A stretch of DNA of 64,000 bases, from positions 1,922,001-1,986,000 of the forward strand of contig NZ_OW235315.1 of the NCBI RefSeq assembly GCF_934924865.1, written 5' to 3'. The notes beneath the pieces are model-generated. The model worked only from the letters and a program-made list of their open reading frames with translations, was not told where the DNA came from and searched no databases. Of this stretch, positions 1-64,000 are shown piece after piece. The stretch is from Tepidibacter aestuarii (GTDB lineage: Bacteria; Bacillota; Clostridia; Peptostreptococcales; Peptostreptococcaceae). Position 1 is the stretch's first letter; each line of letters begins with the position of its first letter. The translations under genes were made by a program, and so were the position numbers.

Positions 1-520
1 TTAAGAAAGACTTTTTAGCTTCACCAAAATAATCACTACCTAATATGTAAGTAATTCCTTCTTCTGGATATACTATCATAATTCTTTCTGGCCATTCGGG
101 AACATATATACTAATTAAATCTGGATTTTCTGAATCTACAGGATCAAATAAAGTATTATTCCACATATAAGCTATTCTACTATATTCTTTAGTTATGTAT
201 AGTCTACAATTAAAAGAAAGTTTATCATACATTCCCATTTTTCTATCTATTCTAACTACATCTTTATTTTTTAAGTAATCTTTAACTTCGTTAACAATTT
301 TGTCTGCTTTTTCTCTACTAATCGCTTGTTGGTCTATTCCTAATGGTATATCATCTACAACATATGTATTCTTTGCACTTCTATTTCTTACTTCAGTAAC
401 ATAACACGGACTATTAAATTCTGTTGTACTTTCCATATCTATACTCATATTTCTTAACTCTTTAACATTAGGATTTGTTATTACATTTTTAAATAGTTCA
501 TCATTCATTAAGTATGTCAC
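1..520 (-). CDS. PEP carboxykinase (ATP)-like protein, N-terminal part, cut by window edge
   Basis: The minus strand is open from a GTG at 518-520, preceded by GGAGGGG, to the window edge, giving about 173 residues with no stop. The translation contains RSAKNTYVVDD, then a Cys/Arg segment FNCRLYITKEYSRIAYMW, then YILGSDYFGEAKKSF. These line up in order with the N-terminal domain of ATP-dependent PEP carboxykinases (RSPKDKYIV, the Arg-containing ITE segment, and GTWYGGEMKKG). The kinase P-loop domain would lie outside the window. PEP carboxykinase interconverts oxaloacetate and PEP in the cytosol. The match is from remembered family motifs, and a diverged PEPCK-like paralogue is equally possible. 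Confidence 0.5.
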   Translation of the reverse strand, partial: MTYLMNDELFKNVITNPNVKELRNMSIDMESTTEFNSPCYVTEVRNRSAKNTYVVDDIPLGIDQQAISREKADKIVNEVKDYLKNKDVVRIDRKMGMYDKLSFNCRLYITKEYSRIAYMWNNTLFDPVDSENPDLISIYVPEWPERIMIVYPEEGITYILGSDYFGEAKKSFL

Positions 521-826
521 TTTTACCCCTCCACCATTTTATGTGTTATATTATTATTAATTACAGTATAGAGTATAACATACTTTTTGCATTTGTATAT
601 CATTCTTATAAAACAAAAAATAAAATAAAGTATATTTTATATATATTTTTTTTTAATAAAAAATATTTTAAAATTACTTTTATAAATTAAGTGATTATAT
701 GTATGATATGTTCTGTTTATTACATTTCTTTATTTCTACTAGGAAATTATCTTTGTTTTTATTATATAAAAATAAAGATAATTTAAATGTGTATTTCAGT
801 AATATATTCAAAATATAATTTTGTAT

Positions 827-1198
827 TTATTTCGGCATAACTATTATATAACCGATAGAATTTATTAATATTAAAATAATATATACTAAATTCATATAGT
901 CTAATAATTCTCCACCGGTTCTTTGTTTATTTTTTTTAGTTCCATATTCGATTTCTGTCATAGATCCTGATAGATTCGCATATATTGTTTGATCGTCTCC
1001 TCCAATTCCTATCAATCCTAAATCTGACTTTACATTAAATATGTTGAACAATAATAATGCTAAATATATACCCCCCCATACCATAAAGAATAATTCTAAA
1101 TCATTAGGTTGACTCTTAAATAAAAAATATAGTTCTATAGCTATAAATGCAATCGTAAATATAATTATCCTTTTTACTTTTTTAATAAATTTTAGCAT
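827..1198 (-). CDS. Hypothetical membrane protein (123 aa)
   Basis: The start ATG is preceded by GGGGGATTAAT, a good ribosome site. The protein has a basic N-terminus (MLKFIKKVKR), two adjacent hydrophobic segments at about residues 10-28 and 36-54, a polar middle with GIGGDDQTIYANLSGS, and a last hydrophobic segment at about 101-120. It therefore probably has three membrane spans. No family is recognised. It stands alone between the PEPCK-like gene and the decarboxylase. Confidence 0.6.
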   Translation of the reverse strand: MLKFIKKVKRIIIFTIAFIAIELYFLFKSQPNDLELFFMVWGGIYLALLLFNIFNVKSDLGLIGIGGDDQTIYANLSGSMTEIEYGTKKNKQRTGGELLDYMNLVYIILILINSIGYIIVMPK

Positions 1199-1230
1199 AT
1201 TAATCCCCCATTGACATAAAGCGAAACTTA

Positions 1231-1260
1231 ATTCAGATGAAGTTTTTACTCCAACTGAAT
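1231..1260. repeat. Hairpin repeat, copy 1 (IS200/IS605-like end?)
   Basis: The inverted repeat ATTCAGATGAAG...CTCCAACTGAAT lies in a 218-base gap that holds no gene. Its reverse complement, with flanks AAAAATTCAG and CATCTGAATTAA, matches a hairpin at 39596-39625. A stable conserved hairpin of this kind resembles the right end of IS200/IS605-type elements, but no transposase is present here. Confidence 0.4.
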
Positions 1261-1417
1261 TTTTAGTTGCGTTAGTGACCTTTTAGGTAAGCTAATCCAG
1301 AAGCTGTTAAGTTCTTATCTCCAGCCTTAAGAGGATGGAGTTTTAGAACTTTTAGCTTTCGGATACACTTTGACTTTACCATTTCTTTATTATATTCATA
1401 AATACTATTAATGTCTT

Positions 1418-2803
1418 TTACTTCAATTCCATTTCCACAAAACTTTTTATTTTAGACAGCAATAGGTCAACTTCCTCTATGCTTGTTCTGTAATTTGAAA
1501 AACATGCTCTTACGCAGTGTTCTCCCATAAGGTTTGCCGGAGACAAGAAAAATTCTTCTTCTATTTCCATTAAAAAAGCTTCATTTCTAATCAACCCTTC
1601 GTCAAATGCAAAACAAACTGCACTTGTTTGGGGTTTATGTAATAGCCTTACTCCATCTATGTTCTCAATCTCTTTGGCAAAATAAGATGCCATCTCTATA
1701 TTAGAATCTACAACCTGAGAAAGTTTTTTAATCCCATATGTTTTAATAGCAAACCATGTTTTTATAGCCCTTGAAGTCCTAGTTGACTGTATTCCGTAGT
1801 CCAGATAATTTATAGGCGCATTATCATCAAATTCCGCTATACCTGTTCTATACGCATTGTATAAATGTCTTTTGTCTTTTACAAGCACACATCCAGCCTC
1901 TGTTGGAACAAAGAACCACTTATGAGGATCAACTGAAATTGAATCCGCTTTTTCTATTCCATTTAGAATCTCCCTCCCTCTTTTTGAAAGTATCGCACCG
2001 CCTCCATAAGCTCCGTCTACATGTAGCCACATTCCATATTTCTTAGCAACGTTTGAAAGAGCATCTATATCATCAACAGCTCCTGAAAGAGATGTTCCCG
2101 CCTGAGCTATTATACAAAATGGCTTTAATCCCTGTTTAATATCATTTTTTATATCTTTTTCTAGACTATTGATGTCTATCTTGAAAAATTCATCAACATT
2201 CACTTTTCTAAGCATATTTTTCCCAAATCCTAGAACCCCTACAGCCTTATCTATTGAAGAATGAGCTTTTTTAGAAGTATAAAGTGTAAGGGGTTTTGAA
2301 ACATTTTGAATTCCATTTTGAGTGCTTCCAGGCAAAAATGCCTCTCTTGCAGCCCCCAGAGCCGTAAGAGTTGAAACACTTCCACCACTTACAAGTATTC
2401 CTCCCGATTTTTTTGAATATCCAAAAAGCTGTCCCATCCATCCTATTACCATCTCTTCTATTACTGTGGCTGCCGGGCCCGCCTTAAAATTAAATGGAGC
2501 CTGACTTATTCCTATATTCGCAATTTCTCCTAAAATGCCGGCCTGAGAAGGACTTGTTATTATCCATGAAAGAAATCTTGAGCTTCCAACCTTTGTTGAA
2601 TTTGGAACAACTTTTTCTCTAAACTCATCTATTATGTGTGCTGCATCCGATCCTTGCATTGGAACATCTTCAAACAAAAGTTTCTCCATATCATGTCTTG
2701 AAGCTTTTGGCACAACTCTTCCAACAGATATGTCACGTTGATATTCCTTTATTACATCAAAAAGCTGGTCTAAATATTCATCAAATCTTTCAACTTTTAG
2801 CAC
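1418..2803 (-). CDS. PLP-dependent group II decarboxylase (aromatic/glutamate decarboxylase family)
   Basis: A 461-residue protein of normal length for group II amino-acid decarboxylases. The start is GTG with GGAGGTGGCAAC upstream. The PLP-lysine motif is visible as SVDPHKWFF near residue 295, with HVDGAYGG about 30 residues before it (Asp contacting the pyridine nitrogen). The glycine-rich VSGGSVSTLTAL segment near residue 140 fits cofactor phosphate binding. The enzyme should convert an L-amino acid (Trp, Tyr, Phe, DOPA or Glu) to its amine and CO2. Substrate cannot be assigned from sequence. No amine antiporter lies beside it, unlike acid-resistance decarboxylase systems. Confidence 0.85.
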   Translation of the reverse strand: MLKVERFDEYLDQLFDVIKEYQRDISVGRVVPKASRHDMEKLLFEDVPMQGSDAAHIIDEFREKVVPNSTKVGSSRFLSWIITSPSQAGILGEIANIGISQAPFNFKAGPAATVIEEMVIGWMGQLFGYSKKSGGILVSGGSVSTLTALGAAREAFLPGSTQNGIQNVSKPLTLYTSKKAHSSIDKAVGVLGFGKNMLRKVNVDEFFKIDINSLEKDIKNDIKQGLKPFCIIAQAGTSLSGAVDDIDALSNVAKKYGMWLHVDGAYGGGAILSKRGREILNGIEKADSISVDPHKWFFVPTEAGCVLVKDKRHLYNAYRTGIAEFDDNAPINYLDYGIQSTRTSRAIKTWFAIKTYGIKKLSQVVDSNIEMASYFAKEIENIDGVRLLHKPQTSAVCFAFDEGLIRNEAFLMEIEEEFFLSPANLMGEHCVRACFSNYRTSIEEVDLLLSKIKSFVEMELK

Positions 2804-2960
2804 GTTGCCACCTCCGATATATTCTTTATAATCACTCTACTCGTTCCTTTTATATATTATCATATTAACATATTAAGGTTAATTCGGGAGTAAATTACAT
2901 CCACAACTATAAGCACAGCTTAATGAATGTATTAAAAGTATAATATCTAATGTAAAAAAT

Positions 2961-2993
2961 AACCCTAGAGCAGCTTTAAGCTATTCTAGGGTT
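2961..2993 (-). terminator. Rho-independent terminator of the SLH foldase gene
   Basis: Stem AACCCTAGA/TCTAGGGTT with an inner AGCTTTAAGCT hairpin. Read on the minus strand it is followed by TTATTTTTTA. It lies 230 bases beyond the stop of the SLH/PpiC gene. The rest of 2804-3223 holds nothing else I can name, apart from a short GGAGGA/TCCTCC hairpin near 3075. Confidence 0.6.
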
Positions 2994-3223
2994 TAAAGTA
3001 ACATTTTGCACATGTTTTAATTACATTGTATCAAAATAATAAGAATATCAGACAATACATTGGTTGATATTTTGGAGGAATTTAACATCCTCCTTTCTTC
3101 TATTTATATGAAATCTAGAAGAAATCTGTTCCTAAAAAAAATTTTTGATTCGAATGTATATAACAATATGTTGCTCTTATATAGATCTTGTATTTATTTT
3201 TAGTCTTTGCCTTTTATAAAGCA

Positions 3224-4825
3224 TTACTTTATATTCTCTTCAAATTTTTCGACCTTATTATCTTTTTTAAACTGATCAATTTTTTCTTCATACGATCCAA
3301 TTTCTATATCCAACTGTATTTCATCTTTAACATCTTCAAAAGGTATAATTTCATATGCTTTATCAAAAACCTTTATTATATGGTACCCAAATTGAGTCTC
3401 TACTAAGTCAGATATTTCTCCAGGATTAAGTTCAAAAGCTCCCTTTTCAAATTCCTGAACCATAACACCTTTTCCAAAATATCCAAGATCTCCTCCGTAA
3501 TTTCCCGAAGCAGTATCTTCAGAGTATTCTTTAGCTAAAGATGCAAAATCTTCTCCATTTTTAGCTCTTAATAATATATCCTCTGCTTTTTTCTTTGCTG
3601 CATTTTTATCCTCATCAGATAAAGGATTCATACTATCGTCAATAGTTTTAAATAATATATGAGAAGCTCTTACCTCTTCTTTTTTGTACTCTTCTTTGTT
3701 CTTTTCATAGTACTCTTTTAGTTTTTCATCATTCAATTCTAAAGATGCTGTATAGTTCTCGTTATATTTAGATATTAACATATCTTTTTTAAGTTGATTT
3801 TTTAGGAATTGATCGTCTATACCATTTTCTTCTAAGAACTTCTTAAATTCTTCGTTTAATTCAACTTGAGCTTTAAACTGTTTAAATTGTTCTTCTACGT
3901 CCTTATCCTCTACAGTTATATTCTCGTTTTGAGCTATTTGATAAATCACCTCATCATTAATCATATTATTAAGGACGCGCTCTTTTACAACCTCTATCAC
4001 AGTCTGTCCTGTCTCAACTTCTGTTTCCCATATTCCCTCGCCATATATAGCTTCAAAATTCTTTTTGTACATGGCTAAAGTCTTTTCATATTCACTAACA
4101 GTTATTACTTTGTCGTTAACCCTAGCAACTACATCCTTAGAAAACTGTGAATCTTTATAAGGGTTAACATATTTTTCTGTTAACTCTTCTTTATTTTTTA
4201 TAAATCTATCGATTACTACTGCTGCTTGTTCTCTTTTTGCATCACCTTTTGGAGCGAATGTATTATTATCAACACCATTCATAAGCCCTGATTCAATAGC
4301 AATATCTACTTCTTTTTTAGCCCAGTCAGATATATTATTCATATCATGCATCCCATTGATATTATTTAATACATCATTACCATTCTTCATACTCAATGCT
4401 CTAATAAACATTACTGCCATTTGCTCACGAGTACATTTTTGATCTTTACCGAATTCATCTTCTGAAATTCCTTTTACTATACCAGCTTCATATGCTGCTT
4501 GAACATACTCAAACGCCCAATTTTCTTTTGGAACATCTTTAAAGACTACGTTATTATCTACACTGTTAGTATCAATCTCTAGAGCTTTTACAATCATCTT
4601 AATCATTTCTGATCTTGTTACTGATTTTTTAGGATTAAAATTCCCTTTTTCATCCCCATTTACTATTCCAAGCTGTGATAAATTTTGTATTGATTCTATG
4701 GCATAATCAGAGCTATAATTAATATCTGCTATTTCTTGAGCATTAACAACTGAGAAATTCATCAAAAGTATTGCTGAAGGTATAATACTCTTTAGTGTTT
4801 TTTTAAATTTAGAAATTTGAAACAT
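3224..4825 (-). CDS. Cell-surface foldase: SLH repeats plus PpiC peptidyl-prolyl isomerase (PrsA-like)
   Basis: The 533-residue protein starts with a signal peptide (KFKKTLKS, a hydrophobic stretch, then cleavage near VNAQE). Three S-layer homology repeats follow (about residues 30-210). They carry the expected [34 protein letters not shown] and [17 protein letters not shown] segments. A SurA/PrsA-like N domain follows (about 225-380), then a parvulin PpiC domain (about 385-485) with RASHILF and FGYHIIKV. Ordinary PrsA is a lipoprotein. Here no lipobox is seen, and SLH repeats would hold the chaperone on the cell wall. It probably helps secreted or S-layer proteins to fold. Confidence 0.88.
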
Positions 4826-5117
4826 TTTTCCACCCCTTAACTTGATTTGTCATTGTATATTAAAATATATCATGTTAATTTGGATAAATCTACTGTTAAT
4901 TAGACCCTTGTTAATTTAATAATAAATTTTTATATAAATCAAACACCTTAGTTGCATATCAATATCCTTAGATAATTATACCCCTAGTTATCCATTAAAC
5001 TACTATTTAATTAATCAGATTAACTATATACAATATTGGGTAAGTAAATTATAAGAGTTATATAAAATGGAAATATAAATTTTTTTAAGTTTTTAAAATA
5101 AGAGGATGTGAGAAACC

Positions 5118-6464
5118 ATGACTCAAAAAGTAAAACAACAAATTCATTTTGAAAAAGCAAAAAAGAAAGTATATGTTTCTATTAAAGCTAAGTTTATAAT
5201 AAGTATGTTTCTAGGATTAACTTGGATGAGTATATCCATTTATGTTTCTATTCCTTGGGTAAATAGTTTAGCAGTATATGTGAGTCTTCCTGTAAGTATA
5301 TTAATTATAACTGGAATTGCATATATTCCAGGATATATGAATGCATTTATGGTTTCTAGCCTTTTACTAGATAGGCAACCACCACTAAAGTATACTACTA
5401 TATCTGTACCTGTTACCATTTTGATTGCATGTTATAATGAAGAAAAAGCTATAAGGGACACTTTACGATATATATCCATGCAAGAATATAATGGAAGAAT
5501 TAATGTTATAGTTATTGATAATAATTCAAATGATAAAACATCCGAAGTTGCACTACAAGCTGGTAAAGAAATGGATCTAAATTTAAAAATTCTTCATGAA
5601 TCTACACCTGGTAAAAATTTTGCACTTAATGCAGCCATAGATCATATAGAAACAAAATATGTTTTAACATTAGACGCAGATACTCTACTCCATAAATTAG
5701 CAATTCGAAATATTGTTTCGAGAATGTTGACAGCTCCAGATGATGTTTGTGCTGTAGCAGGAACTGTATTAGTTCGTAATGGTCGTAATAATTTATTAGC
5801 AAAAGTTCAAGAATGGGATTACTTCCTTGGAATTGCAAGTATAAAGAGACTTCAAGGATTATTTCAAGGAACATTAGTAGCTCAAGGAGCATTTTCTCTA
5901 TATAAAACTAACGCAATAAAACATGTAGGGGGATGGCCTGATGCTATTGGTGAAGATATAGTTTTAACATGGAAGTTTCTAGGAAATAGTTGGAAGGTAT
6001 ACTTTGAACCATTAGCAGTTGCTTTTACAGAGGTTCCTGAATCTTTAAAGCACTTCTATAGGCAAAGAAGTAGATGGGCAAGAGGTATGATAGAAGCATT
6101 GAAAGTTATTAAGCCATGGAAGCAACCGTTATATACAGTTAAATATCTTACTGGATGCAATTTGATAATGCCTTACTTAGACTTTGTATATACTTTTTGT
6201 TGGATGCCTGGATTAATTTTAGCATTTTTCGGGTATTACTGGATTGTTGGTTTAGCAACACTGTTTGTCTTACCCCTTGCTTTACTTCAAAATTATATTT
6301 TATATCGTTATCAAAAGGATGTGTTCTATAATTTAAATCTTAAAATCAGAAAAAACACATTTGGATTTATAACATATGTATTATTCTACCAAATGTTAAT
6401 GAGTCCTATATCTGTTCTAGGATATATTCAAGAATTCCTCAAAAGACAAAGAATATGGAAATAA
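5118..6464 (+). CDS. Family 2 glycosyltransferase, membrane polysaccharide synthase (IcaA/hyaluronan-synthase type)
   Basis: A 448-residue integral membrane GT2. Two hydrophobic segments lie at the N-terminus (about 25-75). The catalytic GT2 domain follows, with VTILIACYNEE, LTLDADT (DxD-type, UDP-sugar binding), GEDIVLTWK and the QxxRW-type motif RQRSRWARG. Three or four membrane spans lie at the C-terminus. Such enzymes polymerise and export a beta-linked polysaccharide such as poly-N-acetylglucosamine. No deacetylase or other ica-like partner is adjacent, so the product is unknown. AGAGGATGTGAG precedes the ATG. A decayed second copy lies at 33739-34546. Confidence 0.85.
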   Translation: MTQKVKQQIHFEKAKKKVYVSIKAKFIISMFLGLTWMSISIYVSIPWVNSLAVYVSLPVSILIITGIAYIPGYMNAFMVSSLLLDRQPPLKYTTISVPVTILIACYNEEKAIRDTLRYISMQEYNGRINVIVIDNNSNDKTSEVALQAGKEMDLNLKILHESTPGKNFALNAAIDHIETKYVLTLDADTLLHKLAIRNIVSRMLTAPDDVCAVAGTVLVRNGRNNLLAKVQEWDYFLGIASIKRLQGLFQGTLVAQGAFSLYKTNAIKHVGGWPDAIGEDIVLTWKFLGNSWKVYFEPLAVAFTEVPESLKHFYRQRSRWARGMIEALKVIKPWKQPLYTVKYLTGCNLIMPYLDFVYTFCWMPGLILAFFGYYWIVGLATLFVLPLALLQNYILYRYQKDVFYNLNLKIRKNTFGFITYVLFYQMLMSPISVLGYIQEFLKRQRIWK

Positions 6465-6514
6465 AAAAATAAGAAAACCCACACTTTTTTCAAGTTATGG
6501 GTTTTCTTATTTTT
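6465..6514. terminator. Bidirectional terminator
   Basis: A long stem AAATAAGAAAACCCA/TGGGTTTTCTTATTT with A-rich and T-rich flanks sits between the glycosyltransferase stop and the converging S41 remnant. It would serve both directions. Confidence 0.75.
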
Positions 6515-6828
6515 ATTTGCCTAATTTATTTTTTATTATCTCTAATGCTATATCTAAAGCATCTCTTCCTCCCAAGTCCTTAATATCATAATCAGGAATA
6601 ACTCCTTTTCCTGTATCAAGACCATTAGGTCTTACAAAATATTTATGTGATACAAAGGTACTTAATCCAGTGTTAGGAAGTTTAAACCCATATATATCTC
6701 CATAATTTGTAGCAAGCCTACAAGTTTCTTCCCCTATTAAATGTCCCATTTTATAATCCTTAACAGTTGAAGATAGCATAACTGCACTCGAAAAAGTTAT
6801 TGTTATTATAAAATCTACAGTTGATTAT
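6513..6828 (-). pseudogene. S41-family (C-terminal processing) peptidase, C-terminal remnant
   Basis: The last ~105 codons of an S41 peptidase survive. The remnant includes TITFSSAVMLSSTVKDYK (the TFSSA region that holds the catalytic Ser), then GEETCRLATNYGD and the C-terminal FVRPNGLDTGKGVIPDYDI. The PDZ domain and most of the protease domain are missing, and no open frame continues upstream past about 6830. An initiator ATG exists at 6777-6779, but a protein starting there would lack the nucleophile. I therefore call it a relic, not a working gene. Confidence 0.7.
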
Positions 6829-6985
6829 ATCATACAATAATTTTTATTTTTGGTATTTATTTTAATAAAAGTCACATTTATTAAATCTACATAAAATGAA
6901 CTAGGATTAATAATATGTCATCTATAATTATTAACCCAAGTTCATAAAAAGCAGTAAGATATAACATCGTGGTATTTAAGTATAA

Positions 6986-8290
6986 TTAAAACTTCAAAAG
7001 TATATCTTCTAATTTTATTGTTTCCTGAATACCACTAACCATATTCTTATATATAATATTTCCATTATCGCATTCATCTTCTCCAATTATTATTACAGCC
7101 TTAATGTTAAGATTATTTGCATATGATAACTTCTTTTTTAATTTTCCTTCTTCGAAATATATTTCTGATTTAATACCTTTATCTTGTAATACCTTCCATA
7201 CATTAGCACAATAGTTTATTGTATTTCCTATTGGAATAATCAAAACATCTACAACTGGTATATATTCGTAATTATCTATAAAACCTATCTCCTTTAATAT
7301 TGAAAATAACCTTGTAAGTCCTATGGATATACCTACACCTGGTAAGTTCTTATCTGTATAGTACTGTGCCAAATCATTATATCTTCCTCCCGAACAAATA
7401 GATCCATATTTTTCGTATCCATCTAACACAGTTTCAAATACACTTCCCGTATAATAATCTAATCCCCTTATTATCTTTAAGTCAATTTTATAATATTCTT
7501 CACATATATTAAAAAGCTCTAGATATAAAATCATTTCTTCAATTTCAGAGATACCAGCCTTAAAAGATTCATTTTTGATATTGATATTTTTTAATTTGCT
7601 AATAATCTCTTTATTAGTTCCTTTAAAGGTAATAATTTCATTGATTATATTTGCTTTTTTTTCTCCTACCTCTTCATCAAGCATTTGTAAAAATCTTTCT
7701 TTTCCAACTTTATCGTATCTATCTATAATTCTAAAAACATTCGCTTTTTCTTTTATTTCTAATTCTTCTAATAAACCTCCTAGTATTTTTCTATTACTTA
7801 ATAAAAACTTAAATCCTTTTAATCCTATTTCACTAAAAACAGATGTAATCGTACTAATCAGTAGTGCATCATTTCCTATACTCAATTCTTTGTTTCCAAT
7901 TATATCTAAATCACATTGATAAAACTCTCTATATCTTGCTTTTTGGCTTTTTTCTCCCCTATAGACTTTACCTATTTGATATCTCTTAAACGGAAAAGTT
8001 AACTCGCCCATATACTGTGCAACAAATCTTGCTAGTGGAACAGTTAAGTCGAATCTTAAGGCTAATGGTGTATCTCCTTTATTGAATCTGTATATCTGCT
8101 TCTCAGTTTCTCCTCCTGCCTTAGCTAATAAAACTTCTTCTTTTTCTATTACTGGAGTATCCATAGGTATAAATCCATTTTGCTCATAAACTTTAATAAT
8201 TTTTGATAATATATCGTTGAAGATTAGTTGTTCTCTTGACAATAGTTCCATAAAACCTGGTAATATGCTTGGTTTAACTTTTTTATTCAT
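6986..8290 (-). CDS. hisS: Histidyl-tRNA synthetase
   Basis: Charges tRNA-His. I choose the ATG at 8288-8290 (MNKKVKPSILPGFME), which has AAGGAGGTACATT upstream, giving 434 residues. A longer upstream frame exists but lacks a ribosome site. Class II motifs are visible: motif 2 KVYRGEKSQKARYREFYQ, the HisS signatures RGLDYYTGSVFE and GGRYNDL, motif 3 GVGISIGLTRL, then an anticodon-binding domain (about 340-434). The His T-box leader just upstream supports a synthetase over the HisZ regulatory paralogue. Confidence 0.92.
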   Translation of the reverse strand: MNKKVKPSILPGFMELLSREQLIFNDILSKIIKVYEQNGFIPMDTPVIEKEEVLLAKAGGETEKQIYRFNKGDTPLALRFDLTVPLARFVAQYMGELTFPFKRYQIGKVYRGEKSQKARYREFYQCDLDIIGNKELSIGNDALLISTITSVFSEIGLKGFKFLLSNRKILGGLLEELEIKEKANVFRIIDRYDKVGKERFLQMLDEEVGEKKANIINEIITFKGTNKEIISKLKNINIKNESFKAGISEIEEMILYLELFNICEEYYKIDLKIIRGLDYYTGSVFETVLDGYEKYGSICSGGRYNDLAQYYTDKNLPGVGISIGLTRLFSILKEIGFIDNYEYIPVVDVLIIPIGNTINYCANVWKVLQDKGIKSEIYFEEGKLKKKLSYANNLNIKAVIIIGEDECDNGNIIYKNMVSGIQETIKLEDILLKF

Positions 8291-8334
8291 AATGTACCTC
8301 CTTAAAATTTTAATTATATATACTTGATTTTTAT

Positions 8335-8655
8335 TTAAAAATAAAAAAACTCCCTCCAATAGCTATTAGCTATAGGACGGGAGTATTATTCACGTGGTTC
8401 CACCTATTTTTATCGATACCTCACAATATCAACCTCTTCAAGTACGACAAAGATTACTTTGTTTATACTCTAGCACTATAACGGGTACAAGGATTCCGGA
8501 AACAGTCTACTACCAAAATGGATTCGGTGTTCAGCTCAGAAATGTGTTCAAAATATACTCTAATGACCCTCTCACCAACCGGGAACTCTCTGTTTAAGAA
8601 AATATATCTCTACTATTTTTCATCAACGCATTTGAATTTTTTATTTTTAATATTG
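8335..8655 (-). promoter_or_regulatory. T-box riboswitch of hisS (histidine-specific)
   Basis: Read on the minus strand, the leader begins with an AGAGAGTT...GGTGAGAG Stem I base. It continues to GCTGAACACCGAATCC, which places CAC (His) at 8527-8529 as specifier. The conserved T-box sequence AGGTGGAACCACG and a terminator follow (stem ACTCCCGTCCTAT/ATTGGAGGGAGT then seven T). Uncharged tRNA-His would favour antitermination and read-through into hisS. Specifier choice rests on its place after GCTGAA and its match to the downstream gene. Confidence 0.88.
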
Positions 8656-8661
8656 TTTGTC

Positions 8662-8690
8662 ATTATACCAACAGTATTTTTTTATGTCAA
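8662..8690 (-). promoter_or_regulatory. Sigma-A promoter of hisS
   Basis: On the minus strand: TTGACA (8685-8690), a 17-base spacer, then TATAAT (8662-8667). Both hexamers are perfect. Transcription would start near 8655, just before the T-box Stem I. Confidence 0.85.
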
Positions 8691-8800
8691 TAAAATAATT
8701 ATTTTTTTATATAATTATTTATTTTCATACTAAATTACTTCTATCTAATCATAATAAAATATTCATATACTAATTACTTATTGAGATAACCTTTTATTAA

Positions 8801-9301
8801 TTACTGTCTTGTCAATTTAATAATAGCCTCTTTATGTTGAGGGTATTTATTCAAAAGATATTCTCTTTCAAATAACTCAAAGTCTTCAAATTGAAATCCA
8901 GGGGAAACCATACATCCAACAAGAGCATATCCGGGATTATTCATTGCAGAGCCAAATATATAATTTTTAGGAACTAGAACTTGAGGCTTTTCTCCATTTT
9001 CAATATCTAATCCAAGCTTTTCTTCTGTCAGCTCACCTTCAGGAGAAATCATATATATTGTTAATGGAGAACCTGATTGATAATACCACATTTCATCAGA
9101 TTTAAGTCTATGAAAATTTGAAACTTCTCCATCTCTTAATAAAAAGTAAATACTTGACCATAATTTTCTAGAACTTTTAAAGTCTACATCTAACTCATTA
9201 TCTGTAATAGTTTGTTCAGAAACAAATGTTTCTTTGTAGAATCCACCTTCTGGATGAGAATTCATATTTAGTTTTTCTATAAAATAACCTGCTGTATACA
9301 T
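8801..9301 (-). CDS. DUF985-type cupin protein
   Basis: I prefer the ATG at 9299-9301 (AAAAGGAG at good spacing) over an overlapping GTG, giving 166 residues. The sequence shows the DUF985 start pattern SHPEGGFYKETF, the central SSIYFLL...NFHRLKSDEMWYY cupin strand pair, and the late GCMVSPGFQFEDFEL. It is a small cytosolic beta-barrel. The biochemical role of DUF985 cupins is not established; a sugar-epimerase-like or metal-dependent role has been suggested by fold only. Confidence 0.8.
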   Translation of the reverse strand: MYTAGYFIEKLNMNSHPEGGFYKETFVSEQTITDNELDVDFKSSRKLWSSIYFLLRDGEVSNFHRLKSDEMWYYQSGSPLTIYMISPEGELTEEKLGLDIENGEKPQVLVPKNYIFGSAMNNPGYALVGCMVSPGFQFEDFELFEREYLLNKYPQHKEAIIKLTRQ

Positions 9302-9539
9302 TTCTAGCACTCCTTTTAATCTTTATTTTTATGATTTTTTTCTATATTTTTTGCCATCATACAATATTATAGCGTCCCAATCCCCCAATAAAAAAAGTAA
9401 CCTAATTTCAAGTTAGATTACCTCTTCTATCACAAGTTAATTATTATAATATGTTTAAAAAATTTACTCCATATTGATTATTGAGTATTTCCCAACCGGG
9501 GGCTACATAACAGTTAGAGTCATCTCATATTATGATATA

Positions 9540-10421
9540 TTAATCGTTTTTGTTTAACCATTTAATAAGTACTTCTATATATTTGTCATTCTCTTCTACG
9601 AATGGCATATGACGGCTGAATTCAAATAATTCCCACTCTGAATTTGGGATCTTATCATACATTGTTTTTGCAACAAGTGGTGAGCAAAGATCAAGCAAAC
9701 CACTGATGATTAGACTTGGTTCTTGAATATCTTCAATCTCTTTCATAAAATCAAAGTTTTTTAATGTACCAGATGGGCTGAACTCATTCTGACCCCATGC
9801 AGTTACATAAGCTTCTGTTCCAGCAACCTTTGGACGTCTTAAGCATTCTGGTGAATCTGATCCTACTTGTCCCGCACAGTGACGAAGCATGAATTCTGCT
9901 TCTGCCTCCTGATATTCTTTTGACGAATAATCTTCATCTTTTTCTGCTTTTGCAATAGCATCCTGCATTTCCTGAGGAAGATATGCAACTCTTCGGCGCT
10001 GCTCTTTTTCCCATAGTGCAGCTGATGGTAAAGTACTGGATAAGATATAACTTTTTATTCCTTGGGGTTTGTATTCACAAGCATATTGGATCGCCTGCAT
10101 TCCTCCCCATGATTGTCCCAATAAGTGAATCTCATCTAGGCCTAAGTGTTTACGTAACTGTATTAATTCTTCAATCCATGTCTTAGCACGCCACAAGTCA
10201 GGACGAGAAGGTGTTGCAGACAATCCGCATCCCAATTGGTCATACATAATAACCGCACGTCCATCTTCCGCAATTTTGTCAAGTACTTCAAAGTAATTAT
10301 GTGTAGAACCTGGTCCGCCGTGTAATAAAACCAATGGCTTCTTATTACCTGTACATTCACCCACTATACGATAGTAAGTTTTATATTCTAGATACGGCAT
10401 ATAGCCTTCAGTAATTTTCAT
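9540..10421 (-). CDS. pip: Proline iminopeptidase (alpha/beta hydrolase, S33)
   Basis: Removes N-terminal proline from peptides in the cytosol. The ATG at 10419-10421 (MKITEGYMPYLEYKTYYRI) has GAGGAG upstream, giving 293 residues, the family norm. Visible motifs: oxyanion-hole HGGPGSTHNYF, nucleophile GQSWGGMQA (Ser near residue 107), catalytic Asp in SGLLDLCSP, and His in FSRHMPFVE. Proline release fits a peptide-fermenting host. It is monocistronic. Confidence 0.88.
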   Translation of the reverse strand: MKITEGYMPYLEYKTYYRIVGECTGNKKPLVLLHGGPGSTHNYFEVLDKIAEDGRAVIMYDQLGCGLSATPSRPDLWRAKTWIEELIQLRKHLGLDEIHLLGQSWGGMQAIQYACEYKPQGIKSYILSSTLPSAALWEKEQRRRVAYLPQEMQDAIAKAEKDEDYSSKEYQEAEAEFMLRHCAGQVGSDSPECLRRPKVAGTEAYVTAWGQNEFSPSGTLKNFDFMKEIEDIQEPSLIISGLLDLCSPLVAKTMYDKIPNSEWELFEFSRHMPFVEENDKYIEVLIKWLNKND

Positions 10422-10647
10422 AACCAATCTCCTCATCTCTATTTTTTAGTTATTAAATACTAATATGATAATATGCTTACCTGAAAATGTCAATGTGAGT
10501 ATTAAATTTTGTAATTTTCTATTTTCTTGTAAAATTTGTAATTTTTGTTTAATTACAGTATTTAGCATACATGCCTTTATACTACTATTTGTTCTGAGAC
10601 AACGGACTTGCTAACCGGATGATAGGTAACTTCAAAGTCCCAATAGG

Positions 10648-10910
10648 TTAATTCGACTCTTTAAATGCATTAATGTATATCGGACTGACCCAATGCCCAT
10701 ATAATGCTCTAATCTTACCATTATGTATTTCATATCTCTTTTTATCTTATTTTTCAACCATAATTTTCAAATCTTTTATATTTAAAGATTCCCACTTTCT
10801 ATCACTTCTTAATGATTTAATCAATTGATCTATATACACCCAACCATTTTCATCCAATTCTAATTCATTTGCTATAATTGAGTTCTGAAATATTTTCACA
10901 TAGCTCCTTG
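10648..10910 (-). pseudogene. RNA 2'-phosphotransferase (KptA) relic, copy 1
   Basis: The translated relic reads NELELDENGWVYIDQLIKSL, then WESLNIKDLKIMVEK, a TAA, and in the same frame RYEIHNGKIRALYGHWV and a second stop. This is the KptA order: LDENGWV of the winged-helix half, then KIRALYGHS of the ADP-ribosyltransferase half. The first block and its ATG are missing and the NAD-binding C-terminal half is absent. A second, longer relic lies at 56857-57348. The rest of 10437-11024 contains only the agcS terminator. Confidence 0.65.
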
Positions 10911-10975
10911 TGATTTTTTTATGTTGGAACCTAATTATAGCAAAGTTTTATATAAAGGAAATTTTTTATTAAAAC

Positions 10976-11015
10976 AAAAGGGTAAAAGATACCGTATTAT
11001 ATCTTTTACCCTTTT
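10976..11015 (-). terminator. Terminator of the AgcS gene
   Basis: Perfect 16-bp stem AAAAGGGTAAAAGATA with an 8-base loop, followed on the minus strand by TTTTGTTTTAAT. It lies directly after the symporter stop. Confidence 0.8.
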
Positions 11016-11024
11016 AGTCAGAAA

Positions 11025-12461
11025 CTATTTCAGTATATCTCTTTTTAATTCATTTGCTTCATAGTCTTTTGTCATCTTAAATACCAATGGGCTAAGAGCT
11101 AGCATACCAATAAGGTTGGGAAGAATCATCAAGCCATTAAAGGCATCAGATAGACCCCATACAATATCAAGCTTTACTACAGCACCCACAACACACATTA
11201 CAATCCAAAGCCACTTGTATACTTCAACAGCTTTGACTCCTGCAATATACTCAAGACATTTTGAACCATAGTAATACCATCCAAGAATTGTTGAATAAGA
11301 GAAAAATATAAGACCAAAAACAATGATAAGATCTCCAGGTCCAGGTAGTCCCATATTAAATGCTGTAGAAGTAAGAGCAGCACCACTAAGTAGATTAATA
11401 CCTTGAGATGCAAGTTCTGCCTTCATAGTAACAGGATACATTGCTCCATCTGAGGCCAAAAGTTGTAATATACCATTTGGTCCAATGTTTATTGTAGGAG
11501 AAACTAATATTACAAGAGCCGTCATAGAGCAAACCATTAATGTGTCAATAAAAGATCCTAAAGAACCTATAATACCTTGCTTTACAGAATCTTTTGTAGC
11601 AGCAGCACCATGGGCAATAGCAGCAGTACCAAGACCTGCTTCATTAGAAAATACTCCACGAGCTACACCAAAACGAATAACTGTGCCTAAAACACCACCC
11701 TGTACTGCATGACCAGTGAATGCATTAGAAAATATCATACCTAAAGCTGCAGGAATTTTATCTGCATGTAGAATAAGAATTGCTAGTGCACCAACAATAT
11801 ACATTCCTGCCATAAGTGGAACAACTTTATCTGAAACTTTACCGATAGATTTTACCCCACCAATTAGAACAATAGCAGTTGCAATAGCAACAATAATACC
11901 AGTTACTAAATAAGGAACACCAAAAGAACTATTCATAACACTAGCAACGGCATTTGATTGAACTAAGTTGCCAGGGCCAAAGCATGCTATAACACCAAAA
12001 AATGCATATAACCAACCTAACCATGCCCATTTTTTCCCCATACCATTTTTGATATAGTACATTGGGCCACCCGATCTCTCTCCTTTTTCATTTATTTCTC
12101 TAAACTTAACAGCTAGAACTGCTTCAACATATTTACTTGCACCACCTACTAATGCCACAACCCACATCCAAAAGATTGCACCAGGTCCACCAGCAGTAAT
12201 TGCTGTTGCAACCCCAGCAATATTTCCAGTACCAATGGTTGCAGCAAGGGATGTCATAAGAGCTGCAAATGGTGACATATCCCCATCTTCATTAGATTCA
12301 CGATTAGATAATAGTAATTTAAAGGCTAGGGGCATTTTTCTAAATTGTAGGAACTTTGTCCCAACACTTAGAAATAAACTTGTCCCAACAAGCATAACAA
12401 TCATAAAAGGTCCCCATGCAAAATTACCTAGGGCAGTAACAAAATCTGAAAATTTTTCCAC
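11025..12461 (-). CDS. Sodium:alanine/glycine symporter, AgcS family
   Basis: A 478-residue polytopic protein with about 11 hydrophobic segments. Family signatures are clear: SLAATIGTGNIAGVATAI (sodium/substrate-binding helix), GGPGAIFWMWVVALVG, GGPMYYIKNGMG, and RGVFSNEAGLGTAAIAH. It imports alanine, glycine or a similar small amino acid with sodium. A second family member lies at 28600-30045, paired with ddaH. This copy is alone and ends in a strong terminator. Confidence 0.9.
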   Translation of the reverse strand: MEKFSDFVTALGNFAWGPFMIVMLVGTSLFLSVGTKFLQFRKMPLAFKLLLSNRESNEDGDMSPFAALMTSLAATIGTGNIAGVATAITAGGPGAIFWMWVVALVGGASKYVEAVLAVKFREINEKGERSGGPMYYIKNGMGKKWAWLGWLYAFFGVIACFGPGNLVQSNAVASVMNSSFGVPYLVTGIIVAIATAIVLIGGVKSIGKVSDKVVPLMAGMYIVGALAILILHADKIPAALGMIFSNAFTGHAVQGGVLGTVIRFGVARGVFSNEAGLGTAAIAHGAAATKDSVKQGIIGSLGSFIDTLMVCSMTALVILVSPTINIGPNGILQLLASDGAMYPVTMKAELASQGINLLSGAALTSTAFNMGLPGPGDLIIVFGLIFFSYSTILGWYYYGSKCLEYIAGVKAVEVYKWLWIVMCVVGAVVKLDIVWGLSDAFNGLMILPNLIGMLALSPLVFKMTKDYEANELKRDILK

Positions 12462-12722
12462 AATTGACCTCCTGAATAGAATATTTTGACGTTTTTAAAA
12501 ATAATTTAATAAGTCCACTTGATTGCAACCAGTTCTTTCCTTCTATTTTTAATTTTAAATTTCTAAAACCAATAAATTTTATTAAATCTCCATATTAATT
12601 TTGAAAATTTAACTTCATATCTTTCTAAAACTTTGCCATCACTAAATCGCTTTAGAAATAGCATATATTTATTCTTCTTTCCATAGTCCCTTTCTTTATT
12701 TTTTTAATTTTTATAGTTTTTT

Positions 12723-12769
12723 ACTTTATTTAATTAACTTATTTCATTATATAGTTAATTAAATAAAGT
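12723..12769. repeat. Long perfect inverted repeat upstream of agcS
   Basis: Arms ACTTTATTTAATTAACT and AGTTAATTAAATAAAGT (17 bp, perfect) enclose 13 bases. It lies about 260 bases before the symporter start, so it may be a regulator site or a relic element end. No T-run follows on either strand. Confidence 0.6.
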
Positions 12770-12892
12770 GTAAATCAAATAAATAAACCTTTGTTATAAC
12801 TTTTCTACTTTTTCTTTAATATTAATTATTAATTTATTACATGACCATATTAGAAATTTTCATCTATACAATATATATCTCCAAGTGGGGAC

Positions 12893-13238
12893 TATGTTAA
12901 ACCTATTTTTCAAATAAAAGACCTTTCTATGAATTACTATACTTTAAAAGGAGAACTTGAGGTTTTAAAAGATATTGATTTAACTTTAGAAGAAAGTGAA
13001 ATTCTAAATCATACAAAAGGTGAAGTTGTTATAAATGGTAAGCGGAATGAGACAAAGAGTAGCCTTAATTAGAACACTTGCAGTAGATCCTAATATCTTA
13101 ATTTTAGATGAATCATTTTAAGCACTAGATTATAAAACTCGACTTTTAGTATGTGATGATATTGCAAAAATCATAAAAAAAGAAAATAAAACTACAATAT
13201 TCGTCACACATGACACATCGGAAGCAATGTCCCCTTGA
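12893..13238 (+). pseudogene. ABC transporter ATPase relic (NitT/TauT-like), copy A
   Basis: Pieces of one ATPase can be read on the plus strand: PIFQIKDLSMNYYTLKGELE, VLKDIDLTLEE, KGEVVINGK, then GMRQRVALIRTLAVDPNILI with LDESF (signature and Walker B), a TAA, ALDYKTRLL and TTIFVTHDTSEA (H-loop). The Walker A block is deleted and there are frame breaks. Copy B at 23571-23900 retains Walker A but lost the C-terminal half. The rest of 12462-13361 is AT-rich DNA with no gene. Confidence 0.7.
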
Positions 13239-13361
13239 TGGCAAACTTTATATATAAAAAATAGAGGCTGTATATTTTTGCATCATCAACCTCTATTTCA
13301 AAGACTATTATTTACGATATAGTTTACCTATAAAGATTATTTTACTATCACATAAATGCCT

Positions 13362-13997
13362 CTATAGGTCATTTACATTTATAGTTTCCCAATGTTTTTT
13401 CAGTAATTCTTCTACTTCTCCACAATTCCTTTTTTTTAATTTTAATACTAATTCTTTATGTTCGTTGTTACTATGAGCTAATGCCTTAAATAATATTTCA
13501 TCATCATCATTTGTATAAGATTTTGGTACAAAATTATAAAGTAGAGAGTTAATCATATTTATAAGCATTTCATTGTTGCACTTACTTATATAAATATCAT
13601 GAAATTCTGTTGTTAATTTTAAATATTTAGGATAATCTTTATATTTTATCGCAATATCCATCATTTCTGTGAGTTCTTCCATCTGTGAAATTTCTTTCTC
13701 TGTTAATAAATTTGTTGCTAACCATCCAGCTAATCCTTCTAACACTCCTATAATACGATACATATCTAATTTTTCTTTTTCTTTAATCTCTTTAACTACA
13801 AATCCTTTATTATGTATTTTTTTAAGTAAATTCTCCCCTGCAAGCCTTGTTAATGCTTCTCTAGCTGGAGTTCTACTCACTCCAATTGCTTTACAAATCT
13901 CTGATTCAGTGATTCTTTGATTTGGTAAATACTCACCCTCTTGTATTTTTCGTGAGATGTATTCATATACTTGACGTGTAAGTGAATCATTTTTCAT
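13362..13997 (-). CDS. GntR-family regulator, FCD (FadR) subfamily
   Basis: A 211-residue DNA-binding protein. The winged helix occupies residues 1-70 (QRITESEICKAIGVSRTPAREALTRLAGENLLKKI, GFVVKEI). The all-helical FCD ligand domain spans about 75-205, with typical acidic/His positions (HDIYISKCNNEML, HSNNEHKELV). FCD domains usually bind a small carboxylic acid through a metal. It sits at the downstream end of the mttB-kor-acd-gdh-MFS cluster, same strand. I infer that it represses that cluster through the GTATAC palindromes at 21462-21586 and 23154-23274. Confidence 0.88.
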   Translation of the reverse strand: MKNDSLTRQVYEYISRKIQEGEYLPNQRITESEICKAIGVSRTPAREALTRLAGENLLKKIHNKGFVVKEIKEKEKLDMYRIIGVLEGLAGWLATNLLTEKEISQMEELTEMMDIAIKYKDYPKYLKLTTEFHDIYISKCNNEMLINMINSLLYNFVPKSYTNDDDEILFKALAHSNNEHKELVLKLKKRNCGEVEELLKKHWETINVNDL

Positions 13998-14081
13998 AAG
14001 CTTCCCCTCTTTTGTAAAAATATAGTAAACCCTCCATTTAAAAATATTATATCTTAACTCATTAAATGGAGGGAATTAAAT

Positions 14082-15341
14082 TTATTTATTTATAGAAATT
14101 TCTTTATTTTGAGATTTTAATTTTTTTCTAATTAGTACTCCTAATATCGTTCCTAATATGCAATTAGCAAAAAGATATCCAAATATATAGGTATATCCAC
14201 CATTTCCAAATTTATCCAAGAACCTTCCGCATATATTATGTGCATAAAAATCTGGTAAATATCCTATTATTGAAGCTATACCTATTACTGTTCCTGTTAC
14301 ATATGATGGAAATTTACATTCACTTACCATTGAAAACATAACACCATACACCATTAAAGATATAGCACTTGGTATTAATGTTAAAACAATTAATAATGTA
14401 GAATTCACATTAGATGGTATTATTAATAGTAATAAGAAGAATACAGCAACCAATATATTTCCTATTATGCACCACTTAGAAGTTGATTTTATCTTATCAA
14501 CTATATATCCTCCTAATGGTGCACAAAATACCAAGAATAAATTTGTTCTAATTATAGCTATAGTACTAGAAGCATTCTCTGATATTCCTACTACATCTGT
14601 AAGATATGGTGTGAAATAAGAATTTACAGTAAATAATGTGTATGCACATAATATAGATATTGATACCATCCAAACTAAAGGATTTTTTATTACTTCTTTA
14701 ACTTGACTTAAATCAAATTTTTCTGTATTTTCAACTTTATTTTCACTTGTATTTTGTTTTTTCTTTTCGTCAAAGAATATACCTACCATTATAGCCGAAA
14801 CAATGGTTGCTCCTGCCATAACAAATATAGCCATTCTCATTCCAGTTACCGGATCTGAAAAACGAGCAAATGTCCATAAAGCAAGTGAATTTACAACTGC
14901 TCCTACTATACCATTTCCAGCATAATATATACCATACATTCTTCCCTTTTCATCATCATCTCCAATTAAACCTATAGCTTTCATAAGAGAACTCCAGAAC
15001 ACAAAACCAGTACTTACAGCCAATAGTAGCCAAATTACATTTGAAAGTGCATAATTCAATGTAATCCCAAACAATATAGTTAGTGCTGAAGTTCCTAAAA
15101 GAGATGCTATCATACTCTTTTTAGCAGAGAATCTATCTGCTAAAATTCCACCCGGTATATACAGTAAGGTACATCCTATTGAATACATAGTTAATGTAAA
15201 ACCCATTTGGGTATTGCTTATATTCATTGCCCCCATTAATTGATCATAAAATACATATTTAATAAATGGTATTAAATATATAGAACCCCCACTCAATGCA
15301 AGTGCAAAAATACTTAAATATTTTTTGTACCTATTCTTCAT
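14082..15341 (-). CDS. MFS transporter
   Basis: The ATG at 15339-15341 has AAAAAGGAGGATTTGTTT before it, giving 419 residues and about 12 hydrophobic segments. The MFS loop 2-3 motif is visible as GGILADRFSAKKSM, and its second-half partner as GGYIVDKIKSTSK. It resembles organic-anion/OFA-type permeases only loosely. Position at the end of the amino-acid catabolic cluster suggests that it imports the substrate or exports the carboxylic acid product. Confidence 0.85.
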   Translation of the reverse strand: MKNRYKKYLSIFALALSGGSIYLIPFIKYVFYDQLMGAMNISNTQMGFTLTMYSIGCTLLYIPGGILADRFSAKKSMIASLLGTSALTILFGITLNYALSNVIWLLLAVSTGFVFWSSLMKAIGLIGDDDEKGRMYGIYYAGNGIVGAVVNSLALWTFARFSDPVTGMRMAIFVMAGATIVSAIMVGIFFDEKKKQNTSENKVENTEKFDLSQVKEVIKNPLVWMVSISILCAYTLFTVNSYFTPYLTDVVGISENASSTIAIIRTNLFLVFCAPLGGYIVDKIKSTSKWCIIGNILVAVFFLLLLIIPSNVNSTLLIVLTLIPSAISLMVYGVMFSMVSECKFPSYVTGTVIGIASIIGYLPDFYAHNICGRFLDKFGNGGYTYIFGYLFANCILGTILGVLIRKKLKSQNKEISINK

Positions 15342-15581
15342 AAACAAATCCTCCTTTTTGATAAAATACATACATTTTAATCTATCTTTTTTGATTTAGT
15401 TATTAGAATGAAAATTACATATACATACTTATTTACTTATCCTTTGGAGTTATTTGTTCCTATATATTAATAGGTTACTAATACTTTATTTATTAGTAAC
15501 CTATTTGATTATGGAATTTATAATAAAATTCGAGTATATTTATTTTTGGTGTAATTGTTGAAAATCAATATATTTATTATA

Positions 15582-16733
15582 TTAATATATATCAGGTATT
15601 CCAGCTATAGATGGTGCAAATATTTCCATCGCTACATCTCTTTGATACCTTCCTTCCTCTTTTGCTATTTTAAATACTTTACGAGTATTCTTACGGCAAA
15701 GCTGTTCCACATCATCAACTGCAGCAACAACATCTTTTGGTATATATCCAAATATTATAGCATCATAAAAACGTATAGCTCCTAAGTTTGCAACAAAATC
15801 AGGTACAACAGCTATTCTTCTTTCCTTTAATATATCATCGCCTTCTTTTGTTACAGCTATATTTGCTCCCTCACATATTAATGAAGCCTTTACATTATTC
15901 GCATTGTTTTTGTGTATAACATCTTCAAGAGCAGCTGGTATAAATATATCACAGTCTACATCTATCCACTTTGTATTTGGTCTAACAACATAATCATCTT
16001 TAAAGAATTTAGAATCCATTTCTCCTTTTGAAGTTTTATGTTTTATTAATTCATCTATATCAAGACCATTTTCACAGGTTACAAGACAATTAGCATCAGA
16101 TATTCCAACCACTTTATATCCTAATTTATCCATACACTTTGCAGCACTAGCCCCAACACATCCAAATCCTTGAATAACAACTGTAGCACCTTTTTTTCCG
16201 TCCATAAGCTTCCAAGCCTCATCAGCAGAATATGCAGTTCCATATCCAGTTATCATGTCATAAAGCTTAAACCCATCATAAGTCATACCCATCATTTCAT
16301 CATGGTTTTTTATACCTTCTTGTATCTTAGAATCAGCTTTCATAGCTTTAGTTTGTGGAAGACCTATTCCTAATTCATCTAATATTTCTAAAACATCTCC
16401 ATAATCTACTCCTAAATCTCCACCAATTGAAACCCCTGCTTTTATATACGGAGACATGGCCATTAAGTAGCGCTTTAAAACATCCTTTGCATCTGATGCT
16501 TTATAGTCATAAGCTATACCACCCTTACATCCTCCAGTTGTATCAGATTCACAAGCTGTATACTTATATGCCATAGTATGTGCAAGTCTTATAACTTCTT
16601 CTTTGGTTACTGATGGATGCATCCTAGTTCCTCCACCACAATAATTATTCACAAAATTATATCCACATAACCATCCTTTAGCATCAGTTTCAGTATCATT
16701 CCATTCAATAACTACATAAGGTTTATCTAACAT
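15582..16733 (-). CDS. Glu/Leu/Phe/Val dehydrogenase family protein
   Basis: Oxidative deamination of an amino acid to its 2-oxoacid with NAD(P). 383 residues, a little shorter than common glutamate dehydrogenases (about 415-450), because the N-terminal region is short. Catalytic lysine segment: TTGGCKGGIAYD (canonical PxGGGKGGI, here with Cys). Dimer/substrate segment: GGTRMHPSV. Rossmann fold: VVIQGFGCVGASAAKCM. ATG with TGGGGGGT upstream. It is transcribed after the acyl-CoA synthetase gene, so it probably supplies the 2-oxoacid oxidised by the upstream oxidoreductase. Glu specificity cannot be assumed. Confidence 0.85.
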   Translation of the reverse strand: MLDKPYVVIEWNDTETDAKGWLCGYNFVNNYCGGGTRMHPSVTKEEVIRLAHTMAYKYTACESDTTGGCKGGIAYDYKASDAKDVLKRYLMAMSPYIKAGVSIGGDLGVDYGDVLEILDELGIGLPQTKAMKADSKIQEGIKNHDEMMGMTYDGFKLYDMITGYGTAYSADEAWKLMDGKKGATVVIQGFGCVGASAAKCMDKLGYKVVGISDANCLVTCENGLDIDELIKHKTSKGEMDSKFFKDDYVVRPNTKWIDVDCDIFIPAALEDVIHKNNANNVKASLICEGANIAVTKEGDDILKERRIAVVPDFVANLGAIRFYDAIIFGYIPKDVVAAVDDVEQLCRKNTRKVFKIAKEEGRYQRDVAMEIFAPSIAGIPDIY

Positions 16734-16755
16734 TTTTTACCCCCCATATTTTTAT

Positions 16756-18843
16756 TTATATTTTGTTTTTTATTACCAAAGCATCTACTGCAGAAAGTCC
16801 TTTTTCATATATGAATATTGGATTTATATCCAATTCCTTTATATTATCTTTATTATCACAAGCAAACTTAGATATATTGACAATCACATCGCTAAGTGCA
16901 TTCACATCAAGTGGGGGATTTCCCCTGTAACCTTTCAATAACTTTGATCCTTTTAGAGAATTTACCATCTCTATAGCCTCTTTTTTAGAAACTGGAGCAG
17001 GACATATAACAGTATCTTTAAATACTTCTACAAATACCCCACCTAAACCACAAAGAACACAGGGACCAAATTGAGGATCGTTATTTACTCCAACTATTAC
17101 TTCAAGGCCTTTATTTGCCATTTGCTGAATGAGTACCCCTCCAATTCGTGCACTAGGCATATATGTTTTGGCATTTTTTAGTATCCCATGGAAAGCTTCT
17201 CTTACCTCTTCTTTATTTTGTATATTTAGCTTTACTCCACCTATATCAGATTTATGAAGTATATCAACAGAGTCTATTTTCATTACTACTGGATATCCTA
17301 TTTTTTCAGCAAATCGAGCAGCATCTTCAACATTTTCAGCTACCACCTCATTTGGCACAGGTATATCATATTCTTTTAGCATTTTTTTACTTTCATACTC
17401 TGATATAGCCTCAAATTCGTTATTCTTCATATCTGGTATAGATAAAGATAAATCTACATTCTCTGGATTATAATTTACAAAGTCAGCTAAATATTTTAAT
17501 ATCTTAAATGCGTACCCAGCAGGAGGCATAACTGGTACTCCAATCTTTGCTAGTTTTTCACTATACTCAATGTTGCGTGTATGCTCAACAAAAGGTATCA
17601 TAACTACAGGCTTTGAATTTCCTTCTTTCACTACAATTTCAATACCTTCAGCCATATAATGTATAGCAGGGTCTGCTATTTCACGTAATAATGTATATCC
17701 TATAGCTACTAATCCTACATTAGGATCTGACATTACTGTTCTTAATGCAGACGCATAAAGTTCACTATCATATGACAATGATGCCGTCATATCTAATGGA
17801 TTATTAGGGGTTGCATAACTAGGTAATATTTTATTTAACTTATTTATAGTAGACTCATCAAAGTCTGGAAACTCTACTCCATTTAAGTGTCCTAGATCAG
17901 CACATACTCCTGTCTCGCCACCTGAAAGATTCATAGAAGCAAATGTTGCTTTATCTGGATATTTAGGTAAAATAGATAACATTAATGAAGTTGCTAAAAG
18001 TTCTTCTATATCATCAACTCTTATTACACCAAACTTTTTAAATACAGCATTATATACTTTATCAGCTCCTGCTAAACTTCCAGTATGAGAAGATGCTATA
18101 TTTCCACCCTTTTCAGATTTACCAACTTTTAATATAACTATAGGCTTACGCTTGATAGCTGCTTTTTTAAGAGATACTTCAAATCTTTTAGGATTTTTTA
18201 TCCCTTCTAAATACATTGCAACTACCTTGGTATCATCATCATCTATCAAATAATCTAAATAATCTTCTACTGTTACTATAGAACTATTTCCAGCAGAGAT
18301 ATTATAAGAGAATTTCATACTTGGACTATCCATTAATGATAAGCATATTTGACCACTTTGAGATATTACACCAACAGATCCTTTTCTATCGTGTTTATCC
18401 GATATAAATGCAAAAGCTTGAACATCAGACACATAGTTAACAAATCCTGCACAATTAGGACCCATAAGGGCTATATCTAGCTTTTCGCAAAGCGCTTTTA
18501 ACTCCATTTCACTTTCTATACCTTCCTTGGTTCCTAGCTCTGAGTACCCACTCGCATATACAACAGTACCCTTTGCACCTTTTTTAGCTGCCTCAACAAG
18601 CATAAAATTTACAGTTGCTTTTGGTGTGCATATAATAACAAGATCTATTGTATCTTGGATATCTGATATAGACTTGTAACAAGGTATATCAAACACCTTA
18701 TCTCTATTGGGATTTACAAAAAACACTCTAGATATATCCATATAACTCAATATATTTCTGCATGTATCTCCGCCAAACCCTTCTTTTTCACTGGCTCCTA
18801 TAACACATATATTTCTTGGATTTAATAATTTACTAATATCCAT
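16756..18843 (-). CDS. ADP-forming acyl-CoA synthetase, fused alpha-beta
   Basis: Converts acyl-CoA + ADP + Pi to acid + CoA + ATP, the energy-conserving step of amino-acid fermentation. The 695-residue chain has a CoA-binding domain (about 1-130, NPRNICVIGASEKEG), a succinyl-CoA-ligase-like domain with the phospho-His motif SSHTGSLAGADKVY near residue 257, and a C-terminal ATP-grasp half (about 470-690: YPVVMKIDSVDILHKSDIGG, DINPIFIY). Four bases separate it from the gamma subunit gene upstream. Substrate acyl group is unknown. Confidence 0.9.
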   Translation of the reverse strand: MDISKLLNPRNICVIGASEKEGFGGDTCRNILSYMDISRVFFVNPNRDKVFDIPCYKSISDIQDTIDLVIICTPKATVNFMLVEAAKKGAKGTVVYASGYSELGTKEGIESEMELKALCEKLDIALMGPNCAGFVNYVSDVQAFAFISDKHDRKGSVGVISQSGQICLSLMDSPSMKFSYNISAGNSSIVTVEDYLDYLIDDDDTKVVAMYLEGIKNPKRFEVSLKKAAIKRKPIVILKVGKSEKGGNIASSHTGSLAGADKVYNAVFKKFGVIRVDDIEELLATSLMLSILPKYPDKATFASMNLSGGETGVCADLGHLNGVEFPDFDESTINKLNKILPSYATPNNPLDMTASLSYDSELYASALRTVMSDPNVGLVAIGYTLLREIADPAIHYMAEGIEIVVKEGNSKPVVMIPFVEHTRNIEYSEKLAKIGVPVMPPAGYAFKILKYLADFVNYNPENVDLSLSIPDMKNNEFEAISEYESKKMLKEYDIPVPNEVVAENVEDAARFAEKIGYPVVMKIDSVDILHKSDIGGVKLNIQNKEEVREAFHGILKNAKTYMPSARIGGVLIQQMANKGLEVIVGVNNDPQFGPCVLCGLGGVFVEVFKDTVICPAPVSKKEAIEMVNSLKGSKLLKGYRGNPPLDVNALSDVIVNISKFACDNKDNIKELDINPIFIYEKGLSAVDALVIKNKI

Positions 18844-18846
18844 TAT

Positions 18847-19395
18847 CTACCTCCCGTCAGCTTTTTTTACAGCCAACTCAAAACCTTTATCAAAGCATTC
18901 TCTATTTTTAGGATTATTTTTTCCTTTATCTAAGAAAAATTTATCTATACCATTTGCAAAAGTATCTTTATCAAACATACTAGTAGCTGATGCTAATGCA
19001 CCTAACATTACTATATTAGCACCTTTTATATTTTCACTACTTTCAGCTATTTCAGTGGCTAAAACTTCAATAACCTTTACATCATTACGAAACTTATAAT
19101 TCTTAACTATAGATTTATTCGAAATTACCACTCCTCCAGGTTTCAATTTATTTTCAAACTTATTCAAAGAAGGTTCATTCATGGCAACAAGTATATCTAT
19201 CTTATTTATAAATGGACTTGATATTTCATCATCACTAATTTTCACGTTACAATTTGCTGTTCCTCCACGCATCTCAGAACCATATGATGGAATCCAAGTT
19301 ACATTTTTTTTATTATTCATAGCAATATTCGCTAGTATAAGACCACTAGTTAATACTCCTTGACCTCCAAAACCTGAAAAAATAACATTAGCCAT
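18847..19395 (-). CDS. 2-oxoacid:ferredoxin oxidoreductase, gamma subunit
   Basis: I choose the ATG at 19393-19395 (MANVIFSGFGGQGVLTSG) with GAGGGGAGGTAAATAAA upstream, giving 182 residues. GFGGQGVLTSG and SYGSEMRGGTANC are the family signatures. It completes the alpha-beta-gamma-delta set. Its start overlaps the beta stop by a few bases less than one codon, showing tight translational coupling. Confidence 0.9.
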   Translation of the reverse strand: MANVIFSGFGGQGVLTSGLILANIAMNNKKNVTWIPSYGSEMRGGTANCNVKISDDEISSPFINKIDILVAMNEPSLNKFENKLKPGGVVISNKSIVKNYKFRNDVKVIEVLATEIAESSENIKGANIVMLGALASATSMFDKDTFANGIDKFFLDKGKNNPKNRECFDKGFELAVKKADGR

Positions 19396-19396
19396 T

Positions 19397-20128
19397 TTAT
19401 TTACCTCCCCTCTTAACATATTCGCCGGTTGGATAAATATCCAATACCTCACTTTTTATACGTTCTAACGAGTCAATAGGAGTTAATCCCCAGTTTGTAG
19501 GACATGGAGAAATTACTTCAACAAACGAATATCCTTCTCCACTTATTTGAGTTTCAAATGCACTGCGTATATATTTTTTAGTCTTGCTTATCTCAGAAGG
19601 ATTTATAACAGATCCTCTAGCAAGATATGCAACATCTAAGTTTTTCATAAGATTTATAACATTAACTGGTTTTCCTGTAACACCTACATCTCTTCCCTTT
19701 GGGGAAGTAGTAGTTTTTTGACGATCTAAAGTTGTAGGTGCCATTTGTCCACCAGTCATTCCAAATACTCCATTATTCACAAATATAACTGTTATATTCT
19801 CATTTCGTATAGCAGCATACATAGTCTCAGAAAATCCTATTGCAAGTGCATCTCCATCTCCTTGATAAGTAAACACTGGCTTATTAGGTCTACATCTCTT
19901 TATACCTGAAGCAACTGCAGCTGCACGACCATGTTGAGCTTGAATCCAATCTACTCCGAAGGTATCTATCATTAAACAAGCACAGCCAACAGCTACAGCT
20001 CCTATTGCATCCTTTTCTAAATTCATTTCTTCTAAAACTTCTGCCACTAATCTATTTATTATCCCATGGCCGCATCCTGGACAAAACTTATTATCCTCAA
20101 CAAGTATTTCTGGCTTTTTCTTTAACAT
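19397..20128 (-). CDS. 2-oxoacid:ferredoxin oxidoreductase, beta (TPP) subunit
   Basis: 243 residues. NKFCPGCGHGIINRLV at the N-terminus, and the thiamine pyrophosphate/Mg site GDGDALAIGFSE with the following NNGVFGMTGGQMAPTT. It performs decarboxylation of the 2-oxoacid, passing electrons to ferredoxin with acyl-CoA formation. The CPGCGH start places it in the KOR/VOR group, not the pyruvate group. Confidence 0.9.
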   Translation of the reverse strand: MLKKKPEILVEDNKFCPGCGHGIINRLVAEVLEEMNLEKDAIGAVAVGCACLMIDTFGVDWIQAQHGRAAAVASGIKRCRPNKPVFTYQGDGDALAIGFSETMYAAIRNENITVIFVNNGVFGMTGGQMAPTTLDRQKTTTSPKGRDVGVTGKPVNVINLMKNLDVAYLARGSVINPSEISKTKKYIRSAFETQISGEGYSFVEVISPCPTNWGLTPIDSLERIKSEVLDIYPTGEYVKRGGK

Positions 20129-20130
20129 AT

Positions 20131-21192
20131 CTAAATAGACACCTCCATTTCTCCATCAGCTAATATTTTCTCTACTCTTTCAACTATATCTTCAGCAAGA
20201 GGAACACTACCGCCAGCAAGATAACTATGAACTGGCAGTTTCATTTTACATGCAATTTTAACATCTTCTACCATTTGCCCAAGAGCTGATAACTCTACAC
20301 ATAGTAGCGCTTTTTTCTCTTCTATATTTTTAAATGCTTTAATTGGATAAGGATACAAAGATATAGGTCTAATTAATCCAAGCTTTATTCCTTTATTCCT
20401 AGCAATCTTAACAGCTTCACGGCATACTCTTGCAGATATACCATAAGCAACTAATACTATCTCGGCATCTTCAAATTCTAATTCATCCCACATTTGTTCT
20501 CTAGCTTCTATTTGATCATATTTATTCTTAATGTAATTATCATAATCTTGATCGTAATACATTATTGAAGTCACTTTACGGAATTCGTCATTCCCTTTCC
20601 CTTTTAATGACCAATCAAATTTATCTGGATCATGCTCTTCAAGTTCTCTAAATTCAACTGGTTCCATCATTTGGCCTATAGATGCATCTGATAAGACTAT
20701 TACTGGATTTTTATATTCTTCCGCTTTATTATATGCAAGGTGTATTAAGTCAGCTGATTCTTGTACTGATGCTGGTGCATATACTAAACATCTATAGTCA
20801 CTATGTCCTCCATTTTTTACAGTTTGCCAATAATCTCCTTGTCCTTGATATATATCTCCAAGTCCACTTCCATATCTCATTACATTTATAAATACACATG
20901 GTAATTCAGCAGAAGCTACGTATGATATGCCTTCTTGAAGTAAACTAAATCCGGGACCAGAAGAACTAGTTAAAACTCTAAAGCCTGCAGCAGCTCCACC
21001 ATAAACCATAGATACACCTGCTATTTCAGATTCTGTTTGAACAAAAGTTCCTCCAACTTGTGGCATTCTCCAAGATAAATACTCAAGTATCTCACTTTGT
21101 GGAGTGATTGGATACCCTGCGAAAAAGCGACATCCAGCTCTAACAGCAGCTTCTGCCATCGCATCATTACCTTTCATAAATATCCTCTTCAT
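20131..21192 (-). CDS. 2-oxoacid:ferredoxin oxidoreductase, alpha subunit
   Basis: ATG at 21190-21192 (MKRIFMKGNDAMAEAAVRAG) with GGAGG seven bases upstream, giving 353 residues. GYPITPQSEILEYL and TSSSGPGFSLLQEG are typical of the alpha subunits of 2-oxoglutarate/2-oxoisovalerate oxidoreductases. Three bases separate its ATG from the ferredoxin stop, and beta follows after two bases. Isovalerate versus glutarate specificity cannot be decided. Confidence 0.9.
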   Translation of the reverse strand: MKRIFMKGNDAMAEAAVRAGCRFFAGYPITPQSEILEYLSWRMPQVGGTFVQTESEIAGVSMVYGGAAAGFRVLTSSSGPGFSLLQEGISYVASAELPCVFINVMRYGSGLGDIYQGQGDYWQTVKNGGHSDYRCLVYAPASVQESADLIHLAYNKAEEYKNPVIVLSDASIGQMMEPVEFRELEEHDPDKFDWSLKGKGNDEFRKVTSIMYYDQDYDNYIKNKYDQIEAREQMWDELEFEDAEIVLVAYGISARVCREAVKIARNKGIKLGLIRPISLYPYPIKAFKNIEEKKALLCVELSALGQMVEDVKIACKMKLPVHSYLAGGSVPLAEDIVERVEKILADGEMEVSI

Positions 21193-21194
21193 AA

Positions 21195-21398
21195 TCACAC
21201 CTCCACTATTTCAAATACATATTCTGGACACATAACATAGCATGAACCACATTTTACACACTTCTCTTCATCTACTTTAATGGTTTGATAACCTTTAGAA
21301 TTCATGTAACTTGATAAGCTAATTGCATCTTTTGGGCATATATTTATACAATAGTGGCAGCTTTTACAGCTTTCTTTATGAAGTATTAACTTTTCCAT
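21195..21398 (-). CDS. 2-oxoacid:ferredoxin oxidoreductase, delta (2x[4Fe-4S]) subunit
   Basis: ATG at 21396-21398 after GGGGGAATATGTT, giving 67 residues. Two CxxCxxCxxxCP clusters are visible: CKSCHYCINICP and CVKCGSCYVMCP. First gene of the kor operon, with its own operator-bearing promoter region directly upstream. Confidence 0.92.
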   Translation of the reverse strand: MEKLILHKESCKSCHYCINICPKDAISLSSYMNSKGYQTIKVDEEKCVKCGSCYVMCPEYVFEIVEV

Positions 21399-21461
21399 AA
21401 CATATTCCCCCATTTTCATGAACTTTTATAATATTATTTGAATATTTAATTTTCAAGTAAT

Positions 21462-21586
21462 AACGTATACAATTTAGTATTAATTAATTTATTTTTATAA
21501 GAAAAATCTTTTCTTTCATATGAAATTATATTAATTCCAGTGTTTATTTATGAATAAAATTCAAAATTAAAATTGTATACAATTTT
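21462..21586 (-). promoter_or_regulatory. Operator pair and promoter region of the kor-acd-gdh operon
   Basis: Two GTATAC palindromes: AACGTATACAAT (21462-21473) and the perfect 18-bp AAAATTGTATACAATTTT (21569-21586), centres 110 bases apart. Between them is AATTAATATAATTTCA on the minus strand, also found upstream of mttB. Palindromes of the form TTGTATACAA are typical targets of FCD-type GntR proteins, and one is encoded at 13362-13997. Confidence 0.7.
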
Positions 21587-21615
21587 ATGTAATAGATAAT
21601 AAAATTATTTAAAAA

Positions 21616-21643
21616 GAGAATTCTTTTAAATCAAAGAATTCTC
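21616..21643 (-). terminator. Terminator after mttB-like gene
   Basis: Stem GAGAATTCTTT/AAAGAATTCTC with a 6-base loop, 25 bases after the mttB stop, followed on the minus strand by TTTTTAAATAATTTT. It separates mttB from the kor operon. Confidence 0.75.
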
Positions 21644-21668
21644 CAAAAAATTATTTAATCAACTTTAT

Positions 21669-23102
21669 TTATATGTTTTTTTCTACACTTTTAATAAATG
21701 CCAACATATCTTTTTCTAATTCTTTATCTATCATTGACTCAGGTGCACTATCTAATATTTGTCTTACCTTTTTATTTGCTTGTGATACTATATCAGGTGA
21801 TCCAAATTTAACCCAAGTTTCATAGCCTTCCCAATCTGACACAGTTGGTCTCCATGGTTTTCTACAATTCTTAATAGTACTACGATGAGTCAAGAAAGAT
21901 TGGCTAAAGTCAACATCCATTATAGCTTTTATACTAAAATCACTTTCGTTCATATCGACACCCTTGAGTATACGTTTTACACGGCCCACCATTTCATCAT
22001 CAAGAACAGTCTTTTCTAAAGACATAGACATTAAATTATCTAGTGTTCCAACATTTTCAAGTCCGACATGTACACCTGCTAAAGCCCCTAATAGATAGCT
22101 TTGCATAGTCTCAAATCCAGCTTGATAATCTATAGTTTTAGCAGCTGATCCACCCATAATTCCTCTTATAGGCATCTTATATAGTTCTTTAAGCATTTGT
22201 ATTCCAGCTGCAGTTGCCAAAGCTGTTTCTGGAGCTCCGCTTTCCCAAGTTGCTCTTTGCATATTTCCATAAATATTTGTAATAGTAGGTACAACAGGAA
22301 TTCCTGGGCGTAATATTTGTGATAATACCAAACCAGCAAGCATCTCTGCATTTGCTAATAATGTAACTCCCCAAATACTCATTGGAGCTGTAATTCCAGC
22401 CATTGGAGCTGATGTTATTTGTATAGGTTGGTTCCATTTAGCATATTCCATTATAGCTTCACATGCAAACTGAGAATAAAACAAAGGGCTATTAGGACAT
22501 ATACACTGCCATGTTACATAGTTACCTTCTAAAAATCCTTTTTTTCCAAATCCAATTTCAAGAAGCTGCATAATTTCATTTATTTGCTTACCTGAAGTTA
22601 CCTCCGATGGTGATATCCACATTTTATCAGTATTTTTTGCCAGTTCAAGAGTACAATATAATGCTGAAACTCGTTTATCAATATCTGAAACACCTATATG
22701 TGAACTTCCTACTATATCTATATTATCTAGCGCTTGGTGAAGTTTTGTAAGATTAGCGTAGTCTTTAAGAGTTCCATCTCTACGTGTACCATCATAATCT
22801 AACATAAACACTTCTCCACCTGAAGGTTGAACTAAATGTTCTTCACCTATTATCTTAGAGTTTGATTCATTTATAGATGTAAGCTTAAATTTACTTGGAG
22901 TTTTTTCTATAGCATCTTCAATTGCATTTCTTGTAAAATATACTGCATTCCCTTCAACTTTAAATCCATTTTTCTTAAATATTTCAAGTACTTCTTCTGC
23001 TTCAAAAGCACAACCTTTTTCTTCTAATATTTTTATACTTTGATCATGTATTTCTTCTAATTTTTCTCTTGGTAATACCTTATATGCATTATTAAAACAC
23101 AT
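21669..23102 (-). CDS. MttB-family (non-pyrrolysine) trimethylamine/betaine methyltransferase-like protein
   Basis: 477 residues, normal for the MttB superfamily TIM-barrel methyltransferases. The frame is open throughout, with no internal TAG, so this is not a pyrrolysine enzyme. It therefore belongs with betaine-type demethylases such as MtgB, MtpB or MtcB. Family blocks are visible: LPREKLEEIHDQSIKILEEKG at the start, and WRPTVSDWEGYETWVKFGSPD near the end. Non-Pyl members move a methyl group from a quaternary ammonium to a corrinoid protein, but no corrinoid partner is encoded in the window. It shares duplicated operators with the kor operon. Substrate unknown. Confidence 0.85.
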   Translation of the reverse strand: MCFNNAYKVLPREKLEEIHDQSIKILEEKGCAFEAEEVLEIFKKNGFKVEGNAVYFTRNAIEDAIEKTPSKFKLTSINESNSKIIGEEHLVQPSGGEVFMLDYDGTRRDGTLKDYANLTKLHQALDNIDIVGSSHIGVSDIDKRVSALYCTLELAKNTDKMWISPSEVTSGKQINEIMQLLEIGFGKKGFLEGNYVTWQCICPNSPLFYSQFACEAIMEYAKWNQPIQITSAPMAGITAPMSIWGVTLLANAEMLAGLVLSQILRPGIPVVPTITNIYGNMQRATWESGAPETALATAAGIQMLKELYKMPIRGIMGGSAAKTIDYQAGFETMQSYLLGALAGVHVGLENVGTLDNLMSMSLEKTVLDDEMVGRVKRILKGVDMNESDFSIKAIMDVDFSQSFLTHRSTIKNCRKPWRPTVSDWEGYETWVKFGSPDIVSQANKKVRQILDSAPESMIDKELEKDMLAFIKSVEKNI

Positions 23103-23153
23103 TAAAGCTTCCCCCCTAAATATTGAATATTTGATTTTTTGATTTTAAATAGC

Positions 23154-23274
23154 ATCGTATACGATTTAATTATATATTCATTTGTTTATATCAAAAAAAT
23201 ATTTTCTTAATTGAAATTATATTAATTTTATTGTTTATTTATGAATAAAATTTCAAATCAAAATCGTATACAAT
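23154..23274 (-). promoter_or_regulatory. Operator pair and promoter region of the mttB-like gene
   Basis: ATCGTATACGAT (23154-23165, perfect palindrome) and ATCGTATACAAT (23263-23274), centres 109 bases apart. The spacer is homologous to the one at 21474-21568, sharing TTTATTCATAAATAAACA and TTAATATAATTTCA on the minus strand. I infer one regulator for both promoters. Confidence 0.7.
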
Positions 23275-23397
23275 TCCATGTGATAGATTATTTTTATTTA
23301 ATCTTCAATTCAATTTTTTAAAAATTTCCTATATTCTATCATTCACTATATCCTCAAATCCAATCTATAAATAAAAATTTTAATTATAGATAAAAAA

Positions 23398-23427
23398 AGC
23401 TCTGGATCTCAAAGAGTTTCCAGAGCT
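23398..23427 (-). terminator. Terminator hairpin, repeat copy 1
   Basis: Stem AGCTCTGGA/TCCAGAGCT with loop, followed on the minus strand by TTTTTTTATC. A near copy, including the adjacent TCTAGCA, is at 30958-30986. No intact minus-strand gene ends nearby, so it may have belonged to a lost gene. Confidence 0.6.
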
Positions 23428-23570
23428 CGATCTAGCATTATTATGTTTGAAATTTATAAAATCATTCTATTTTTATAAACTCTAAGTTTTAAAATAGCTA
23501 CAAAATCTCCCATATCTTAATAATATAAATTATACTAAGTCTTTTATCATCTCGGGTGGAATACGTGAAT

Positions 23571-23990
23571 CCTATTCTTCAAATCAACAATCTTTCTATG
23601 AATTACTATACTCTAGAAATAGAACTTGTTGGTCCATCGGGTTGCGGTAAATCCACAATAATGAACATATTATCTAGTCTTATAACTCCTACATTATAAA
23701 TGGTAAGATAGGATATATGTTTCAAAGAGACCATCTGCTTGAATGGAGAACTATAATTGATAATATAAAAATCGGACTAGAAATACAAAAAAAAATTAAA
23801 CGACGAAGCTTTACAGAAGATAGAAAAACTTCTTAAGCTTTACATTATGAAAAAAGCTTGATGTAACAACTACTCTAGTTAATACACAGCTTATTTAAAA
23901 TCAGTTAATTCTAAATAATATTCTACCCAACATCCGTACTTGTACTATTTGTGATGATTTGGGAATCTGAATACAACTAATGATAAGAAA
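23571..23990 (+). pseudogene. ABC transporter ATPase (copy B) and permease relics
   Basis: Plus-strand remains: PILQINNLSMNYYTLE, LVGPSGCGKSTIMNILSSL (Walker A), GKIGYMFQRDHLLEWRTIID (Q-loop) and NIKIGLEIQ, with frame breaks. The C-terminal half is gone. From about 23935, FYPTSVLVLFVMIWESE resembles the first membrane span of the matching permease. Start and spelling match copy A at 12893. The rest of 23990-24194 has one GC-rich hairpin near 24020-24050 (AAGGGCA...TGCCCTT) and no gene. Confidence 0.65.
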
Positions 23991-24194
23991 GTGAAGCTTT
24001 TCATATTATAAGAGAAGGGCAGATCGAGGGTATAAATCGATATGCCCTTGTTGAAATTAAATTTATAAATAAGTTATTTGGTTTAGCCTATAAAATAAAA
24101 TCGAAAAAAAATTGCTCTAGTATTTAATATTTTTTGCACCAAAACAATATTTTTTTATTAGTCTTTTTATTATAAGAATTAAAGATTTGTAATT

Positions 24195-25184
24195 TTAAAA
24201 AGAAAACAAATCTTTTTTAGGGAATAATCCATATAGGCCACCGGTATGGATAAATAATATGTTATTATTCTTCTTGAAATTTCCTTTTTTGATTTCGTTT
24301 ACTAATCCGTACATTGCTTTTCCAGTATAAACAGGGTCTAAGATAACCCCCTCTAATTTAGCTACTTCATGAATGAATTCTATCTCCTCTGACCTACTTA
24401 AAGCATATCCCTTTCCTACATAACCATCTATAATATCGATTTCTTCTTTAGAAAATTGAAAGGTTTCATCTATATAAAAAAGACTTTCATTTATTACTTT
24501 CTCAATCTGATTTTTAAAGTATTCTTCATCATTAGATACATTTACACCATATATCTTTGCGCCATAGCCCATAATCTTATTTGCAAGGAATAATCCCCCA
24601 TAGGTTCCACCTGATCCTACAGCAATCACTACGGCATCGAACTTTGTTCCCATTTCTTTTCCTTGCTGAATAATTTCTTCCATAGCTTTAAAATATCCAA
24701 AGGTTCCTATACCATTTGAAGCACCTTCTGGTATAATGTAAGGCTTGTAACCTTCCTTTGATAGTTCTTCCTTTACCGCTTCCATAATTTCCATTCTCTT
24801 TTCTCTGTATTCCTCAGGCGTTATAAATCTAATTTTAGCCCCCAATACCTTATCTAAGAAATAGTTCCCCTCTACGTCTTCTTCTCCATTGTTTCTAAGA
24901 ACTAAACAAGATGATATCCCTAACTTAGCAGCAACGGCAGCAGTAGCCCTCGCATGGTTAGACTGGATTCCACCGCAAGTAATGAGTAAGTCACACCCTT
25001 GATTCAATGCTTCCTTTACAGAAAACTCCAGCTTCCTTACCTTATTTCCGGAAATCTCAGTACCAGTTTGATCATCTCTCTTAAGAAATATATTTGGACC
25101 GCCTAATTTTTTAGATAATCTTTCTAATTTCTCAATCTTAGTAGGTAGATTCGCAATTCTAATTCTACTAGGGATATTTATCAT
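24195..25184 (-). CDS. D-cysteine desulfhydrase / ACC deaminase family PLP enzyme
   Basis: 329 residues, fold-type II PLP enzyme. N-terminal LPTKIEKLERLSKKLGGPNIFLKRDD and the lysine motif SGNKVRKLEFSVKEAL, followed by TCGGIQSNHARATAAVAAKLG, are the DcyD/ACC-deaminase signatures. Phosphate-binding loop: VGSGGTYGGLFLANK. Likely breaks D-cysteine (or a related amino acid) to pyruvate, H2S and ammonia. The NhaC-type transporter gene lies 108 bases upstream on the same strand, and a decayed MalY C-S lyase lies beyond it, which supports a sulfur amino-acid role. Confidence 0.82.
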   Translation of the reverse strand: MINIPSRIRIANLPTKIEKLERLSKKLGGPNIFLKRDDQTGTEISGNKVRKLEFSVKEALNQGCDLLITCGGIQSNHARATAAVAAKLGISSCLVLRNNGEEDVEGNYFLDKVLGAKIRFITPEEYREKRMEIMEAVKEELSKEGYKPYIIPEGASNGIGTFGYFKAMEEIIQQGKEMGTKFDAVVIAVGSGGTYGGLFLANKIMGYGAKIYGVNVSNDEEYFKNQIEKVINESLFYIDETFQFSKEEIDIIDGYVGKGYALSRSEEIEFIHEVAKLEGVILDPVYTGKAMYGLVNEIKKGNFKKNNNILFIHTGGLYGLFPKKDLFSF

Positions 25185-25292
25185 ATTAATCTTCCTTTCG
25201 TTTCTTATATTTCCTAATATTATTCAACAATGCTCTCTTTACTGTTGTATAAACCACTACTAACTGACAGCGGGTCTCCAAATGCGTTTTCT

Positions 25293-26723
25293 TTAACCAA
25301 CAAATCCTACTATAACATATAATACAAATGCTATAGCAGCTGATACTAGAGCATATGGTATCTGAGTCTTAACATGATCAATATGGTCTGATGCCGATGC
25401 CATTGATGCTAAAATCGTAGTGTCTGATATTGGAGAACAATGATCTCCCATAATAGCGCCTGAAATTACCGCTCCAGCACTTGCATATATGTTTGCATCC
25501 ATAGCTACTGCCATTTGCATTGCTATAGGCATGAGTATTGCAAATGTTCCCCAGCTTGTGCCAGTTGAAAATGCAATTATACAACCAAGAATGAATATTA
25601 TTGCTGGTCCAAGTGCTCCATTAATCCTTCCTTCAACTATGCTTGCCATATACTTTCCAGTTCCAAGATTTGAAATAGAGTTACCTATAGCAAAAGCAAA
25701 TATCAATAGCGATGCAACAGGTACCATTCCTCCTACACCTTTATAGAAATAATCCATATATTCGTGTAAATTCATTATCTTCTTAGCTATAAAGTACACT
25801 CCACAAAATGCTAGAGATGCAAGTACTGCCCAAAATACAGAAGTCGAGCCTGAACCTTCCATCATATTACCTTCACCAGTAACATACAGTCCAATTGGCA
25901 TCATTGCAATAAGAACTATTAAAGGCAATATCATATTCATCATATTTGGCGTTACACCTTCTTTTACTGGGACATCTGTTGCATCCGTTGAAACGAGAGG
26001 TGTAGCTCCTTCTCTTAGAACCTGACCAGTTGTCATTACTCTTTCTTCAGCCTTTTTCATTGGTCCCCAATCTTTACCTGTCCAAATGTAATAGAATACT
26101 GATATTACAGCTATAATCGAATAGAACTGAAATGGAAGGCTTTTTATTAATATTTGTACCGGATTGCCTGAGATAACTCCTGCACTTACTTGAACTCCAA
26201 GTATTGCAATAAGTGTTGCTCCCCATCCATTTAAAGGAATAAGTGCGCAAATAGGTGCTGATGTAGAGTCACAGATAAATGCAAGTTTTTCTCTTGAAAC
26301 CTTATACTTATCTGTTAAAGGACGAGCTACAACTCCAGAAACAAGTATCGTAATTGAAGATTCTATAAATATTACTATGCCAATGATGAATGACAACATC
26401 ATAGCTCCTCTTTTACTCTTTACAGTTTTAGTTTTTTTAGTTAAATAATCAATAAATCCAGCTACACCCCCAGAAGCTTGAATTAAAGTGATTATTGCAC
26501 CAACTAAAAATGAGAATATAATAGTTTTTGTTATCCAGCCTTCAGCAAAAACTGCTACAATACCATTCAAAGAATTATTTAATGCACTTAGAGGATGCCA
26601 ACTAACCATTATTAACTCTGCAGCGAAAATACCCGCAAATAAAGATATAAAAACTTGTTTTGATCTAATTGCTAATAAAATTGCAATTAGTGGTGGCAAA
26701 ATACTTAGAATACCATACTCCAT
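25293..26723 (-). CDS. NhaC-family sodium antiporter / amino-acid transporter
   Basis: 476 residues with about 11-12 membrane spans. The repeated NhaC pattern is visible: GFIDYLTKKTKTVKSKRGAM, then SITILVSGVVARPLTDKY and CDSTSAPICALIPLNGWG, and later STGTSWGTFAILMPIAMQ with GDHCSPISDTTILASMAS. ATG with AAGGAGGGAAATTT. Relatives exchange sodium for protons or amino acids. Pairing with a D-cysteine desulfhydrase-like gene suggests amino-acid uptake. Confidence 0.85.
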   Translation of the reverse strand: MEYGILSILPPLIAILLAIRSKQVFISLFAGIFAAELIMVSWHPLSALNNSLNGIVAVFAEGWITKTIIFSFLVGAIITLIQASGGVAGFIDYLTKKTKTVKSKRGAMMLSFIIGIVIFIESSITILVSGVVARPLTDKYKVSREKLAFICDSTSAPICALIPLNGWGATLIAILGVQVSAGVISGNPVQILIKSLPFQFYSIIAVISVFYYIWTGKDWGPMKKAEERVMTTGQVLREGATPLVSTDATDVPVKEGVTPNMMNMILPLIVLIAMMPIGLYVTGEGNMMEGSGSTSVFWAVLASLAFCGVYFIAKKIMNLHEYMDYFYKGVGGMVPVASLLIFAFAIGNSISNLGTGKYMASIVEGRINGALGPAIIFILGCIIAFSTGTSWGTFAILMPIAMQMAVAMDANIYASAGAVISGAIMGDHCSPISDTTILASMASASDHIDHVKTQIPYALVSAAIAFVLYVIVGFVG

Positions 26724-26795
26724 AAATTTCCCTCCTTATTTATTTAAATCAAGAATATTGTAATATTCACCTCCCTTTTTATTCTTGATTTATTT

Positions 26796-27045
26796 CTACT
26801 CTAAATGTTCATTAACTGCTTTTTCAATTCTTTTAAGTCCTTCTTATAACATATCCCTAGAATAAGCAATATTAATTTTCATATACCCATTACCCTCTTT
26901 ACCAAACCAACTTCCGCCATCTAAGGCAAACCTTGCTCTATTTATCATGAAATTATTTAGTCTCTCATCATCTAAGCCAAAATCTTTATAGTCTAACTAA
27001 ACAAGATATGCCCATTCAGGCCTAACAGGCTTCTTTTATAATCTA
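26796..27045 (-). pseudogene. MalY/PatB-type cystathionine beta-lyase, C-terminal relic
   Basis: The last ~80 codons read KPVRPEWAYLV, TAG, LDYKDFGLDDERLNNFMI, then ALDGGSWFGKEGNGYMKINI, and after a TAA EGLKRIEKAVNEHLE. ALDDGSWFG and FMRxNIA are the C-terminal signatures of MalY/PatB aminotransferase-fold lyases. Two in-frame stops and loss of the N-terminal three quarters make it non-functional. Confidence 0.72.
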
Positions 27046-27120
27046 TTCTAGATTTCTATAAAACATGTCGTTTCTAACCCTTTTTAATGAAACTTTATAG
27101 AATATCTTTAGAATAAAAAC

Positions 27121-27157
27121 TAAGAGGTGTGATTTCAGGTTATTATCACACCTCTTA
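27121..27157 (-). terminator. Hairpin terminator
   Basis: 13-bp perfect stem TAAGAGGTGTGAT/ATCACACCTCTTA; on the minus strand it is followed by GTTTTTATTC. It lies downstream of the IS6-like relic. Confidence 0.5.
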
Positions 27158-27234
27158 TAATATTCATTTATTCAATTTAACAACAATCACACACTTTTTC
27201 AGATACTTTTGCAATTATATTTTTTTAATATCTG

Positions 27235-27465
27235 GTTTTTGTGCAAAAAATATTAGATGCTAAATCAATTCCTTAGTCAGTTCCAGATATTTTCGTATTT
27301 TATTTTCTATTTTTGGTACATACTGATAAACCCATCTCATTATCGTTGTATGATTAATATTTAATCCTCTTGCATATACTTTGTTATCTATTTTTATATT
27401 TTCATATTTCCCGTCTTGAATCTCTTCCTCTGTTATTACTGCATTTATACGTGTTACCGATCTAC
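27235..27465 (-). mobile_element. IS6-family transposase relic
   Basis: Minus-strand translation gives RGLNINHTTIMRWVYQYVPK followed by IENKIRKYL and a stop. This matches the N-terminal HTH of IS6/IS240 transposases (RGLxxxHTTIMRWVxxY). The DDE domain is absent. Beyond the stop is GCACAAAAACC, and a similar TTTTTTGCACCAAAACA occurs at about 24130-24147, possibly a solo terminal repeat. Confidence 0.6.
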
Positions 27466-27700
27466 AGTACCAAAAATCAATGGAAGAAAACGTATACTAT
27501 ATCTGGAAAAGATTTAAGACCTGGAGATTTAGAGTTTTATCAAAAAAATGTAGGTAGACATGTAGGGATTTTTGTTGGAGCAGATGAAAAAGCCTTCTAT
27601 AGTTGGTACACCAAGATATCTTCCACCATCAAAAATTTAATATTTCAAAATACCATATGTTTCTTTCAAAGATGATAGTTTTGTATGATGGAAAAATAAG
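27464..27700 (+). pseudogene. NlpC/P60 endopeptidase, C-terminal relic
   Basis: Plus-strand codons read ISGKDLRPGDLEFYQKNVGR, HVGIFVGADEKAF, then in another frame IVGTPRYLPPSK. LxPGDLxFx and HVGIYIG are the NlpC/P60 strand containing the second catalytic residue. The Cys-bearing N-terminal part is missing, with the IS6 relic abutting directly. Probable cell-wall hydrolase fragment cut by the insertion. Confidence 0.55.
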
Positions 27701-27743
27701 TAAAGGGCTGTGTTCTTTACTTATTTTAAAAGGAGGTTGTTAA

Positions 27744-27995
27744 ATGTTCGAATTTAAAAAAATAGAAAATACTAAAAACACTCATTTATTAAAAGACATT
27801 AATATATATATACAGAGAATAAAAACTACGGAAAAGGATATAGAAAAAATGAGAGTTATACGTATGTTTTGTAAAAAATATGGAGATAAGCCCATGGCTA
27901 TTGAATTGATGAAAATATATTTAGTTAAACAGAAAATACAACATCCTATGTTTTCTTATAACTATAATAAGAAAAAAATATTATTTGATAGATAA
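27744..27995 (+). CDS. Hypothetical small protein (83 aa)
   Basis: ATG with a strong AAAGGAGGTTGTTAA. The protein is basic (many Lys, pI high), without Cys or membrane segment. It has a helical-looking middle (DINIYIQRIKTTEKDIEKMRVIRMFCKK seen as shorter blocks) and ends FSYNYNKKKILFDR. No family recognised. It follows the NlpC relic within a transposon-littered stretch and may be mobile-element cargo. Confidence 0.55.
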   Translation: MFEFKKIENTKNTHLLKDINIYIQRIKTTEKDIEKMRVIRMFCKKYGDKPMAIELMKIYLVKQKIQHPMFSYNYNKKKILFDR

Positions 27996-28029
27996 TGGTA
28001 ATAAATATTTTAGATTCATTAAAAGCAAA

Positions 28030-28238
28030 TTGAGTTTATCCTTAGCTGATCTGAATAACTATCTTTGAAAAGCTTTATGCCTAAACGTTTAAAAATCAAA
28101 TTCGAAAATGCATTTCTTTCAAATTCTTTAGCGATATCATTATATTAGTTTTTCAATATATGCTACTTTCTACGATTGGGAATGAATCTTCCCTAATATT
28201 TTTGCGTCATTAATATCAGCATAGCGAATTTTATACAT
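28030..28238 (-). pseudogene. GNAT acetyltransferase relic
   Basis: GGGGGATATCTT precedes ATG; MYKIRYADINDAKILGKIH then SQS, TAG, and several more stops in scattered frames (KEFERNAF). The start matches GNAT enzymes (IRxAxxxDxxxIxxIHxxSW), where the TAG replaces the usual Trp. Not functional. Confidence 0.6.
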
Positions 28239-28263
28239 AAGATATCCCCCTTCACTAACTCAT

Positions 28264-28297
28264 AATAGTTTATATGCTATATAGCATATAAACTATT
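28264..28297. repeat. 34-bp perfect palindrome
   Basis: AATAGTTTATATGCTAT (28264-28280) is followed directly by its exact reverse complement with no loop. No T-run follows. It lies just upstream of the GNAT relic and may be an operator or a cruciform-forming site. Between 28300 and 28600 I see only AT-rich DNA sharing a diverged repeat with 61851-61986. Confidence 0.75.
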
Positions 28298-28599
28298 TAT
28301 TAGCATTTAATATCTATTGCGAAATTTGTAATAGTTAAATTTCATTATAATATTTAATAGTAAATTTTCACACAAATTACATTGCACACAATATTTGCGA
28401 TACATTCTATAAATAACTATAAATGTAACTGAACGAAGACTTACTTTATATAAAAATAGTTAATGGTTTAAGTCATAGATAAAAGAGAATACAATTAAAA
28501 AACAGCCTGAATCCGATTTAGCTAGAATATAATCTCAAAAATAGAACCTAAAAATTTAGGTTCTATTTACACGAAATAACTTATTGCTTTATATAATTC

Positions 28600-30045
28600 T
28601 TACTTGTCTTCATGAAATACTTTAAATTTCTTATTTAACTTACCTACACCTAAATATCTAGCCTTATAATCATTCAAAAGGTCTATAAACTTAGGCGATA
28701 ATATAAATAATGCAATTATATTGGCAAATATAGGTAATGCTGTTGTTATATCTGATAATAACCACAGTGTTGCCCCTTCATAACCCCAATAAACAGACAT
28801 ATACACAAATCCTAGTGCTGGTATTGGATATATCCATTTATACAATTTTAAAAACTTATCTTTTAAAGGTCTTTCCCCTAATAAATATCTAAGTACAACT
28901 TCTATTTGAACATATATACCTGATGATGTAGTTATACCAAACAAGAAAGTTGCTAATGCTAATACTATTCTAGCAAAAGAACCTAACCCTGATTCAAAAG
29001 CACTTAGTGTGAGTGTTGCTCCATCTAAACCTGAACTCCATTGACCTGTTGTTATTATAACTAAAGCGGTTACACTACACACTATAAATGTATCTACAAA
29101 TACTTCACAAACACCTAACACACCTTGTTTCACAGGATGATCTACTTTTGATGATGCATGTATCATTGGTGCAGAACCCCATCCAGCTTCATTTGAAAAT
29201 ACAGATCTAGACATACCTGTCTTTATAGCTATTGCAAATGTAGCTCCTGTAAATCCACCAAATGCGGCTGTTCCTGTAAATGCATTTTTAAATATCATAC
29301 TTATAGAAGATGGTAATACTGCTGCATTTTTACCTATTATAAATAATCCAGCTAATATATATAATATACACATTATAGGAACTATATTAGATGCTATTTT
29401 CCCAATAGTTTTTAATCCACCACCTATCATAACATATAATAGTAATGTGTAAATCACCCCTACTATCATCATATTTATATTAAAAGTATTCGCTACAGCT
29501 TCTGATACAGTATATGTTTGTATATTTATAAATATTGCTATAATAAATCCAAGTGAAAATAATGCTGTTAATATTTTGAAAAATCTATTAAATCCTTTTT
29601 GCTTTCCTACGCCTTTTTTCATATAATAAGTAGGACCACCAAAAGTTTCGTCTCCTATACCATTACTTCTATAATGAACAGCCAATGTAATCTCAGCCAT
29701 TTTTATTGTCATCCCAAATAGACCTGCTATCCACATCCAAAATATAGCTCCTGGACCACCTATAGCTATAGCAGTTGCAACTCCACCTATATTACCTACA
29801 CCTATAGTAGTCCCTAGTGCCATACTCATAGCTTGATATGGAGATATCATACCCTCTCCATTTTTTTTATCCGATTTTTTAAATAGTTGATTTTTAGTTT
29901 CTCTCCAAATAGCTTTCACAAATCTAAATTGGAAAAATCCTGTCTTTACAGTTAAATACAATCCTGTTCCAAGCAATATAAGTACTAGAGGCATTCCCCA
30001 AAGATAATTCCAAACTATATTCTCAATTAAAGCTCTTGTCTGCAT
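28600..30045 (-). CDS. Sodium:amino-acid symporter, AgcS family
   Basis: 481 residues. Signatures: SMALGTTIGVGNIGGVATAI, GGPGAIFWMWIAGLFGM, GGPTYYMKKGVG, and SRSVFSNEAGWGSAPMIHA. It is diverged from the other family member at 11025. Fifteen bases separate it from the ddaH stop upstream, so the two are co-transcribed. I infer import of an arginine- or citrulline-related amino acid, or exchange of it. Confidence 0.88.
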   Translation of the reverse strand: MQTRALIENIVWNYLWGMPLVLILLGTGLYLTVKTGFFQFRFVKAIWRETKNQLFKKSDKKNGEGMISPYQAMSMALGTTIGVGNIGGVATAIAIGGPGAIFWMWIAGLFGMTIKMAEITLAVHYRSNGIGDETFGGPTYYMKKGVGKQKGFNRFFKILTALFSLGFIIAIFINIQTYTVSEAVANTFNINMMIVGVIYTLLLYVMIGGGLKTIGKIASNIVPIMCILYILAGLFIIGKNAAVLPSSISMIFKNAFTGTAAFGGFTGATFAIAIKTGMSRSVFSNEAGWGSAPMIHASSKVDHPVKQGVLGVCEVFVDTFIVCSVTALVIITTGQWSSGLDGATLTLSAFESGLGSFARIVLALATFLFGITTSSGIYVQIEVVLRYLLGERPLKDKFLKLYKWIYPIPALGFVYMSVYWGYEGATLWLLSDITTALPIFANIIALFILSPKFIDLLNDYKARYLGVGKLNKKFKVFHEDK

Positions 30046-30060
30046 ATAATCCCCCTATTT

Positions 30061-30831
30061 TTAAAATCTAAGTGATAAACAGCTTAATCCGCCATCAAGC
30101 TTTCTATACTCAGAAGTATCAACTTCTATAACCTTATATCCTTTTTCTTCTATTGCTTTTTTAGTTTTTTCATATCCAGCTGGAACTAATACTGTATTAT
30201 TAACCCATATGCAGTTAGCAGAATAACTTTCATCTTTACTTATAATTATTTTATTAAAATCCTTAAATACATCTTTTTCAATAAACTCGCCTGCTACTAA
30301 TAAATTATTATTTTCTAAATATGCTAAACCTGTTTTTAAATGTAATACTTCTTCTAATTCAATTACAGAACCCGTATGTCCATGCTTTTCTAACTTCTCT
30401 ATGAATTGTCTGCATCCTTCTTCATTTGTTCTAGCAGATTTACCTACATAAAAGTGGTTTCCAACCATCATAACATCTCCACCTTCCAAAGTTCCTGGTG
30501 CTGTTATGTACTCTATTTTATCTTCTGAGAAAAATTGTTTTATAGTATCTATCATATCCTCTGTTTCTTTATTTCTAGACTCAGCTCCTGGATTACTTAT
30601 TATTGCACAGTTTTTAGTTATTACTGCAGTATCTTCTACAAAGCATGAATCTGGAAATCTTTCATCTGCATCTAAAACTGTTACATTTACATTACAAGCC
30701 TTCAAAGCTTCTACATACTTATCGTGTTGTTTTAATGCTAATTCATAATTTGGTTTTCCTAATTCTGGTGCTGATGTTATGCCCTCTACCATTGATCTTG
30801 ATGGTCTTTTTACAATTACATTTTTAAACAT
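30061..30831 (-). CDS. ddaH: Dimethylarginine dimethylaminohydrolase-family amidinohydrolase
   Basis: 256 residues, typical DDAH length. Visible motifs: FPDSCFVEDTAVI (substrate-binding Asp/Glu), EGGDVMMVGNHFYVG, catalytic His in LHLKTGLAYLENN, and catalytic Cys in DGGLSCLSLRF at the C-terminus. DDAH hydrolyses N-omega-methylarginines to citrulline and a methylamine; some bacterial members act on related guanidines. ATG with GGAGGAGGATTTAGT. It precedes an AgcS symporter in one operon. Confidence 0.85.
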   Translation of the reverse strand: MFKNVIVKRPSRSMVEGITSAPELGKPNYELALKQHDKYVEALKACNVNVTVLDADERFPDSCFVEDTAVITKNCAIISNPGAESRNKETEDMIDTIKQFFSEDKIEYITAPGTLEGGDVMMVGNHFYVGKSARTNEEGCRQFIEKLEKHGHTGSVIELEEVLHLKTGLAYLENNNLLVAGEFIEKDVFKDFNKIIISKDESYSANCIWVNNTVLVPAGYEKTKKAIEEKGYKVIEVDTSEYRKLDGGLSCLSLRF

Positions 30832-30957
30832 ACTAAATCCTCCTCCAAATTTTTGTTTTATAGTTTGTTTATATAATATATGTTATGCCAAAATAAATAT
30901 GTTCATATGAAATGATTTGTGGTTCTAAAGCAGACAGCCCCTATTCCTTATACAAAA

Positions 30958-30986
30958 AACTCTGGACCTCAAAGGTTTCCAGAGTT
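30958..30986 (-). terminator. Terminator hairpin, repeat copy 2
   Basis: AACTCTGGA/TCCAGAGTT stem followed on the minus strand by TTTTTTGTATAAGG. Similar to 23398-23427, including the flanking TCTAGCA. It lies upstream of ddaH with no gene to terminate. Confidence 0.55.
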
Positions 30987-31077
30987 CTATCTAGCACTAA
31001 TGTTATCTTAATTATATTAGTGTTTATATATTTTCAAATTCGAAGCTAGTACTATTATTTATCATTTGATTTTTCTA

Positions 31078-31262
31078 CTTCTTCTATTGTTAAACAATAT
31101 GATTATAAGAATAAAAAAACAAAAACAGCAGAAATGGATATAGATCTAAAAATGTTCTATCTGGTTTTGGAGAAATAAAACTTAGTATACCAAAAGATAG
31201 AAATGGCTAATATGAACCAAAAGTAATAAAAAACAATGAAATTGTGTCATTACAAAAGTCAT
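31078..31262 (+). mobile_element. IS256-family transposase relic
   Basis: Plus-strand reading in two frames gives YDYKNKKTKTAEMDIDLK and SGFGEIKLSIPKDRNG, stop, YEPKVIKNNEI. SxxGEIxIxVPRDRNGxFEPxxI is the N-terminal IS256 (mutator) transposase signature. One frameshift and one stop; the catalytic part is absent. 31263-31416 is AT-rich and holds the proB start region. Confidence 0.65.
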
Positions 31263-31416
31263 CGCTTTTTTCTATATTTTTAAAATAAAATAATTTCATT
31301 ATGAATTAGTAAAAAAGTATATATAAATAAATAAATAAATAAATATAATTCTATCTCAAATATTAACATACATTTTTTGATATAATCATTTAATATCAAA
31401 TAGAAAGAGGGATTTT

Positions 31417-32208
31417 ATGCAATATAGAGAAAAATTAAAAAAAGCGGACAAAATAGTTATTAAGGTAGGTAGTTCTACTCTAACCTACTCCAATGGAAGG
31501 TTAAATTTTAATCGATTGGAAAAATTAGCAAGAGTATTAACTGATTTACGTAATCAAGGGAAAAAAGTGATTTTAGTTTCTTCTGGATCTATTGTGGTGG
31601 GAAATGAGAAACTAGGATTAACAAAGCGATCAGAAAAATTACCAGAAGTACAAGCTGCTGCTGCTATAGGTCAAGCTGTATTAATGAAAATATATCAGAA
31701 ATTTTTTGAAGAATATAATCAATTGGTGGCTCAAATTCTTGTAACAAAGGATGTAATGGATAATTCTATTAGAAAGAATAATGCAGAAAATACTTTTAAC
31801 ACTCTTGTAGATATGGGTATCATTCCCATTGTAAATGAGAATGATACTGTCGCAACTGATGAGATTGAATTTGGAGACAATGACACGTTATCAGCAACTG
31901 TAGCATCTTTAATAAAGGCAGACATTTTGATTTTATTATCTGATATAGACGGGTTGTATACTAATGATCCAAGAAAAGATTCTTCAGCTAACATAATTTC
32001 TATCGTAAATGGAATATCTCGTGAAATAGAAGAAGTAGCTAGTGGTGCTGGTACAACATTTGGAACAGGTGGCATGATAACTAAAATATCGGCTGCAAAA
32101 ATATGTAATGAATCAGGAGTTGATATGGTGATTGCTAATGGAAAAGATCCTCATATAATATATGATATATTATCTGGCGAAGATTTAGGAACTTTATTTT
32201 TAGCTTAG
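31417..32208 (+). CDS. proB: Glutamate 5-kinase
   Basis: First enzyme of proline synthesis: glutamate + ATP to gamma-glutamyl phosphate. 263 residues, the short form without a C-terminal PUA domain. Kinase motifs: IVIKVGSSTLTY, VSSGSIVVG, IPIVNENDTVA, FGDNDTLSA, GTGGMITKISAA. AGAAAGAGGGATTTT precedes ATG, and TATAAT at about 31380-31385 is a possible -10. proA follows after 55 bases on the same strand. Confidence 0.95.
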   Translation: MQYREKLKKADKIVIKVGSSTLTYSNGRLNFNRLEKLARVLTDLRNQGKKVILVSSGSIVVGNEKLGLTKRSEKLPEVQAAAAIGQAVLMKIYQKFFEEYNQLVAQILVTKDVMDNSIRKNNAENTFNTLVDMGIIPIVNENDTVATDEIEFGDNDTLSATVASLIKADILILLSDIDGLYTNDPRKDSSANIISIVNGISREIEEVASGAGTTFGTGGMITKISAAKICNESGVDMVIANGKDPHIIYDILSGEDLGTLFLA

Positions 32209-32263
32209 TAAATCTAATTAATAGTTTAAAAGTATAAATATTTGAAATAGTAGGAGGTTTAAA

Positions 32264-33511
32264 ATGGAAAATCTGAAAATCAAAGGGGAAAAGGCTAAAA
32301 AATCTAGTTATGTATTGGCAAAATTATCTCCTGATGCTAAAAATAAAGCATTAGAAAATGCTGCTAAATTAATATTAAAAAGACAAGATGAAATAATAAA
32401 TGCAAATAAAAAAGATCTAATTAATGCTAAAGATAATGGTATTAATGGAGCGTTACTAGATAGATTAATGCTAAATCAAAATAGAATTAAATCTATATCA
32501 GAAGGACTTTTACAAATAGCAGCCTTAAATGACCCTACCGGTGAAGTAATCTCTATGAAAAAAATGCAAAATGGATTGATGATAGGTCAGAAAAGGGTTC
32601 CAATAGGAGTTATTGGAATAATATACGAAGCTAGGCCTAATGTAACAGTGGATGCTTTTGGACTGTGTTTAAAGAGTGGTAATGCTGTGATTTTAAGGGG
32701 TGGCAAAGAAGCTATCAATTCTAATATTGCTATTATAGAGATATTACAAGATGCTTTGTTAGAATCTAATATTCCTAAAGAATCCGTACAGCTTGTAGAG
32801 AATACTTCTAGAGAAAGTTCCATAGCTTTAATGAAGCTACACGAATATTTAGATGTACTTATTCCAAGAGGTGGAGCAGCACTTATTCAATCTGTAATAA
32901 AAAACAGTACTGTTCCAGTAATCGAAACTGGAGTTGGAAACTGTCATATCTATATAGATGTAAATACTGATATGAATATGGCTACATCAATTGTTAATAA
33001 TGCTAAAACCTCAAGACCGGGAGTTTGTAATGCGGCAGAGACTCTCTTGGTTCATAAAGACATAGCTGAAGAATTTTTACCACAAATATGCCTAAGTCTT
33101 AAGAAAAAAAATGTAGAAATTCGTGGAGATGAAATAGTTAAAAAGATTGTTCCCTATGTAGTACAAGCTTCAGAAAAAGATTGGGCTACGGAATATTTAG
33201 ATTATATTATAGCTGTTAAGGTTGTAGATTCTATAGATGATGCTATTAATCATATAAATACCTATGGAACAAAGCATTCTGAAGCTATAATAACTAATAA
33301 TTACCATAATTCCCAACGATTTTTAGAAGAAATTGATGCAGCAGCAGTATATGTAAATGCATCCACAAGATTTACAGATGGATCCGAATTTGGTTTTGGT
33401 GCTGAAATAGGAATAAGTACACAAAAATTACATGCTAGAGGTCCTATGGGACTAAAAGAGCTTACTTCAACTAAGTACATAATTTATGGAAATGGTCAGA
33501 TTAGAGAGTAA
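32264..33511 (+). CDS. proA: Gamma-glutamyl phosphate reductase
   Basis: Second proline enzyme: NADPH-dependent reduction to glutamate semialdehyde. 415 residues, normal length. Motifs: IGVIGIIYEARPNVT, KSGNAVILRGGKEA, LIPRGGAALIQ, and the catalytic Cys in GVCNAAETLLVHK. TAGGAGGTTTAAA before ATG. No proC is present in the window. Confidence 0.95.
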   Translation: MENLKIKGEKAKKSSYVLAKLSPDAKNKALENAAKLILKRQDEIINANKKDLINAKDNGINGALLDRLMLNQNRIKSISEGLLQIAALNDPTGEVISMKKMQNGLMIGQKRVPIGVIGIIYEARPNVTVDAFGLCLKSGNAVILRGGKEAINSNIAIIEILQDALLESNIPKESVQLVENTSRESSIALMKLHEYLDVLIPRGGAALIQSVIKNSTVPVIETGVGNCHIYIDVNTDMNMATSIVNNAKTSRPGVCNAAETLLVHKDIAEEFLPQICLSLKKKNVEIRGDEIVKKIVPYVVQASEKDWATEYLDYIIAVKVVDSIDDAINHINTYGTKHSEAIITNNYHNSQRFLEEIDAAAVYVNASTRFTDGSEFGFGAEIGISTQKLHARGPMGLKELTSTKYIIYGNGQIRE

Positions 33512-33738
33512 GAAATATAACGAATTTAAAAAATTGAAAACATAGCTCCTAATCAGAAAAGATCTAAGCTTCTTCCGCTAATCCCTTCCTACTAACGAAG
33601 AATAGCTTAGTTGTATATCATAATCCATATGTAGAAAATATATTGTCTGCTATTAAGGCAATTAAACAAGCCGTTGAGAATGGATCAAACATATATGGTG
33701 TAGGTATTTTTTGGTGGCCAACTTTTATGGGGGAAACC

Positions 33739-34546
33739 ATCTAGAAACGAAATATGTTTTAACATTAGATGCAGATACTTTACTCCATAAATTAGCAATT
33801 CGAAATATTATTTCAAGAATGTTAACAGCTCCAGATGATGTTTGTGCCATAGCAGGAACAGTGTTAGTTCGTAATGGTCGTAGTAATTTATTGGCAAAAG
33901 TTCAAGAATGGGATTACTTCCTAGGAATTGCAAGTATAAAGAGACTTCAGGGATTATTCCAGGGAACATTAGTAGCACAAGGAGCATTTAACTAACGCAG
34001 TAAAACATGTGGGTGGATGGCCTGATGCTATTGGTGAAGATATAGTTTTGACATGGAAATTTCTTAGTAATAATTGGAAGGTGTATTTTGAACCATTAGC
34101 AGTTGCTTTTACAGAGGTTCCTGTCGTTTTAAAATATTTTTATAGGCAAAGAAGTCGATGGGCAAGAGGGATGATAGAAGCATTAAAAGTTTAAACCATG
34201 GAGGCAACCGCTATATACAGTTAAATATCTTACTGGGTGCAATTTAGTAATGCCTTACTTAGATTTTGTATATACTTTTTGTTGGATACCTGGATTAATT
34301 TTAGCATTTTTCGGATATTATTGGATTGTTGGTCTAACAACACTGTTTGTCCTACCTCTTGCTTTACTTCAAAATTACATTTTATATCGTTATCAAAAAA
34401 GTGTATTTTATAATTTAAATCTTAAAATCAGAAAAAACACCTTAGGATTTATAACATATGTACTATTTGATCAAATGTTGATGAGTCCTATATCTGTTCT
34501 GGGATATATGCAAGAATTTCTCAAAACACAAAGAATATGGAAATAG
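33739..34546 (+). pseudogene. Decayed second copy of the GT2 polysaccharide synthase
   Basis: Nearly identical at DNA level to 5647-6464 of the intact glycosyltransferase, starting at ETKYVLTLDADTLLHKLAIR and running to the same C-terminus (LKTQRIWK). The first ~178 codons are missing. There are frame breaks near 33993 (where SLYKTNAIK is lost) and near 34190 (IKPW lost by one base). The upstream 33560-33738 contains an unrecognised open stretch NPYVENILSAIKAIKQAVEN. A hairpin follows the stop. Confidence 0.88.
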
Positions 34547-34570
34547 TGTAGGATTTAAACCCTACACTAT
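34543..34570 (+). terminator. Hairpin after GT2 relic
   Basis: ATAGTGTAGG/CCTACACTAT with 8-base loop, then TTTCTAGATTATTTAT. Overlaps the relic's stop codon. Confidence 0.5.
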
Positions 34571-34629
34571 TTCTAGATTATTTATATTTAATAAATTTGA
34601 TTAAGTTTATATTACATAAATGAAAGTTG

Positions 34630-36075
34630 TTAAAATAGTATATGCATAGATAATGCAATTATCGGGATTCCAATTAGTGTTCTTTCTAAAAAACAAATAA
34701 TTAATTCCGATAACTTAACTGGTAATCTCGTAGCTATCATAACAACTATAGTTTCTGAGAAGAAAATAATTTGAACCATTGATAAAGTAGTAATAAAATA
34801 TCTTGCACCAATATCTAATACATCTACTTTGTCAGCTATTAATAAAACTGGTAAGAACATTTCTGCTATTCCTACTGGAACAGAAGGTGCTATTTCAGCA
34901 GCATTCGGAATAGCAAATATTTTCAATATCGGAATGAACAACATACCTACCCAATGGAAAAATGGAGTATATTCCGCAACAATCAAACCAGTTATACCTA
35001 CAGCAGACAATAATGTAAGTACTTTAGGAAGTATTGTATAACCATCAATTAAACTTGAGCTAATTTCTTTAAAAATATTTTCTGCAGTATATGCTCTTTT
35101 AGCAGCTCTGTCGATACCCTTCTTGAAAATACCTAACTCAAATTTAGATTCACTAACTATTTCTTCTTTAGTTTGTCTTCTACCATTGAAGTAAACATTT
35201 GGTTTTTTTGACAGTGGAGGAATTCTAACCATAAAAATGGTAATTATAAAAGCAATAAGCAGCGATGAAAAATATACTTTAATGAAATGTTCGCTTAAGC
35301 CTGCTGTTTTAATTACAAGTACTGCAAAACCCACACTTACAGCACTAAAGCATGTTGCAATTACTGACGCTTCTCTTTTCGTATATATGTTAGTTTTATA
35401 AAGCTTACTTGTAATGATAACGGCCATTGATGAAGAGCTTACAAATGATGCAATCGCATCTACAGCACTTTTTCCAGGAACCTTAAATATTGGTCTCATT
35501 AAAGGCTCTAGTATAGATCCTACAAAATCGATTCCTCCATAGCTTAATAAGAAAGGCATAAAGAATGCTCCAACAGGAATAATCCATGCGACTCCAATAA
35601 CTATGGCTGGAATAACCGTTCCACCTGTAGCCCCTCCTACAATCCATTCAGGACCAACAAATTGATCAAAACTAACATGTAAAGTATATATAACTGTGTA
35701 AGCTGCCCCTAAAAGATAGAAAAAAGGATGAAAAACTGAATCATGTTCAAAATACTCATGAAGCCTACTACCTTCTTTTGCAACAAATTTACCATAAAAG
35801 CTTGCAAAAGCATTAATTACTATAACACCAGTTATAGCCCATAATCCAAAACTTCCAAATAGTTTTATAAAGTAATTATAAATAAAACCAAATAGAACAT
35901 CGGATTTTCCACCAATATTAAAAGGAACAAAGAATACTATTACTGCTATAGCAGTAAAGAAAATTGATTTTAATAAACCTATTTTATAACTTCTTTTATC
36001 CAATCTTAATGAATCGAGATCATTAGGTTCATTAACATCAACATTAGTTTCTGTATTCATTGTAGTATCAGACAT
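34630..36075 (-). CDS. YjiH-family membrane transporter (nucleoside-recognition/Gate domains)
   Basis: 481 residues with about ten membrane spans and a polar N-terminus (MSDTTMNTETNVDVNEPNDL). Blocks such as FFVPFNIGGKSDVLFGF and SFVSSSSMAVIITSKLYKT, with a central GGIDFVGSILEPLMRPIFKVPG, are typical of YjiH proteins. It follows the agmatinase-like gene after 75 bases, under the same sigma-54 promoter, so it probably moves that enzyme's guanidino substrate or product. Confidence 0.78.
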   Translation of the reverse strand: MSDTTMNTETNVDVNEPNDLDSLRLDKRSYKIGLLKSIFFTAIAVIVFFVPFNIGGKSDVLFGFIYNYFIKLFGSFGLWAITGVIVINAFASFYGKFVAKEGSRLHEYFEHDSVFHPFFYLLGAAYTVIYTLHVSFDQFVGPEWIVGGATGGTVIPAIVIGVAWIIPVGAFFMPFLLSYGGIDFVGSILEPLMRPIFKVPGKSAVDAIASFVSSSSMAVIITSKLYKTNIYTKREASVIATCFSAVSVGFAVLVIKTAGLSEHFIKVYFSSLLIAFIITIFMVRIPPLSKKPNVYFNGRRQTKEEIVSESKFELGIFKKGIDRAAKRAYTAENIFKEISSSLIDGYTILPKVLTLLSAVGITGLIVAEYTPFFHWVGMLFIPILKIFAIPNAAEIAPSVPVGIAEMFLPVLLIADKVDVLDIGARYFITTLSMVQIIFFSETIVVMIATRLPVKLSELIICFLERTLIGIPIIALSMHILF

Positions 36076-36150
36076 AATAATCCTCCAATCATACCATGTT
36101 TATATTGCAACGAACTATTACAAAAACAATAGATATAGCGACTAAAATTA

Positions 36151-37113
36151 TTACTTTTCTAATTTTTTATGTAAAGCAAGCATTGAAATAAATTCAAAAC
36201 CTACATTTGCAGCCATAAAAGCGGTCATTTCAGTTGGGTCATATTGTGGAGCTACTTCAACAATATCACAACCAACAAAATTAAGATCTTTAAGGGCACG
36301 GATAACGGTTAATGTTTCATATGATGTAAATCCTCCTACTTCAGGAGTACCAGTACCTGGAGCATACGCTGGATCAACAAAATCTATATCAAAGGTTAAA
36401 AATACTTTTTTATCCCCTACTCTTTGTTTAATTTCTTGTATCAATGCCTCAAAACCCATTTCTCTAACTTTATGCGCTGGAATAAGTCTAAATCCTAATT
36501 CCTCTTCAGCAATTTTATGTTCGTTAGGATCATATAGTGAACCTCTCATTCCGATTTGTATTGTATGATTAGGGTCTATAAGGCCTTCTTCTACAGCTCT
36601 ACGAAATGGAGTTCCATGATTGTGTCTTTGTCCAAACACTTCTTCATTTATATCTGCATGCGAATCAAAGTGAACTAATGCAACAGGGCCATGCTTCTTA
36701 GCTATAGCTCTTAAATTTGGAAGTGATATTGAATGATCTCCACCGAAAATTATAGGAATTACTCCTGCATCCACTATTTCCTGCAATCCATTTTCAATAT
36801 TTTGAAAAGTTGGTTCAATGTAACCTGGAACGATATTTATGTCTCCATAATCTGCCCCATTTAAATTCTCTAATACATTTACTTGTAGATTCACATTGTT
36901 AGGTTTTATAAGTGCTGATATACTTCTGATAGCACTTGGTCCAAATCTTGAACCAGTCCTAAATGAACTAGCAGTGTCAAAAGGCACACCTATAATAGCA
37001 AAATCTAAACCTTCTGTTGTTTCTAACCTTGGTAAACGCATAAATGTTCCTGTATTACAAAATCTTGGTGAGTTTAAAGCACTAGCTGGCTGATTTAATT
37101 TTGTTTCTTTCAT
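36151..37113 (-). CDS. speB: Agmatinase / ureohydrolase family enzyme
   Basis: 320 residues. The binuclear Mn site is complete: FGGDHSIS, HFDSHADI, and TFDIDFVDPAYAPGTGTPEVGG. The enzyme hydrolyses a guanidino compound, releasing urea. Agmatine is the commonest substrate for this subgroup, but guanidinobutyrate or guanidinopropionate enzymes have the same motifs. TGGGGGTATGAATT before ATG. Sigma-54 promoter at 37165-37182. Confidence 0.85.
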   Translation of the reverse strand: MKETKLNQPASALNSPRFCNTGTFMRLPRLETTEGLDFAIIGVPFDTASSFRTGSRFGPSAIRSISALIKPNNVNLQVNVLENLNGADYGDINIVPGYIEPTFQNIENGLQEIVDAGVIPIIFGGDHSISLPNLRAIAKKHGPVALVHFDSHADINEEVFGQRHNHGTPFRRAVEEGLIDPNHTIQIGMRGSLYDPNEHKIAEEELGFRLIPAHKVREMGFEALIQEIKQRVGDKKVFLTFDIDFVDPAYAPGTGTPEVGGFTSYETLTVIRALKDLNFVGCDIVEVAPQYDPTEMTAFMAANVGFEFISMLALHKKLEK

Positions 37114-37164
37114 AATTCATACCCCCATTTATAATTTTTATTTTCGTTCAATTATTTAATATTT

Positions 37165-37182
37165 AAGCAAGTACTGTGCCAA
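37165..37182 (-). promoter_or_regulatory. Sigma-54 promoter of the agmatinase-YjiH operon
   Basis: On the minus strand TTGGCACAGTACTTGCTT: GG at 37179-37180 and GC at 37167-37168 with exactly ten bases between, matching TGGCAC-N5-TTGC. It lies 52 bases before the agmatinase ATG and next to a sigma-54 activator gene. Confidence 0.82.
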
Positions 37183-37266
37183 TTTTAAACTTTGATTAAA
37201 AATGAGGTAAATACTTAACTTTAGAGTGTTTACCTTTTAGAGTTTAATATTAAATTAAAATCTTGA

Positions 37267-37370
37267 AGGCAAAACTGCCTCCTATTTTATGTAAAGAATC
37301 ATGCTTGTCTACTGTTTTTGTTTGATTAAGAAAAAGAGGCAAAATTGCCTCCACAATGCAAATTTGCCTC
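37267..37370. promoter_or_regulatory. Repeated palindromic activator sites (UAS) and activator terminator
   Basis: AGGCAAAACTGCCT (37267-37280) and GAGGCAAAATTGCCTC (37336-37351, near-perfect palindrome), plus a third half-matching site TGCAAATTTGCCTC (37357-37370). They sit 85-190 bases upstream of the sigma-54 promoter, right for enhancer sites. The last two can also fold as AAAAAGAGGCAAA/TTTGCCTCTTTTT, which would terminate the activator transcript. Confidence 0.65.
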
Positions 37371-37373
37371 TTT

Positions 37374-39137
37374 TTAAAAAGAAATACTTATATCATGTTT
37401 TTTTAGTTTTCTCCTTATTGTACTACGATCTAATTTTAAAATATCAGACATTTCTTTTGTATTCTTAGACTTCTCCATTACATTAAGCAAGAGATTTCTT
37501 TCATAGCTGTCCATAGTGTCTTTAAATGGAGATAGATTTCCTATACTAATTATATTTTCATTTTTTGATGTATAATTAGTGATTAAATTAGGAAGATCCT
37601 CTAATCCTATTACTTCATTGCTTGTAGTAACAATTAAGCGCTCTATAATATTCTCTAACTCTCTGACATTTCCTGGCCAACTGTATTCGATAAGATATTT
37701 TAGTGCTTTTGGATTTATTCTTTTAGCAAATTTATATTTTTTATTTAATCTATCCAAACAGTTCATAATAAGGGGTTGAATATCCTCTTTTCTCTCGCGA
37801 AGTGGAGTAATAAATATAGGTACAACATTTAATCTATAATATAGATCTTCTCTAAATTTCTTATCATCAATCATTTTCTTTAAATTTTTATTAGTCGCAG
37901 CAATAATCCTAATATCAACAGATATCAGTTTTTTGCCGCCAATTCTTAAAAATTCTCTATCTTGTAAAACTCTAAGAAGCTTAGCTTGCAATTCAAGTGG
38001 CAACTCTCCAATCTCATCTAAGAATAGTGTTCCCTCATTTGCAAGTTCAATTAATCCTATTTTTCCTTCTTTAGCAGCCCCAGTGAAAGAACCTTTTTCA
38101 TACCCGAAAAGTTCTGATTCTAAGAGAGATTCTGGAATAGAACCACAATCAATCTTGATAAACGGTTTATTTTTTCGACTACTATTATGATGAATTAACC
38201 TACTTATTACTCCTTTACCAACACCTGATTCCCCTTGAATTAATACCGTAGAGTCAACCCTCGCTACGCGTACTGCTAAGGTTAGAATTTTTTTCATTTT
38301 AAAACTTTTGATTACGATATTACCTTCGTTCATTTGTTCCCATCTTAAAAGTTCAAGTTCTGATTTGAATTTTTCTTTAATATTATGAGCATCTTTTAAT
38401 TGTCTTTTTAAATTATTTAATTCTGTTATATCTCTAGAGTTAATTACTACTTTACTTATTTTCCCATTCTTTAATATAGGTGTGCCTGTAGCCATTATTT
38501 CTTTCCCATTAACCTTCTGTAATATTGTAATAGGAACTTTTTTTTCTAATACTTCAAGAGCAACAGATTTTGAATATATTCCACATTTCACTAATTCTTT
38601 CATGTGTTTTCCTACAATATTACTAGCGTCCACTCCATCTATTCGCTCACATGCACTATTAAAATATAAAGTTATTCCATTTCCATCTGTAACATGAATA
38701 CCATCAGAGGATGAGTTGATAATTTCTTTAAGCTCTTCTTCTAAATATATATAATGCTGCATCTGTTTTGAGTACAATCTTTCTAATATCTTTTTTTCAT
38801 TTTTTATTTGTATTAATTCACTTCTTATAAATCCCATATATACTCCATCATCATCAACAATTGGTAGAATTTTTTGTTGTATTTTATTAAAGTTGATTAA
38901 GCTACTATCTTTTTTTTCAACTACAATATTCTTATTTACTATTTCTGAAACTTTTTCTTTATAACTAAATGTTTTTGTGAAAGAGAATAAATCTAATATT
39001 CCTACAATCTTATTATCTTCAACAACAGGTAGCTGAGTTGTCTCAGCTACCTGGAATATATCTAGTATTTTTCTTTGATCTTTTTCATTCACATCAATAT
39101 AAAAATTTTTTTCTAAAATAAAATCCCCACTCAACAT
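37374..39137 (-). CDS. Sigma-54-dependent activator with CBS pair, PAS, AAA+ and Fis HTH
   Basis: I prefer the ATG at 39135-39137 (MLSGDFILEKN), giving 587 residues; a TTG two codons earlier also exists. Order: CBS pair (1-110, LPVVEDNKIVGILDLFSF, ILPIVDDDGVYMGFI), coiled linker, PAS (about 135-245, SSDGIHVTDGNGITLYFNSA), AAA+ (about 260-500: Walker A GESGVGKG, sigma-54 contact GSFTGA, Walker B TLFLDEIGE), and Fis-type HTH (KEMSDILKLDRSTIRRKL). Architecture is like PrdR-type clostridial activators. It likely senses an amino-acid or nucleotide signal and switches on the agmatinase operon. Confidence 0.88.
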   Translation of the reverse strand: MLSGDFILEKNFYIDVNEKDQRKILDIFQVAETTQLPVVEDNKIVGILDLFSFTKTFSYKEKVSEIVNKNIVVEKKDSSLINFNKIQQKILPIVDDDGVYMGFIRSELIQIKNEKKILERLYSKQMQHYIYLEEELKEIINSSSDGIHVTDGNGITLYFNSACERIDGVDASNIVGKHMKELVKCGIYSKSVALEVLEKKVPITILQKVNGKEIMATGTPILKNGKISKVVINSRDITELNNLKRQLKDAHNIKEKFKSELELLRWEQMNEGNIVIKSFKMKKILTLAVRVARVDSTVLIQGESGVGKGVISRLIHHNSSRKNKPFIKIDCGSIPESLLESELFGYEKGSFTGAAKEGKIGLIELANEGTLFLDEIGELPLELQAKLLRVLQDREFLRIGGKKLISVDIRIIAATNKNLKKMIDDKKFREDLYYRLNVVPIFITPLRERKEDIQPLIMNCLDRLNKKYKFAKRINPKALKYLIEYSWPGNVRELENIIERLIVTTSNEVIGLEDLPNLITNYTSKNENIISIGNLSPFKDTMDSYERNLLLNVMEKSKNTKEMSDILKLDRSTIRRKLKKHDISISF

Positions 39138-39258
39138 CCTCAATACCTTCTTTCAATAGGCGATATTTAATAAAATCATATCTTTAATTATTTCTTTATA
39201 TAAAAATAAATTCCTTTGACGAACCAATACTATTATTGTCGAACATCACTGTAACAGT

Positions 39259-39459
39259 ATGATAAAACTTCATAGAAAAAAATATAGTAAGGAATTTAAA
39301 ATTCAAGTTGTTAAACAAGTTATTGAAGAAGATAAGAAAATATCGCATATAGCTAAAGAATTAGAATTATCTAGAGATATGGTATATAGATGGATAAAGG
39401 AATTCGAAATTAAAAAAAGTATTCAACCTTTCTCAAGGAACAAAACAACAAAAATTTAA
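39259..39459 (+). mobile_element. IS3-family OrfA-like fragment
   Basis: 66 residues: RKKYSKEFKIQVVKQVIEED then HIAKELELSRDMVYRWIKEF, the HTH of IS3-type OrfA/helix-turn-helix domain 21. The usual leucine zipper and OrfB are absent; the frame stops at TAA. ATG lacks a good ribosome site. Relic. Confidence 0.6.
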
Positions 39460-39595
39460 ATTCATAAAAGAAGATTCTTCAAAGTATGATGTATAGTAAT
39501 ATGTTTAAGTCGTATTCTGTAGGCATCAGGAAACCGGCTGCCCCAATACCACGCCTTATTAAAGTTAAATACCCCTAAACTAATAATACGCAAAA

Positions 39596-39625
39596 ATTCA
39601 GATGGAGTAATGACTTCATCTGAAT
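39596..39625. repeat. Hairpin repeat, copy 2 (IS200/IS605-like end?)
   Basis: ATTCAGATGGAG...CTTCATCTGAAT hairpin, matching the inverse of 1231-1260. The preceding 39500-39595 (GTAGGCATCAGGAAACCGGC, GCCCCAATACCACGCC) is a structured-looking block with no ORF, resembling the 3' end of an IS605-type element with its guide RNA scaffold. It lies between the IS3 fragment and trpA. Confidence 0.4.
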
Positions 39626-39656
39626 TAAATTTATTTCTACAATAAACCTTTTATAT

Positions 39657-40451
39657 CTACTCAATAGCTCCATGCAATTCACTTACAAAATTAAAAACTT
39701 TATCTTTAACTGCTTCCTCTTCTAGTCCTTTTTCAATTTTCTCAACAATCGCACTTCCAATAATCAGCCCATCACATAATCCCTTTAAATTTTTTATAGC
39801 TTCTTTATTGGATATACCAAATCCAATGGCTAAAGGTATCGTAGTATATTTCTTTACTTTATTTATAAAATTTGATAAATCTACTTCAAAACACTCTCTT
39901 GTTCCAGTTACTCCCTTTGATGATATACAATAAACAAATCCTTCAGAATCTAAAACAATTTCTCTTATTCTATCTTCAGATGTAGGTGCAACTAAAGCAA
40001 TTAAGTCAATAGGGTAATTCTTCATAATCTCATTTAATTCTCTTCTCTCTTCTAATGGTAAGTCTGGAATAATTAATCCATCAACTCCACTGTTTTGACA
40101 CTTATCTAAAAACCTATTTATTCCATATCTATGAATAGTATTAAAATATACTAAAAACACAAGAGGTAATTCTGTCTTCTCTCTTATTTTAGAAACCATA
40201 TCAAAAATAGAATCAATATTTGTTCCTGCTTTCAAAGCTCTTTGAGCTGCCCTTTGTATCACTGGACCATCGGCCAAAGGATCAGAATAAGGTATGCCTA
40301 GCTCAACAATATCAGCTCCTGCTTTTTCCATTTCAAGTACTAGATTTAAGGTAGTATCTAGATCAGGATCTCCACTCGTTATATAAGTAATTAGTGCTTT
40401 TTCATTTTTTTGTCTTAATGTATTAAATTTTTCGCTTATTCTACTTTTCAT
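39657..40451 (-). CDS. trpA: Tryptophan synthase alpha
   Basis: 264 residues. Cleaves indole-3-glycerol phosphate to indole inside the TrpA-TrpB complex. Motifs: [35 protein letters not shown] (catalytic Glu, Asp), [10 protein letters not shown] and [11 protein letters not shown] with GGGGGAACAAAAA; its first 11 bases overlap the trpB end. Last gene of the trp operon. Confidence 0.96.
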
Positions 40452-41643
40452 TTTTTGTTCCCCCTATCACATTTAATATTGTATTTACATCTTTATCTCC
40501 TCTACCTGATAAATTCAGTACAATTATGTCATCTTTTTTTGTGTTTGGTGCTAACTTCATTAAATAAGCCACTGCATGAGAACTTTCAAGTGCAGGAATA
40601 ATACCTTCTACTTTTGTTAGATATTGAAATGCATTTACTGCTTCATCATCATTTATCGCTTCATATTTCACTCTACCTATAGAATGATAATATGCATGTT
40701 CTGGACCTATTCCTGGATAATCAAGCCCAGCTGATATAGAGTGTACTGGTGTAATTTGACCATATTCATCTTGAAGTAAATATGTCATCATTCCATGTAT
40801 CACACCAATAGATCCCTTGCTAATAGTAGCTGCATGTTTATCTGTATCAACTCCAAGTCCTCCTGCTTCTACACCATATATTTTTATATCTTTTTCTTGG
40901 GCAACAAATGGGTAAAATAACCCCATGGCATTACTTCCTCCACCTACACAAGCGATCAGATAATCTGGATTTCTTCCTTCTTTTTGGAATATTTGTTCTT
41001 TCACCTCATCACCAATGATCCTTTGAAAATCTCTTACCATCGTTGGATAAGGATGAGGTCCTACAACAGAACCAATCACATAAAATGTGTTTTCAACATT
41101 AGTAACCCAATCTCTAATAGCTTCATTTGTAGCATCCTTTAAAGTCCCTGTACCTGAGGCTACAGAATTTACTTTTGCACCTAGTAATCTCATTTTAAAT
41201 ACATTTAACGATTGTCTTTCTATATCTTCTTCTCCCATATAAACTTCACATTCTAATCCAAACATGGCACATATTGTAGCAGTTGCAACTCCATGCTGAC
41301 CTGCTCCTGTTTCTGCTATAATACGTTTTTTTCCCATTCTCCTTGCTAATAAAACCTGCCCAATAACATTATTGATTTTATGCGCACCTGTATGATTTAA
41401 ATCCTCTCTTTTTAAGTATATTTTCCCTCCTCCTAGCTTTTCTGTTAAATTTTTTGCAAAATATAATGGTGTAGGTCTTCCTGAATACTCCTTAACATAA
41501 TATTTATATTCATTTTGAAATTTTTCATCTTCCTTAGCCCTTATATACTCTCTTTCTAGTTCTATTAATGCATTCATCAAAGTCTCTGGTACAAATTGTC
41601 CTCCAAATTTACCAAATCTTTTTGGCATATCTAGTTTACTCAT
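40441..41643 (-). CDS. trpB: Tryptophan synthase beta
   Basis: 400 residues, TrpB1 type. Joins indole and serine. Motifs: [19 protein letters not shown] lysine in [30 protein letters not shown], and phosphate loop [21 protein letters not shown] before ATG, one base after trpF. Confidence 0.97.
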
Positions 41644-41644
41644 T

Positions 41645-42247
41645 TTATCCCCTCACACTTTCTATAATTTTTTTTATTTTTTCAAAATTCTTTACTCCAT
41701 TTACTTCAACACCACTGCTTAAATCTACAACATGTGGCTTTACAGTTTTTATTGCTTTTTTTATATTTTCACATTTAAGACCTCCTGCTAAAATAACAAA
41801 TTTATCTTTATTTATATCTGATACTATATCCCAATTAAATATTTTTCCTGTTCCTCCATACTGTCCTTTTACAAAAGTGTCTAGTAAAAAACCTTTTACA
41901 GGATATGATTCTAATTCCTTTAAACTCGTTTCGTCCCTTATTCTAAATGCTTTCCATATTTCATAATCAAACTGATTACAATACATAGGACTTTCATCTC
42001 CATGAAATTGAAGTATATCTAAATCGCAATATTTTGCTATTTCATTTACTTGCTCAAAAGAGTTGTTTAAAAAGACTCCTACTTTTTTTATATTTTTATC
42101 TAAAATATCTATTAGTTCTTTTGCTTTGTATTTATCTATTTGTCTAGTGCTTTTTGTGAATACAAATCCAACATAATCTGGTTGTAACTCATTTACATAT
42201 AAAATATCTTCTTCTCTTTTGAGTCCACATATTTTTATTTTTGTCAA
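41645..42247 (-). CDS. trpF: Phosphoribosylanthranilate isomerase
   Basis: I choose a TTG start at 42245-42247 ([13 protein letters not shown]), with AGGGGGAGATAGA upstream, immediately after the trpC stop, giving 200 residues. A start seven codons earlier would overlap trpC and lack a ribosome site. Motifs: [11 protein letters not shown] (catalytic Cys), [43 protein letters not shown]. Confidence 0.94.
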
Positions 42248-42248
42248 T

Positions 42249-43025
42249 CTATCTCCCCCTAAGCTCATCTAATTTTTCATTTATATATTTTGATTTCATT
42301 AAACTTTCTCCTATAAGCACTCCATTCACTTTTAAGCCTTCAAGAAATTTCATATCATTTCTTGTATTTATTCCACTTTCACTTACTATAATCTTATCTT
42401 TTGGTATTAGTTTTATTAATTTCTCTGTTGTTTTGATATCTGTTTTAAATGTCTTTAAATCTCTATTGTTAATTCCAATTATTTTTGTTTCTGTATTTAA
42501 TACCATGTCTAATTCAGTCTCGTCATGTATTTCTACTAGGCAGTCAAGTTCTAGTTCTTTTGCTATATTTTGAAATTTAATCAGTTTATCTTTAGATAAA
42601 ATAGCTGCAATTAAAAGTATTGCATCCGCTCCTAATAACTTAGATTGATAAATTTGATAGGGATCGATGATAAAATCTTTTCTTAAAATAGGAACAGACG
42701 TTATTTTTTTTATTTCAGATAAATACTCATTCTTTCCTTGAAAAAACCTATCTTCAGTTAATACCGATACAGAGCTTACATTATTTTTTTCATATTCCTT
42801 TGCTATATAAATGTGATCAAAAGCTTCTTTTATAATGCCCTTTGATGGAGATGCTTTTTTTACTTCTGCTATAATATTTAATTCTTTATTATCAGACATG
42901 GCTTTCTCAAAATCTCTTGTTTTACTACAGTTGTCTAACTTAGAAATAATTTCATCAATACTAATGATTTTCTTTTCTTCTTCTACCTTTTTTATTTTGT
43001 AATCTACGATTTCATCTAAAATCAT
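42249..43025 (-). CDS. trpC: Indole-3-glycerol phosphate synthase
   Basis: 258 residues, single-function. Motifs: NIIAEVKKASPSKGII (catalytic Lys), SVLTEDRFFQG, LRKDFIIDPYQIYQSKLLGA, IGINNRDLKTFKTD, and VSESGINTRNDM. Its ATG overlaps the trpD stop (ATGA). Confidence 0.96.
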   Translation of the reverse strand: MILDEIVDYKIKKVEEEKKIISIDEIISKLDNCSKTRDFEKAMSDNKELNIIAEVKKASPSKGIIKEAFDHIYIAKEYEKNNVSSVSVLTEDRFFQGKNEYLSEIKKITSVPILRKDFIIDPYQIYQSKLLGADAILLIAAILSKDKLIKFQNIAKELELDCLVEIHDETELDMVLNTETKIIGINNRDLKTFKTDIKTTEKLIKLIPKDKIIVSESGINTRNDMKFLEGLKVNGVLIGESLMKSKYINEKLDELRGR

Positions 43026-44041
43026 TTTTTCATCTCCTGACTTAGTTCAATAAGTTGATTCAACTTCTTTAATGCAAAGCCATTATCTAGTACTTCTTTT
43101 GCCTTATTAATTCCATCTTCTAAAGAATCTGCTTGTTTTCCAACATATATAGCAGCCCCAGCATTTAGTAAAACTATATTTCTTCTTGCACCTTTTTCCC
43201 CATTTAATATTCTTAACATAATATCCGCATTATCTTTTATTTGTCCTCCTAGTATATCCTCTTTATTTGCTATAGGTATATTAAAATCCATAGGATTAAT
43301 ATAGTAAGTACTTATATTATTATTTTTCAGCTCTGTTACCTTTGTTTTTGTAGTAGTCGTAATTTCATCTAATCCATCTAATCCATGTACAACCATGGCT
43401 CTTTCAACACCCAATTCCTTTAAAACCCCTGCTAAAACCGCTGTAAGCTTTTCATCAAATACCCCAAGCACCTGTCCATTTACCCTAGCTGGATTTGTTA
43501 ATGGACCAAGTACATTAAATATGGTCCTTATACCCAATTCACTTCTTGGAGTTATTACATTCTTCATTAATTTGTGGAAATTAGGAGCAAACATAAACCC
43601 TACACCAATCTCCTCAATACACTTTTCTACTTCACAAGAATTTAAATCTATATTTATCCCTAGTAATTCTAGTACATCTGCACTTCCACATTTACTTGAA
43701 ATAGATCTATTTCCATGCTTTACAACTGCAACTCCACAAGCTGATGCAATAAATGCTACTATAGTAGAAATGTTAAATGTATTTGCCCCATCTCCACCTG
43801 TTCCGCAAGTATCAATAGAATACTCTTTATTTATTTTTACATGTAATGATTTATCTCTCATTACTTTAGCACTTCCTGTAATTTCTTCTATCGTTTCCCC
43901 TTTTACTCTAAGTGCTGTTAAAAAAGATCCTATTTGTGCTGATGTTGCTTTTCCTTCCATAATCACATTCATAACATTGATCATTTCAGATTCACTTAAA
44001 TTTTCATTCTGTACTAACTTATTAATTGCTTGTTTTATCAC
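43022..44041 (-). CDS. trpD: Anthranilate phosphoribosyltransferase
   Basis: I choose GTG at 44039-44041 (IKQAINKLVQNENLSESEM), eight bases after GGGGG, giving 339 residues; an in-frame TTG five codons earlier has no ribosome site. Motifs: IDTCGTGGDGANTFNISTI (PRPP loop), KHGNRSISSKCGSADVLE, GPLTNPARVNGQVLGVF. Separate from trpG, not fused. Confidence 0.95.
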   Translation of the reverse strand: MIKQAINKLVQNENLSESEMINVMNVIMEGKATSAQIGSFLTALRVKGETIEEITGSAKVMRDKSLHVKINKEYSIDTCGTGGDGANTFNISTIVAFIASACGVAVVKHGNRSISSKCGSADVLELLGINIDLNSCEVEKCIEEIGVGFMFAPNFHKLMKNVITPRSELGIRTIFNVLGPLTNPARVNGQVLGVFDEKLTAVLAGVLKELGVERAMVVHGLDGLDEITTTTKTKVTELKNNNISTYYINPMDFNIPIANKEDILGGQIKDNADIMLRILNGEKGARRNIVLLNAGAAIYVGKQADSLEDGINKAKEVLDNGFALKKLNQLIELSQEMKK

Positions 44042-44059
44042 ATATATAACCCCCAATAC

Positions 44060-44623
44060 TTATAATCCTAAAAAATTTTTTAATATTTTTTTCCCACCCT
44101 TAGTTGAAATGGATTCTGGATGAAATTGCAATCCATATATAGGATATTTTTTATGTTTTAAACCCATAATTTCTCCATCTGAACTTTGAGCAGTTATAAT
44201 AAGTTGATCTGAAATAGAATTTTTTTCTACAACTAAAGAGTGATATCTTGTTACTTCTAATGGATTTTGAACATCTTTAAATATATCTGTTTCATTATGT
44301 TTAATCATAGAAGTTTTCCCATGAATCATTTTATTAGCATGAACTATTTTTCCTCCAAATACTTCGCCTATTGCTTGATGGCCTAAACATACTCCAAGTA
44401 CAGGAATGTCTTTTCCTAATTTTTTAATAACATCTTTTGATATTCCAGAATCACTTGGAAAACCAGCCCCTGGAGAAATTATTATATGTTTAATATCCAT
44501 TTTCATTAATTCTTCTATTGTAATAGCATCATTTCTAAATACTCTAACATCTGGATTTATTTCTCCTATATACTGATATAGGTTATACGTAAATGAATCA
44601 TAATTATCTATTATTACAATCAA
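44060..44623 (-). CDS. trpG: Anthranilate synthase component II (glutamine amidotransferase)
   Basis: 187 residues, class I amidotransferase. IDNYDSFTYNLYQYIG, ISPGAGFPSDSG, catalytic PVLGVCLGHQAIGE, and HPESI near the end. ATG overlaps the trpE stop by four bases. It could also serve a PabB enzyme, but none is seen here. Confidence 0.96.
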   Translation of the reverse strand: MIVIIDNYDSFTYNLYQYIGEINPDVRVFRNDAITIEELMKMDIKHIIISPGAGFPSDSGISKDVIKKLGKDIPVLGVCLGHQAIGEVFGGKIVHANKMIHGKTSMIKHNETDIFKDVQNPLEVTRYHSLVVEKNSISDQLIITAQSSDGEIMGLKHKKYPIYGLQFHPESISTKGGKKILKNFLGL

Positions 44624-46089
44624 TATTCTCCCTCCCCTACTTTTTTTATTGTCTCAATAAGAGCTTTCGCCTTTTTTAATGTTTCGTTATGCTCACTTTC
44701 TGGATTAGAATCAGCAACAATTCCAGCTCCTGCCTGTATATAAGCAGTATTATCTTTAAATACAACAGTTCTTATAGCTATGCAGGTATCCATGTTGCCG
44801 TTAAAACCCAGATATCCAATTGCACCTGCATATACACCTCTTTTGTTATTTTCTAGTTCATCAATTATTTCCATAGCTCTTACTTTTGGTGCTCCAGATA
44901 CTGTTCCAGCAGGCTGACAAGCTACTAAGGCATCATACATATCGTATTCTTTTTTCATTTTTCCAATTACATTTGATACAATATGCATAACATGAGAATA
45001 CTTCTGTATTTGCATATATTGGTTTACTTTAACAGTTCCAAATTCTGATATTTTACCAATATCATTTCTTGCAAGATCTACAAGCATCAAATGTTCTGCT
45101 CTTTCTTTTTCATCTTCTAATAATTCTTTAGAATACTTATCATCTTCTTTTATATCTTTTCCTCTAGGTCTTGTTCCTGCTATAGGACACGTTTCTACTA
45201 TCCCTTTATTTGCTTTTACTAGTAATTCTGGTGATGAACCAACTATTTGATAATCTCCAAAATTTATATAATACATATATGGTGATGGATTGAAAGTTCT
45301 TAACGTTCTATATGCTTTAAATGGATTAATACTTGTTTCAACCTCAAATCGTTGTGATAATACAACTTGAAATATATCTCCATTTCTTATATATTCTTTT
45401 GCTTTTAAGACTTTTTCCATAAATTCTTCTTTCGTTTCATTGCTTGAATATTTTATTTCTTCTGAATTTTCTCGTTGTTCTTCAACATAAAAATTATTTT
45501 CTAATATTTCTTTTTTTATTTCTTTTAATCTCTTTATTCCTTGTTCATAACATTTTTTTATCTCATCTTTTATTAATGTATTAACAATGATTTTTATCTT
45601 CTGTTTTGTATGATCATAAGCAATTACCTCTTTTGTAATTAAAAGGTGTACATCTGGCATTTTTATATCATCTTTATTTACATTAGGTAGTTTTTCATAA
45701 TTTCTTATAATGTCATATCCCATATATCCTACTGCTCCACCTGTAAAATCAGGCATATTGTTAATTTTAGGAGATTTATAATCATTAATTAATTTTTTAA
45801 TAATTTCTATTGAATTTCCTTTTTTATTAATAACTTTATCTTCTTTATTAATAATTACCTTATCGCCATTGCATTTTACAATAATAAACGGATTTCTCCC
45901 AATAAAAGAAAACTTTCCCCATTTTTCACCATTTTCTACACTTTCTAAAAGAAAGCTGTTTTTACTTTTGCAAAGCTTCCTATATAGAGTAATTGGTGTA
46001 TCCATATCTCCTTCTATCTCCATACAGATAGGAACCATCTTTGAACTTTCACTTAAATTCTCGAATTTGTAATAATCTGGATAAATCAT
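44620..46089 (-). CDS. trpE: Anthranilate synthase component I
   Basis: 489 residues. N-terminal tryptophan-binding LLESVENGEKWGKFSFIG (contains the ESxE feedback site). Catalytic half: GDIFQVVLSQRFE, SPSPYMYY-like NPSPYMYYINF, CPIAGTRPRGKD, DLARNDIGK, GTVSGAPKVRAMEI, GAGIVADSNPESE. AAGAGGTGATAAT before ATG. First gene after the tandem T-box. Feedback by Trp plus T-box control are both predicted. Confidence 0.96.
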   Translation of the reverse strand: MIYPDYYKFENLSESSKMVPICMEIEGDMDTPITLYRKLCKSKNSFLLESVENGEKWGKFSFIGRNPFIIVKCNGDKVIINKEDKVINKKGNSIEIIKKLINDYKSPKINNMPDFTGGAVGYMGYDIIRNYEKLPNVNKDDIKMPDVHLLITKEVIAYDHTKQKIKIIVNTLIKDEIKKCYEQGIKRLKEIKKEILENNFYVEEQRENSEEIKYSSNETKEEFMEKVLKAKEYIRNGDIFQVVLSQRFEVETSINPFKAYRTLRTFNPSPYMYYINFGDYQIVGSSPELLVKANKGIVETCPIAGTRPRGKDIKEDDKYSKELLEDEKERAEHLMLVDLARNDIGKISEFGTVKVNQYMQIQKYSHVMHIVSNVIGKMKKEYDMYDALVACQPAGTVSGAPKVRAMEIIDELENNKRGVYAGAIGYLGFNGNMDTCIAIRTVVFKDNTAYIQAGAGIVADSNPESEHNETLKKAKALIETIKKVGEGEY

Positions 46090-46115
46090 ATTATCACCTC
46101 TTTTTTATAATAAAA

Positions 46116-46182
46116 AAAAGCATTCCATCCCTATAATTAGGGACGAAATACTTTATATTCCGCGTTGCCACCCTGATTAGAT
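46116..46182 (-). promoter_or_regulatory. Second T-box antiterminator/terminator module without Stem I
   Basis: On the minus strand: AGAAGGTAGTATTATATC, the T-box GGTGGCAACGCGGAATATAAA, then the stem TATTTCGTCCCTA/TAGGGATGGAATG followed by eight T. Only about 45 bases separate it from the first terminator, too short for a Stem I. It is the last control point before trpE. Confidence 0.8.
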
Positions 46183-46226
46183 ATAATACTACCTTCTAAA
46201 AAAGTAACAAAATTGTACAGAAAATA

Positions 46227-46538
46227 AAAAAAACACTTCATCCTAATATATAGGACGAAATGTTTATATTCCGCGTTGCCACCTAATTTAAAATAGTATC
46301 ACTACCATCTCTCTCTTCCAAGTACAGAAATAGACCTATCTATTTCGATACTCTGTCCCTATAACGTGAGACCCACGACAAGTGATACTCTCCTACGATT
46401 TCACACCGCTTCTCATAGAACCATTCAGTAACCAATTCATATCGGGCTTCCACCATCCCCAACTCTCTATAACTTCATGTATTACTTACTTTTTCTAATC
46501 GTCGAATTTTTAATATTCGTAATTTTTGATATTTTTTA
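46227..46538 (-). promoter_or_regulatory. Tryptophan T-box riboswitch of the trp operon
   Basis: Full T-box: AGAGAGTTGGGGATGGTGG Stem I base, specifier TGG (46421-46423) within ACTGAATGGTTC, Stem III region, then GGTGGCAACGCGG and a terminator (ACATTTCGTCCTA/TAGGATGAAGTGT plus eight T). Uncharged tRNA-Trp would allow read-through. Confidence 0.88.
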
Positions 46539-46540
46539 TT

Positions 46541-46569
46541 ATTTTAACATGATTCATCGTATTTGTCTA
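46541..46569 (-). promoter_or_regulatory. Promoter of the trp operon
   Basis: On the minus strand TAGACA (46564-46569), 17 bases, TAAAAT (46541-46546). Transcription would begin close to the T-box start. Two mismatches to consensus. Confidence 0.6.
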
Positions 46570-46610
46570 GTAACTATTTCTAATTTTTTATATTTATAAA
46601 CCCCTCTTAT

Positions 46611-47723
46611 TTAAGCGTGTATTTTATTTTCTTCTAACACTTCTTGCAATGCATCTATAAATTTTTGAGTTTGGTCTTTAGTTCCTGTACTAACTCTTAA
46701 CCAGTTTTTCCAATCCCAAAAATATCCAGGTCTTACTATTATTCCTTTTTTGAGTAATTCTTCAAATACTATTTTTGAATCAACTCCAACATTTACAAAT
46801 ATAAAGTTTGAATTAGACTTTATATACTCTATATTATTTTCTTCAAAATATTTTTCCATCATTCCCATACACTCATAGTTAAGCTCTACAGTTTTATCTA
46901 TATGATCATCATCATTTAAAGCTCCTATTCCTGCAGCTTGAGCCAACCTGTTAACATTAAATACCATCTTCATCTTATTCATAGCACTAGTTATTTCACT
47001 TGATGTAAGTAAATATCCAACTCTTACTGATGCAATTCCAACAGCCTTTGAGAATGTTCTAAGTATAATAGTATTTGGTCTTTTTCTTAATATCTCTAAA
47101 GAATCTGGATACTTATCATTTTTTACAGCATACTCATAATAAGCTTCATCAAATACTAAAACTACATCTTCCGGAGTATTCTTTACTAAATAATCAATAT
47201 CATCCTTAGTCATTATATTTCCAGTCGGATTGTTTGGATTACATACATAAATTAATTTCGTCTTATCGTTGATTTTTTGAACAAATTTTTCAAAATCATG
47301 CTTATAGTCTTTAAGATCTATTTGATGAGCAACTCCACCCATAAAAAGAACTTCACTCGCATATTTTCCAAATGTAGGGTTAGCCATTATAGCTTCATCG
47401 CCTTCATTTATAAAAGTTTGAGCTATTATTTTTAAAAGCTCTTCCCCACCATTACCTACAACTATATTTTCATGCTTTAGATTGTATCTTTTACATAATC
47501 CATCTTTTAACTTAGTGCAGTTAGAATCTGGATATATATGTATACTATCTAATTCTTTTTTTATTTCATTAATAGCCTTTAAAGATGGCCCTAATGGATT
47601 TTCATTAGATGCAAGCTTTTCAATATTTTCAATACCTAATTCCTTCTTTAATTCATCTACAGACTTTCCAGGTATATACGGTTTTATAGAAGCTACTTCT
47701 TTTCTAAACAGATTTTCACTCAT
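46611..47723 (-). CDS. hisC: Histidinol-phosphate/aromatic aminotransferase
   Basis: 370 residues, fold-type I PLP aminotransferase. [42 protein letters not shown], and PLP lysine in [16 protein letters not shown]. HisC enzymes also transaminate phenylpyruvate and hydroxyphenylpyruvate. With no his genes nearby and a place at the end of the aro operon, its main job is probably the last step of Phe and Tyr synthesis. Confidence 0.9.
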
Positions 47724-47758
47724 AATTTCAACCCCTTATTTTTACATTATATATAAAT

Positions 47759-48190
47759 TTAAATATTCATATTTACAAATACCATCATAGCCATAACGTA
47801 TCCATAAATTCCAAATCCACAAATTTGCCCAATACATACCGGAGCAGTTACAGATTTTCTTCTATATTCTTCCCTTGCATGAACATTGCTTATATGAACT
47901 TCAATAGTTGGTATTTGTACTGCTTTTAAAGCATCATATATTGCTATGCTATAATGAGTATATGCTGCAGGATTTATTATAATCGCATCATAAACACCAT
48001 AGGCATTTTGTATATAGTTTACAATTTCACCTTCTATATTACTCTGAACTATATCTATTTTTAGTAATAACTCTCTTGCTTTTTCATATAAGTATGAACA
48101 TATTTCTTCATATGTTTTTTCACCATATATATCTTTTTCTCTAATACCTAAAAAATTAATATTAGGGCCATTTATTATTAGTACTTTCAA
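47759..48190 (-). CDS. aroQ: Type II 3-dehydroquinate dehydratase
   Basis: I choose TTG at 48188-48190 (KVLIINGPNINFLGIREKDIYG), nine bases after AAGGAG; the ATG three codons earlier touches the ribosome site. 143 residues. Catalytic Tyr in IYGEKTYEEI, Asn in IINPAAYTHYSIAI, His in VHISNVHAREEYR. Makes 3-dehydroshikimate. Confidence 0.93.
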   Translation of the reverse strand: MKVLIINGPNINFLGIREKDIYGEKTYEEICSYLYEKARELLLKIDIVQSNIEGEIVNYIQNAYGVYDAIIINPAAYTHYSIAIYDALKAVQIPTIEVHISNVHAREEYRRKSVTAPVCIGQICGFGIYGYVMAMMVFVNMNI

Positions 48191-48212
48191 GGATTTCATC
48201 TCCTTATTTTAT

Positions 48213-48713
48213 TTAATCTACACATTTAATTATTCTACCTACAACTTCATTTAATTCTGTATCATTAATTATCTCATAGTCACAATATTTCTTATAAAGG
48301 TAATACCTTTGTTTAAATAGGTTATAAATTTTGTATTTTCCATCTTTTAATAAAGGACGTGAACTTATATCAACATTAGAAATTATGTCTTCTATGGGCC
48401 TGTTAACAAATATTATTATTCCATTTTTATTAAGTCTTTCTATATTTGAATATAACTTCACTACACCTCCTCCAGTAGATATAACCATAGAAAACTTACT
48501 ACTCACCTCTTCTACTGCTTTACTTTCAATTTTTCTAAAATAATCTTCTCCATAATTAAATATATCTGTAATGCTTCTTTCTTCTTTTTCTTCGATATAT
48601 TTATCTATGTCAATAAATTCCATACTTAATCTTTGAGCTAAAATATTTCCTATAGTTGTTTTGCCGCATCCAGGCATTCCTATAAGAACTACATTTTTAT
48701 TTATCTTTCTCAT
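48213..48713 (-). CDS. aroK: Shikimate kinase
   Basis: 166 residues. P-loop LIGMPGCGKTTIGN, FIDIDKYIE, shikimate-binding STGGGVVKL, and the lid arginine ISSRPLLKDG. Its ATG overlaps the aroE stop by four bases. Confidence 0.95.
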   Translation of the reverse strand: MRKINKNVVLIGMPGCGKTTIGNILAQRLSMEFIDIDKYIEEKEERSITDIFNYGEDYFRKIESKAVEEVSSKFSMVISTGGGVVKLYSNIERLNKNGIIIFVNRPIEDIISNVDISSRPLLKDGKYKIYNLFKQRYYLYKKYCDYEIINDTELNEVVGRIIKCVD

Positions 48714-49540
48714 TCATTATTACCACCTTGCAGTATTGAATTAATTTTATAATAGATCTTATCACAAATAGCACTATCAATTTCTGTGTTATTCCATAAT
48801 TCTTCTGCTTTTACAGCTTGCCCTATCAACATATACAATCCATTTATAGATACTAATCCTAATTCTTTTGCATATTTTAAAAATAAAGTTTGTGTAGGAT
48901 TGTATATCAAATCAACTGCTACTTTAAATTTTGACATATCTTCTTTATTAATAGGAGAAATATTTACATTAGGATGCATTCCACATGGTGTGCAATTTAT
49001 TATTATATCTTTTTGTTTTAAATGTTTTATTTCATCATATGATATTAATTTAAATTTTTTAAATTTTTCATCCACTTTACTAATATCCCTACTTACAAAT
49101 ACAATATCATTTATTTCTTTATCTAAAAGGTATTGGACTACAGCTTTTGAAGCTCCTCCCGTTCCAAGTATTACAGCAGTTTTATTCTTAACATTAACAT
49201 TATATTTATTAAGCATTATTCCAAATCCATAGTAATCAGTATTATATCCAATAGTTTTATTATCTTTAAAACATATTGTATTTACTGCTCCTATTTTATT
49301 AGATTCTATTGACATACCATTTAAATATTTTATTATGTCAACCTTATACGGTATAGTAACATTTGCTCCTCTTGCTTTTAATGCATTTAATCCAAACACT
49401 GCATCTTTTAAATGTTCATTATTAACTTCAAATAAATGATAATGTCCATCTATACTTAACTCTTTAAATATTATTGAATGTATTATAGAAGAAAAGCTAT
49501 GGCCTAGCTTTTCTCCTATAAGTCCATATAAACTACTCAA
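48710..49540 (-). CDS. aroE: Shikimate dehydrogenase
   Basis: I choose the TTG at 49538-49540 (SSLYGLIGEKLGHSFSSIIH), six bases after GGGGG, giving 276 residues. Longer frames would run into pheA. Motifs: LGHSFSSIIH, NVTIPYKVDIIKYL (catalytic Lys), NADP loop AVILGTGGASKAVVQYL, and INCTPCGMHPN. Reduces dehydroshikimate. Confidence 0.93.
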   Translation of the reverse strand: MSSLYGLIGEKLGHSFSSIIHSIIFKELSIDGHYHLFEVNNEHLKDAVFGLNALKARGANVTIPYKVDIIKYLNGMSIESNKIGAVNTICFKDNKTIGYNTDYYGFGIMLNKYNVNVKNKTAVILGTGGASKAVVQYLLDKEINDIVFVSRDISKVDEKFKKFKLISYDEIKHLKQKDIIINCTPCGMHPNVNISPINKEDMSKFKVAVDLIYNPTQTLFLKYAKELGLVSINGLYMLIGQAVKAEELWNNTEIDSAICDKIYYKINSILQGGNNE

Positions 49541-49562
49541 AGCAATCCCCCTTTTAAACTTT

Positions 49563-50711
49563 TTATATTTTATGCGATTTGTAATTTCCAAGTAATTTAA
49601 AATATATGCTCTCTTTTTCAATTAATTTAATTGTTTCTTTTACCACTTCATCCCTCAAACAACCTTCAAAATCAATATAGAAGAAATATTCCCATGATTT
49701 ATCAATAATAGGCCTTGATTCTATTTTTGTCATGTTCAAATTATTTTGAGCAAAATACTTTAGAATATTAAAAAGAGTACCTGGTTTGTGTGAAATAGAA
49801 AACAATATACTAATTTTATTGCAATCATTACTTATTTCAAGATTTTTACCTATTACAATAAATCTTGTATAATTACTTTGATTAAAATTTATGTTAGATT
49901 CAAGTATATCTAAATCGTATAATTGTGCTGCTTTTTTACTAGATACAGCGGCTTTCGTTTTTGAATTTTCATTCTTAATAAACTTTGCACTAATAGCTGT
50001 ATTACTATAAGGAATCAGTTTCCAATCAGGATATCCTTTGAAAAATTCACTGCTCTGTTGAAAAGCTTGAGAATGTGAATATACCTCTTTGATATCTTCT
50101 ATTTTAGTACCTTTAATAACCAGTAAATTATGATCTACTTTTAAGCATTTCTCGCCTATTATATAAAGTCCATATTTACGTAACAAATCATATATTTCTG
50201 ATATTCCACCAGTAGACGAATTTTCAATAGGAAGTACTCCATAATCTATCTTATCGTTTTTGAGTGCTTTAAAAACATCTTCAAATTCATTTAGATTTTT
50301 AGTTTTAGCCTCCTCTCCAAAATACTCTATAAGAGCCTGTTCACTAAAAGATCCATGCACTCCTTGAAAACCTACTATATATTCATTTTCTTTATTTTTG
50401 TATATTGTATTCTTTGTTTTATGTTTTTTTTTATCACTTATATCAATATAATTACTTAATTGATCTTCTTGAATTGATCTGCTAATATCCATAATATTTT
50501 TTAAAAATTCTTGTGCTGATTTTTGAAAATATTTATTTTTAATATAATTAGTATTTTTACTTAAAACTTGTTCTTCTCTGTATATATTTAATATAGGAAA
50601 ATTATTTTCATATTTGTATTCAGCTATCTCTAATACTTTTTCCATTCTTTTTTCAAACAACTTAATAAGTTCTTTATCTATACAGTCAATCTCTTTCCTT
50701 AAATTATCCAT
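49563..50711 (-). CDS. pheA: Bifunctional chorismate mutase / prephenate dehydratase
   Basis: ATG at 50709-50711 (MDNLRKEIDCIDKELIKLFE) with GGGAGGGGGTAAA upstream, giving 382 residues. AroQ-type mutase helix bundle about 1-90; prephenate dehydratase about 125-305 (VGFQGVHGSFSEQA, PIENSSTGGISEIYD, SNYTRFIVIG); C-terminal ACT domain (SISHKPGTLFNILKYF, ESRPI) for Phe feedback. Its start overlaps the aroC end by 13 bases. Confidence 0.94.
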   Translation of the reverse strand: MDNLRKEIDCIDKELIKLFEKRMEKVLEIAEYKYENNFPILNIYREEQVLSKNTNYIKNKYFQKSAQEFLKNIMDISRSIQEDQLSNYIDISDKKKHKTKNTIYKNKENEYIVGFQGVHGSFSEQALIEYFGEEAKTKNLNEFEDVFKALKNDKIDYGVLPIENSSTGGISEIYDLLRKYGLYIIGEKCLKVDHNLLVIKGTKIEDIKEVYSHSQAFQQSSEFFKGYPDWKLIPYSNTAISAKFIKNENSKTKAAVSSKKAAQLYDLDILESNINFNQSNYTRFIVIGKNLEISNDCNKISILFSISHKPGTLFNILKYFAQNNLNMTKIESRPIIDKSWEYFFYIDFEGCLRDEVVKETIKLIEKESIYFKLLGNYKSHKI

Positions 50712-51799
50712 TTTACCCCCTCCCTTTCTATCACTAAATCTAACAAAGATACAGCACAAGCAGCTTCAACAACTGGTACTGCTCTTTGTACAATACATGG
50801 ATCATGACGTCCCGTTACATTTATTTGTATATTCTCTCTTTTAGATATATCAACTGTTTTCTGCACTTTTCCTATTGAAGGAGTAGGTTTAAATGCAGTT
50901 CTAAATATAATAGGCATACCACTAGTAATTCCACCGAGTACTCCTCCATTATTGTTTGTATAGGTTTTAACTTTATCTTCATCTATAAAAAATTCATCAT
51001 TAGCCTCAGAACCTTTCATTTTAGTAATATAAAATCCTGCTCCAAATTCAACTCCTTTTACTGCTGGAATAGAAAATAGTATATGTGCAAGTTTACTTTC
51101 AATTGAATTAAAAAATGGTGAACCTATTCCTACTGGGAAGTTTATTACTGCCGTTTCAACTATTCCTCCTACAGAATCCTCTTCTTCTTTTTCTTTTAAA
51201 ATTAATTCTTTCATTTTTATCCCTATTTCATCATCAATAACAGGAAAATCTTTTTTTACTATCTCTTTCAAAAATTCACCTTTAAGATTTACCCAATCAA
51301 AATATTCTTCATTTATATTACCTATGCTTTTTATATGACTTCCAATTATTATATCTTTTCTTTCTAAAATTTGTTTTGCTACTGCTCCTGCAAAAACTAA
51401 TGGTGCAGTTAATCTCCCTGAAAAATGTCCTCCCCCTCTATAATCATTAAAACCTGAGTATTTTATATATCCTGTATAATCGGCATGACCTGGTCTCATA
51501 ACATTTTTTATAGATTCATAATCTTTCGAATGTTGATTCGTGTTATATATAACAGCACATAGTGGTGTTCCTGTTGTTTTATTGTTAAAATATCCACTTA
51601 ATATATCAAACTCATCACTTTCTTTTCTTGGTGTAGATATTTTATTCTTACCTGGTGCTCTTCTTTGCATTTCGTTATTTATATAATCAAAATTCAATTC
51701 TATACCTGCTGGAAGACCATCTATAACTATTCCTATGGCTTTTCCATGAGACTGCCCAAAGATTGAAAGTTTTATATTATTCCCCCATGTTCCACTCAT
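50699..51799 (-). CDS. aroC: Chorismate synthase
   Basis: 366 residues. Forms chorismate from EPSP with reduced FMN. Motifs: SIFGQSHGKAIGIVIDGLPAG, RAPGKNKISTPRKESD, MRPGHADYTGYIKY, DYRGGGHFSGRLTA, GVLGGITSGMPI, RHDPCIVQRAVPVVEA. ATG lies 23 bases inside the aroA end. Confidence 0.96.
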   Translation of the reverse strand: MSGTWGNNIKLSIFGQSHGKAIGIVIDGLPAGIELNFDYINNEMQRRAPGKNKISTPRKESDEFDILSGYFNNKTTGTPLCAVIYNTNQHSKDYESIKNVMRPGHADYTGYIKYSGFNDYRGGGHFSGRLTAPLVFAGAVAKQILERKDIIIGSHIKSIGNINEEYFDWVNLKGEFLKEIVKKDFPVIDDEIGIKMKELILKEKEEEDSVGGIVETAVINFPVGIGSPFFNSIESKLAHILFSIPAVKGVEFGAGFYITKMKGSEANDEFFIDEDKVKTYTNNNGGVLGGITSGMPIIFRTAFKPTPSIGKVQKTVDISKRENIQINVTGRHDPCIVQRAVPVVEAACAVSLLDLVIEREGVKWII

Positions 51800-53078
51800 C
51801 TATTCTTCCTCCTAGCTTTTTAAAATCACTCCAGAATGTTGGATAAGATTTTTTTACAGAATCGCTGTTTTGTATAATAACAGGTTCACTGCATTTTATT
51901 GAAGCAATTGCTAAAGCCATGGCTATACGATGATCATTCCAACTATCAACAGTTCCACCTTTTAACCTTTCTTTTCCATTAATCAACAACCCATCTTCTA
52001 ATTCTTTAATATCTGCACCTAATTTATTTAACTCTGTGGCTATGGCTTTTAATCTATCTGATTCTTTTATTCTAAGTCTAGCAGCATTAATTATTTTTGT
52101 AGTTCCAACACTTAAAGATCCTAAGGTTGCAAGTATCGGAACAAGGTCTGGACATTGAGAAGCATCAATTACTATTCCTTTTGTTTTTGAACTTTTAACT
52201 TCAATAAATTCATTATTTATAACTATATCTCCATCCATATTTTTTACTATATCTAAAATAGCTTTATCTCCTTGAAGAGAACTAACATTCAAACCAATGC
52301 ATTTAATATTATCTCCTAGTATTCCTGCCACAGTCCAAAAGGCTGCTTGAGAAAAATCTCCTTCTACTCTATAATCATTAACTTCATATTTTTGATTTCC
52401 CTTTATATAAAACTCTTTATAGTTATTATTTTCTATTTTTATAGAAAACTTATCTAAAACATCAATTGTTAAATCGACATACCCCTTTGATTCAAGATCA
52501 GTTGTTATTACTATTTTAGAATCTCCATTAAGTATTGGTAATACAAACATAAGTCCAGTAATAAACTGAGAACTTACATCCCCTTTAATTTCAAAAGTTC
52601 CTGGTTTTAATATTCCATTAACACTTAAAGGTAATTTTTTATTATCATTTAAATACTGTATACCCTGTTTTTTAAATATTTCATAATAAGTATCAAGAGG
52701 TCGCTCTATAAGTTTTCCTCTACCAGTAAAAGTTATACTTTCTCCAATCAAGCAAGCCATTGGTATAAAAAATCTTAGTGTAGATCCCGATTCTTTACAA
52801 TCAATTTGATTATTTATTAGCTTTAATGCTTCATTTCCTTTTATTGAAATTTTACTTGTTCCACTCCCTGAATCTATTTCACTTTTTTTAACTTTTATCC
52901 CTAAAGATTTCATACCTTCTAATGTGGCAATAATATCATCAGAAAATGCAATATTTTCTATGTTACTTATTCCATCACTAAATCCCCCACAAATTATAGC
53001 TCTATGGCTAATGCTTTTAGATGGTGGTATTCTGATTTCTCCTTCAAGTATTGATGGTGTTATTTTTACACATTTCAC
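51777..53078 (-). CDS. aroA: EPSP synthase
   Basis: 433 residues. GTG start eight bases after GGAG. Motifs: RIPPSKSISHRAIICG, GSTLRFFIPMACL, GDVSSQFITGLMF, DCPDL-like SQCPDLVPILATL, RLRIKESDRLKAIA, WNDHRIAMALAIAS. No GNAGTAMR form: it reads ESGSTLRF, typical of class II-like Gram-positive enzymes. Confidence 0.95.
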   Translation of the reverse strand: MKCVKITPSILEGEIRIPPSKSISHRAIICGGFSDGISNIENIAFSDDIIATLEGMKSLGIKVKKSEIDSGSGTSKISIKGNEALKLINNQIDCKESGSTLRFFIPMACLIGESITFTGRGKLIERPLDTYYEIFKKQGIQYLNDNKKLPLSVNGILKPGTFEIKGDVSSQFITGLMFVLPILNGDSKIVITTDLESKGYVDLTIDVLDKFSIKIENNNYKEFYIKGNQKYEVNDYRVEGDFSQAAFWTVAGILGDNIKCIGLNVSSLQGDKAILDIVKNMDGDIVINNEFIEVKSSKTKGIVIDASQCPDLVPILATLGSLSVGTTKIINAARLRIKESDRLKAIATELNKLGADIKELEDGLLINGKERLKGGTVDSWNDHRIAMALAIASIKCSEPVIIQNSDSVKKSYPTFWSDFKKLGGRIDEWNMGE

Positions 53079-53099
53079 TCTAAAAACTCCTTTTGTCGT

Positions 53100-54164
53100 C
53101 TAAATTTTTATATAAATATTCATATCTTTTCTATCTATCTTCTTTAAAAAACTATCTCCTATTCTTTTTAGCAAAATAATATTAATATCATCTCCTTTAT
53201 TTTTCTTATCTAAATTAATAGTTTCGATAGCTTCTTTTTTATTCATATTAGGCAGTTCATATGGTAGTTTATACTTAATCAGTATTTTCTTTATTTTATC
53301 TACTGTTCCTTTTTGAGTTATACCTATATCCTCGCTTTTTTTAGTTATATAATGCATCCCTATTGCTACAGCTTCTCCATGAGTATACTTTTCATATTTA
53401 AAATGTTTTTCTATAGTATGACCTAAAGTATGCCCAAAATTTAATATCATTCTCTCTCCTGTGTCTTTTTCATCACTTTCTACTATATCCTTCTTTATTT
53501 TGCAGCATCTATATATTATTTCTTCTATATTATTAAATAACTCTTGATCACTATTATATTTGAGTAGATTTTGAAATAAATTTTCATCCCTTATACAACC
53601 ATACTTTATTACCTCAGCCATTCCGTCATATAGGAATCTTTTATCAAGAGTATTTAATAACTCTGGATCTATATAAACTGCTTCTGGATGATAAAAGCTT
53701 CCTATAAGATTTTTACCTTTAGGTAAGTTAACTGCTACCTTTCCACCTACACTGCTGTCAATTTGTGCAAGTAGAGATGTTGGAATTTGTACAAATGGTA
53801 TTCCTCTAAGTAGTGTAGAAGCTACAAAACCTGTCAAATCCCCAACAACACCTCCTCCAAATGCTATTATTAAATCAGCTCTAGTTATTTCAAAATCTAA
53901 AAGCTCATCATAAACATTTTGAAGAACATCTATTGATTTACTTTTTTCACCAGGATCTAAAACAATCATTTTGACTTCAAAATCATTTTTAAGATTATTT
54001 CTTATTTTTTCTCCATATATTTTTTCAACATTTGCATCTGTAATTATAGCTATTTTCTTGTTCTTGTATATTTTTTTCAACTCTTCTCCAATGTTATTTA
54101 TCAGCCCTTTTTCAATATATATAGGATAATTTTTCTGAGGAAGATTTATATTTAAAGTATGCAT
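53100..54164 (-). CDS. aroB: 3-Dehydroquinate synthase
   Basis: 354 residues. NAD and metal site: AFGGGVVGDLTGFVASTLLR, PTSLLAQIDSSVGGKVAVN, KNLIGSFYHPEAV, AEVIKYGCI, LNFGHTLGHTIEK and THGEAVAIGMHY (zinc ligands). Ends two bases before tyrA's stop side neighbour, tight operon spacing. Confidence 0.95.
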   Translation of the reverse strand: MHTLNINLPQKNYPIYIEKGLINNIGEELKKIYKNKKIAIITDANVEKIYGEKIRNNLKNDFEVKMIVLDPGEKSKSIDVLQNVYDELLDFEITRADLIIAFGGGVVGDLTGFVASTLLRGIPFVQIPTSLLAQIDSSVGGKVAVNLPKGKNLIGSFYHPEAVYIDPELLNTLDKRFLYDGMAEVIKYGCIRDENLFQNLLKYNSDQELFNNIEEIIYRCCKIKKDIVESDEKDTGERMILNFGHTLGHTIEKHFKYEKYTHGEAVAIGMHYITKKSEDIGITQKGTVDKIKKILIKYKLPYELPNMNKKEAIETINLDKKNKGDDINIILLKRIGDSFLKKIDRKDMNIYIKI

Positions 54165-54166
54165 AA

Positions 54167-55024
54167 TTACATTATCTCCCCTCTCTTAAGTTTTCCTTTT
54201 TCAAATATAGATTCCAATGAATCAATATCTTTATTTATTATTAAATTTTTAATCTGAGATAAACTTTTTTCAAAAATATCTATCTTTTCTATTATATTTT
54301 TCCCATTATCTATAAACACTTCTAACCAAAGCTGAGTATTCATATTTGCTACTCTTGTAGCATCTTTAAAACTTCCTCCAATAAATAAATTTGTATTTTC
54401 CTCAATATCACTGTTCACAAGAGCTGATGCTATTATATGAGGTAATTGACTTGTAAAAGCAATAATTTCATCATGCTTTTTCGGACTAACTTTAACTATA
54501 TTTTTACAACCTATACTTTTAATAATATTTTCTAAAATCTCAATATTTTCTTTTTTATTTTTATTTGTAGGAGTGATTATATAATTTGCATCATTAAATA
54601 TATCCTTTGATGCAAACCCAATCCCCTTACTTTCTCTTCCTGCCATTGGATGAGCACCAATAAAATCCAAGTCTTTACGTAAAAATGAATTTATTTTTTC
54701 TAATATTTTATGTTTAATACCTGCAGTATCAGTTATTATAGCTCCTGATTTAAAATTATTCATATTATCATTTATAAATTTTATTGTTAATTCTGGGTAT
54801 AAACAGATAATTACTATATCAGAATTCTTAAGTGGAATTTCAGGTTGTAAGTATCCTTTATCAATTATCCCCAGACTCTTTGCGGTTTTAATAGCATCTT
54901 CATCTATATCAACAGCCCATAAATTTTTAGGTTTTAATTTATTTAATGCCATTGCAAATGATCCACCAATAAGCCCTAACCCTACAATAGTTATATTAAA
55001 ATCCAACTCATCCAAATACATCAC
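54167..55024 (-). CDS. tyrA: Prephenate dehydrogenase
   Basis: 285 residues without an ACT domain. NAD loop ITIVGLGLIGGSFAMAL, TDTAGIKHKI, FIGAHPMAGRESKG, and AFTSQLPHIIASAL. Makes hydroxyphenylpyruvate for Tyr. Four bases downstream of aroF. Confidence 0.94.
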   Translation of the reverse strand: MMYLDELDFNITIVGLGLIGGSFAMALNKLKPKNLWAVDIDEDAIKTAKSLGIIDKGYLQPEIPLKNSDIVIICLYPELTIKFINDNMNNFKSGAIITDTAGIKHKILEKINSFLRKDLDFIGAHPMAGRESKGIGFASKDIFNDANYIITPTNKNKKENIEILENIIKSIGCKNIVKVSPKKHDEIIAFTSQLPHIIASALVNSDIEENTNLFIGGSFKDATRVANMNTQLWLEVFIDNGKNIIEKIDIFEKSLSQIKNLIINKDIDSLESIFEKGKLKRGEIM

Positions 55025-55028
55025 CCCA

Positions 55029-56042
55029 TTATATTTCTTTATTTTCTATATTCGCTATTTGTTTTAACGAACTCATTAATGATTTAAATTTTTCAGGTTT
55101 AATAGATTGCTGCCCATCACACTTAGCATTAGCAGGGTCATTATGAACTTCTATCATTAATCCATCTGCACCAACTGCCATGGCTGCTTTAGCTAATGGT
55201 TCAACTAACCACCATAGTCCACCTGCATGACTAGGATCTACAATTATTGGCAAATGGCTGTGTCTTTTTATTATAGGTATAGCACTTAAATCTAAAGTAT
55301 TTCTTGTGTATTTTTCGAACGTTCTTACACCTCTCTCACAAAGTATTACATTTTCATTCCCTTCTGACATTATATATTCAGCTGACATTAGAAATTCTTC
55401 AATGGTAGCAGACATGCCTCTTTTTAATAAAACAGGTTTTTGGGTTTTTCCTACCTCTTTCAATAAATCAAAATTTTGCATATTCCTTGCACCTATCTGT
55501 ATAACATCTACATCTTCTATAAATTTTTCTATAACATCAGCAGACATAAGTTCTGTAACTATAGGAAGACCTGTTTTTTCTCTTGCTAATTTTAAAAGTT
55601 CAAGTCCTTCTCCTCTTAACCCTTGAAAACTGTATGGTGATGTTCTAGGTTTGAAAGCTCCTCCTCTTAAAAATGTAGCACCTGCTTGTTTAATATCCTC
55701 AGCAATACTTAGAATTTGTTCTTCACTTTCTACAGAACAAGGACCTCCAATAACAGCAAATTTATTTCCTCCAATACTGTTACCATTCACTGTAACTATA
55801 GTGTCTTCTGGATGAAAAATCCTATTTGCCTTTTTATATGGTTCCTGTACATTCATTAATTTATCTACATTTCTATTTGATTGAATAATAGTTGGGTCAA
55901 TTTTACTTGTATCGCCAACCAAACCTAAAATAGTATAATTATCTCCTATTGATTCATGAACTTGGCACCCTAAACTCTGCATTTTAACCTTAATTTTTTC
56001 AATTTCACTTTCTTGTGTTTTTGGTTTCATAACAATGACCAT
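55029..56042 (-). CDS. aroF: DAHP synthase (type I beta)
   Basis: First step of the shikimate pathway. 337 residues: an N-terminal ferredoxin-like regulatory domain (about 1-70, VIVMKPKTQESEIEKIK) and the barrel (VIGGPCSVESEEQI, FLRGGAFKPRTSPYSFQGL, QIGARNMQNFDLL, LLKRGMSATIEEFL, VDPSHAGG). AAGGAGGTAATTAAT before ATG. It is the first enzyme gene after the tandem leader attenuators. Confidence 0.95.
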   Translation of the reverse strand: MVIVMKPKTQESEIEKIKVKMQSLGCQVHESIGDNYTILGLVGDTSKIDPTIIQSNRNVDKLMNVQEPYKKANRIFHPEDTIVTVNGNSIGGNKFAVIGGPCSVESEEQILSIAEDIKQAGATFLRGGAFKPRTSPYSFQGLRGEGLELLKLAREKTGLPIVTELMSADVIEKFIEDVDVIQIGARNMQNFDLLKEVGKTQKPVLLKRGMSATIEEFLMSAEYIMSEGNENVILCERGVRTFEKYTRNTLDLSAIPIIKRHSHLPIIVDPSHAGGLWWLVEPLAKAAMAVGADGLMIEVHNDPANAKCDGQQSIKPEKFKSLMSSLKQIANIENKEI

Positions 56043-56072
56043 ATTAATTACCTCCTTAAATTTTTATAAAAA

Positions 56073-56099
56073 AAGAAGACTCATCTAATGAGTCTTCTT
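56073..56099 (-). terminator. Attenuator terminator, leader copy 1 (proximal to aroF)
   Basis: 12-bp stem AAGAAGACTCAT/ATGAGTCTTCTT with a 3-base loop and seven T on the minus strand. Its 5' arm contains CTCATTAGA, which can instead pair with TCTAATGAG inside the leader ORF. Confidence 0.88.
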
Positions 56100-56151
56100 T
56101 ATGTTTGTATATATTGGAAAAATATATATTTAAAACTAATATATATATTTT

Positions 56152-56310
56152 TTATACACAAATACATAACTTTTTATTATTCTCATTAGAAAGATGAATT
56201 TTTATTTTTTTGTATAACAACCATCCAGCGCTATAAAAGTAAAAATAGCTCCAGCTAAAAAAGTAAAATTTAAATTGTTCTACATTTCCCTTTCTAATAA
56301 GTTTTTCCAT
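56152..56310 (-). CDS. Aromatic leader peptide, copy 1 (52 aa)
   Basis: ATG at 56308-56310, eight bases after GGAGG. The peptide begins MEKLIRKGNVEQ and then runs FKFYFFSWSYFYFYSAGW: 12 of these 18 residues are Phe, Tyr or Trp. It ends NENNKKLCICV, TAA. It stands directly before an attenuator terminator and the aro operon, so it is best read as a sensing leader, not a functional protein. Codons 4-7 (CTTATTAGAAAG, 56290-56301) are complementary to CTTTCTAATGAG (56182-56193). Confidence 0.85.
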   Translation of the reverse strand: MEKLIRKGNVEQFKFYFFSWSYFYFYSAGWLLYKKIKIHLSNENNKKLCICV

Positions 56311-56356
56311 TTTTCATACCTCCAAAATAATTTTGTTTTTATTTTTTTAATAAAAA

Positions 56357-56383
56357 AAGAAGACCCGTCTAATGAGTCTTCTT
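56357..56383 (-). terminator. Attenuator terminator, leader copy 2 (promoter-proximal)
   Basis: AAGAAGACTC/GGGTCTTCTT stem (one G-T pair) followed by seven T on the minus strand. As in copy 1, its 5' arm holds CTCATTAGA, the alternative partner of the ORF segment TCTAATGAG (56471-56479 region). Confidence 0.85.
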
Positions 56384-56440
56384 TGTTTTAGTATATGTTA
56401 TTTAAAAATATATATATTAAAAAAACTAATATATACTTTT

Positions 56441-56599
56441 TTATACACAAATACATAACTTTTTATTATTCTCATTAGAAAGACAATTTTTTATTTTTTT
56501 GTATAACAACCATCCAGCGCTATAAAAGTAAAAATAGCTCCAGCTAAAAAAATAAAATTTAAATTGTTCTATATTTCCCTTTCTAATAAGTTTTTCCAT
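56441..56599 (-). CDS. Aromatic leader peptide, copy 2 (52 aa)
   Basis: ATG at 56597-56599 with GGAGG eight bases upstream. Same 52-residue plan as copy 1, with Ile for Val at position 10 and NCLSNE for IHLSNE near the end; the FKFYFFSWSYFYFYSAGW block is unchanged. It is the first translated ORF after the promoter. All control segments (56579-56590, 56471-56482, 56368-56376) are conserved in sequence and order. Confidence 0.85.
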   Translation of the reverse strand: MEKLIRKGNIEQFKFYFFSWSYFYFYSAGWLLYKKIKNCLSNENNKKLCICV

Positions 56600-56653
56600 T
56601 TTTCATACCTCCAAAGTAATATTCCATTAATAATAATTTTGTTATTTTTAGTA

Positions 56654-56681
56654 ATTATATCAGAATTTTCAAAATTGTCAA
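56654..56681 (-). promoter_or_regulatory. Promoter of the aro operon
   Basis: On the minus strand TTGACA (56676-56681), 16-base spacer, TATAAT (56654-56659), with TG just before the -10. Start near 56647, about 48 bases before the first leader ORF. Confidence 0.85.
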
Positions 56682-56856
56682 CATAAATCCAATCGATCAC
56701 ACAATATTTTTTTTATTTTTTATATAACTTTTTTTATGATGTAAATTTATCTTAAAATTGTATGTATTAAATCAATAACTAAACCGACTAACGCAATACT
56801 CACATGAAAAAGACAACCTCATTTTAATAAGATTGCCCTGATTATTTCAAAATCAC

Positions 56857-57348
56857 CTATTCTTGTATAATATATTTTGAGTCAATAAAGTCTACAAATC
56901 AAATCGTATCATTTGTATGATAAAATTGCACCCCATCTATTGATGCTTGTTTTGCATTAATTTTAAGAAGAATTGAAATTTCAGCTCTTCTTTTTCCTAC
57001 TTATATTGCTGTTTCAATATCTGACGATAAGTGAATATATTGTCTGTTTTCATCTAATTTTTTAATTATAATTTCTAAATCTTTTATATTTAAAGACTTC
57101 CACTTTATATCATACCTTAATGATTCAATCAATTGATATATATCCACCCAACCATTTTCAGCTAACTCCAACTCATATTTCCATGGCTCATGCCTTAAAG
57201 CAAAAGAAATTTCTTTGCATAAAAACACCCCTTCACACAAATATATTATACCATTTGGTCTTAACTTTGTATAAAGGGGTTTTGGATAACTGTAAAACAA
57301 ATAGTTATTAAATTTATATAGTTTATATACTAAATCAAATAATCGCAT
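56857..57348 (-). pseudogene. RNA 2'-phosphotransferase (KptA) relic, copy 2
   Basis: One minus-strand frame reads EISFALRHEPWKYELELAEN, GWVDIYQLIESL (winged-helix half), RQYIHLSSDIETAI, then TAA at 57001, VGKRRAEISILLKINAKQAS, GVQFYHTNDTI, TGA at 56899 (where a Trp is usual), and FVDFIDSKYI. The block holding NGKIRALYGHS is deleted between the halves. KptA normally removes the 2'-phosphate left on spliced tRNA using NAD. Two stops plus the deletion make it dead. 56700-56856 holds a 75-bp repeat shared with 59818-59895. Confidence 0.75.
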
Positions 57349-57409
57349 CCTACCTGCCTAAATCTCTAAAAACGATCTAAATTTATTAACTTAATAACTA
57401 AATTATCAA

Positions 57410-57562
57410 TTAAATTTTATGACATTTATTACATTTCTTGCAGTTTTTACAATTTTCACATGAATAATAAAAGATATAATCACTACCCATCCAATTTAAA
57501 ATACTTTCAATATCCTTGAGTTCATGTTTTTCACAAATCATAGTCTTATTATTGGAAACCAT
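57410..57562 (-). CDS. Small Cys-rich protein (50 aa), likely metal-binding
   Basis: ATG with AAAAAGGAGGTTACTT, a very strong ribosome site. Sequence blocks: MVSNNKTMICEKHELKDIES, ILNWMGSDYIFYYS, then CENCKNCKKCNKCHKI. The last 16 residues carry five Cys and one His in CxxCxxCxxCxxCH spacing, suggesting zinc or an iron-sulfur centre. Another Cys-x-x-His (CEKH) is near the start. No family recognised. 57563-58211 upstream is AT-rich with nothing I can name. Confidence 0.6.
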   Translation of the reverse strand: MVSNNKTMICEKHELKDIESILNWMGSDYIFYYSCENCKNCKKCNKCHKI

Positions 57563-58211
57563 AAGTAACCTCCTTTTTATTCTTAATTCTAAATTATTTA
57601 CGAAAATCCAAAATCTTCTTTTTCTAGAGTATTTTTTGGTTTTTTTGTGTTTAATGGTTTCTTAAGGTTCTTTCTTCTTTAAAACTGTTTTTACTTAAAG
57701 TCGAGCGTAAGCCTCCTTATCCCCAACTAATTTTGCGGGTATTAAAATATTGGAATATTTGATTTTCTATGACTGAATTTCTAAAAGATTGATATTCTCT
57801 AAAATTTTATAGAAGATATCTTTATGTTGATAACTACTGTATATTTTAATATTTGTATTTATATTATAATAATTTTCTGAATATTTCAACAATTGATATT
57901 AACTTAACATTTCTTGAATTTATAGAGGTTATAGGAATATATTTAGTGAAATATAAATTTATTTCTATGGACTAATTACAATACCTATACTCTACCCCAT
58001 TAAAAGCTTATACTCTTCATACTTTTTCTAATATTATTTAATATGTTTTTTTCTATTTTATAGAATTATTTTTCATTTTTCATAGTTCAATCGTCAATAT
58101 TAGTAATTTCTTTAACACTTTTACTATAGAAGCCTTTTATTTTATTCATAGACTATGGTCTATCATAATCTAATATATTATTATAAAAATCAAGTATTGA
58201 TATATCCTGTC

Positions 58212-58252
58212 CCCTATAGAATAGACAATCAAAATTTGACTATCCTATAGGG
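58212..58252 (+). terminator. Hairpin terminator
   Basis: CCCTATAGAATAG/CTATCCTATAGGG stem (one mismatch), followed on the plus strand by TATTTTTGTG. Confidence 0.5.
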
Positions 58253-58297
58253 TATTTTTGTGTATAATGAAATAAAGTAGATTAGCGAAGGGAAATA

Positions 58298-58360
58298 TGA
58301 ATAATAAAGCATTTACAGAAAAAGAAATAAAAATACTATCTTGCAATAAACAACCTTCAC
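58298..58360 (+). mobile_element. Transposase N-terminal fragment
   Basis: GAAGGGAAAT then ATG; MNNKAFTEKEIKILSCNKQP and a stop. The KxFTxEEIKxLxxNP start is found in HTH proteins of IS3-like clostridial elements. Cut at the junction with the GC-rich segment that follows. Confidence 0.4.
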
Positions 58361-58579
58361 CATAAAATGTGCAACAGCACCTGTAATGAAGTACGAAACC
58401 ACAAGGGCACCGAAAATTCCGGCAATCCCCAAAAGGCTTGATCCGAGAAATGCCAACGCATTCACAAGCGCCAATATGAAAAATTCAAGGCGCGTGTAGC
58501 GGCGCCATAACCCGCTACTGCCTTGACTCCATATATTGTAATTAAGCCCATCACAATTCTCTAAATTGTTACGCTTCAA
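58313..58579 (-). CDS. Membrane protein fragment of foreign base composition
   Basis: 88 codons: polar start (RNNLENCDGLNYNIW), then RRYTRLEFFILALVNALAFL, GSSLLGIAGIFGALVVSYFI and TGAVAHFMV, at least two membrane spans. The DNA from about 58350 to 58560 is far richer in G and C than anything around it. There is no good ribosome site at the ATG, so it is probably a truncated piece of a larger horizontally acquired gene. A loose DUF805-like look (GRYTRLEFF) is only a guess. 58580-58777 holds no supported gene. Confidence 0.3.
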   Translation of the reverse strand: MKRNNLENCDGLNYNIWSQGSSGLWRRYTRLEFFILALVNALAFLGSSLLGIAGIFGALVVSYFITGAVAHFMVKVVYCKIVFLFLFL

Positions 58580-58777
58580 AGGCAGTATCTATACGAGTGC
58601 AAAAGAATAAGAAAAAAGGAACCTCCATCATCGGATAGCCCCTCTCAGCCATTTGAATATATCTCAATCAAGCTCCTTATAATCTCAACGAAATGAAAAT
58701 GATTTCCCTCTTCTTTGCTCTTCTTCTATTTCTTCTAGAGTTTGCTTGAGATTTTCTATATTATAATAGTTATTTTC

Positions 58778-59692
58778 TCATTTACCTTTTATATATTCCT
58801 TCTCAGGAAATTTAATCTGTGATACAAGTATGCCTCCAAGTATAAGAACACAGCCTATATACCCCCTAGAACTCATGCTCTCTCCAAGCATAATTGCACC
58901 ACCTATAGCTCCAAATACAGATTCCATACTCAGGATTATAGCTGCATGAGATGGCTTAGCGTCTTTTTGTGCTACTACTTGAAGAGTATAGGCTATACCA
59001 ACTGATAAAAGTCCACCATAAAGTATTGGAATTAAAGCACTTGATAGCCCACTAACAGTAATATGTTCAAAGATTAAAGCTGATATAAGACTTAAAACTG
59101 AGCATGTTGCAAATTGAATACATGATAACTTTAAAGGATCAACCTTTTTAGAAAAATGATCTATTGTTAAAATATGAAAAGCCCAGAAAACAGCTCCTAT
59201 AAGTTCAAGTAAGTCTCCAAAACTTATACTGAAATTTTCATTTATGCTTAAGAGATATAGTCCAACAACAGCAAGAGCTACTCCAACCCATGCGTTTTTT
59301 TCAATTTTTTGCTTTAAAAATACTCCTATAAGCGGAACAATAACCATGTAAAGTCCTGTAATAAAGCTTGCTTTTCCAGCAGTTGTGTAGTTAATACCAA
59401 CTTGTTGAAGTGTTGCAGCTGAATAAAGCATTAATCCTACTAATGCTCCAGATATAATTGTTTTCCTCTGGATCATTTCAATATTATTCTCATTACTACC
59501 CTCATTTTTCTTTCTTTTATCAAAATAAAAAATTAATGGCACTAAGGAAAGACTTCCAAGAGCAAATCTTATTCCATTAAAAGTAAATGCGCCTACATAC
59601 TGAGCTCCTATTCTTTGTGCAACAAATGCAAATCCCCATATTGCAGCTATAATTAATAAAAGTATATTAGCTTGTAATGTTTTACTCTCCAT
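58778..59692 (-). CDS. DMT-superfamily (EamA) transporter
   Basis: 304 residues with ten hydrophobic segments in two EamA repeats (about 7-145 and 160-295). Typical blocks: AAIWGFAFVAQRIGAQYVGA, FNGIRFALGSLSLVPL, GKASFITGLYMVIVPLIG at the end of repeat 1, and PSHAAIILSMESVFGAIGG at the end of repeat 2. ATG with GGGGAGGATTAA. Substrate unknown; relatives export amino acids or metabolites. Confidence 0.87.
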   Translation of the reverse strand: MESKTLQANILLLIIAAIWGFAFVAQRIGAQYVGAFTFNGIRFALGSLSLVPLIFYFDKRKKNEGSNENNIEMIQRKTIISGALVGLMLYSAATLQQVGINYTTAGKASFITGLYMVIVPLIGVFLKQKIEKNAWVGVALAVVGLYLLSINENFSISFGDLLELIGAVFWAFHILTIDHFSKKVDPLKLSCIQFATCSVLSLISALIFEHITVSGLSSALIPILYGGLLSVGIAYTLQVVAQKDAKPSHAAIILSMESVFGAIGGAIMLGESMSSRGYIGCVLILGGILVSQIKFPEKEYIKGK

Positions 59693-59817
59693 TTAATCCT
59701 CCCCTTTCAAATCAAATTAGTAATGAATTATAATATTCCTTTAATTAATTCTACTTTTACTAATTTATACCTTTGTAAATAATACAAATAAATCCTAATA
59801 ATTTTGTACTTTATCCA

Positions 59818-59895
59818 CATAAAAAAACAACTTCATTTTAATTAGATCGCCCTGATTATTTTAAAATCACCTATTCTTCTATAATGTATTTGGAT
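59818..59895. repeat. Intergenic repeat shared with 56808-56885
   Basis: About 75 bases (ACAACTTCATTTTAATTAGA, CGCCCTGATTATTTTAAAAT, CACCTATTCTTCTATAAT) match the 3' end of the kptA relic at 56808-56885 with few differences. On the minus strand the edge reads TACATTATAGAAGAATAG, a kptA-like stop region. Otherwise 59693-60087 contains no gene. Confidence 0.6.
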
Positions 59896-60087
59896 CAATA
59901 TCTGAGGCCACATCCACCAGTCGACATAATAGCAATTTTATCCAAAACATTCACTATGATAAAACATATATATGTATAATCCTTTCAGTAAAAGATGAAA
60001 ATCGCCATTTTTTTAAAGCAAACTCCTAAGTTTAAAGATTCCTTCATTTACATATTGGCTATTTCATAATTTAACTAGCACAACAGG

Positions 60088-60636
60088 TTAATTACTTTTT
60101 AAGTCCACTATTTTTATTGCTTTATCACTTCCTAAAATTATTAAAATTTTGTCACCATATACAAAACTATCAGAAACTTGATCTGTAATTGCTAAATTTA
60201 AATCACCAGATTTATCAAACACCTTTATACCATAATCTTCTCCTTGTAAAAGAGTACATATTATTTTATTATTTTCTATTTTAATATTTTTTAAATACTC
60301 CTTTAAAACAAGTGTGTCTTCTTTAGCTGTATCTACCTTATACAATCTTAAATTCCCATCTTTATTTGATATAGTATAATATATATTTTCATCTACTTCA
60401 TAATCCCTATCATAATAACCTGAAAGTTTATTATCCGATAATTTTTTTTCATTTGTTCCATCTAACTTTGATGAATATAAATACTGATCTTCATCTTTTA
60501 CATAATAAATCTTATTATTTGCAATTTTAAAATTTTCCACTCCAAAATTTGTAATCTTTATAGTTTCATTTGTATTTAAATTTATTTTATAAATATAATT
60601 TTTTTCATTATTTTTTATTAGATAAGCAGATGCCAA
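60088..60636 (-). CDS. C-terminal half of frameshifted secreted protein (DUF5050-like propeller)
   Basis: 182 codons of repeated short strands: NNEKNYIYKINLNTNETIKI, NNKIYYVKDEDQYLYSSKLD, GTNEKKLSDNKLSGYYDRDY. This repeating NxIYYxxxDGxxLYK pattern is the DUF5050/TolB-like beta-propeller pattern. It has no ribosome site or signal peptide of its own. Removing one AT unit from the (AT)7 tract at 60636-60649 joins it in frame (DDDIYI|LASAYLIK) to the preceding ORF, giving a protein of about 530 residues. Confidence 0.75.
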   Translation of the reverse strand: MASAYLIKNNEKNYIYKINLNTNETIKITNFGVENFKIANNKIYYVKDEDQYLYSSKLDGTNEKKLSDNKLSGYYDRDYEVDENIYYTISNKDGNLRLYKVDTAKEDTLVLKEYLKNIKIENNKIICTLLQGEDYGIKVFDKSGDLNLAITDQVSDSFVYGDKILIILGSDKAIKIVDLKSN

Positions 60637-61679
60637 TATATATATATATCATCATCCACTACAATAGTAGAACCATCCGGGTTATATCCTGTTCCTACAA
60701 AATGCAATCCATATATAAGATTTGGATTGCCTATACTTTTCCCATCCCTTCTTTCTTGTCCTGTTGGTATAAGCCAAAGATTGTTGCTACTTTGCGAAGG
60801 CCCTTGATCTATTTCCAATATTCCCTTAGAAGTATTTTTAAAATCAAGATAACCACTTTCTTCTACTATAGCTTTTCCATTATTATTTACCTTACAATAT
60901 ACATCTCGCCCCATTACAGCAGTTCCAACATGATAGTGAAACCAAAGGGCTTTATCTCTTGTATAAAATGGTAAATTATTATTGTAATCGAATTCATAAG
61001 AATATACTAGTTCTTTATTCGATAAATTATTTTCCTTAACTCTATATACTTTATTTGTATTATTTATTGTTTCTACAAAATAATAATACCCATCAAATAC
61101 TGCAACATTATTTTCACCTGCATATTTAGGAAGATTAACTGTTGTTACCTGTGGGTTATTAGATTTTATCATAAGTCCTTCTGACTTATCCCAAACATAT
61201 TCCCATCCAAATGTATCATGCGCAAACTTCCATGTGAGTGGAAAATATATTACATTATTAAAGCTTAAAAGAGGATACTCTTCTTTAAAATCATCTATTA
61301 AATTCCCATTTGCTGTAATCTCAAATGTAGGTATAGTTGCATTGTAGCTATTTCTATTTTTGTGCTTTTTCTTGTATGGTACATAAGAAGATGTAACCTT
61401 ACCTTGAACAATTTTAAAACCTTCGTCCTGTGTCCATTTTGTTTCTAATCCCAAAAGCCTACAATCATACCATGTCATTGGAAAATATGTCATATCTTTA
61501 TATACCAAAAGTGGATATTCTCTATATAAATTATCAATCTTATTTTCATTTATAGTAACATTAAATTTTGGTAATGTAACTTTTACACTTTTTTCTGCAG
61601 CAAAACTTTCTTCTCTAATTAGCATAAAGCTTAAACAAACTACAAATACAGCTACCAATGTAAAAATCTTCTTTTCCAT
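60618..61679 (-). CDS. N-terminal half of frameshifted secreted protein (copper-amine-oxidase-N-like stalk repeats)
   Basis: Signal peptide (MEKKIFTLVAVFVVCLSFML, cleavage near SFAAEK). Two stalk repeats of the copper amine oxidase N-domain type follow: FNVTINENKIDNLYREYPLL, VYKDMTYFPMTWYDCRLLGL near 38-90, and FEITANGNLIDDFKEEYPLL, NNVIYFPLTWKFAHDTFG near 115-165. A propeller-like region begins near 180. The frame ends in YWHLLI just past the (AT)7 tract. Probably a cell-envelope protein; function unknown. Confidence 0.78.
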   Translation of the reverse strand: MEKKIFTLVAVFVVCLSFMLIREESFAAEKSVKVTLPKFNVTINENKIDNLYREYPLLVYKDMTYFPMTWYDCRLLGLETKWTQDEGFKIVQGKVTSSYVPYKKKHKNRNSYNATIPTFEITANGNLIDDFKEEYPLLSFNNVIYFPLTWKFAHDTFGWEYVWDKSEGLMIKSNNPQVTTVNLPKYAGENNVAVFDGYYYFVETINNTNKVYRVKENNLSNKELVYSYEFDYNNNLPFYTRDKALWFHYHVGTAVMGRDVYCKVNNNGKAIVEESGYLDFKNTSKGILEIDQGPSQSSNNLWLIPTGQERRDGKSIGNPNLIYGLHFVGTGYNPDGSTIVVDDDIYIYWHLLI

Positions 61680-62007
61680 ATAAATGGACTCCCTAGTTTT
61701 TTAGTATCTATAATTATTATATCATGTTCATTGGTAATAAATTTAAATTTTTACATATTATTCAACAAGGTAAGTCCAAGTTCAATTAGCTATGTGAACA
61801 GGATTTTGTTTGCCATTTATAGTTTATAGAATATTCTATATTTAGTTTAGATTTTCACATAAATTCTATCCAACACAATATTTATCATATAATATCAATA
61901 AGATTTTTCTTTTCATACAAAATACTCAATTATAAAATAGATGTCAATACAAGCTGAACAAAGACTTATCTTGTATAAAAACACTAGATAATATCCTATA
62001 GCTATAA

Positions 62008-62248
62008 CGAAGCCTTCCACCCCTACCCCAAAAAGAACATTTACAATTGTAAATAAAGCAATCAATCCTGACGGACCTTTTGGTGTAAGATGGCTTGGAC
62101 TCAGTAAACCACATTACGATATCCATGGCACAAACAATCCTTCCTCTATAGAAAAGCTGTTTCTAATGGTTGCATAAGAATGTATAATAAAGATGTCCTT
62201 GAACTTTCTAATTTAGTTCCAATTGGAACCGTTGTTCAAATTATATAG
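62008..62248 (+). pseudogene. L,D-transpeptidase (YkuD) C-terminal relic
   Basis: Plus-strand reading: [42 protein letters not shown], then after a one-base loss [20 protein letters not shown] and LVPIGTVVQII. HGTN and SNGCIRM are the catalytic YkuD motifs. The N-terminal half is absent and the frame is broken. 61680-62007 holds no gene. Confidence 0.75.
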
Positions 62249-62260
62249 ATTATGTATAAA

Positions 62261-62296
62261 AAAGAGAAGAAAAGTTATACTACTTTTCTTCTCTTT
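62261..62296 (+). terminator. Terminator after the YkuD relic
   Basis: 15-bp perfect stem AAAGAGAAGAAAAGT/ACTTTTCTTCTCTTT with a 6-base loop. 62297-62682 shows no gene. Confidence 0.7.
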
Positions 62297-62682
62297 AAAA
62301 TTAATTTATTTTTTAATATTTTGCTACTATATTTATTTCCTTTTAAACAAAACCACCTACTCAACATACATGATATGTTATAGTTACATAAAAATATAAT
62401 AGCAATTTGCTTAGAGGACATTACATTTTTTAGAGAAAATTTTAGAAATTAAACGTCATTGCTAATACCTTTGGACCTATTGAATTTAGATATCATGCCA
62501 AATGATTCTTTATTTAATGTTTACGCTTTGAAAACTTATTATTTATCTCCTTCATTCATTAAATCTTATACATTTTCTAATATTATACTTTGTAAAACAG
62601 TTGAATGATATATTCACGTAATAAACACTGTCTAGGCAAAACTGATGCCCGCTTCACTAAAGGGTTAGGTAAGCGTTGTGCT

Positions 62683-63780
62683 CTACCAATACATAACCGC
62701 AGTCTCGCCTGCTCTTTGACGATAATACAGTCGAACACGCAATATGTATTTTTTACCTCTGTATAATTTCAAGTTCATACTTGCATTATAATCTTCGCCA
62801 CTATCATCATCACCTGCAATATATAATTCACCATTATCGTTTTTTTCTAATAAAATGATAACAGAATCAGATTTACCAAAAGTAGCAATATTATATTTTC
62901 TCGTTTCGCTTGGTTTTATGATGAAGTTCTTCTGCTCCCCAGGATTCAGCATAAGCTTACTACTTGCAAATGGTGGAAGTTCTTCTAAGTCGTTATCATC
63001 AAGTGGTGGATAAAACTTTCTGACCCATTCCTTATCATGCTCTGATAAGCCAGGTTTTGGATATATTCCATTTTTATATTGTTCTGGACTTATAATTAGT
63101 CCTGGACCAAAAGGATAATGCATTATAGAATTTGGATCCCATTTAGACCCTTGTATAGTATCCGAATCTATTTTTCTTATTATATTATAATAGGTTTTTT
63201 CTGGAGACCAATAATTAGGAGGACTAGCTAACTCGGTGTATACAGCTTGTTCATTCCATACTATACCTGCTTTAGGATTCTGGTGTTCATGTGGAAACCC
63301 TAAAGTATGGCCAATTTCATGCATAGCTGTATCTTCATCGTGTGTCAAATCCCATCCAAAATTCATTGTTCTTTCATCTTTTCCTAAATTTAGATCTATA
63401 ATATCTCTACCTAGATACGACCAAGCACCATCACCTCTCATAAAACCTATTCTTACTTCTGCTTCATCTCTTGTTGCTACCTCTTTAAATTCAAGCCCTA
63501 TACCTATATCTTTCCATTTACTAAAAGCATTTCTAACAACATTCTTTTCCTCTTCACTAGTAGTCCATGTTCTCCACTCTCTTGATCCATCAGTTAGGTC
63601 TACATACGCTCCATCAGTTTCTTTATCGAAGAAATAATAATGTAACACTGTACCGTTTACCCACTTCTTTCCAAGTATTCTTATAAGACTACGTCGATAA
63701 GGGTTTACGTGCACCCCAAATTCTCTTTCAGAAACTACCGGCATTGAACAATAGTTGGTGATTTTTTTTTCTTCAGTCAT
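62683..63780 (-). CDS. Astacin-like (M12) zinc metalloprotease with PPC domain
   Basis: ATG at 63778-63780 after AAAAAGGAGGTAGAAAA, giving 365 residues. Zinc site HEIGHTLGFPHEHQ (HExxHxxGFxHE, near residue 165), with the astacin/metzincin turn SIMHYPFG about 60 residues on, including the Met-turn. N-terminal RILGKKWVNGTVLHYYF matches the astacin start (W.NGxIPYxF). C-terminal ~85 residues (GEQKNFIIKPSETRKYNIAT, GKKYILRVRLYY) form a bacterial pre-peptidase C-terminal-like domain. No signal peptide is seen. Confidence 0.85.
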   Translation of the reverse strand: MTEEKKITNYCSMPVVSEREFGVHVNPYRRSLIRILGKKWVNGTVLHYYFFDKETDGAYVDLTDGSREWRTWTTSEEEKNVVRNAFSKWKDIGIGLEFKEVATRDEAEVRIGFMRGDGAWSYLGRDIIDLNLGKDERTMNFGWDLTHDEDTAMHEIGHTLGFPHEHQNPKAGIVWNEQAVYTELASPPNYWSPEKTYYNIIRKIDSDTIQGSKWDPNSIMHYPFGPGLIISPEQYKNGIYPKPGLSEHDKEWVRKFYPPLDDNDLEELPPFASSKLMLNPGEQKNFIIKPSETRKYNIATFGKSDSVIILLEKNDNGELYIAGDDDSGEDYNASMNLKLYRGKKYILRVRLYYRQRAGETAVMYW

Positions 63781-63841
63781 TTTTCTACCTCCTTTTTTAT
63801 GATTTTTCACATAACTCTACACTTTACCCACGTGATTAATC

Positions 63842-63945
63842 AATTGTTTTAAATTTGCGTTCAACTTTATTGCTCTTTGTAAAATCTCCAGTTAGAACAC
63901 TCGGTGTAACGGTGACATTTGCGTAAACTTCATCTGTCTCACCTC
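63842..63945 (-). pseudogene. C-terminal tail of an unrecognised protein
   Basis: Minus-strand frame GETDEVYANVTVTPSVLTGD, FTKSNKVERKFKTID, stop; preceded by TGA in the same frame. It is probably the relic end of a neighbouring gene. Too short to identify. Confidence 0.25.
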
Positions 63946-64000
63946 AGAAAAAAACATCTTTATTAAGCAAGATCTTGGCTATGCGAAACAAATGATTGAG

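Follow-up and report, generated by a model that had tools for sequence, protein, structure and literature searches.

The window analysed here, a stretch of 64,000 nt from Tepidibacter aestuarii, carries on its minus strand a putative operon for aromatic amino acid synthesis, preceded in the direction of transcription by a promoter and two leader units (in the order promoter, unit 1, unit 2, aroF). The two units are direct repeats, sharing 96% identity over 187 nt at a spacing of 289 nt, and in each of them a leader ORF of 52 codons starts with an ATG placed 8 nt downstream of a GGAGG sequence. By count from the translation, codons 13-33 of the leader peptide specify 13 aromatic residues, namely six Phe, five Tyr and two Trp. 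The promoter (positions 56681-56654, 12/12 consensus matches) outscored every other minus-strand candidate in a scan of positions 55900-57300. Both the consensus promoter and the two repeats, each comprising a terminator and a 52-codon ORF led by GGAGG, had been described in a sequence-only reading of this DNA, and our analysis bears out both observations. Upstream of the promoter, positions 57001-57348 of the minus strand hold a 115-aa ORF that looks truncated and matches RNA 2'-phosphotransferase (PF01885) in part, over profile positions 6-63 of 177. The coordinates of all the features are collected in Table 1.

Table 1. Features of the aro leader region and of the genes and T-box leaders in the window
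Feature	Position	Strand	Basis
Promoter TTGACA-16-TATAAT, with TG before the -10 element	56654..56681	-	12/12 consensus matches
Unit 1 leader ORF, 52 aa, aromatic codons 13-33	56441..56599	-	ORF list and homologues
Unit 1 segment 1 (CTTATTAGAAAGGG), codons 4-8	56577..56590	-	Inverted-repeat search and duplex energy
Unit 1 in-ORF hairpin CUGG-A-GCUAU/AUAGC-G-CUGG around the first Trp codon	56514..56543	-	Folding and family comparison
Unit 1 segment 2 (CTTTCTAATGAG), codons 40-43	56471..56482	-	Inverted-repeat search and duplex energy
Unit 1 segment 3 (CTCATTAGA), in terminator 5' arm and loop	56368..56376	-	Duplex energy
Unit 1 intrinsic terminator with T tail (hairpin 56384-56356)	56349..56384	-	Terminator scan, folding
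Unit 2 leader ORF, 52 aa	56152..56310	-	ORF list
Unit 2 segment 1	56290..56301	-	Inverted-repeat search, swap test, duplex energy
Unit 2 in-ORF hairpin	56225..56254	-	Folding
Unit 2 segment 2	56182..56193	-	Inverted-repeat search, swap tests, duplex energy
Unit 2 segment 3	56084..56092	-	Swap tests, duplex energy
Unit 2 intrinsic terminator with T tail (hairpin 56100-56072)	56065..56100	-	Terminator scan, folding
aroF-tyrA-aroB-aroA-aroC-pheA-aroE-aroK-aroQ-hisC, putative controlled operon	46611..56042	-	ORFs; NCBIfam names
T-box leader before trpE	46248-46511	-	RF00230 match; UGG in the expected specifier region by reading of the alignment
Second T-box leader	8370-8635	-	RF00230 match

Eight of the ten gene names in the aro operon rest on matches above the NCBIfam cut-off for a named function, while tyrA and aroK are best matches below their cut-offs. 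The genes trpE, trpG and trpD, with which the Pfam domains agree, come after hisC and lie behind a T-box, so that two kinds of tRNA sensing, the aro units and the trpE T-box, seemingly serve one pathway within a single gene cluster.

Three mutually exclusive pairings (1:2, 2:3 and 3:4) had been proposed for each repeat, and they were found in the window as described. Specifically, the calculated duplex energies in units 1 and 2 are -15.8 and -15.6 kcal/mol for 1:2, -11.6 and -11.7 kcal/mol for 2:3, and -12.6 and -15.3 kcal/mol for 3:4. The whole-unit folds lie 4.1 sd (unit 1) and 5.2 sd (unit 2) below those of shuffled sequences, and the two strands of positions 55900-57300 contain four terminator-like sites against 0.2 in shuffles, one of the four being the unit 2 terminator read on the plus strand. 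The 2:3 helix is mildly unusual in the window, being equalled by 16/500 shuffles for unit 1 and 12/500 for unit 2. The strong evidence for the putative switch is comparative and does not come from the window alone.

When the peptide alone was used as query, 7 of 71 genomes of the host's family gave a match at E<=0.01; two of these seven (G001 and G056) are weak matches with no aro gene found nearby, and are probably due to chance. A DNA pattern of the unit core, run over the genome collection, retrieved at least 118 stretches. Among the 80 pattern matches listed, many carry the leader (Clostridium, Anaerosolibacter, Geosporobacter, Alkaliphilus, Vallitalea, Megasphaera, Trichococcus), and others, from Pseudomonas, Hymenobacter and more, are without it and look like chance. 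A leader-peptide profile (A1) built from 20 peptides matched 93 of 247 genomes of the order, in 56 of 121 genera, and 46 of 391 genomes of the class (both at E<=1e-3), as well as 13 of 398 genomes of the phylum (E<=1e-4), these three genome samples overlapping with one another. In all 11 loci fetched from the phylum sample, the leader is followed by aroF on the same strand. Leaving these 11 aside, 207 distinct units in the loci fetched pass E<=1e-3, and 188 of them bear Trp while 19 do not. A profile search of 5.8 billion proteins returned 255 relatives; among the 120 listed, every named one is annotated as hypothetical or uncharacterized protein. The leader is also present in a genome recorded as Clostridioides difficile.

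The Trp-bearing peptides contain on average 7.9 Phe, 5.4 Tyr and 1.3 Trp residues each, and the first aromatic codon has a median position of 13 in the family. The alignment of the 20 peptides shows no variation at W and S and hardly any at F25, A28 and G29, while the peptide ends vary. By a lenient rule, and in a set selected for Trp, 155/188 units show a Shine-Dalgarno-like sequence 5' of the start codon. Two loci (L048 and L051) contain a Tyr-rich uORF variant without Trp (SYNYYYYFNFTSSGKAF) before an aroF relative, perhaps a diverged form. As judged by these matches, the leader unit is one of a widespread family and not a local invention.

The genes following the leader belong mostly to the same pathway. 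As assessed by BLASTP to the proteins of the window, 185/207 units have a gene of the aromatic pathway as the first one downstream (aroF 160, pheA 9, aroK 7, aroB 3, aroA 2, aroE 2, aroQ 1, tyrA 1); leaving out the aroF-anchored loci, an aro gene comes first in 169/191. Five of the 207 units have no ORF downstream, and in 17 the first gene is another or unassigned one. Three of these 17 have aroF in second position. Eight are followed by sodium:solute symporter-like genes (L113, L123, L060, L258, L264, L275, L299 and L300; L113 and L300 confirmed by Pfam), which are candidate aromatic amino acid transporters, and three by lactate racemase (LarA)-like genes (L127, L155 and L160; L127 confirmed by Pfam), possibly linked to aromatic hydroxy acid metabolism. 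One further gene encodes an SBF-family symporter by Pfam, and the remaining two are not clearly assigned to any of these groups. In addition, one gene lies between leader and aroF in L019 (2839-3537) and in L020 (3685-4341); the former gives a short match to isocitrate/isopropylmalate dehydrogenase (PF00180), and the latter, in L020, is followed by another leader.

Among the loci fetched, back-to-back units occur only in the genome of the window and in G003, of the same genus; the other two genomes of the genus (G001 and G002) gave no match to profile A1. The other double arrangements (L020; L172, L177 and L250) have about one gene's length between the units. In the G003 locus (L016, contig C69), where both tandem leaders are present, positions 1085-2286 hold an aroF match over 54 residues only, followed directly by an aroA match, and tyrA and aroB are without a match in the 4,000-base stretch.

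The terminator recurs throughout the family. It was found in 183 of the 188 Trp-bearing units, beginning 70-185 nt past the Trp codon in 178 of the 183 (median 131 nt) and preceding the first downstream ORF in 167/182; in a sample of 40 units, all 40 real stretches contained it, against 3/40 when shuffled. The pairings were assessed on 106 representatives no more than 75% alike, out of 174 usable units, and the midpoint of segment 2 falls 55-75 nt past the Trp codon in 85 of them. For 2:3, the own partner is better than the mean of arms swapped in from other units in 90/106 (p about 1e-12), with mean duplex energies of -10.7 kcal/mol for own and -8.5 kcal/mol for swapped arms (p 1e-14), statistics that ignore relatedness. 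This signal is one of averages, the own arm ranking in the best 5% of swaps for just 18% of the 106 units.

The sequences of segments 2 and 3 also change together. Segment 2 of the AATGAG class occurs with segment 3 of the CTCATTA class, and CTAAG with CTTAG, giving a class table of 32/1/1/15 (49 of 95 units) with a Fisher p of 1.6e-10, which likewise ignores relatedness and refers to classes defined after the sequences were inspected. Dissimilar pairs of segments are still complementary, as are AAATCCCTC with GAGGGATTT (L255, L265) and CGGGAAACT with AGTTTCCCG (L268). Among units of the main segment-3 class, the advantage of the own arm over swaps is not clear (24/39, p 0.09). In the 34 units outside both classes, the own arm is better than within-group swaps in 27/34, with no gain over the arms of the main classes (p 0.21). 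The conserved bases of segment 2 are translated in different frames (SNE, LMS, LVR, LRR), and selection therefore acts on the RNA.

The 1:2 helix gives a weaker signal than 2:3. Its own partner is better than the mean of swaps in 75/106 units (p about 2e-7, again ignoring relatedness) and not in the other 31, so that the pairing is supported in many units and not shown in all. Compensatory change in relatives had been named as a check on the sequence-only reading, and 2:3 is indeed kept through such change; the 1:2 part of that proposal holds in the window and is conserved more weakly in relatives. The recurrence of terminator, 2:3 and 1:2 in relatives, most of them located before aromatic-pathway genes, supports the attenuation mechanism put forward from the window.

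What that earlier reading overlooked is a conserved hairpin surrounding the Trp codon. RNA of this region can fold as CUGG-R-GCU...AGC-G-CUGG, with a mean energy of -9.1 kcal/mol for the native hairpins compared to -3.2 kcal/mol in synonymous recodings, and 63/68 hairpins are significant at p<0.05. In a fixed-window form of the recoding test 64/79 reach p<0.05, as do 2/94 of the windows before and 1/83 of the windows after the hairpin. When 66 of the 68 hairpin pieces were aligned with MAFFT, the seven core pairs were intact in 456/462 cells, and the core-pair changes retained include C-G to U-A, G-C to A-U and one-sided changes that keep pairing. The covariation score of the hairpin was matched by 0/500 shuffles and the count of pairs with double changes by 1/500, while the count of cells with double changes was matched by 131/500. 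Of two extra pairs, one at each end of the hairpin, the outer does not form in 25/66 pieces and the inner does not in 28/66.

The bases following the hairpin are conserved as well: across 88 units, T occurs at +11 in 99%, A or G at +12 in 89%, and C or G at +13 in 91%. The +11 base also opens an aromatic or Cys codon. Hairpins that pause RNA polymerase occur in other attenuators, and the spacing in hairpin-dependent pausing fits conserved bases 11-13 nt past the hairpin. The bases at +11 to +13 are thus no more than suggestive of a polymerase pause site. We propose that the in-ORF hairpin could time the polymerase or the ribosome, a role with which its location just before segment 2 is consistent.

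The same region raises the question of whether the peptide is conserved for its own sake. In TnaC, a peptide-sensing arrest is brought about through the exit tunnel, and the motif W-G-F-Y-F-S-A-G-Y might similarly stall the ribosome by tunnel contacts and not through uncharged tRNA, in keeping with the invariant W and S and the near-invariant F25, A28 and G29 of the 20 peptides. However, the codons and pairing are better kept than the residues. The Ser codon is AGC in 52/53 units against a background of 19.5%, a count made on units retrieved by other means than the DNA pattern, whose codon choice is therefore unselected, although the peptide profile itself favours W and S-A-G; C is the third base of the codon preceding Trp in 83/88, across several residues. 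Moreover, S-A-G is lost or altered in L220, L262, L284 and L207 while the hairpin still folds, and in L220, where S-A is gone, it forms from the same 5' arm. Codon bias and a hairpin kept despite changes in S-A-G indicate that the constraint is largely on the RNA, and S-A-G owes its conservation chiefly to the hairpin. Peptide arrest was therefore rejected as the main cause of the S-A-G motif, and as an account of the units it is very unlikely.

Two further explanations concern what the ORFs are for and what the units respond to. Hydrophobic 52-aa ORFs with terminators of their own, arranged in tandem, have the outline of a type I toxin locus, and they might encode stable small hydrophobic proteins (toxins or membrane peptides) standing before aro genes by chance. 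The chance of this is close to negligible, given that 169/191 units found without aroF precede an aro gene, that the peptides differ at their ends and in the frame in which segment 2 is translated, and that neither Pfam (6 peptides) nor NCBIfam (9 peptides) gave a match to the leader peptide above cut-off. As to an antisense RNA of the kind found in type I toxin-antitoxin systems, plus-strand promoter matches in the leader region reach just 9/12, and positions 55900-57300 hold 15 promoter-like sites compared to 12.4 in shuffles. A response to general slowing of translation, or to its uncoupling from transcription, would be in line with the frequent Cys and Lys codons directly past the hairpin, and ribosome-stalling drugs can cause antitermination at leader attenuators. 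It is nevertheless very unlikely indeed that the units serve this purpose and not aromatic supply specifically, since aromatic residues dominate the peptides and the downstream genes are mostly those of aromatic synthesis.

We therefore favour attenuation by the translating ribosome, and put at roughly 90% the probability that each unit is a ribosome-mediated transcription attenuator that gauges how much charged Phe, Tyr and Trp tRNA is available. From the ORFs, terminators, conserved pairings, hairpin and gene context, established by sequence and comparison, we infer ribosome stalling, masking by queued ribosomes, timing by the hairpin and an effect of the tandem. Specifically, a ribosome would initiate on the leader ORF, and the hairpin at the Trp codon would hold the polymerase or pace the ribosome, so that the latter is inside aromatic codons 13-33 while segments 2 to 4 are being transcribed. 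When aromatic tRNA is scarce, the ribosome would stall in the aromatic run, leaving segment 2 (codons 40-43), just past its footprint, free to pair with segment 3; this would block the terminator and the aro operon would be transcribed. With ample supply, the ribosome would advance over segment 2, or 1:2 would re-form after its release, and with segment 2 occupied 3:4 would form and transcription stop.

The footprint of a ribosome extends about 15 nt to either side. Given the spacing of segment 1 (codons 4-8), the run (13-33) and segment 2 (40-43), a ribosome stalled anywhere in the run would leave segment 2 free. Masking of segment 1 would fall to a ribosome halted early in the aromatic run, or to those queued behind it. 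This answers in part the caveat, raised previously, that segment 1 lies at the start of the ORF: a ribosome at the first aromatic codon would reach the end of the segment, and followers may cover it when the stall lies further along. One peptide may sense Phe, Tyr and Trp jointly. In addition, two units in series behind one promoter would multiply the range of control and could make it tighter. A bolder version extends this scheme to a trivalent aromatic attenuator widespread among Clostridia and related classes. Here the hairpin within the control codons would cause RNA polymerase to pause and wait for the ribosome, the coding of S-A-G by the 3' arm of the hairpin would mean that RNA structure has fixed an arrest-peptide-like motif, and queued ribosomes would mask segment 1 along with the stalled one. 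We hold this version tentatively, at a little below even odds.

In the usual teaching, attenuation by leader peptides belongs to enterobacteria, and Firmicutes use T-boxes or TRAP instead. A T-box (RF00230) binds uncharged tRNA directly and controls a terminator without an ORF. The trpE T-box of the window serves the same pathway as the aro unit and, as proposed for the latter, responds to uncharged tRNA and acts on a terminator, while the aro unit has an ORF instead; RF00230 gave no match at the aro leader, though two T-boxes were found elsewhere in the window. A TRAP-controlled leader presents a row of NAG triplets to which TRAP binds. No Rfam family reached its gathering score on the aro leader, where a scan at E up to 10 gave only 13 matches, all far below their thresholds.

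Within Firmicutes, a His leader peptide has been described before hisZ and hisS* in bacilli (PMC2965389); it is likewise a leader-peptide attenuator and differs by its histidine codons and the genes it precedes. The motif uORFC-13-1 is a candidate attenuator before aroF in Acholeplasma, with a uORF containing one or more Phe codons, an extra base-paired substructure and a terminator; its 24 examples, in which a U run is described as encoding at least one Phe, are reported only from Acholeplasma and environmental sequences (PMC8632094). As compared by published description, it shares with the clostridial unit a uORF and a terminator before aroF, and no family so named is among the Rfam matches to the window. 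The accessible part of a C. difficile start-site paper (PMC7438776) yielded nothing on the aro leader. The literature searched, which covered few subscription papers, contains precedents only and no earlier description of this leader family; ribosome-mediated attenuation is classical, and this family, its putative three-way sensing and the in-ORF hairpin are not described there. The family offers a testable prediction for the control of aromatic synthesis in many Clostridia, including the genome recorded as Clostridioides difficile.

The ribosome-mediated attenuators of enterobacteria include the pheA, trp and ilvGMEDA leaders, the last of which senses several amino acids. These attenuators, among them RF01859 (Phe_leader), resemble the clostridial unit in having a leader ORF with control codons, exclusive 1:2, 2:3 and 3:4 pairings and a terminator before the operon. 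At the level of sequence, RF01859, whose threshold is 55 bits, scores 22.4 on the aro leader and 19.7 on the opposite strand. In contrast to them, the clostridial unit combines three aromatic amino acids in one peptide, has its segment 1 ahead of the control codons, and carries a conserved hairpin within these. An RNA hairpin overprinted on control codons would make it possible to test directly how transcription and translation are kept in step in attenuators.
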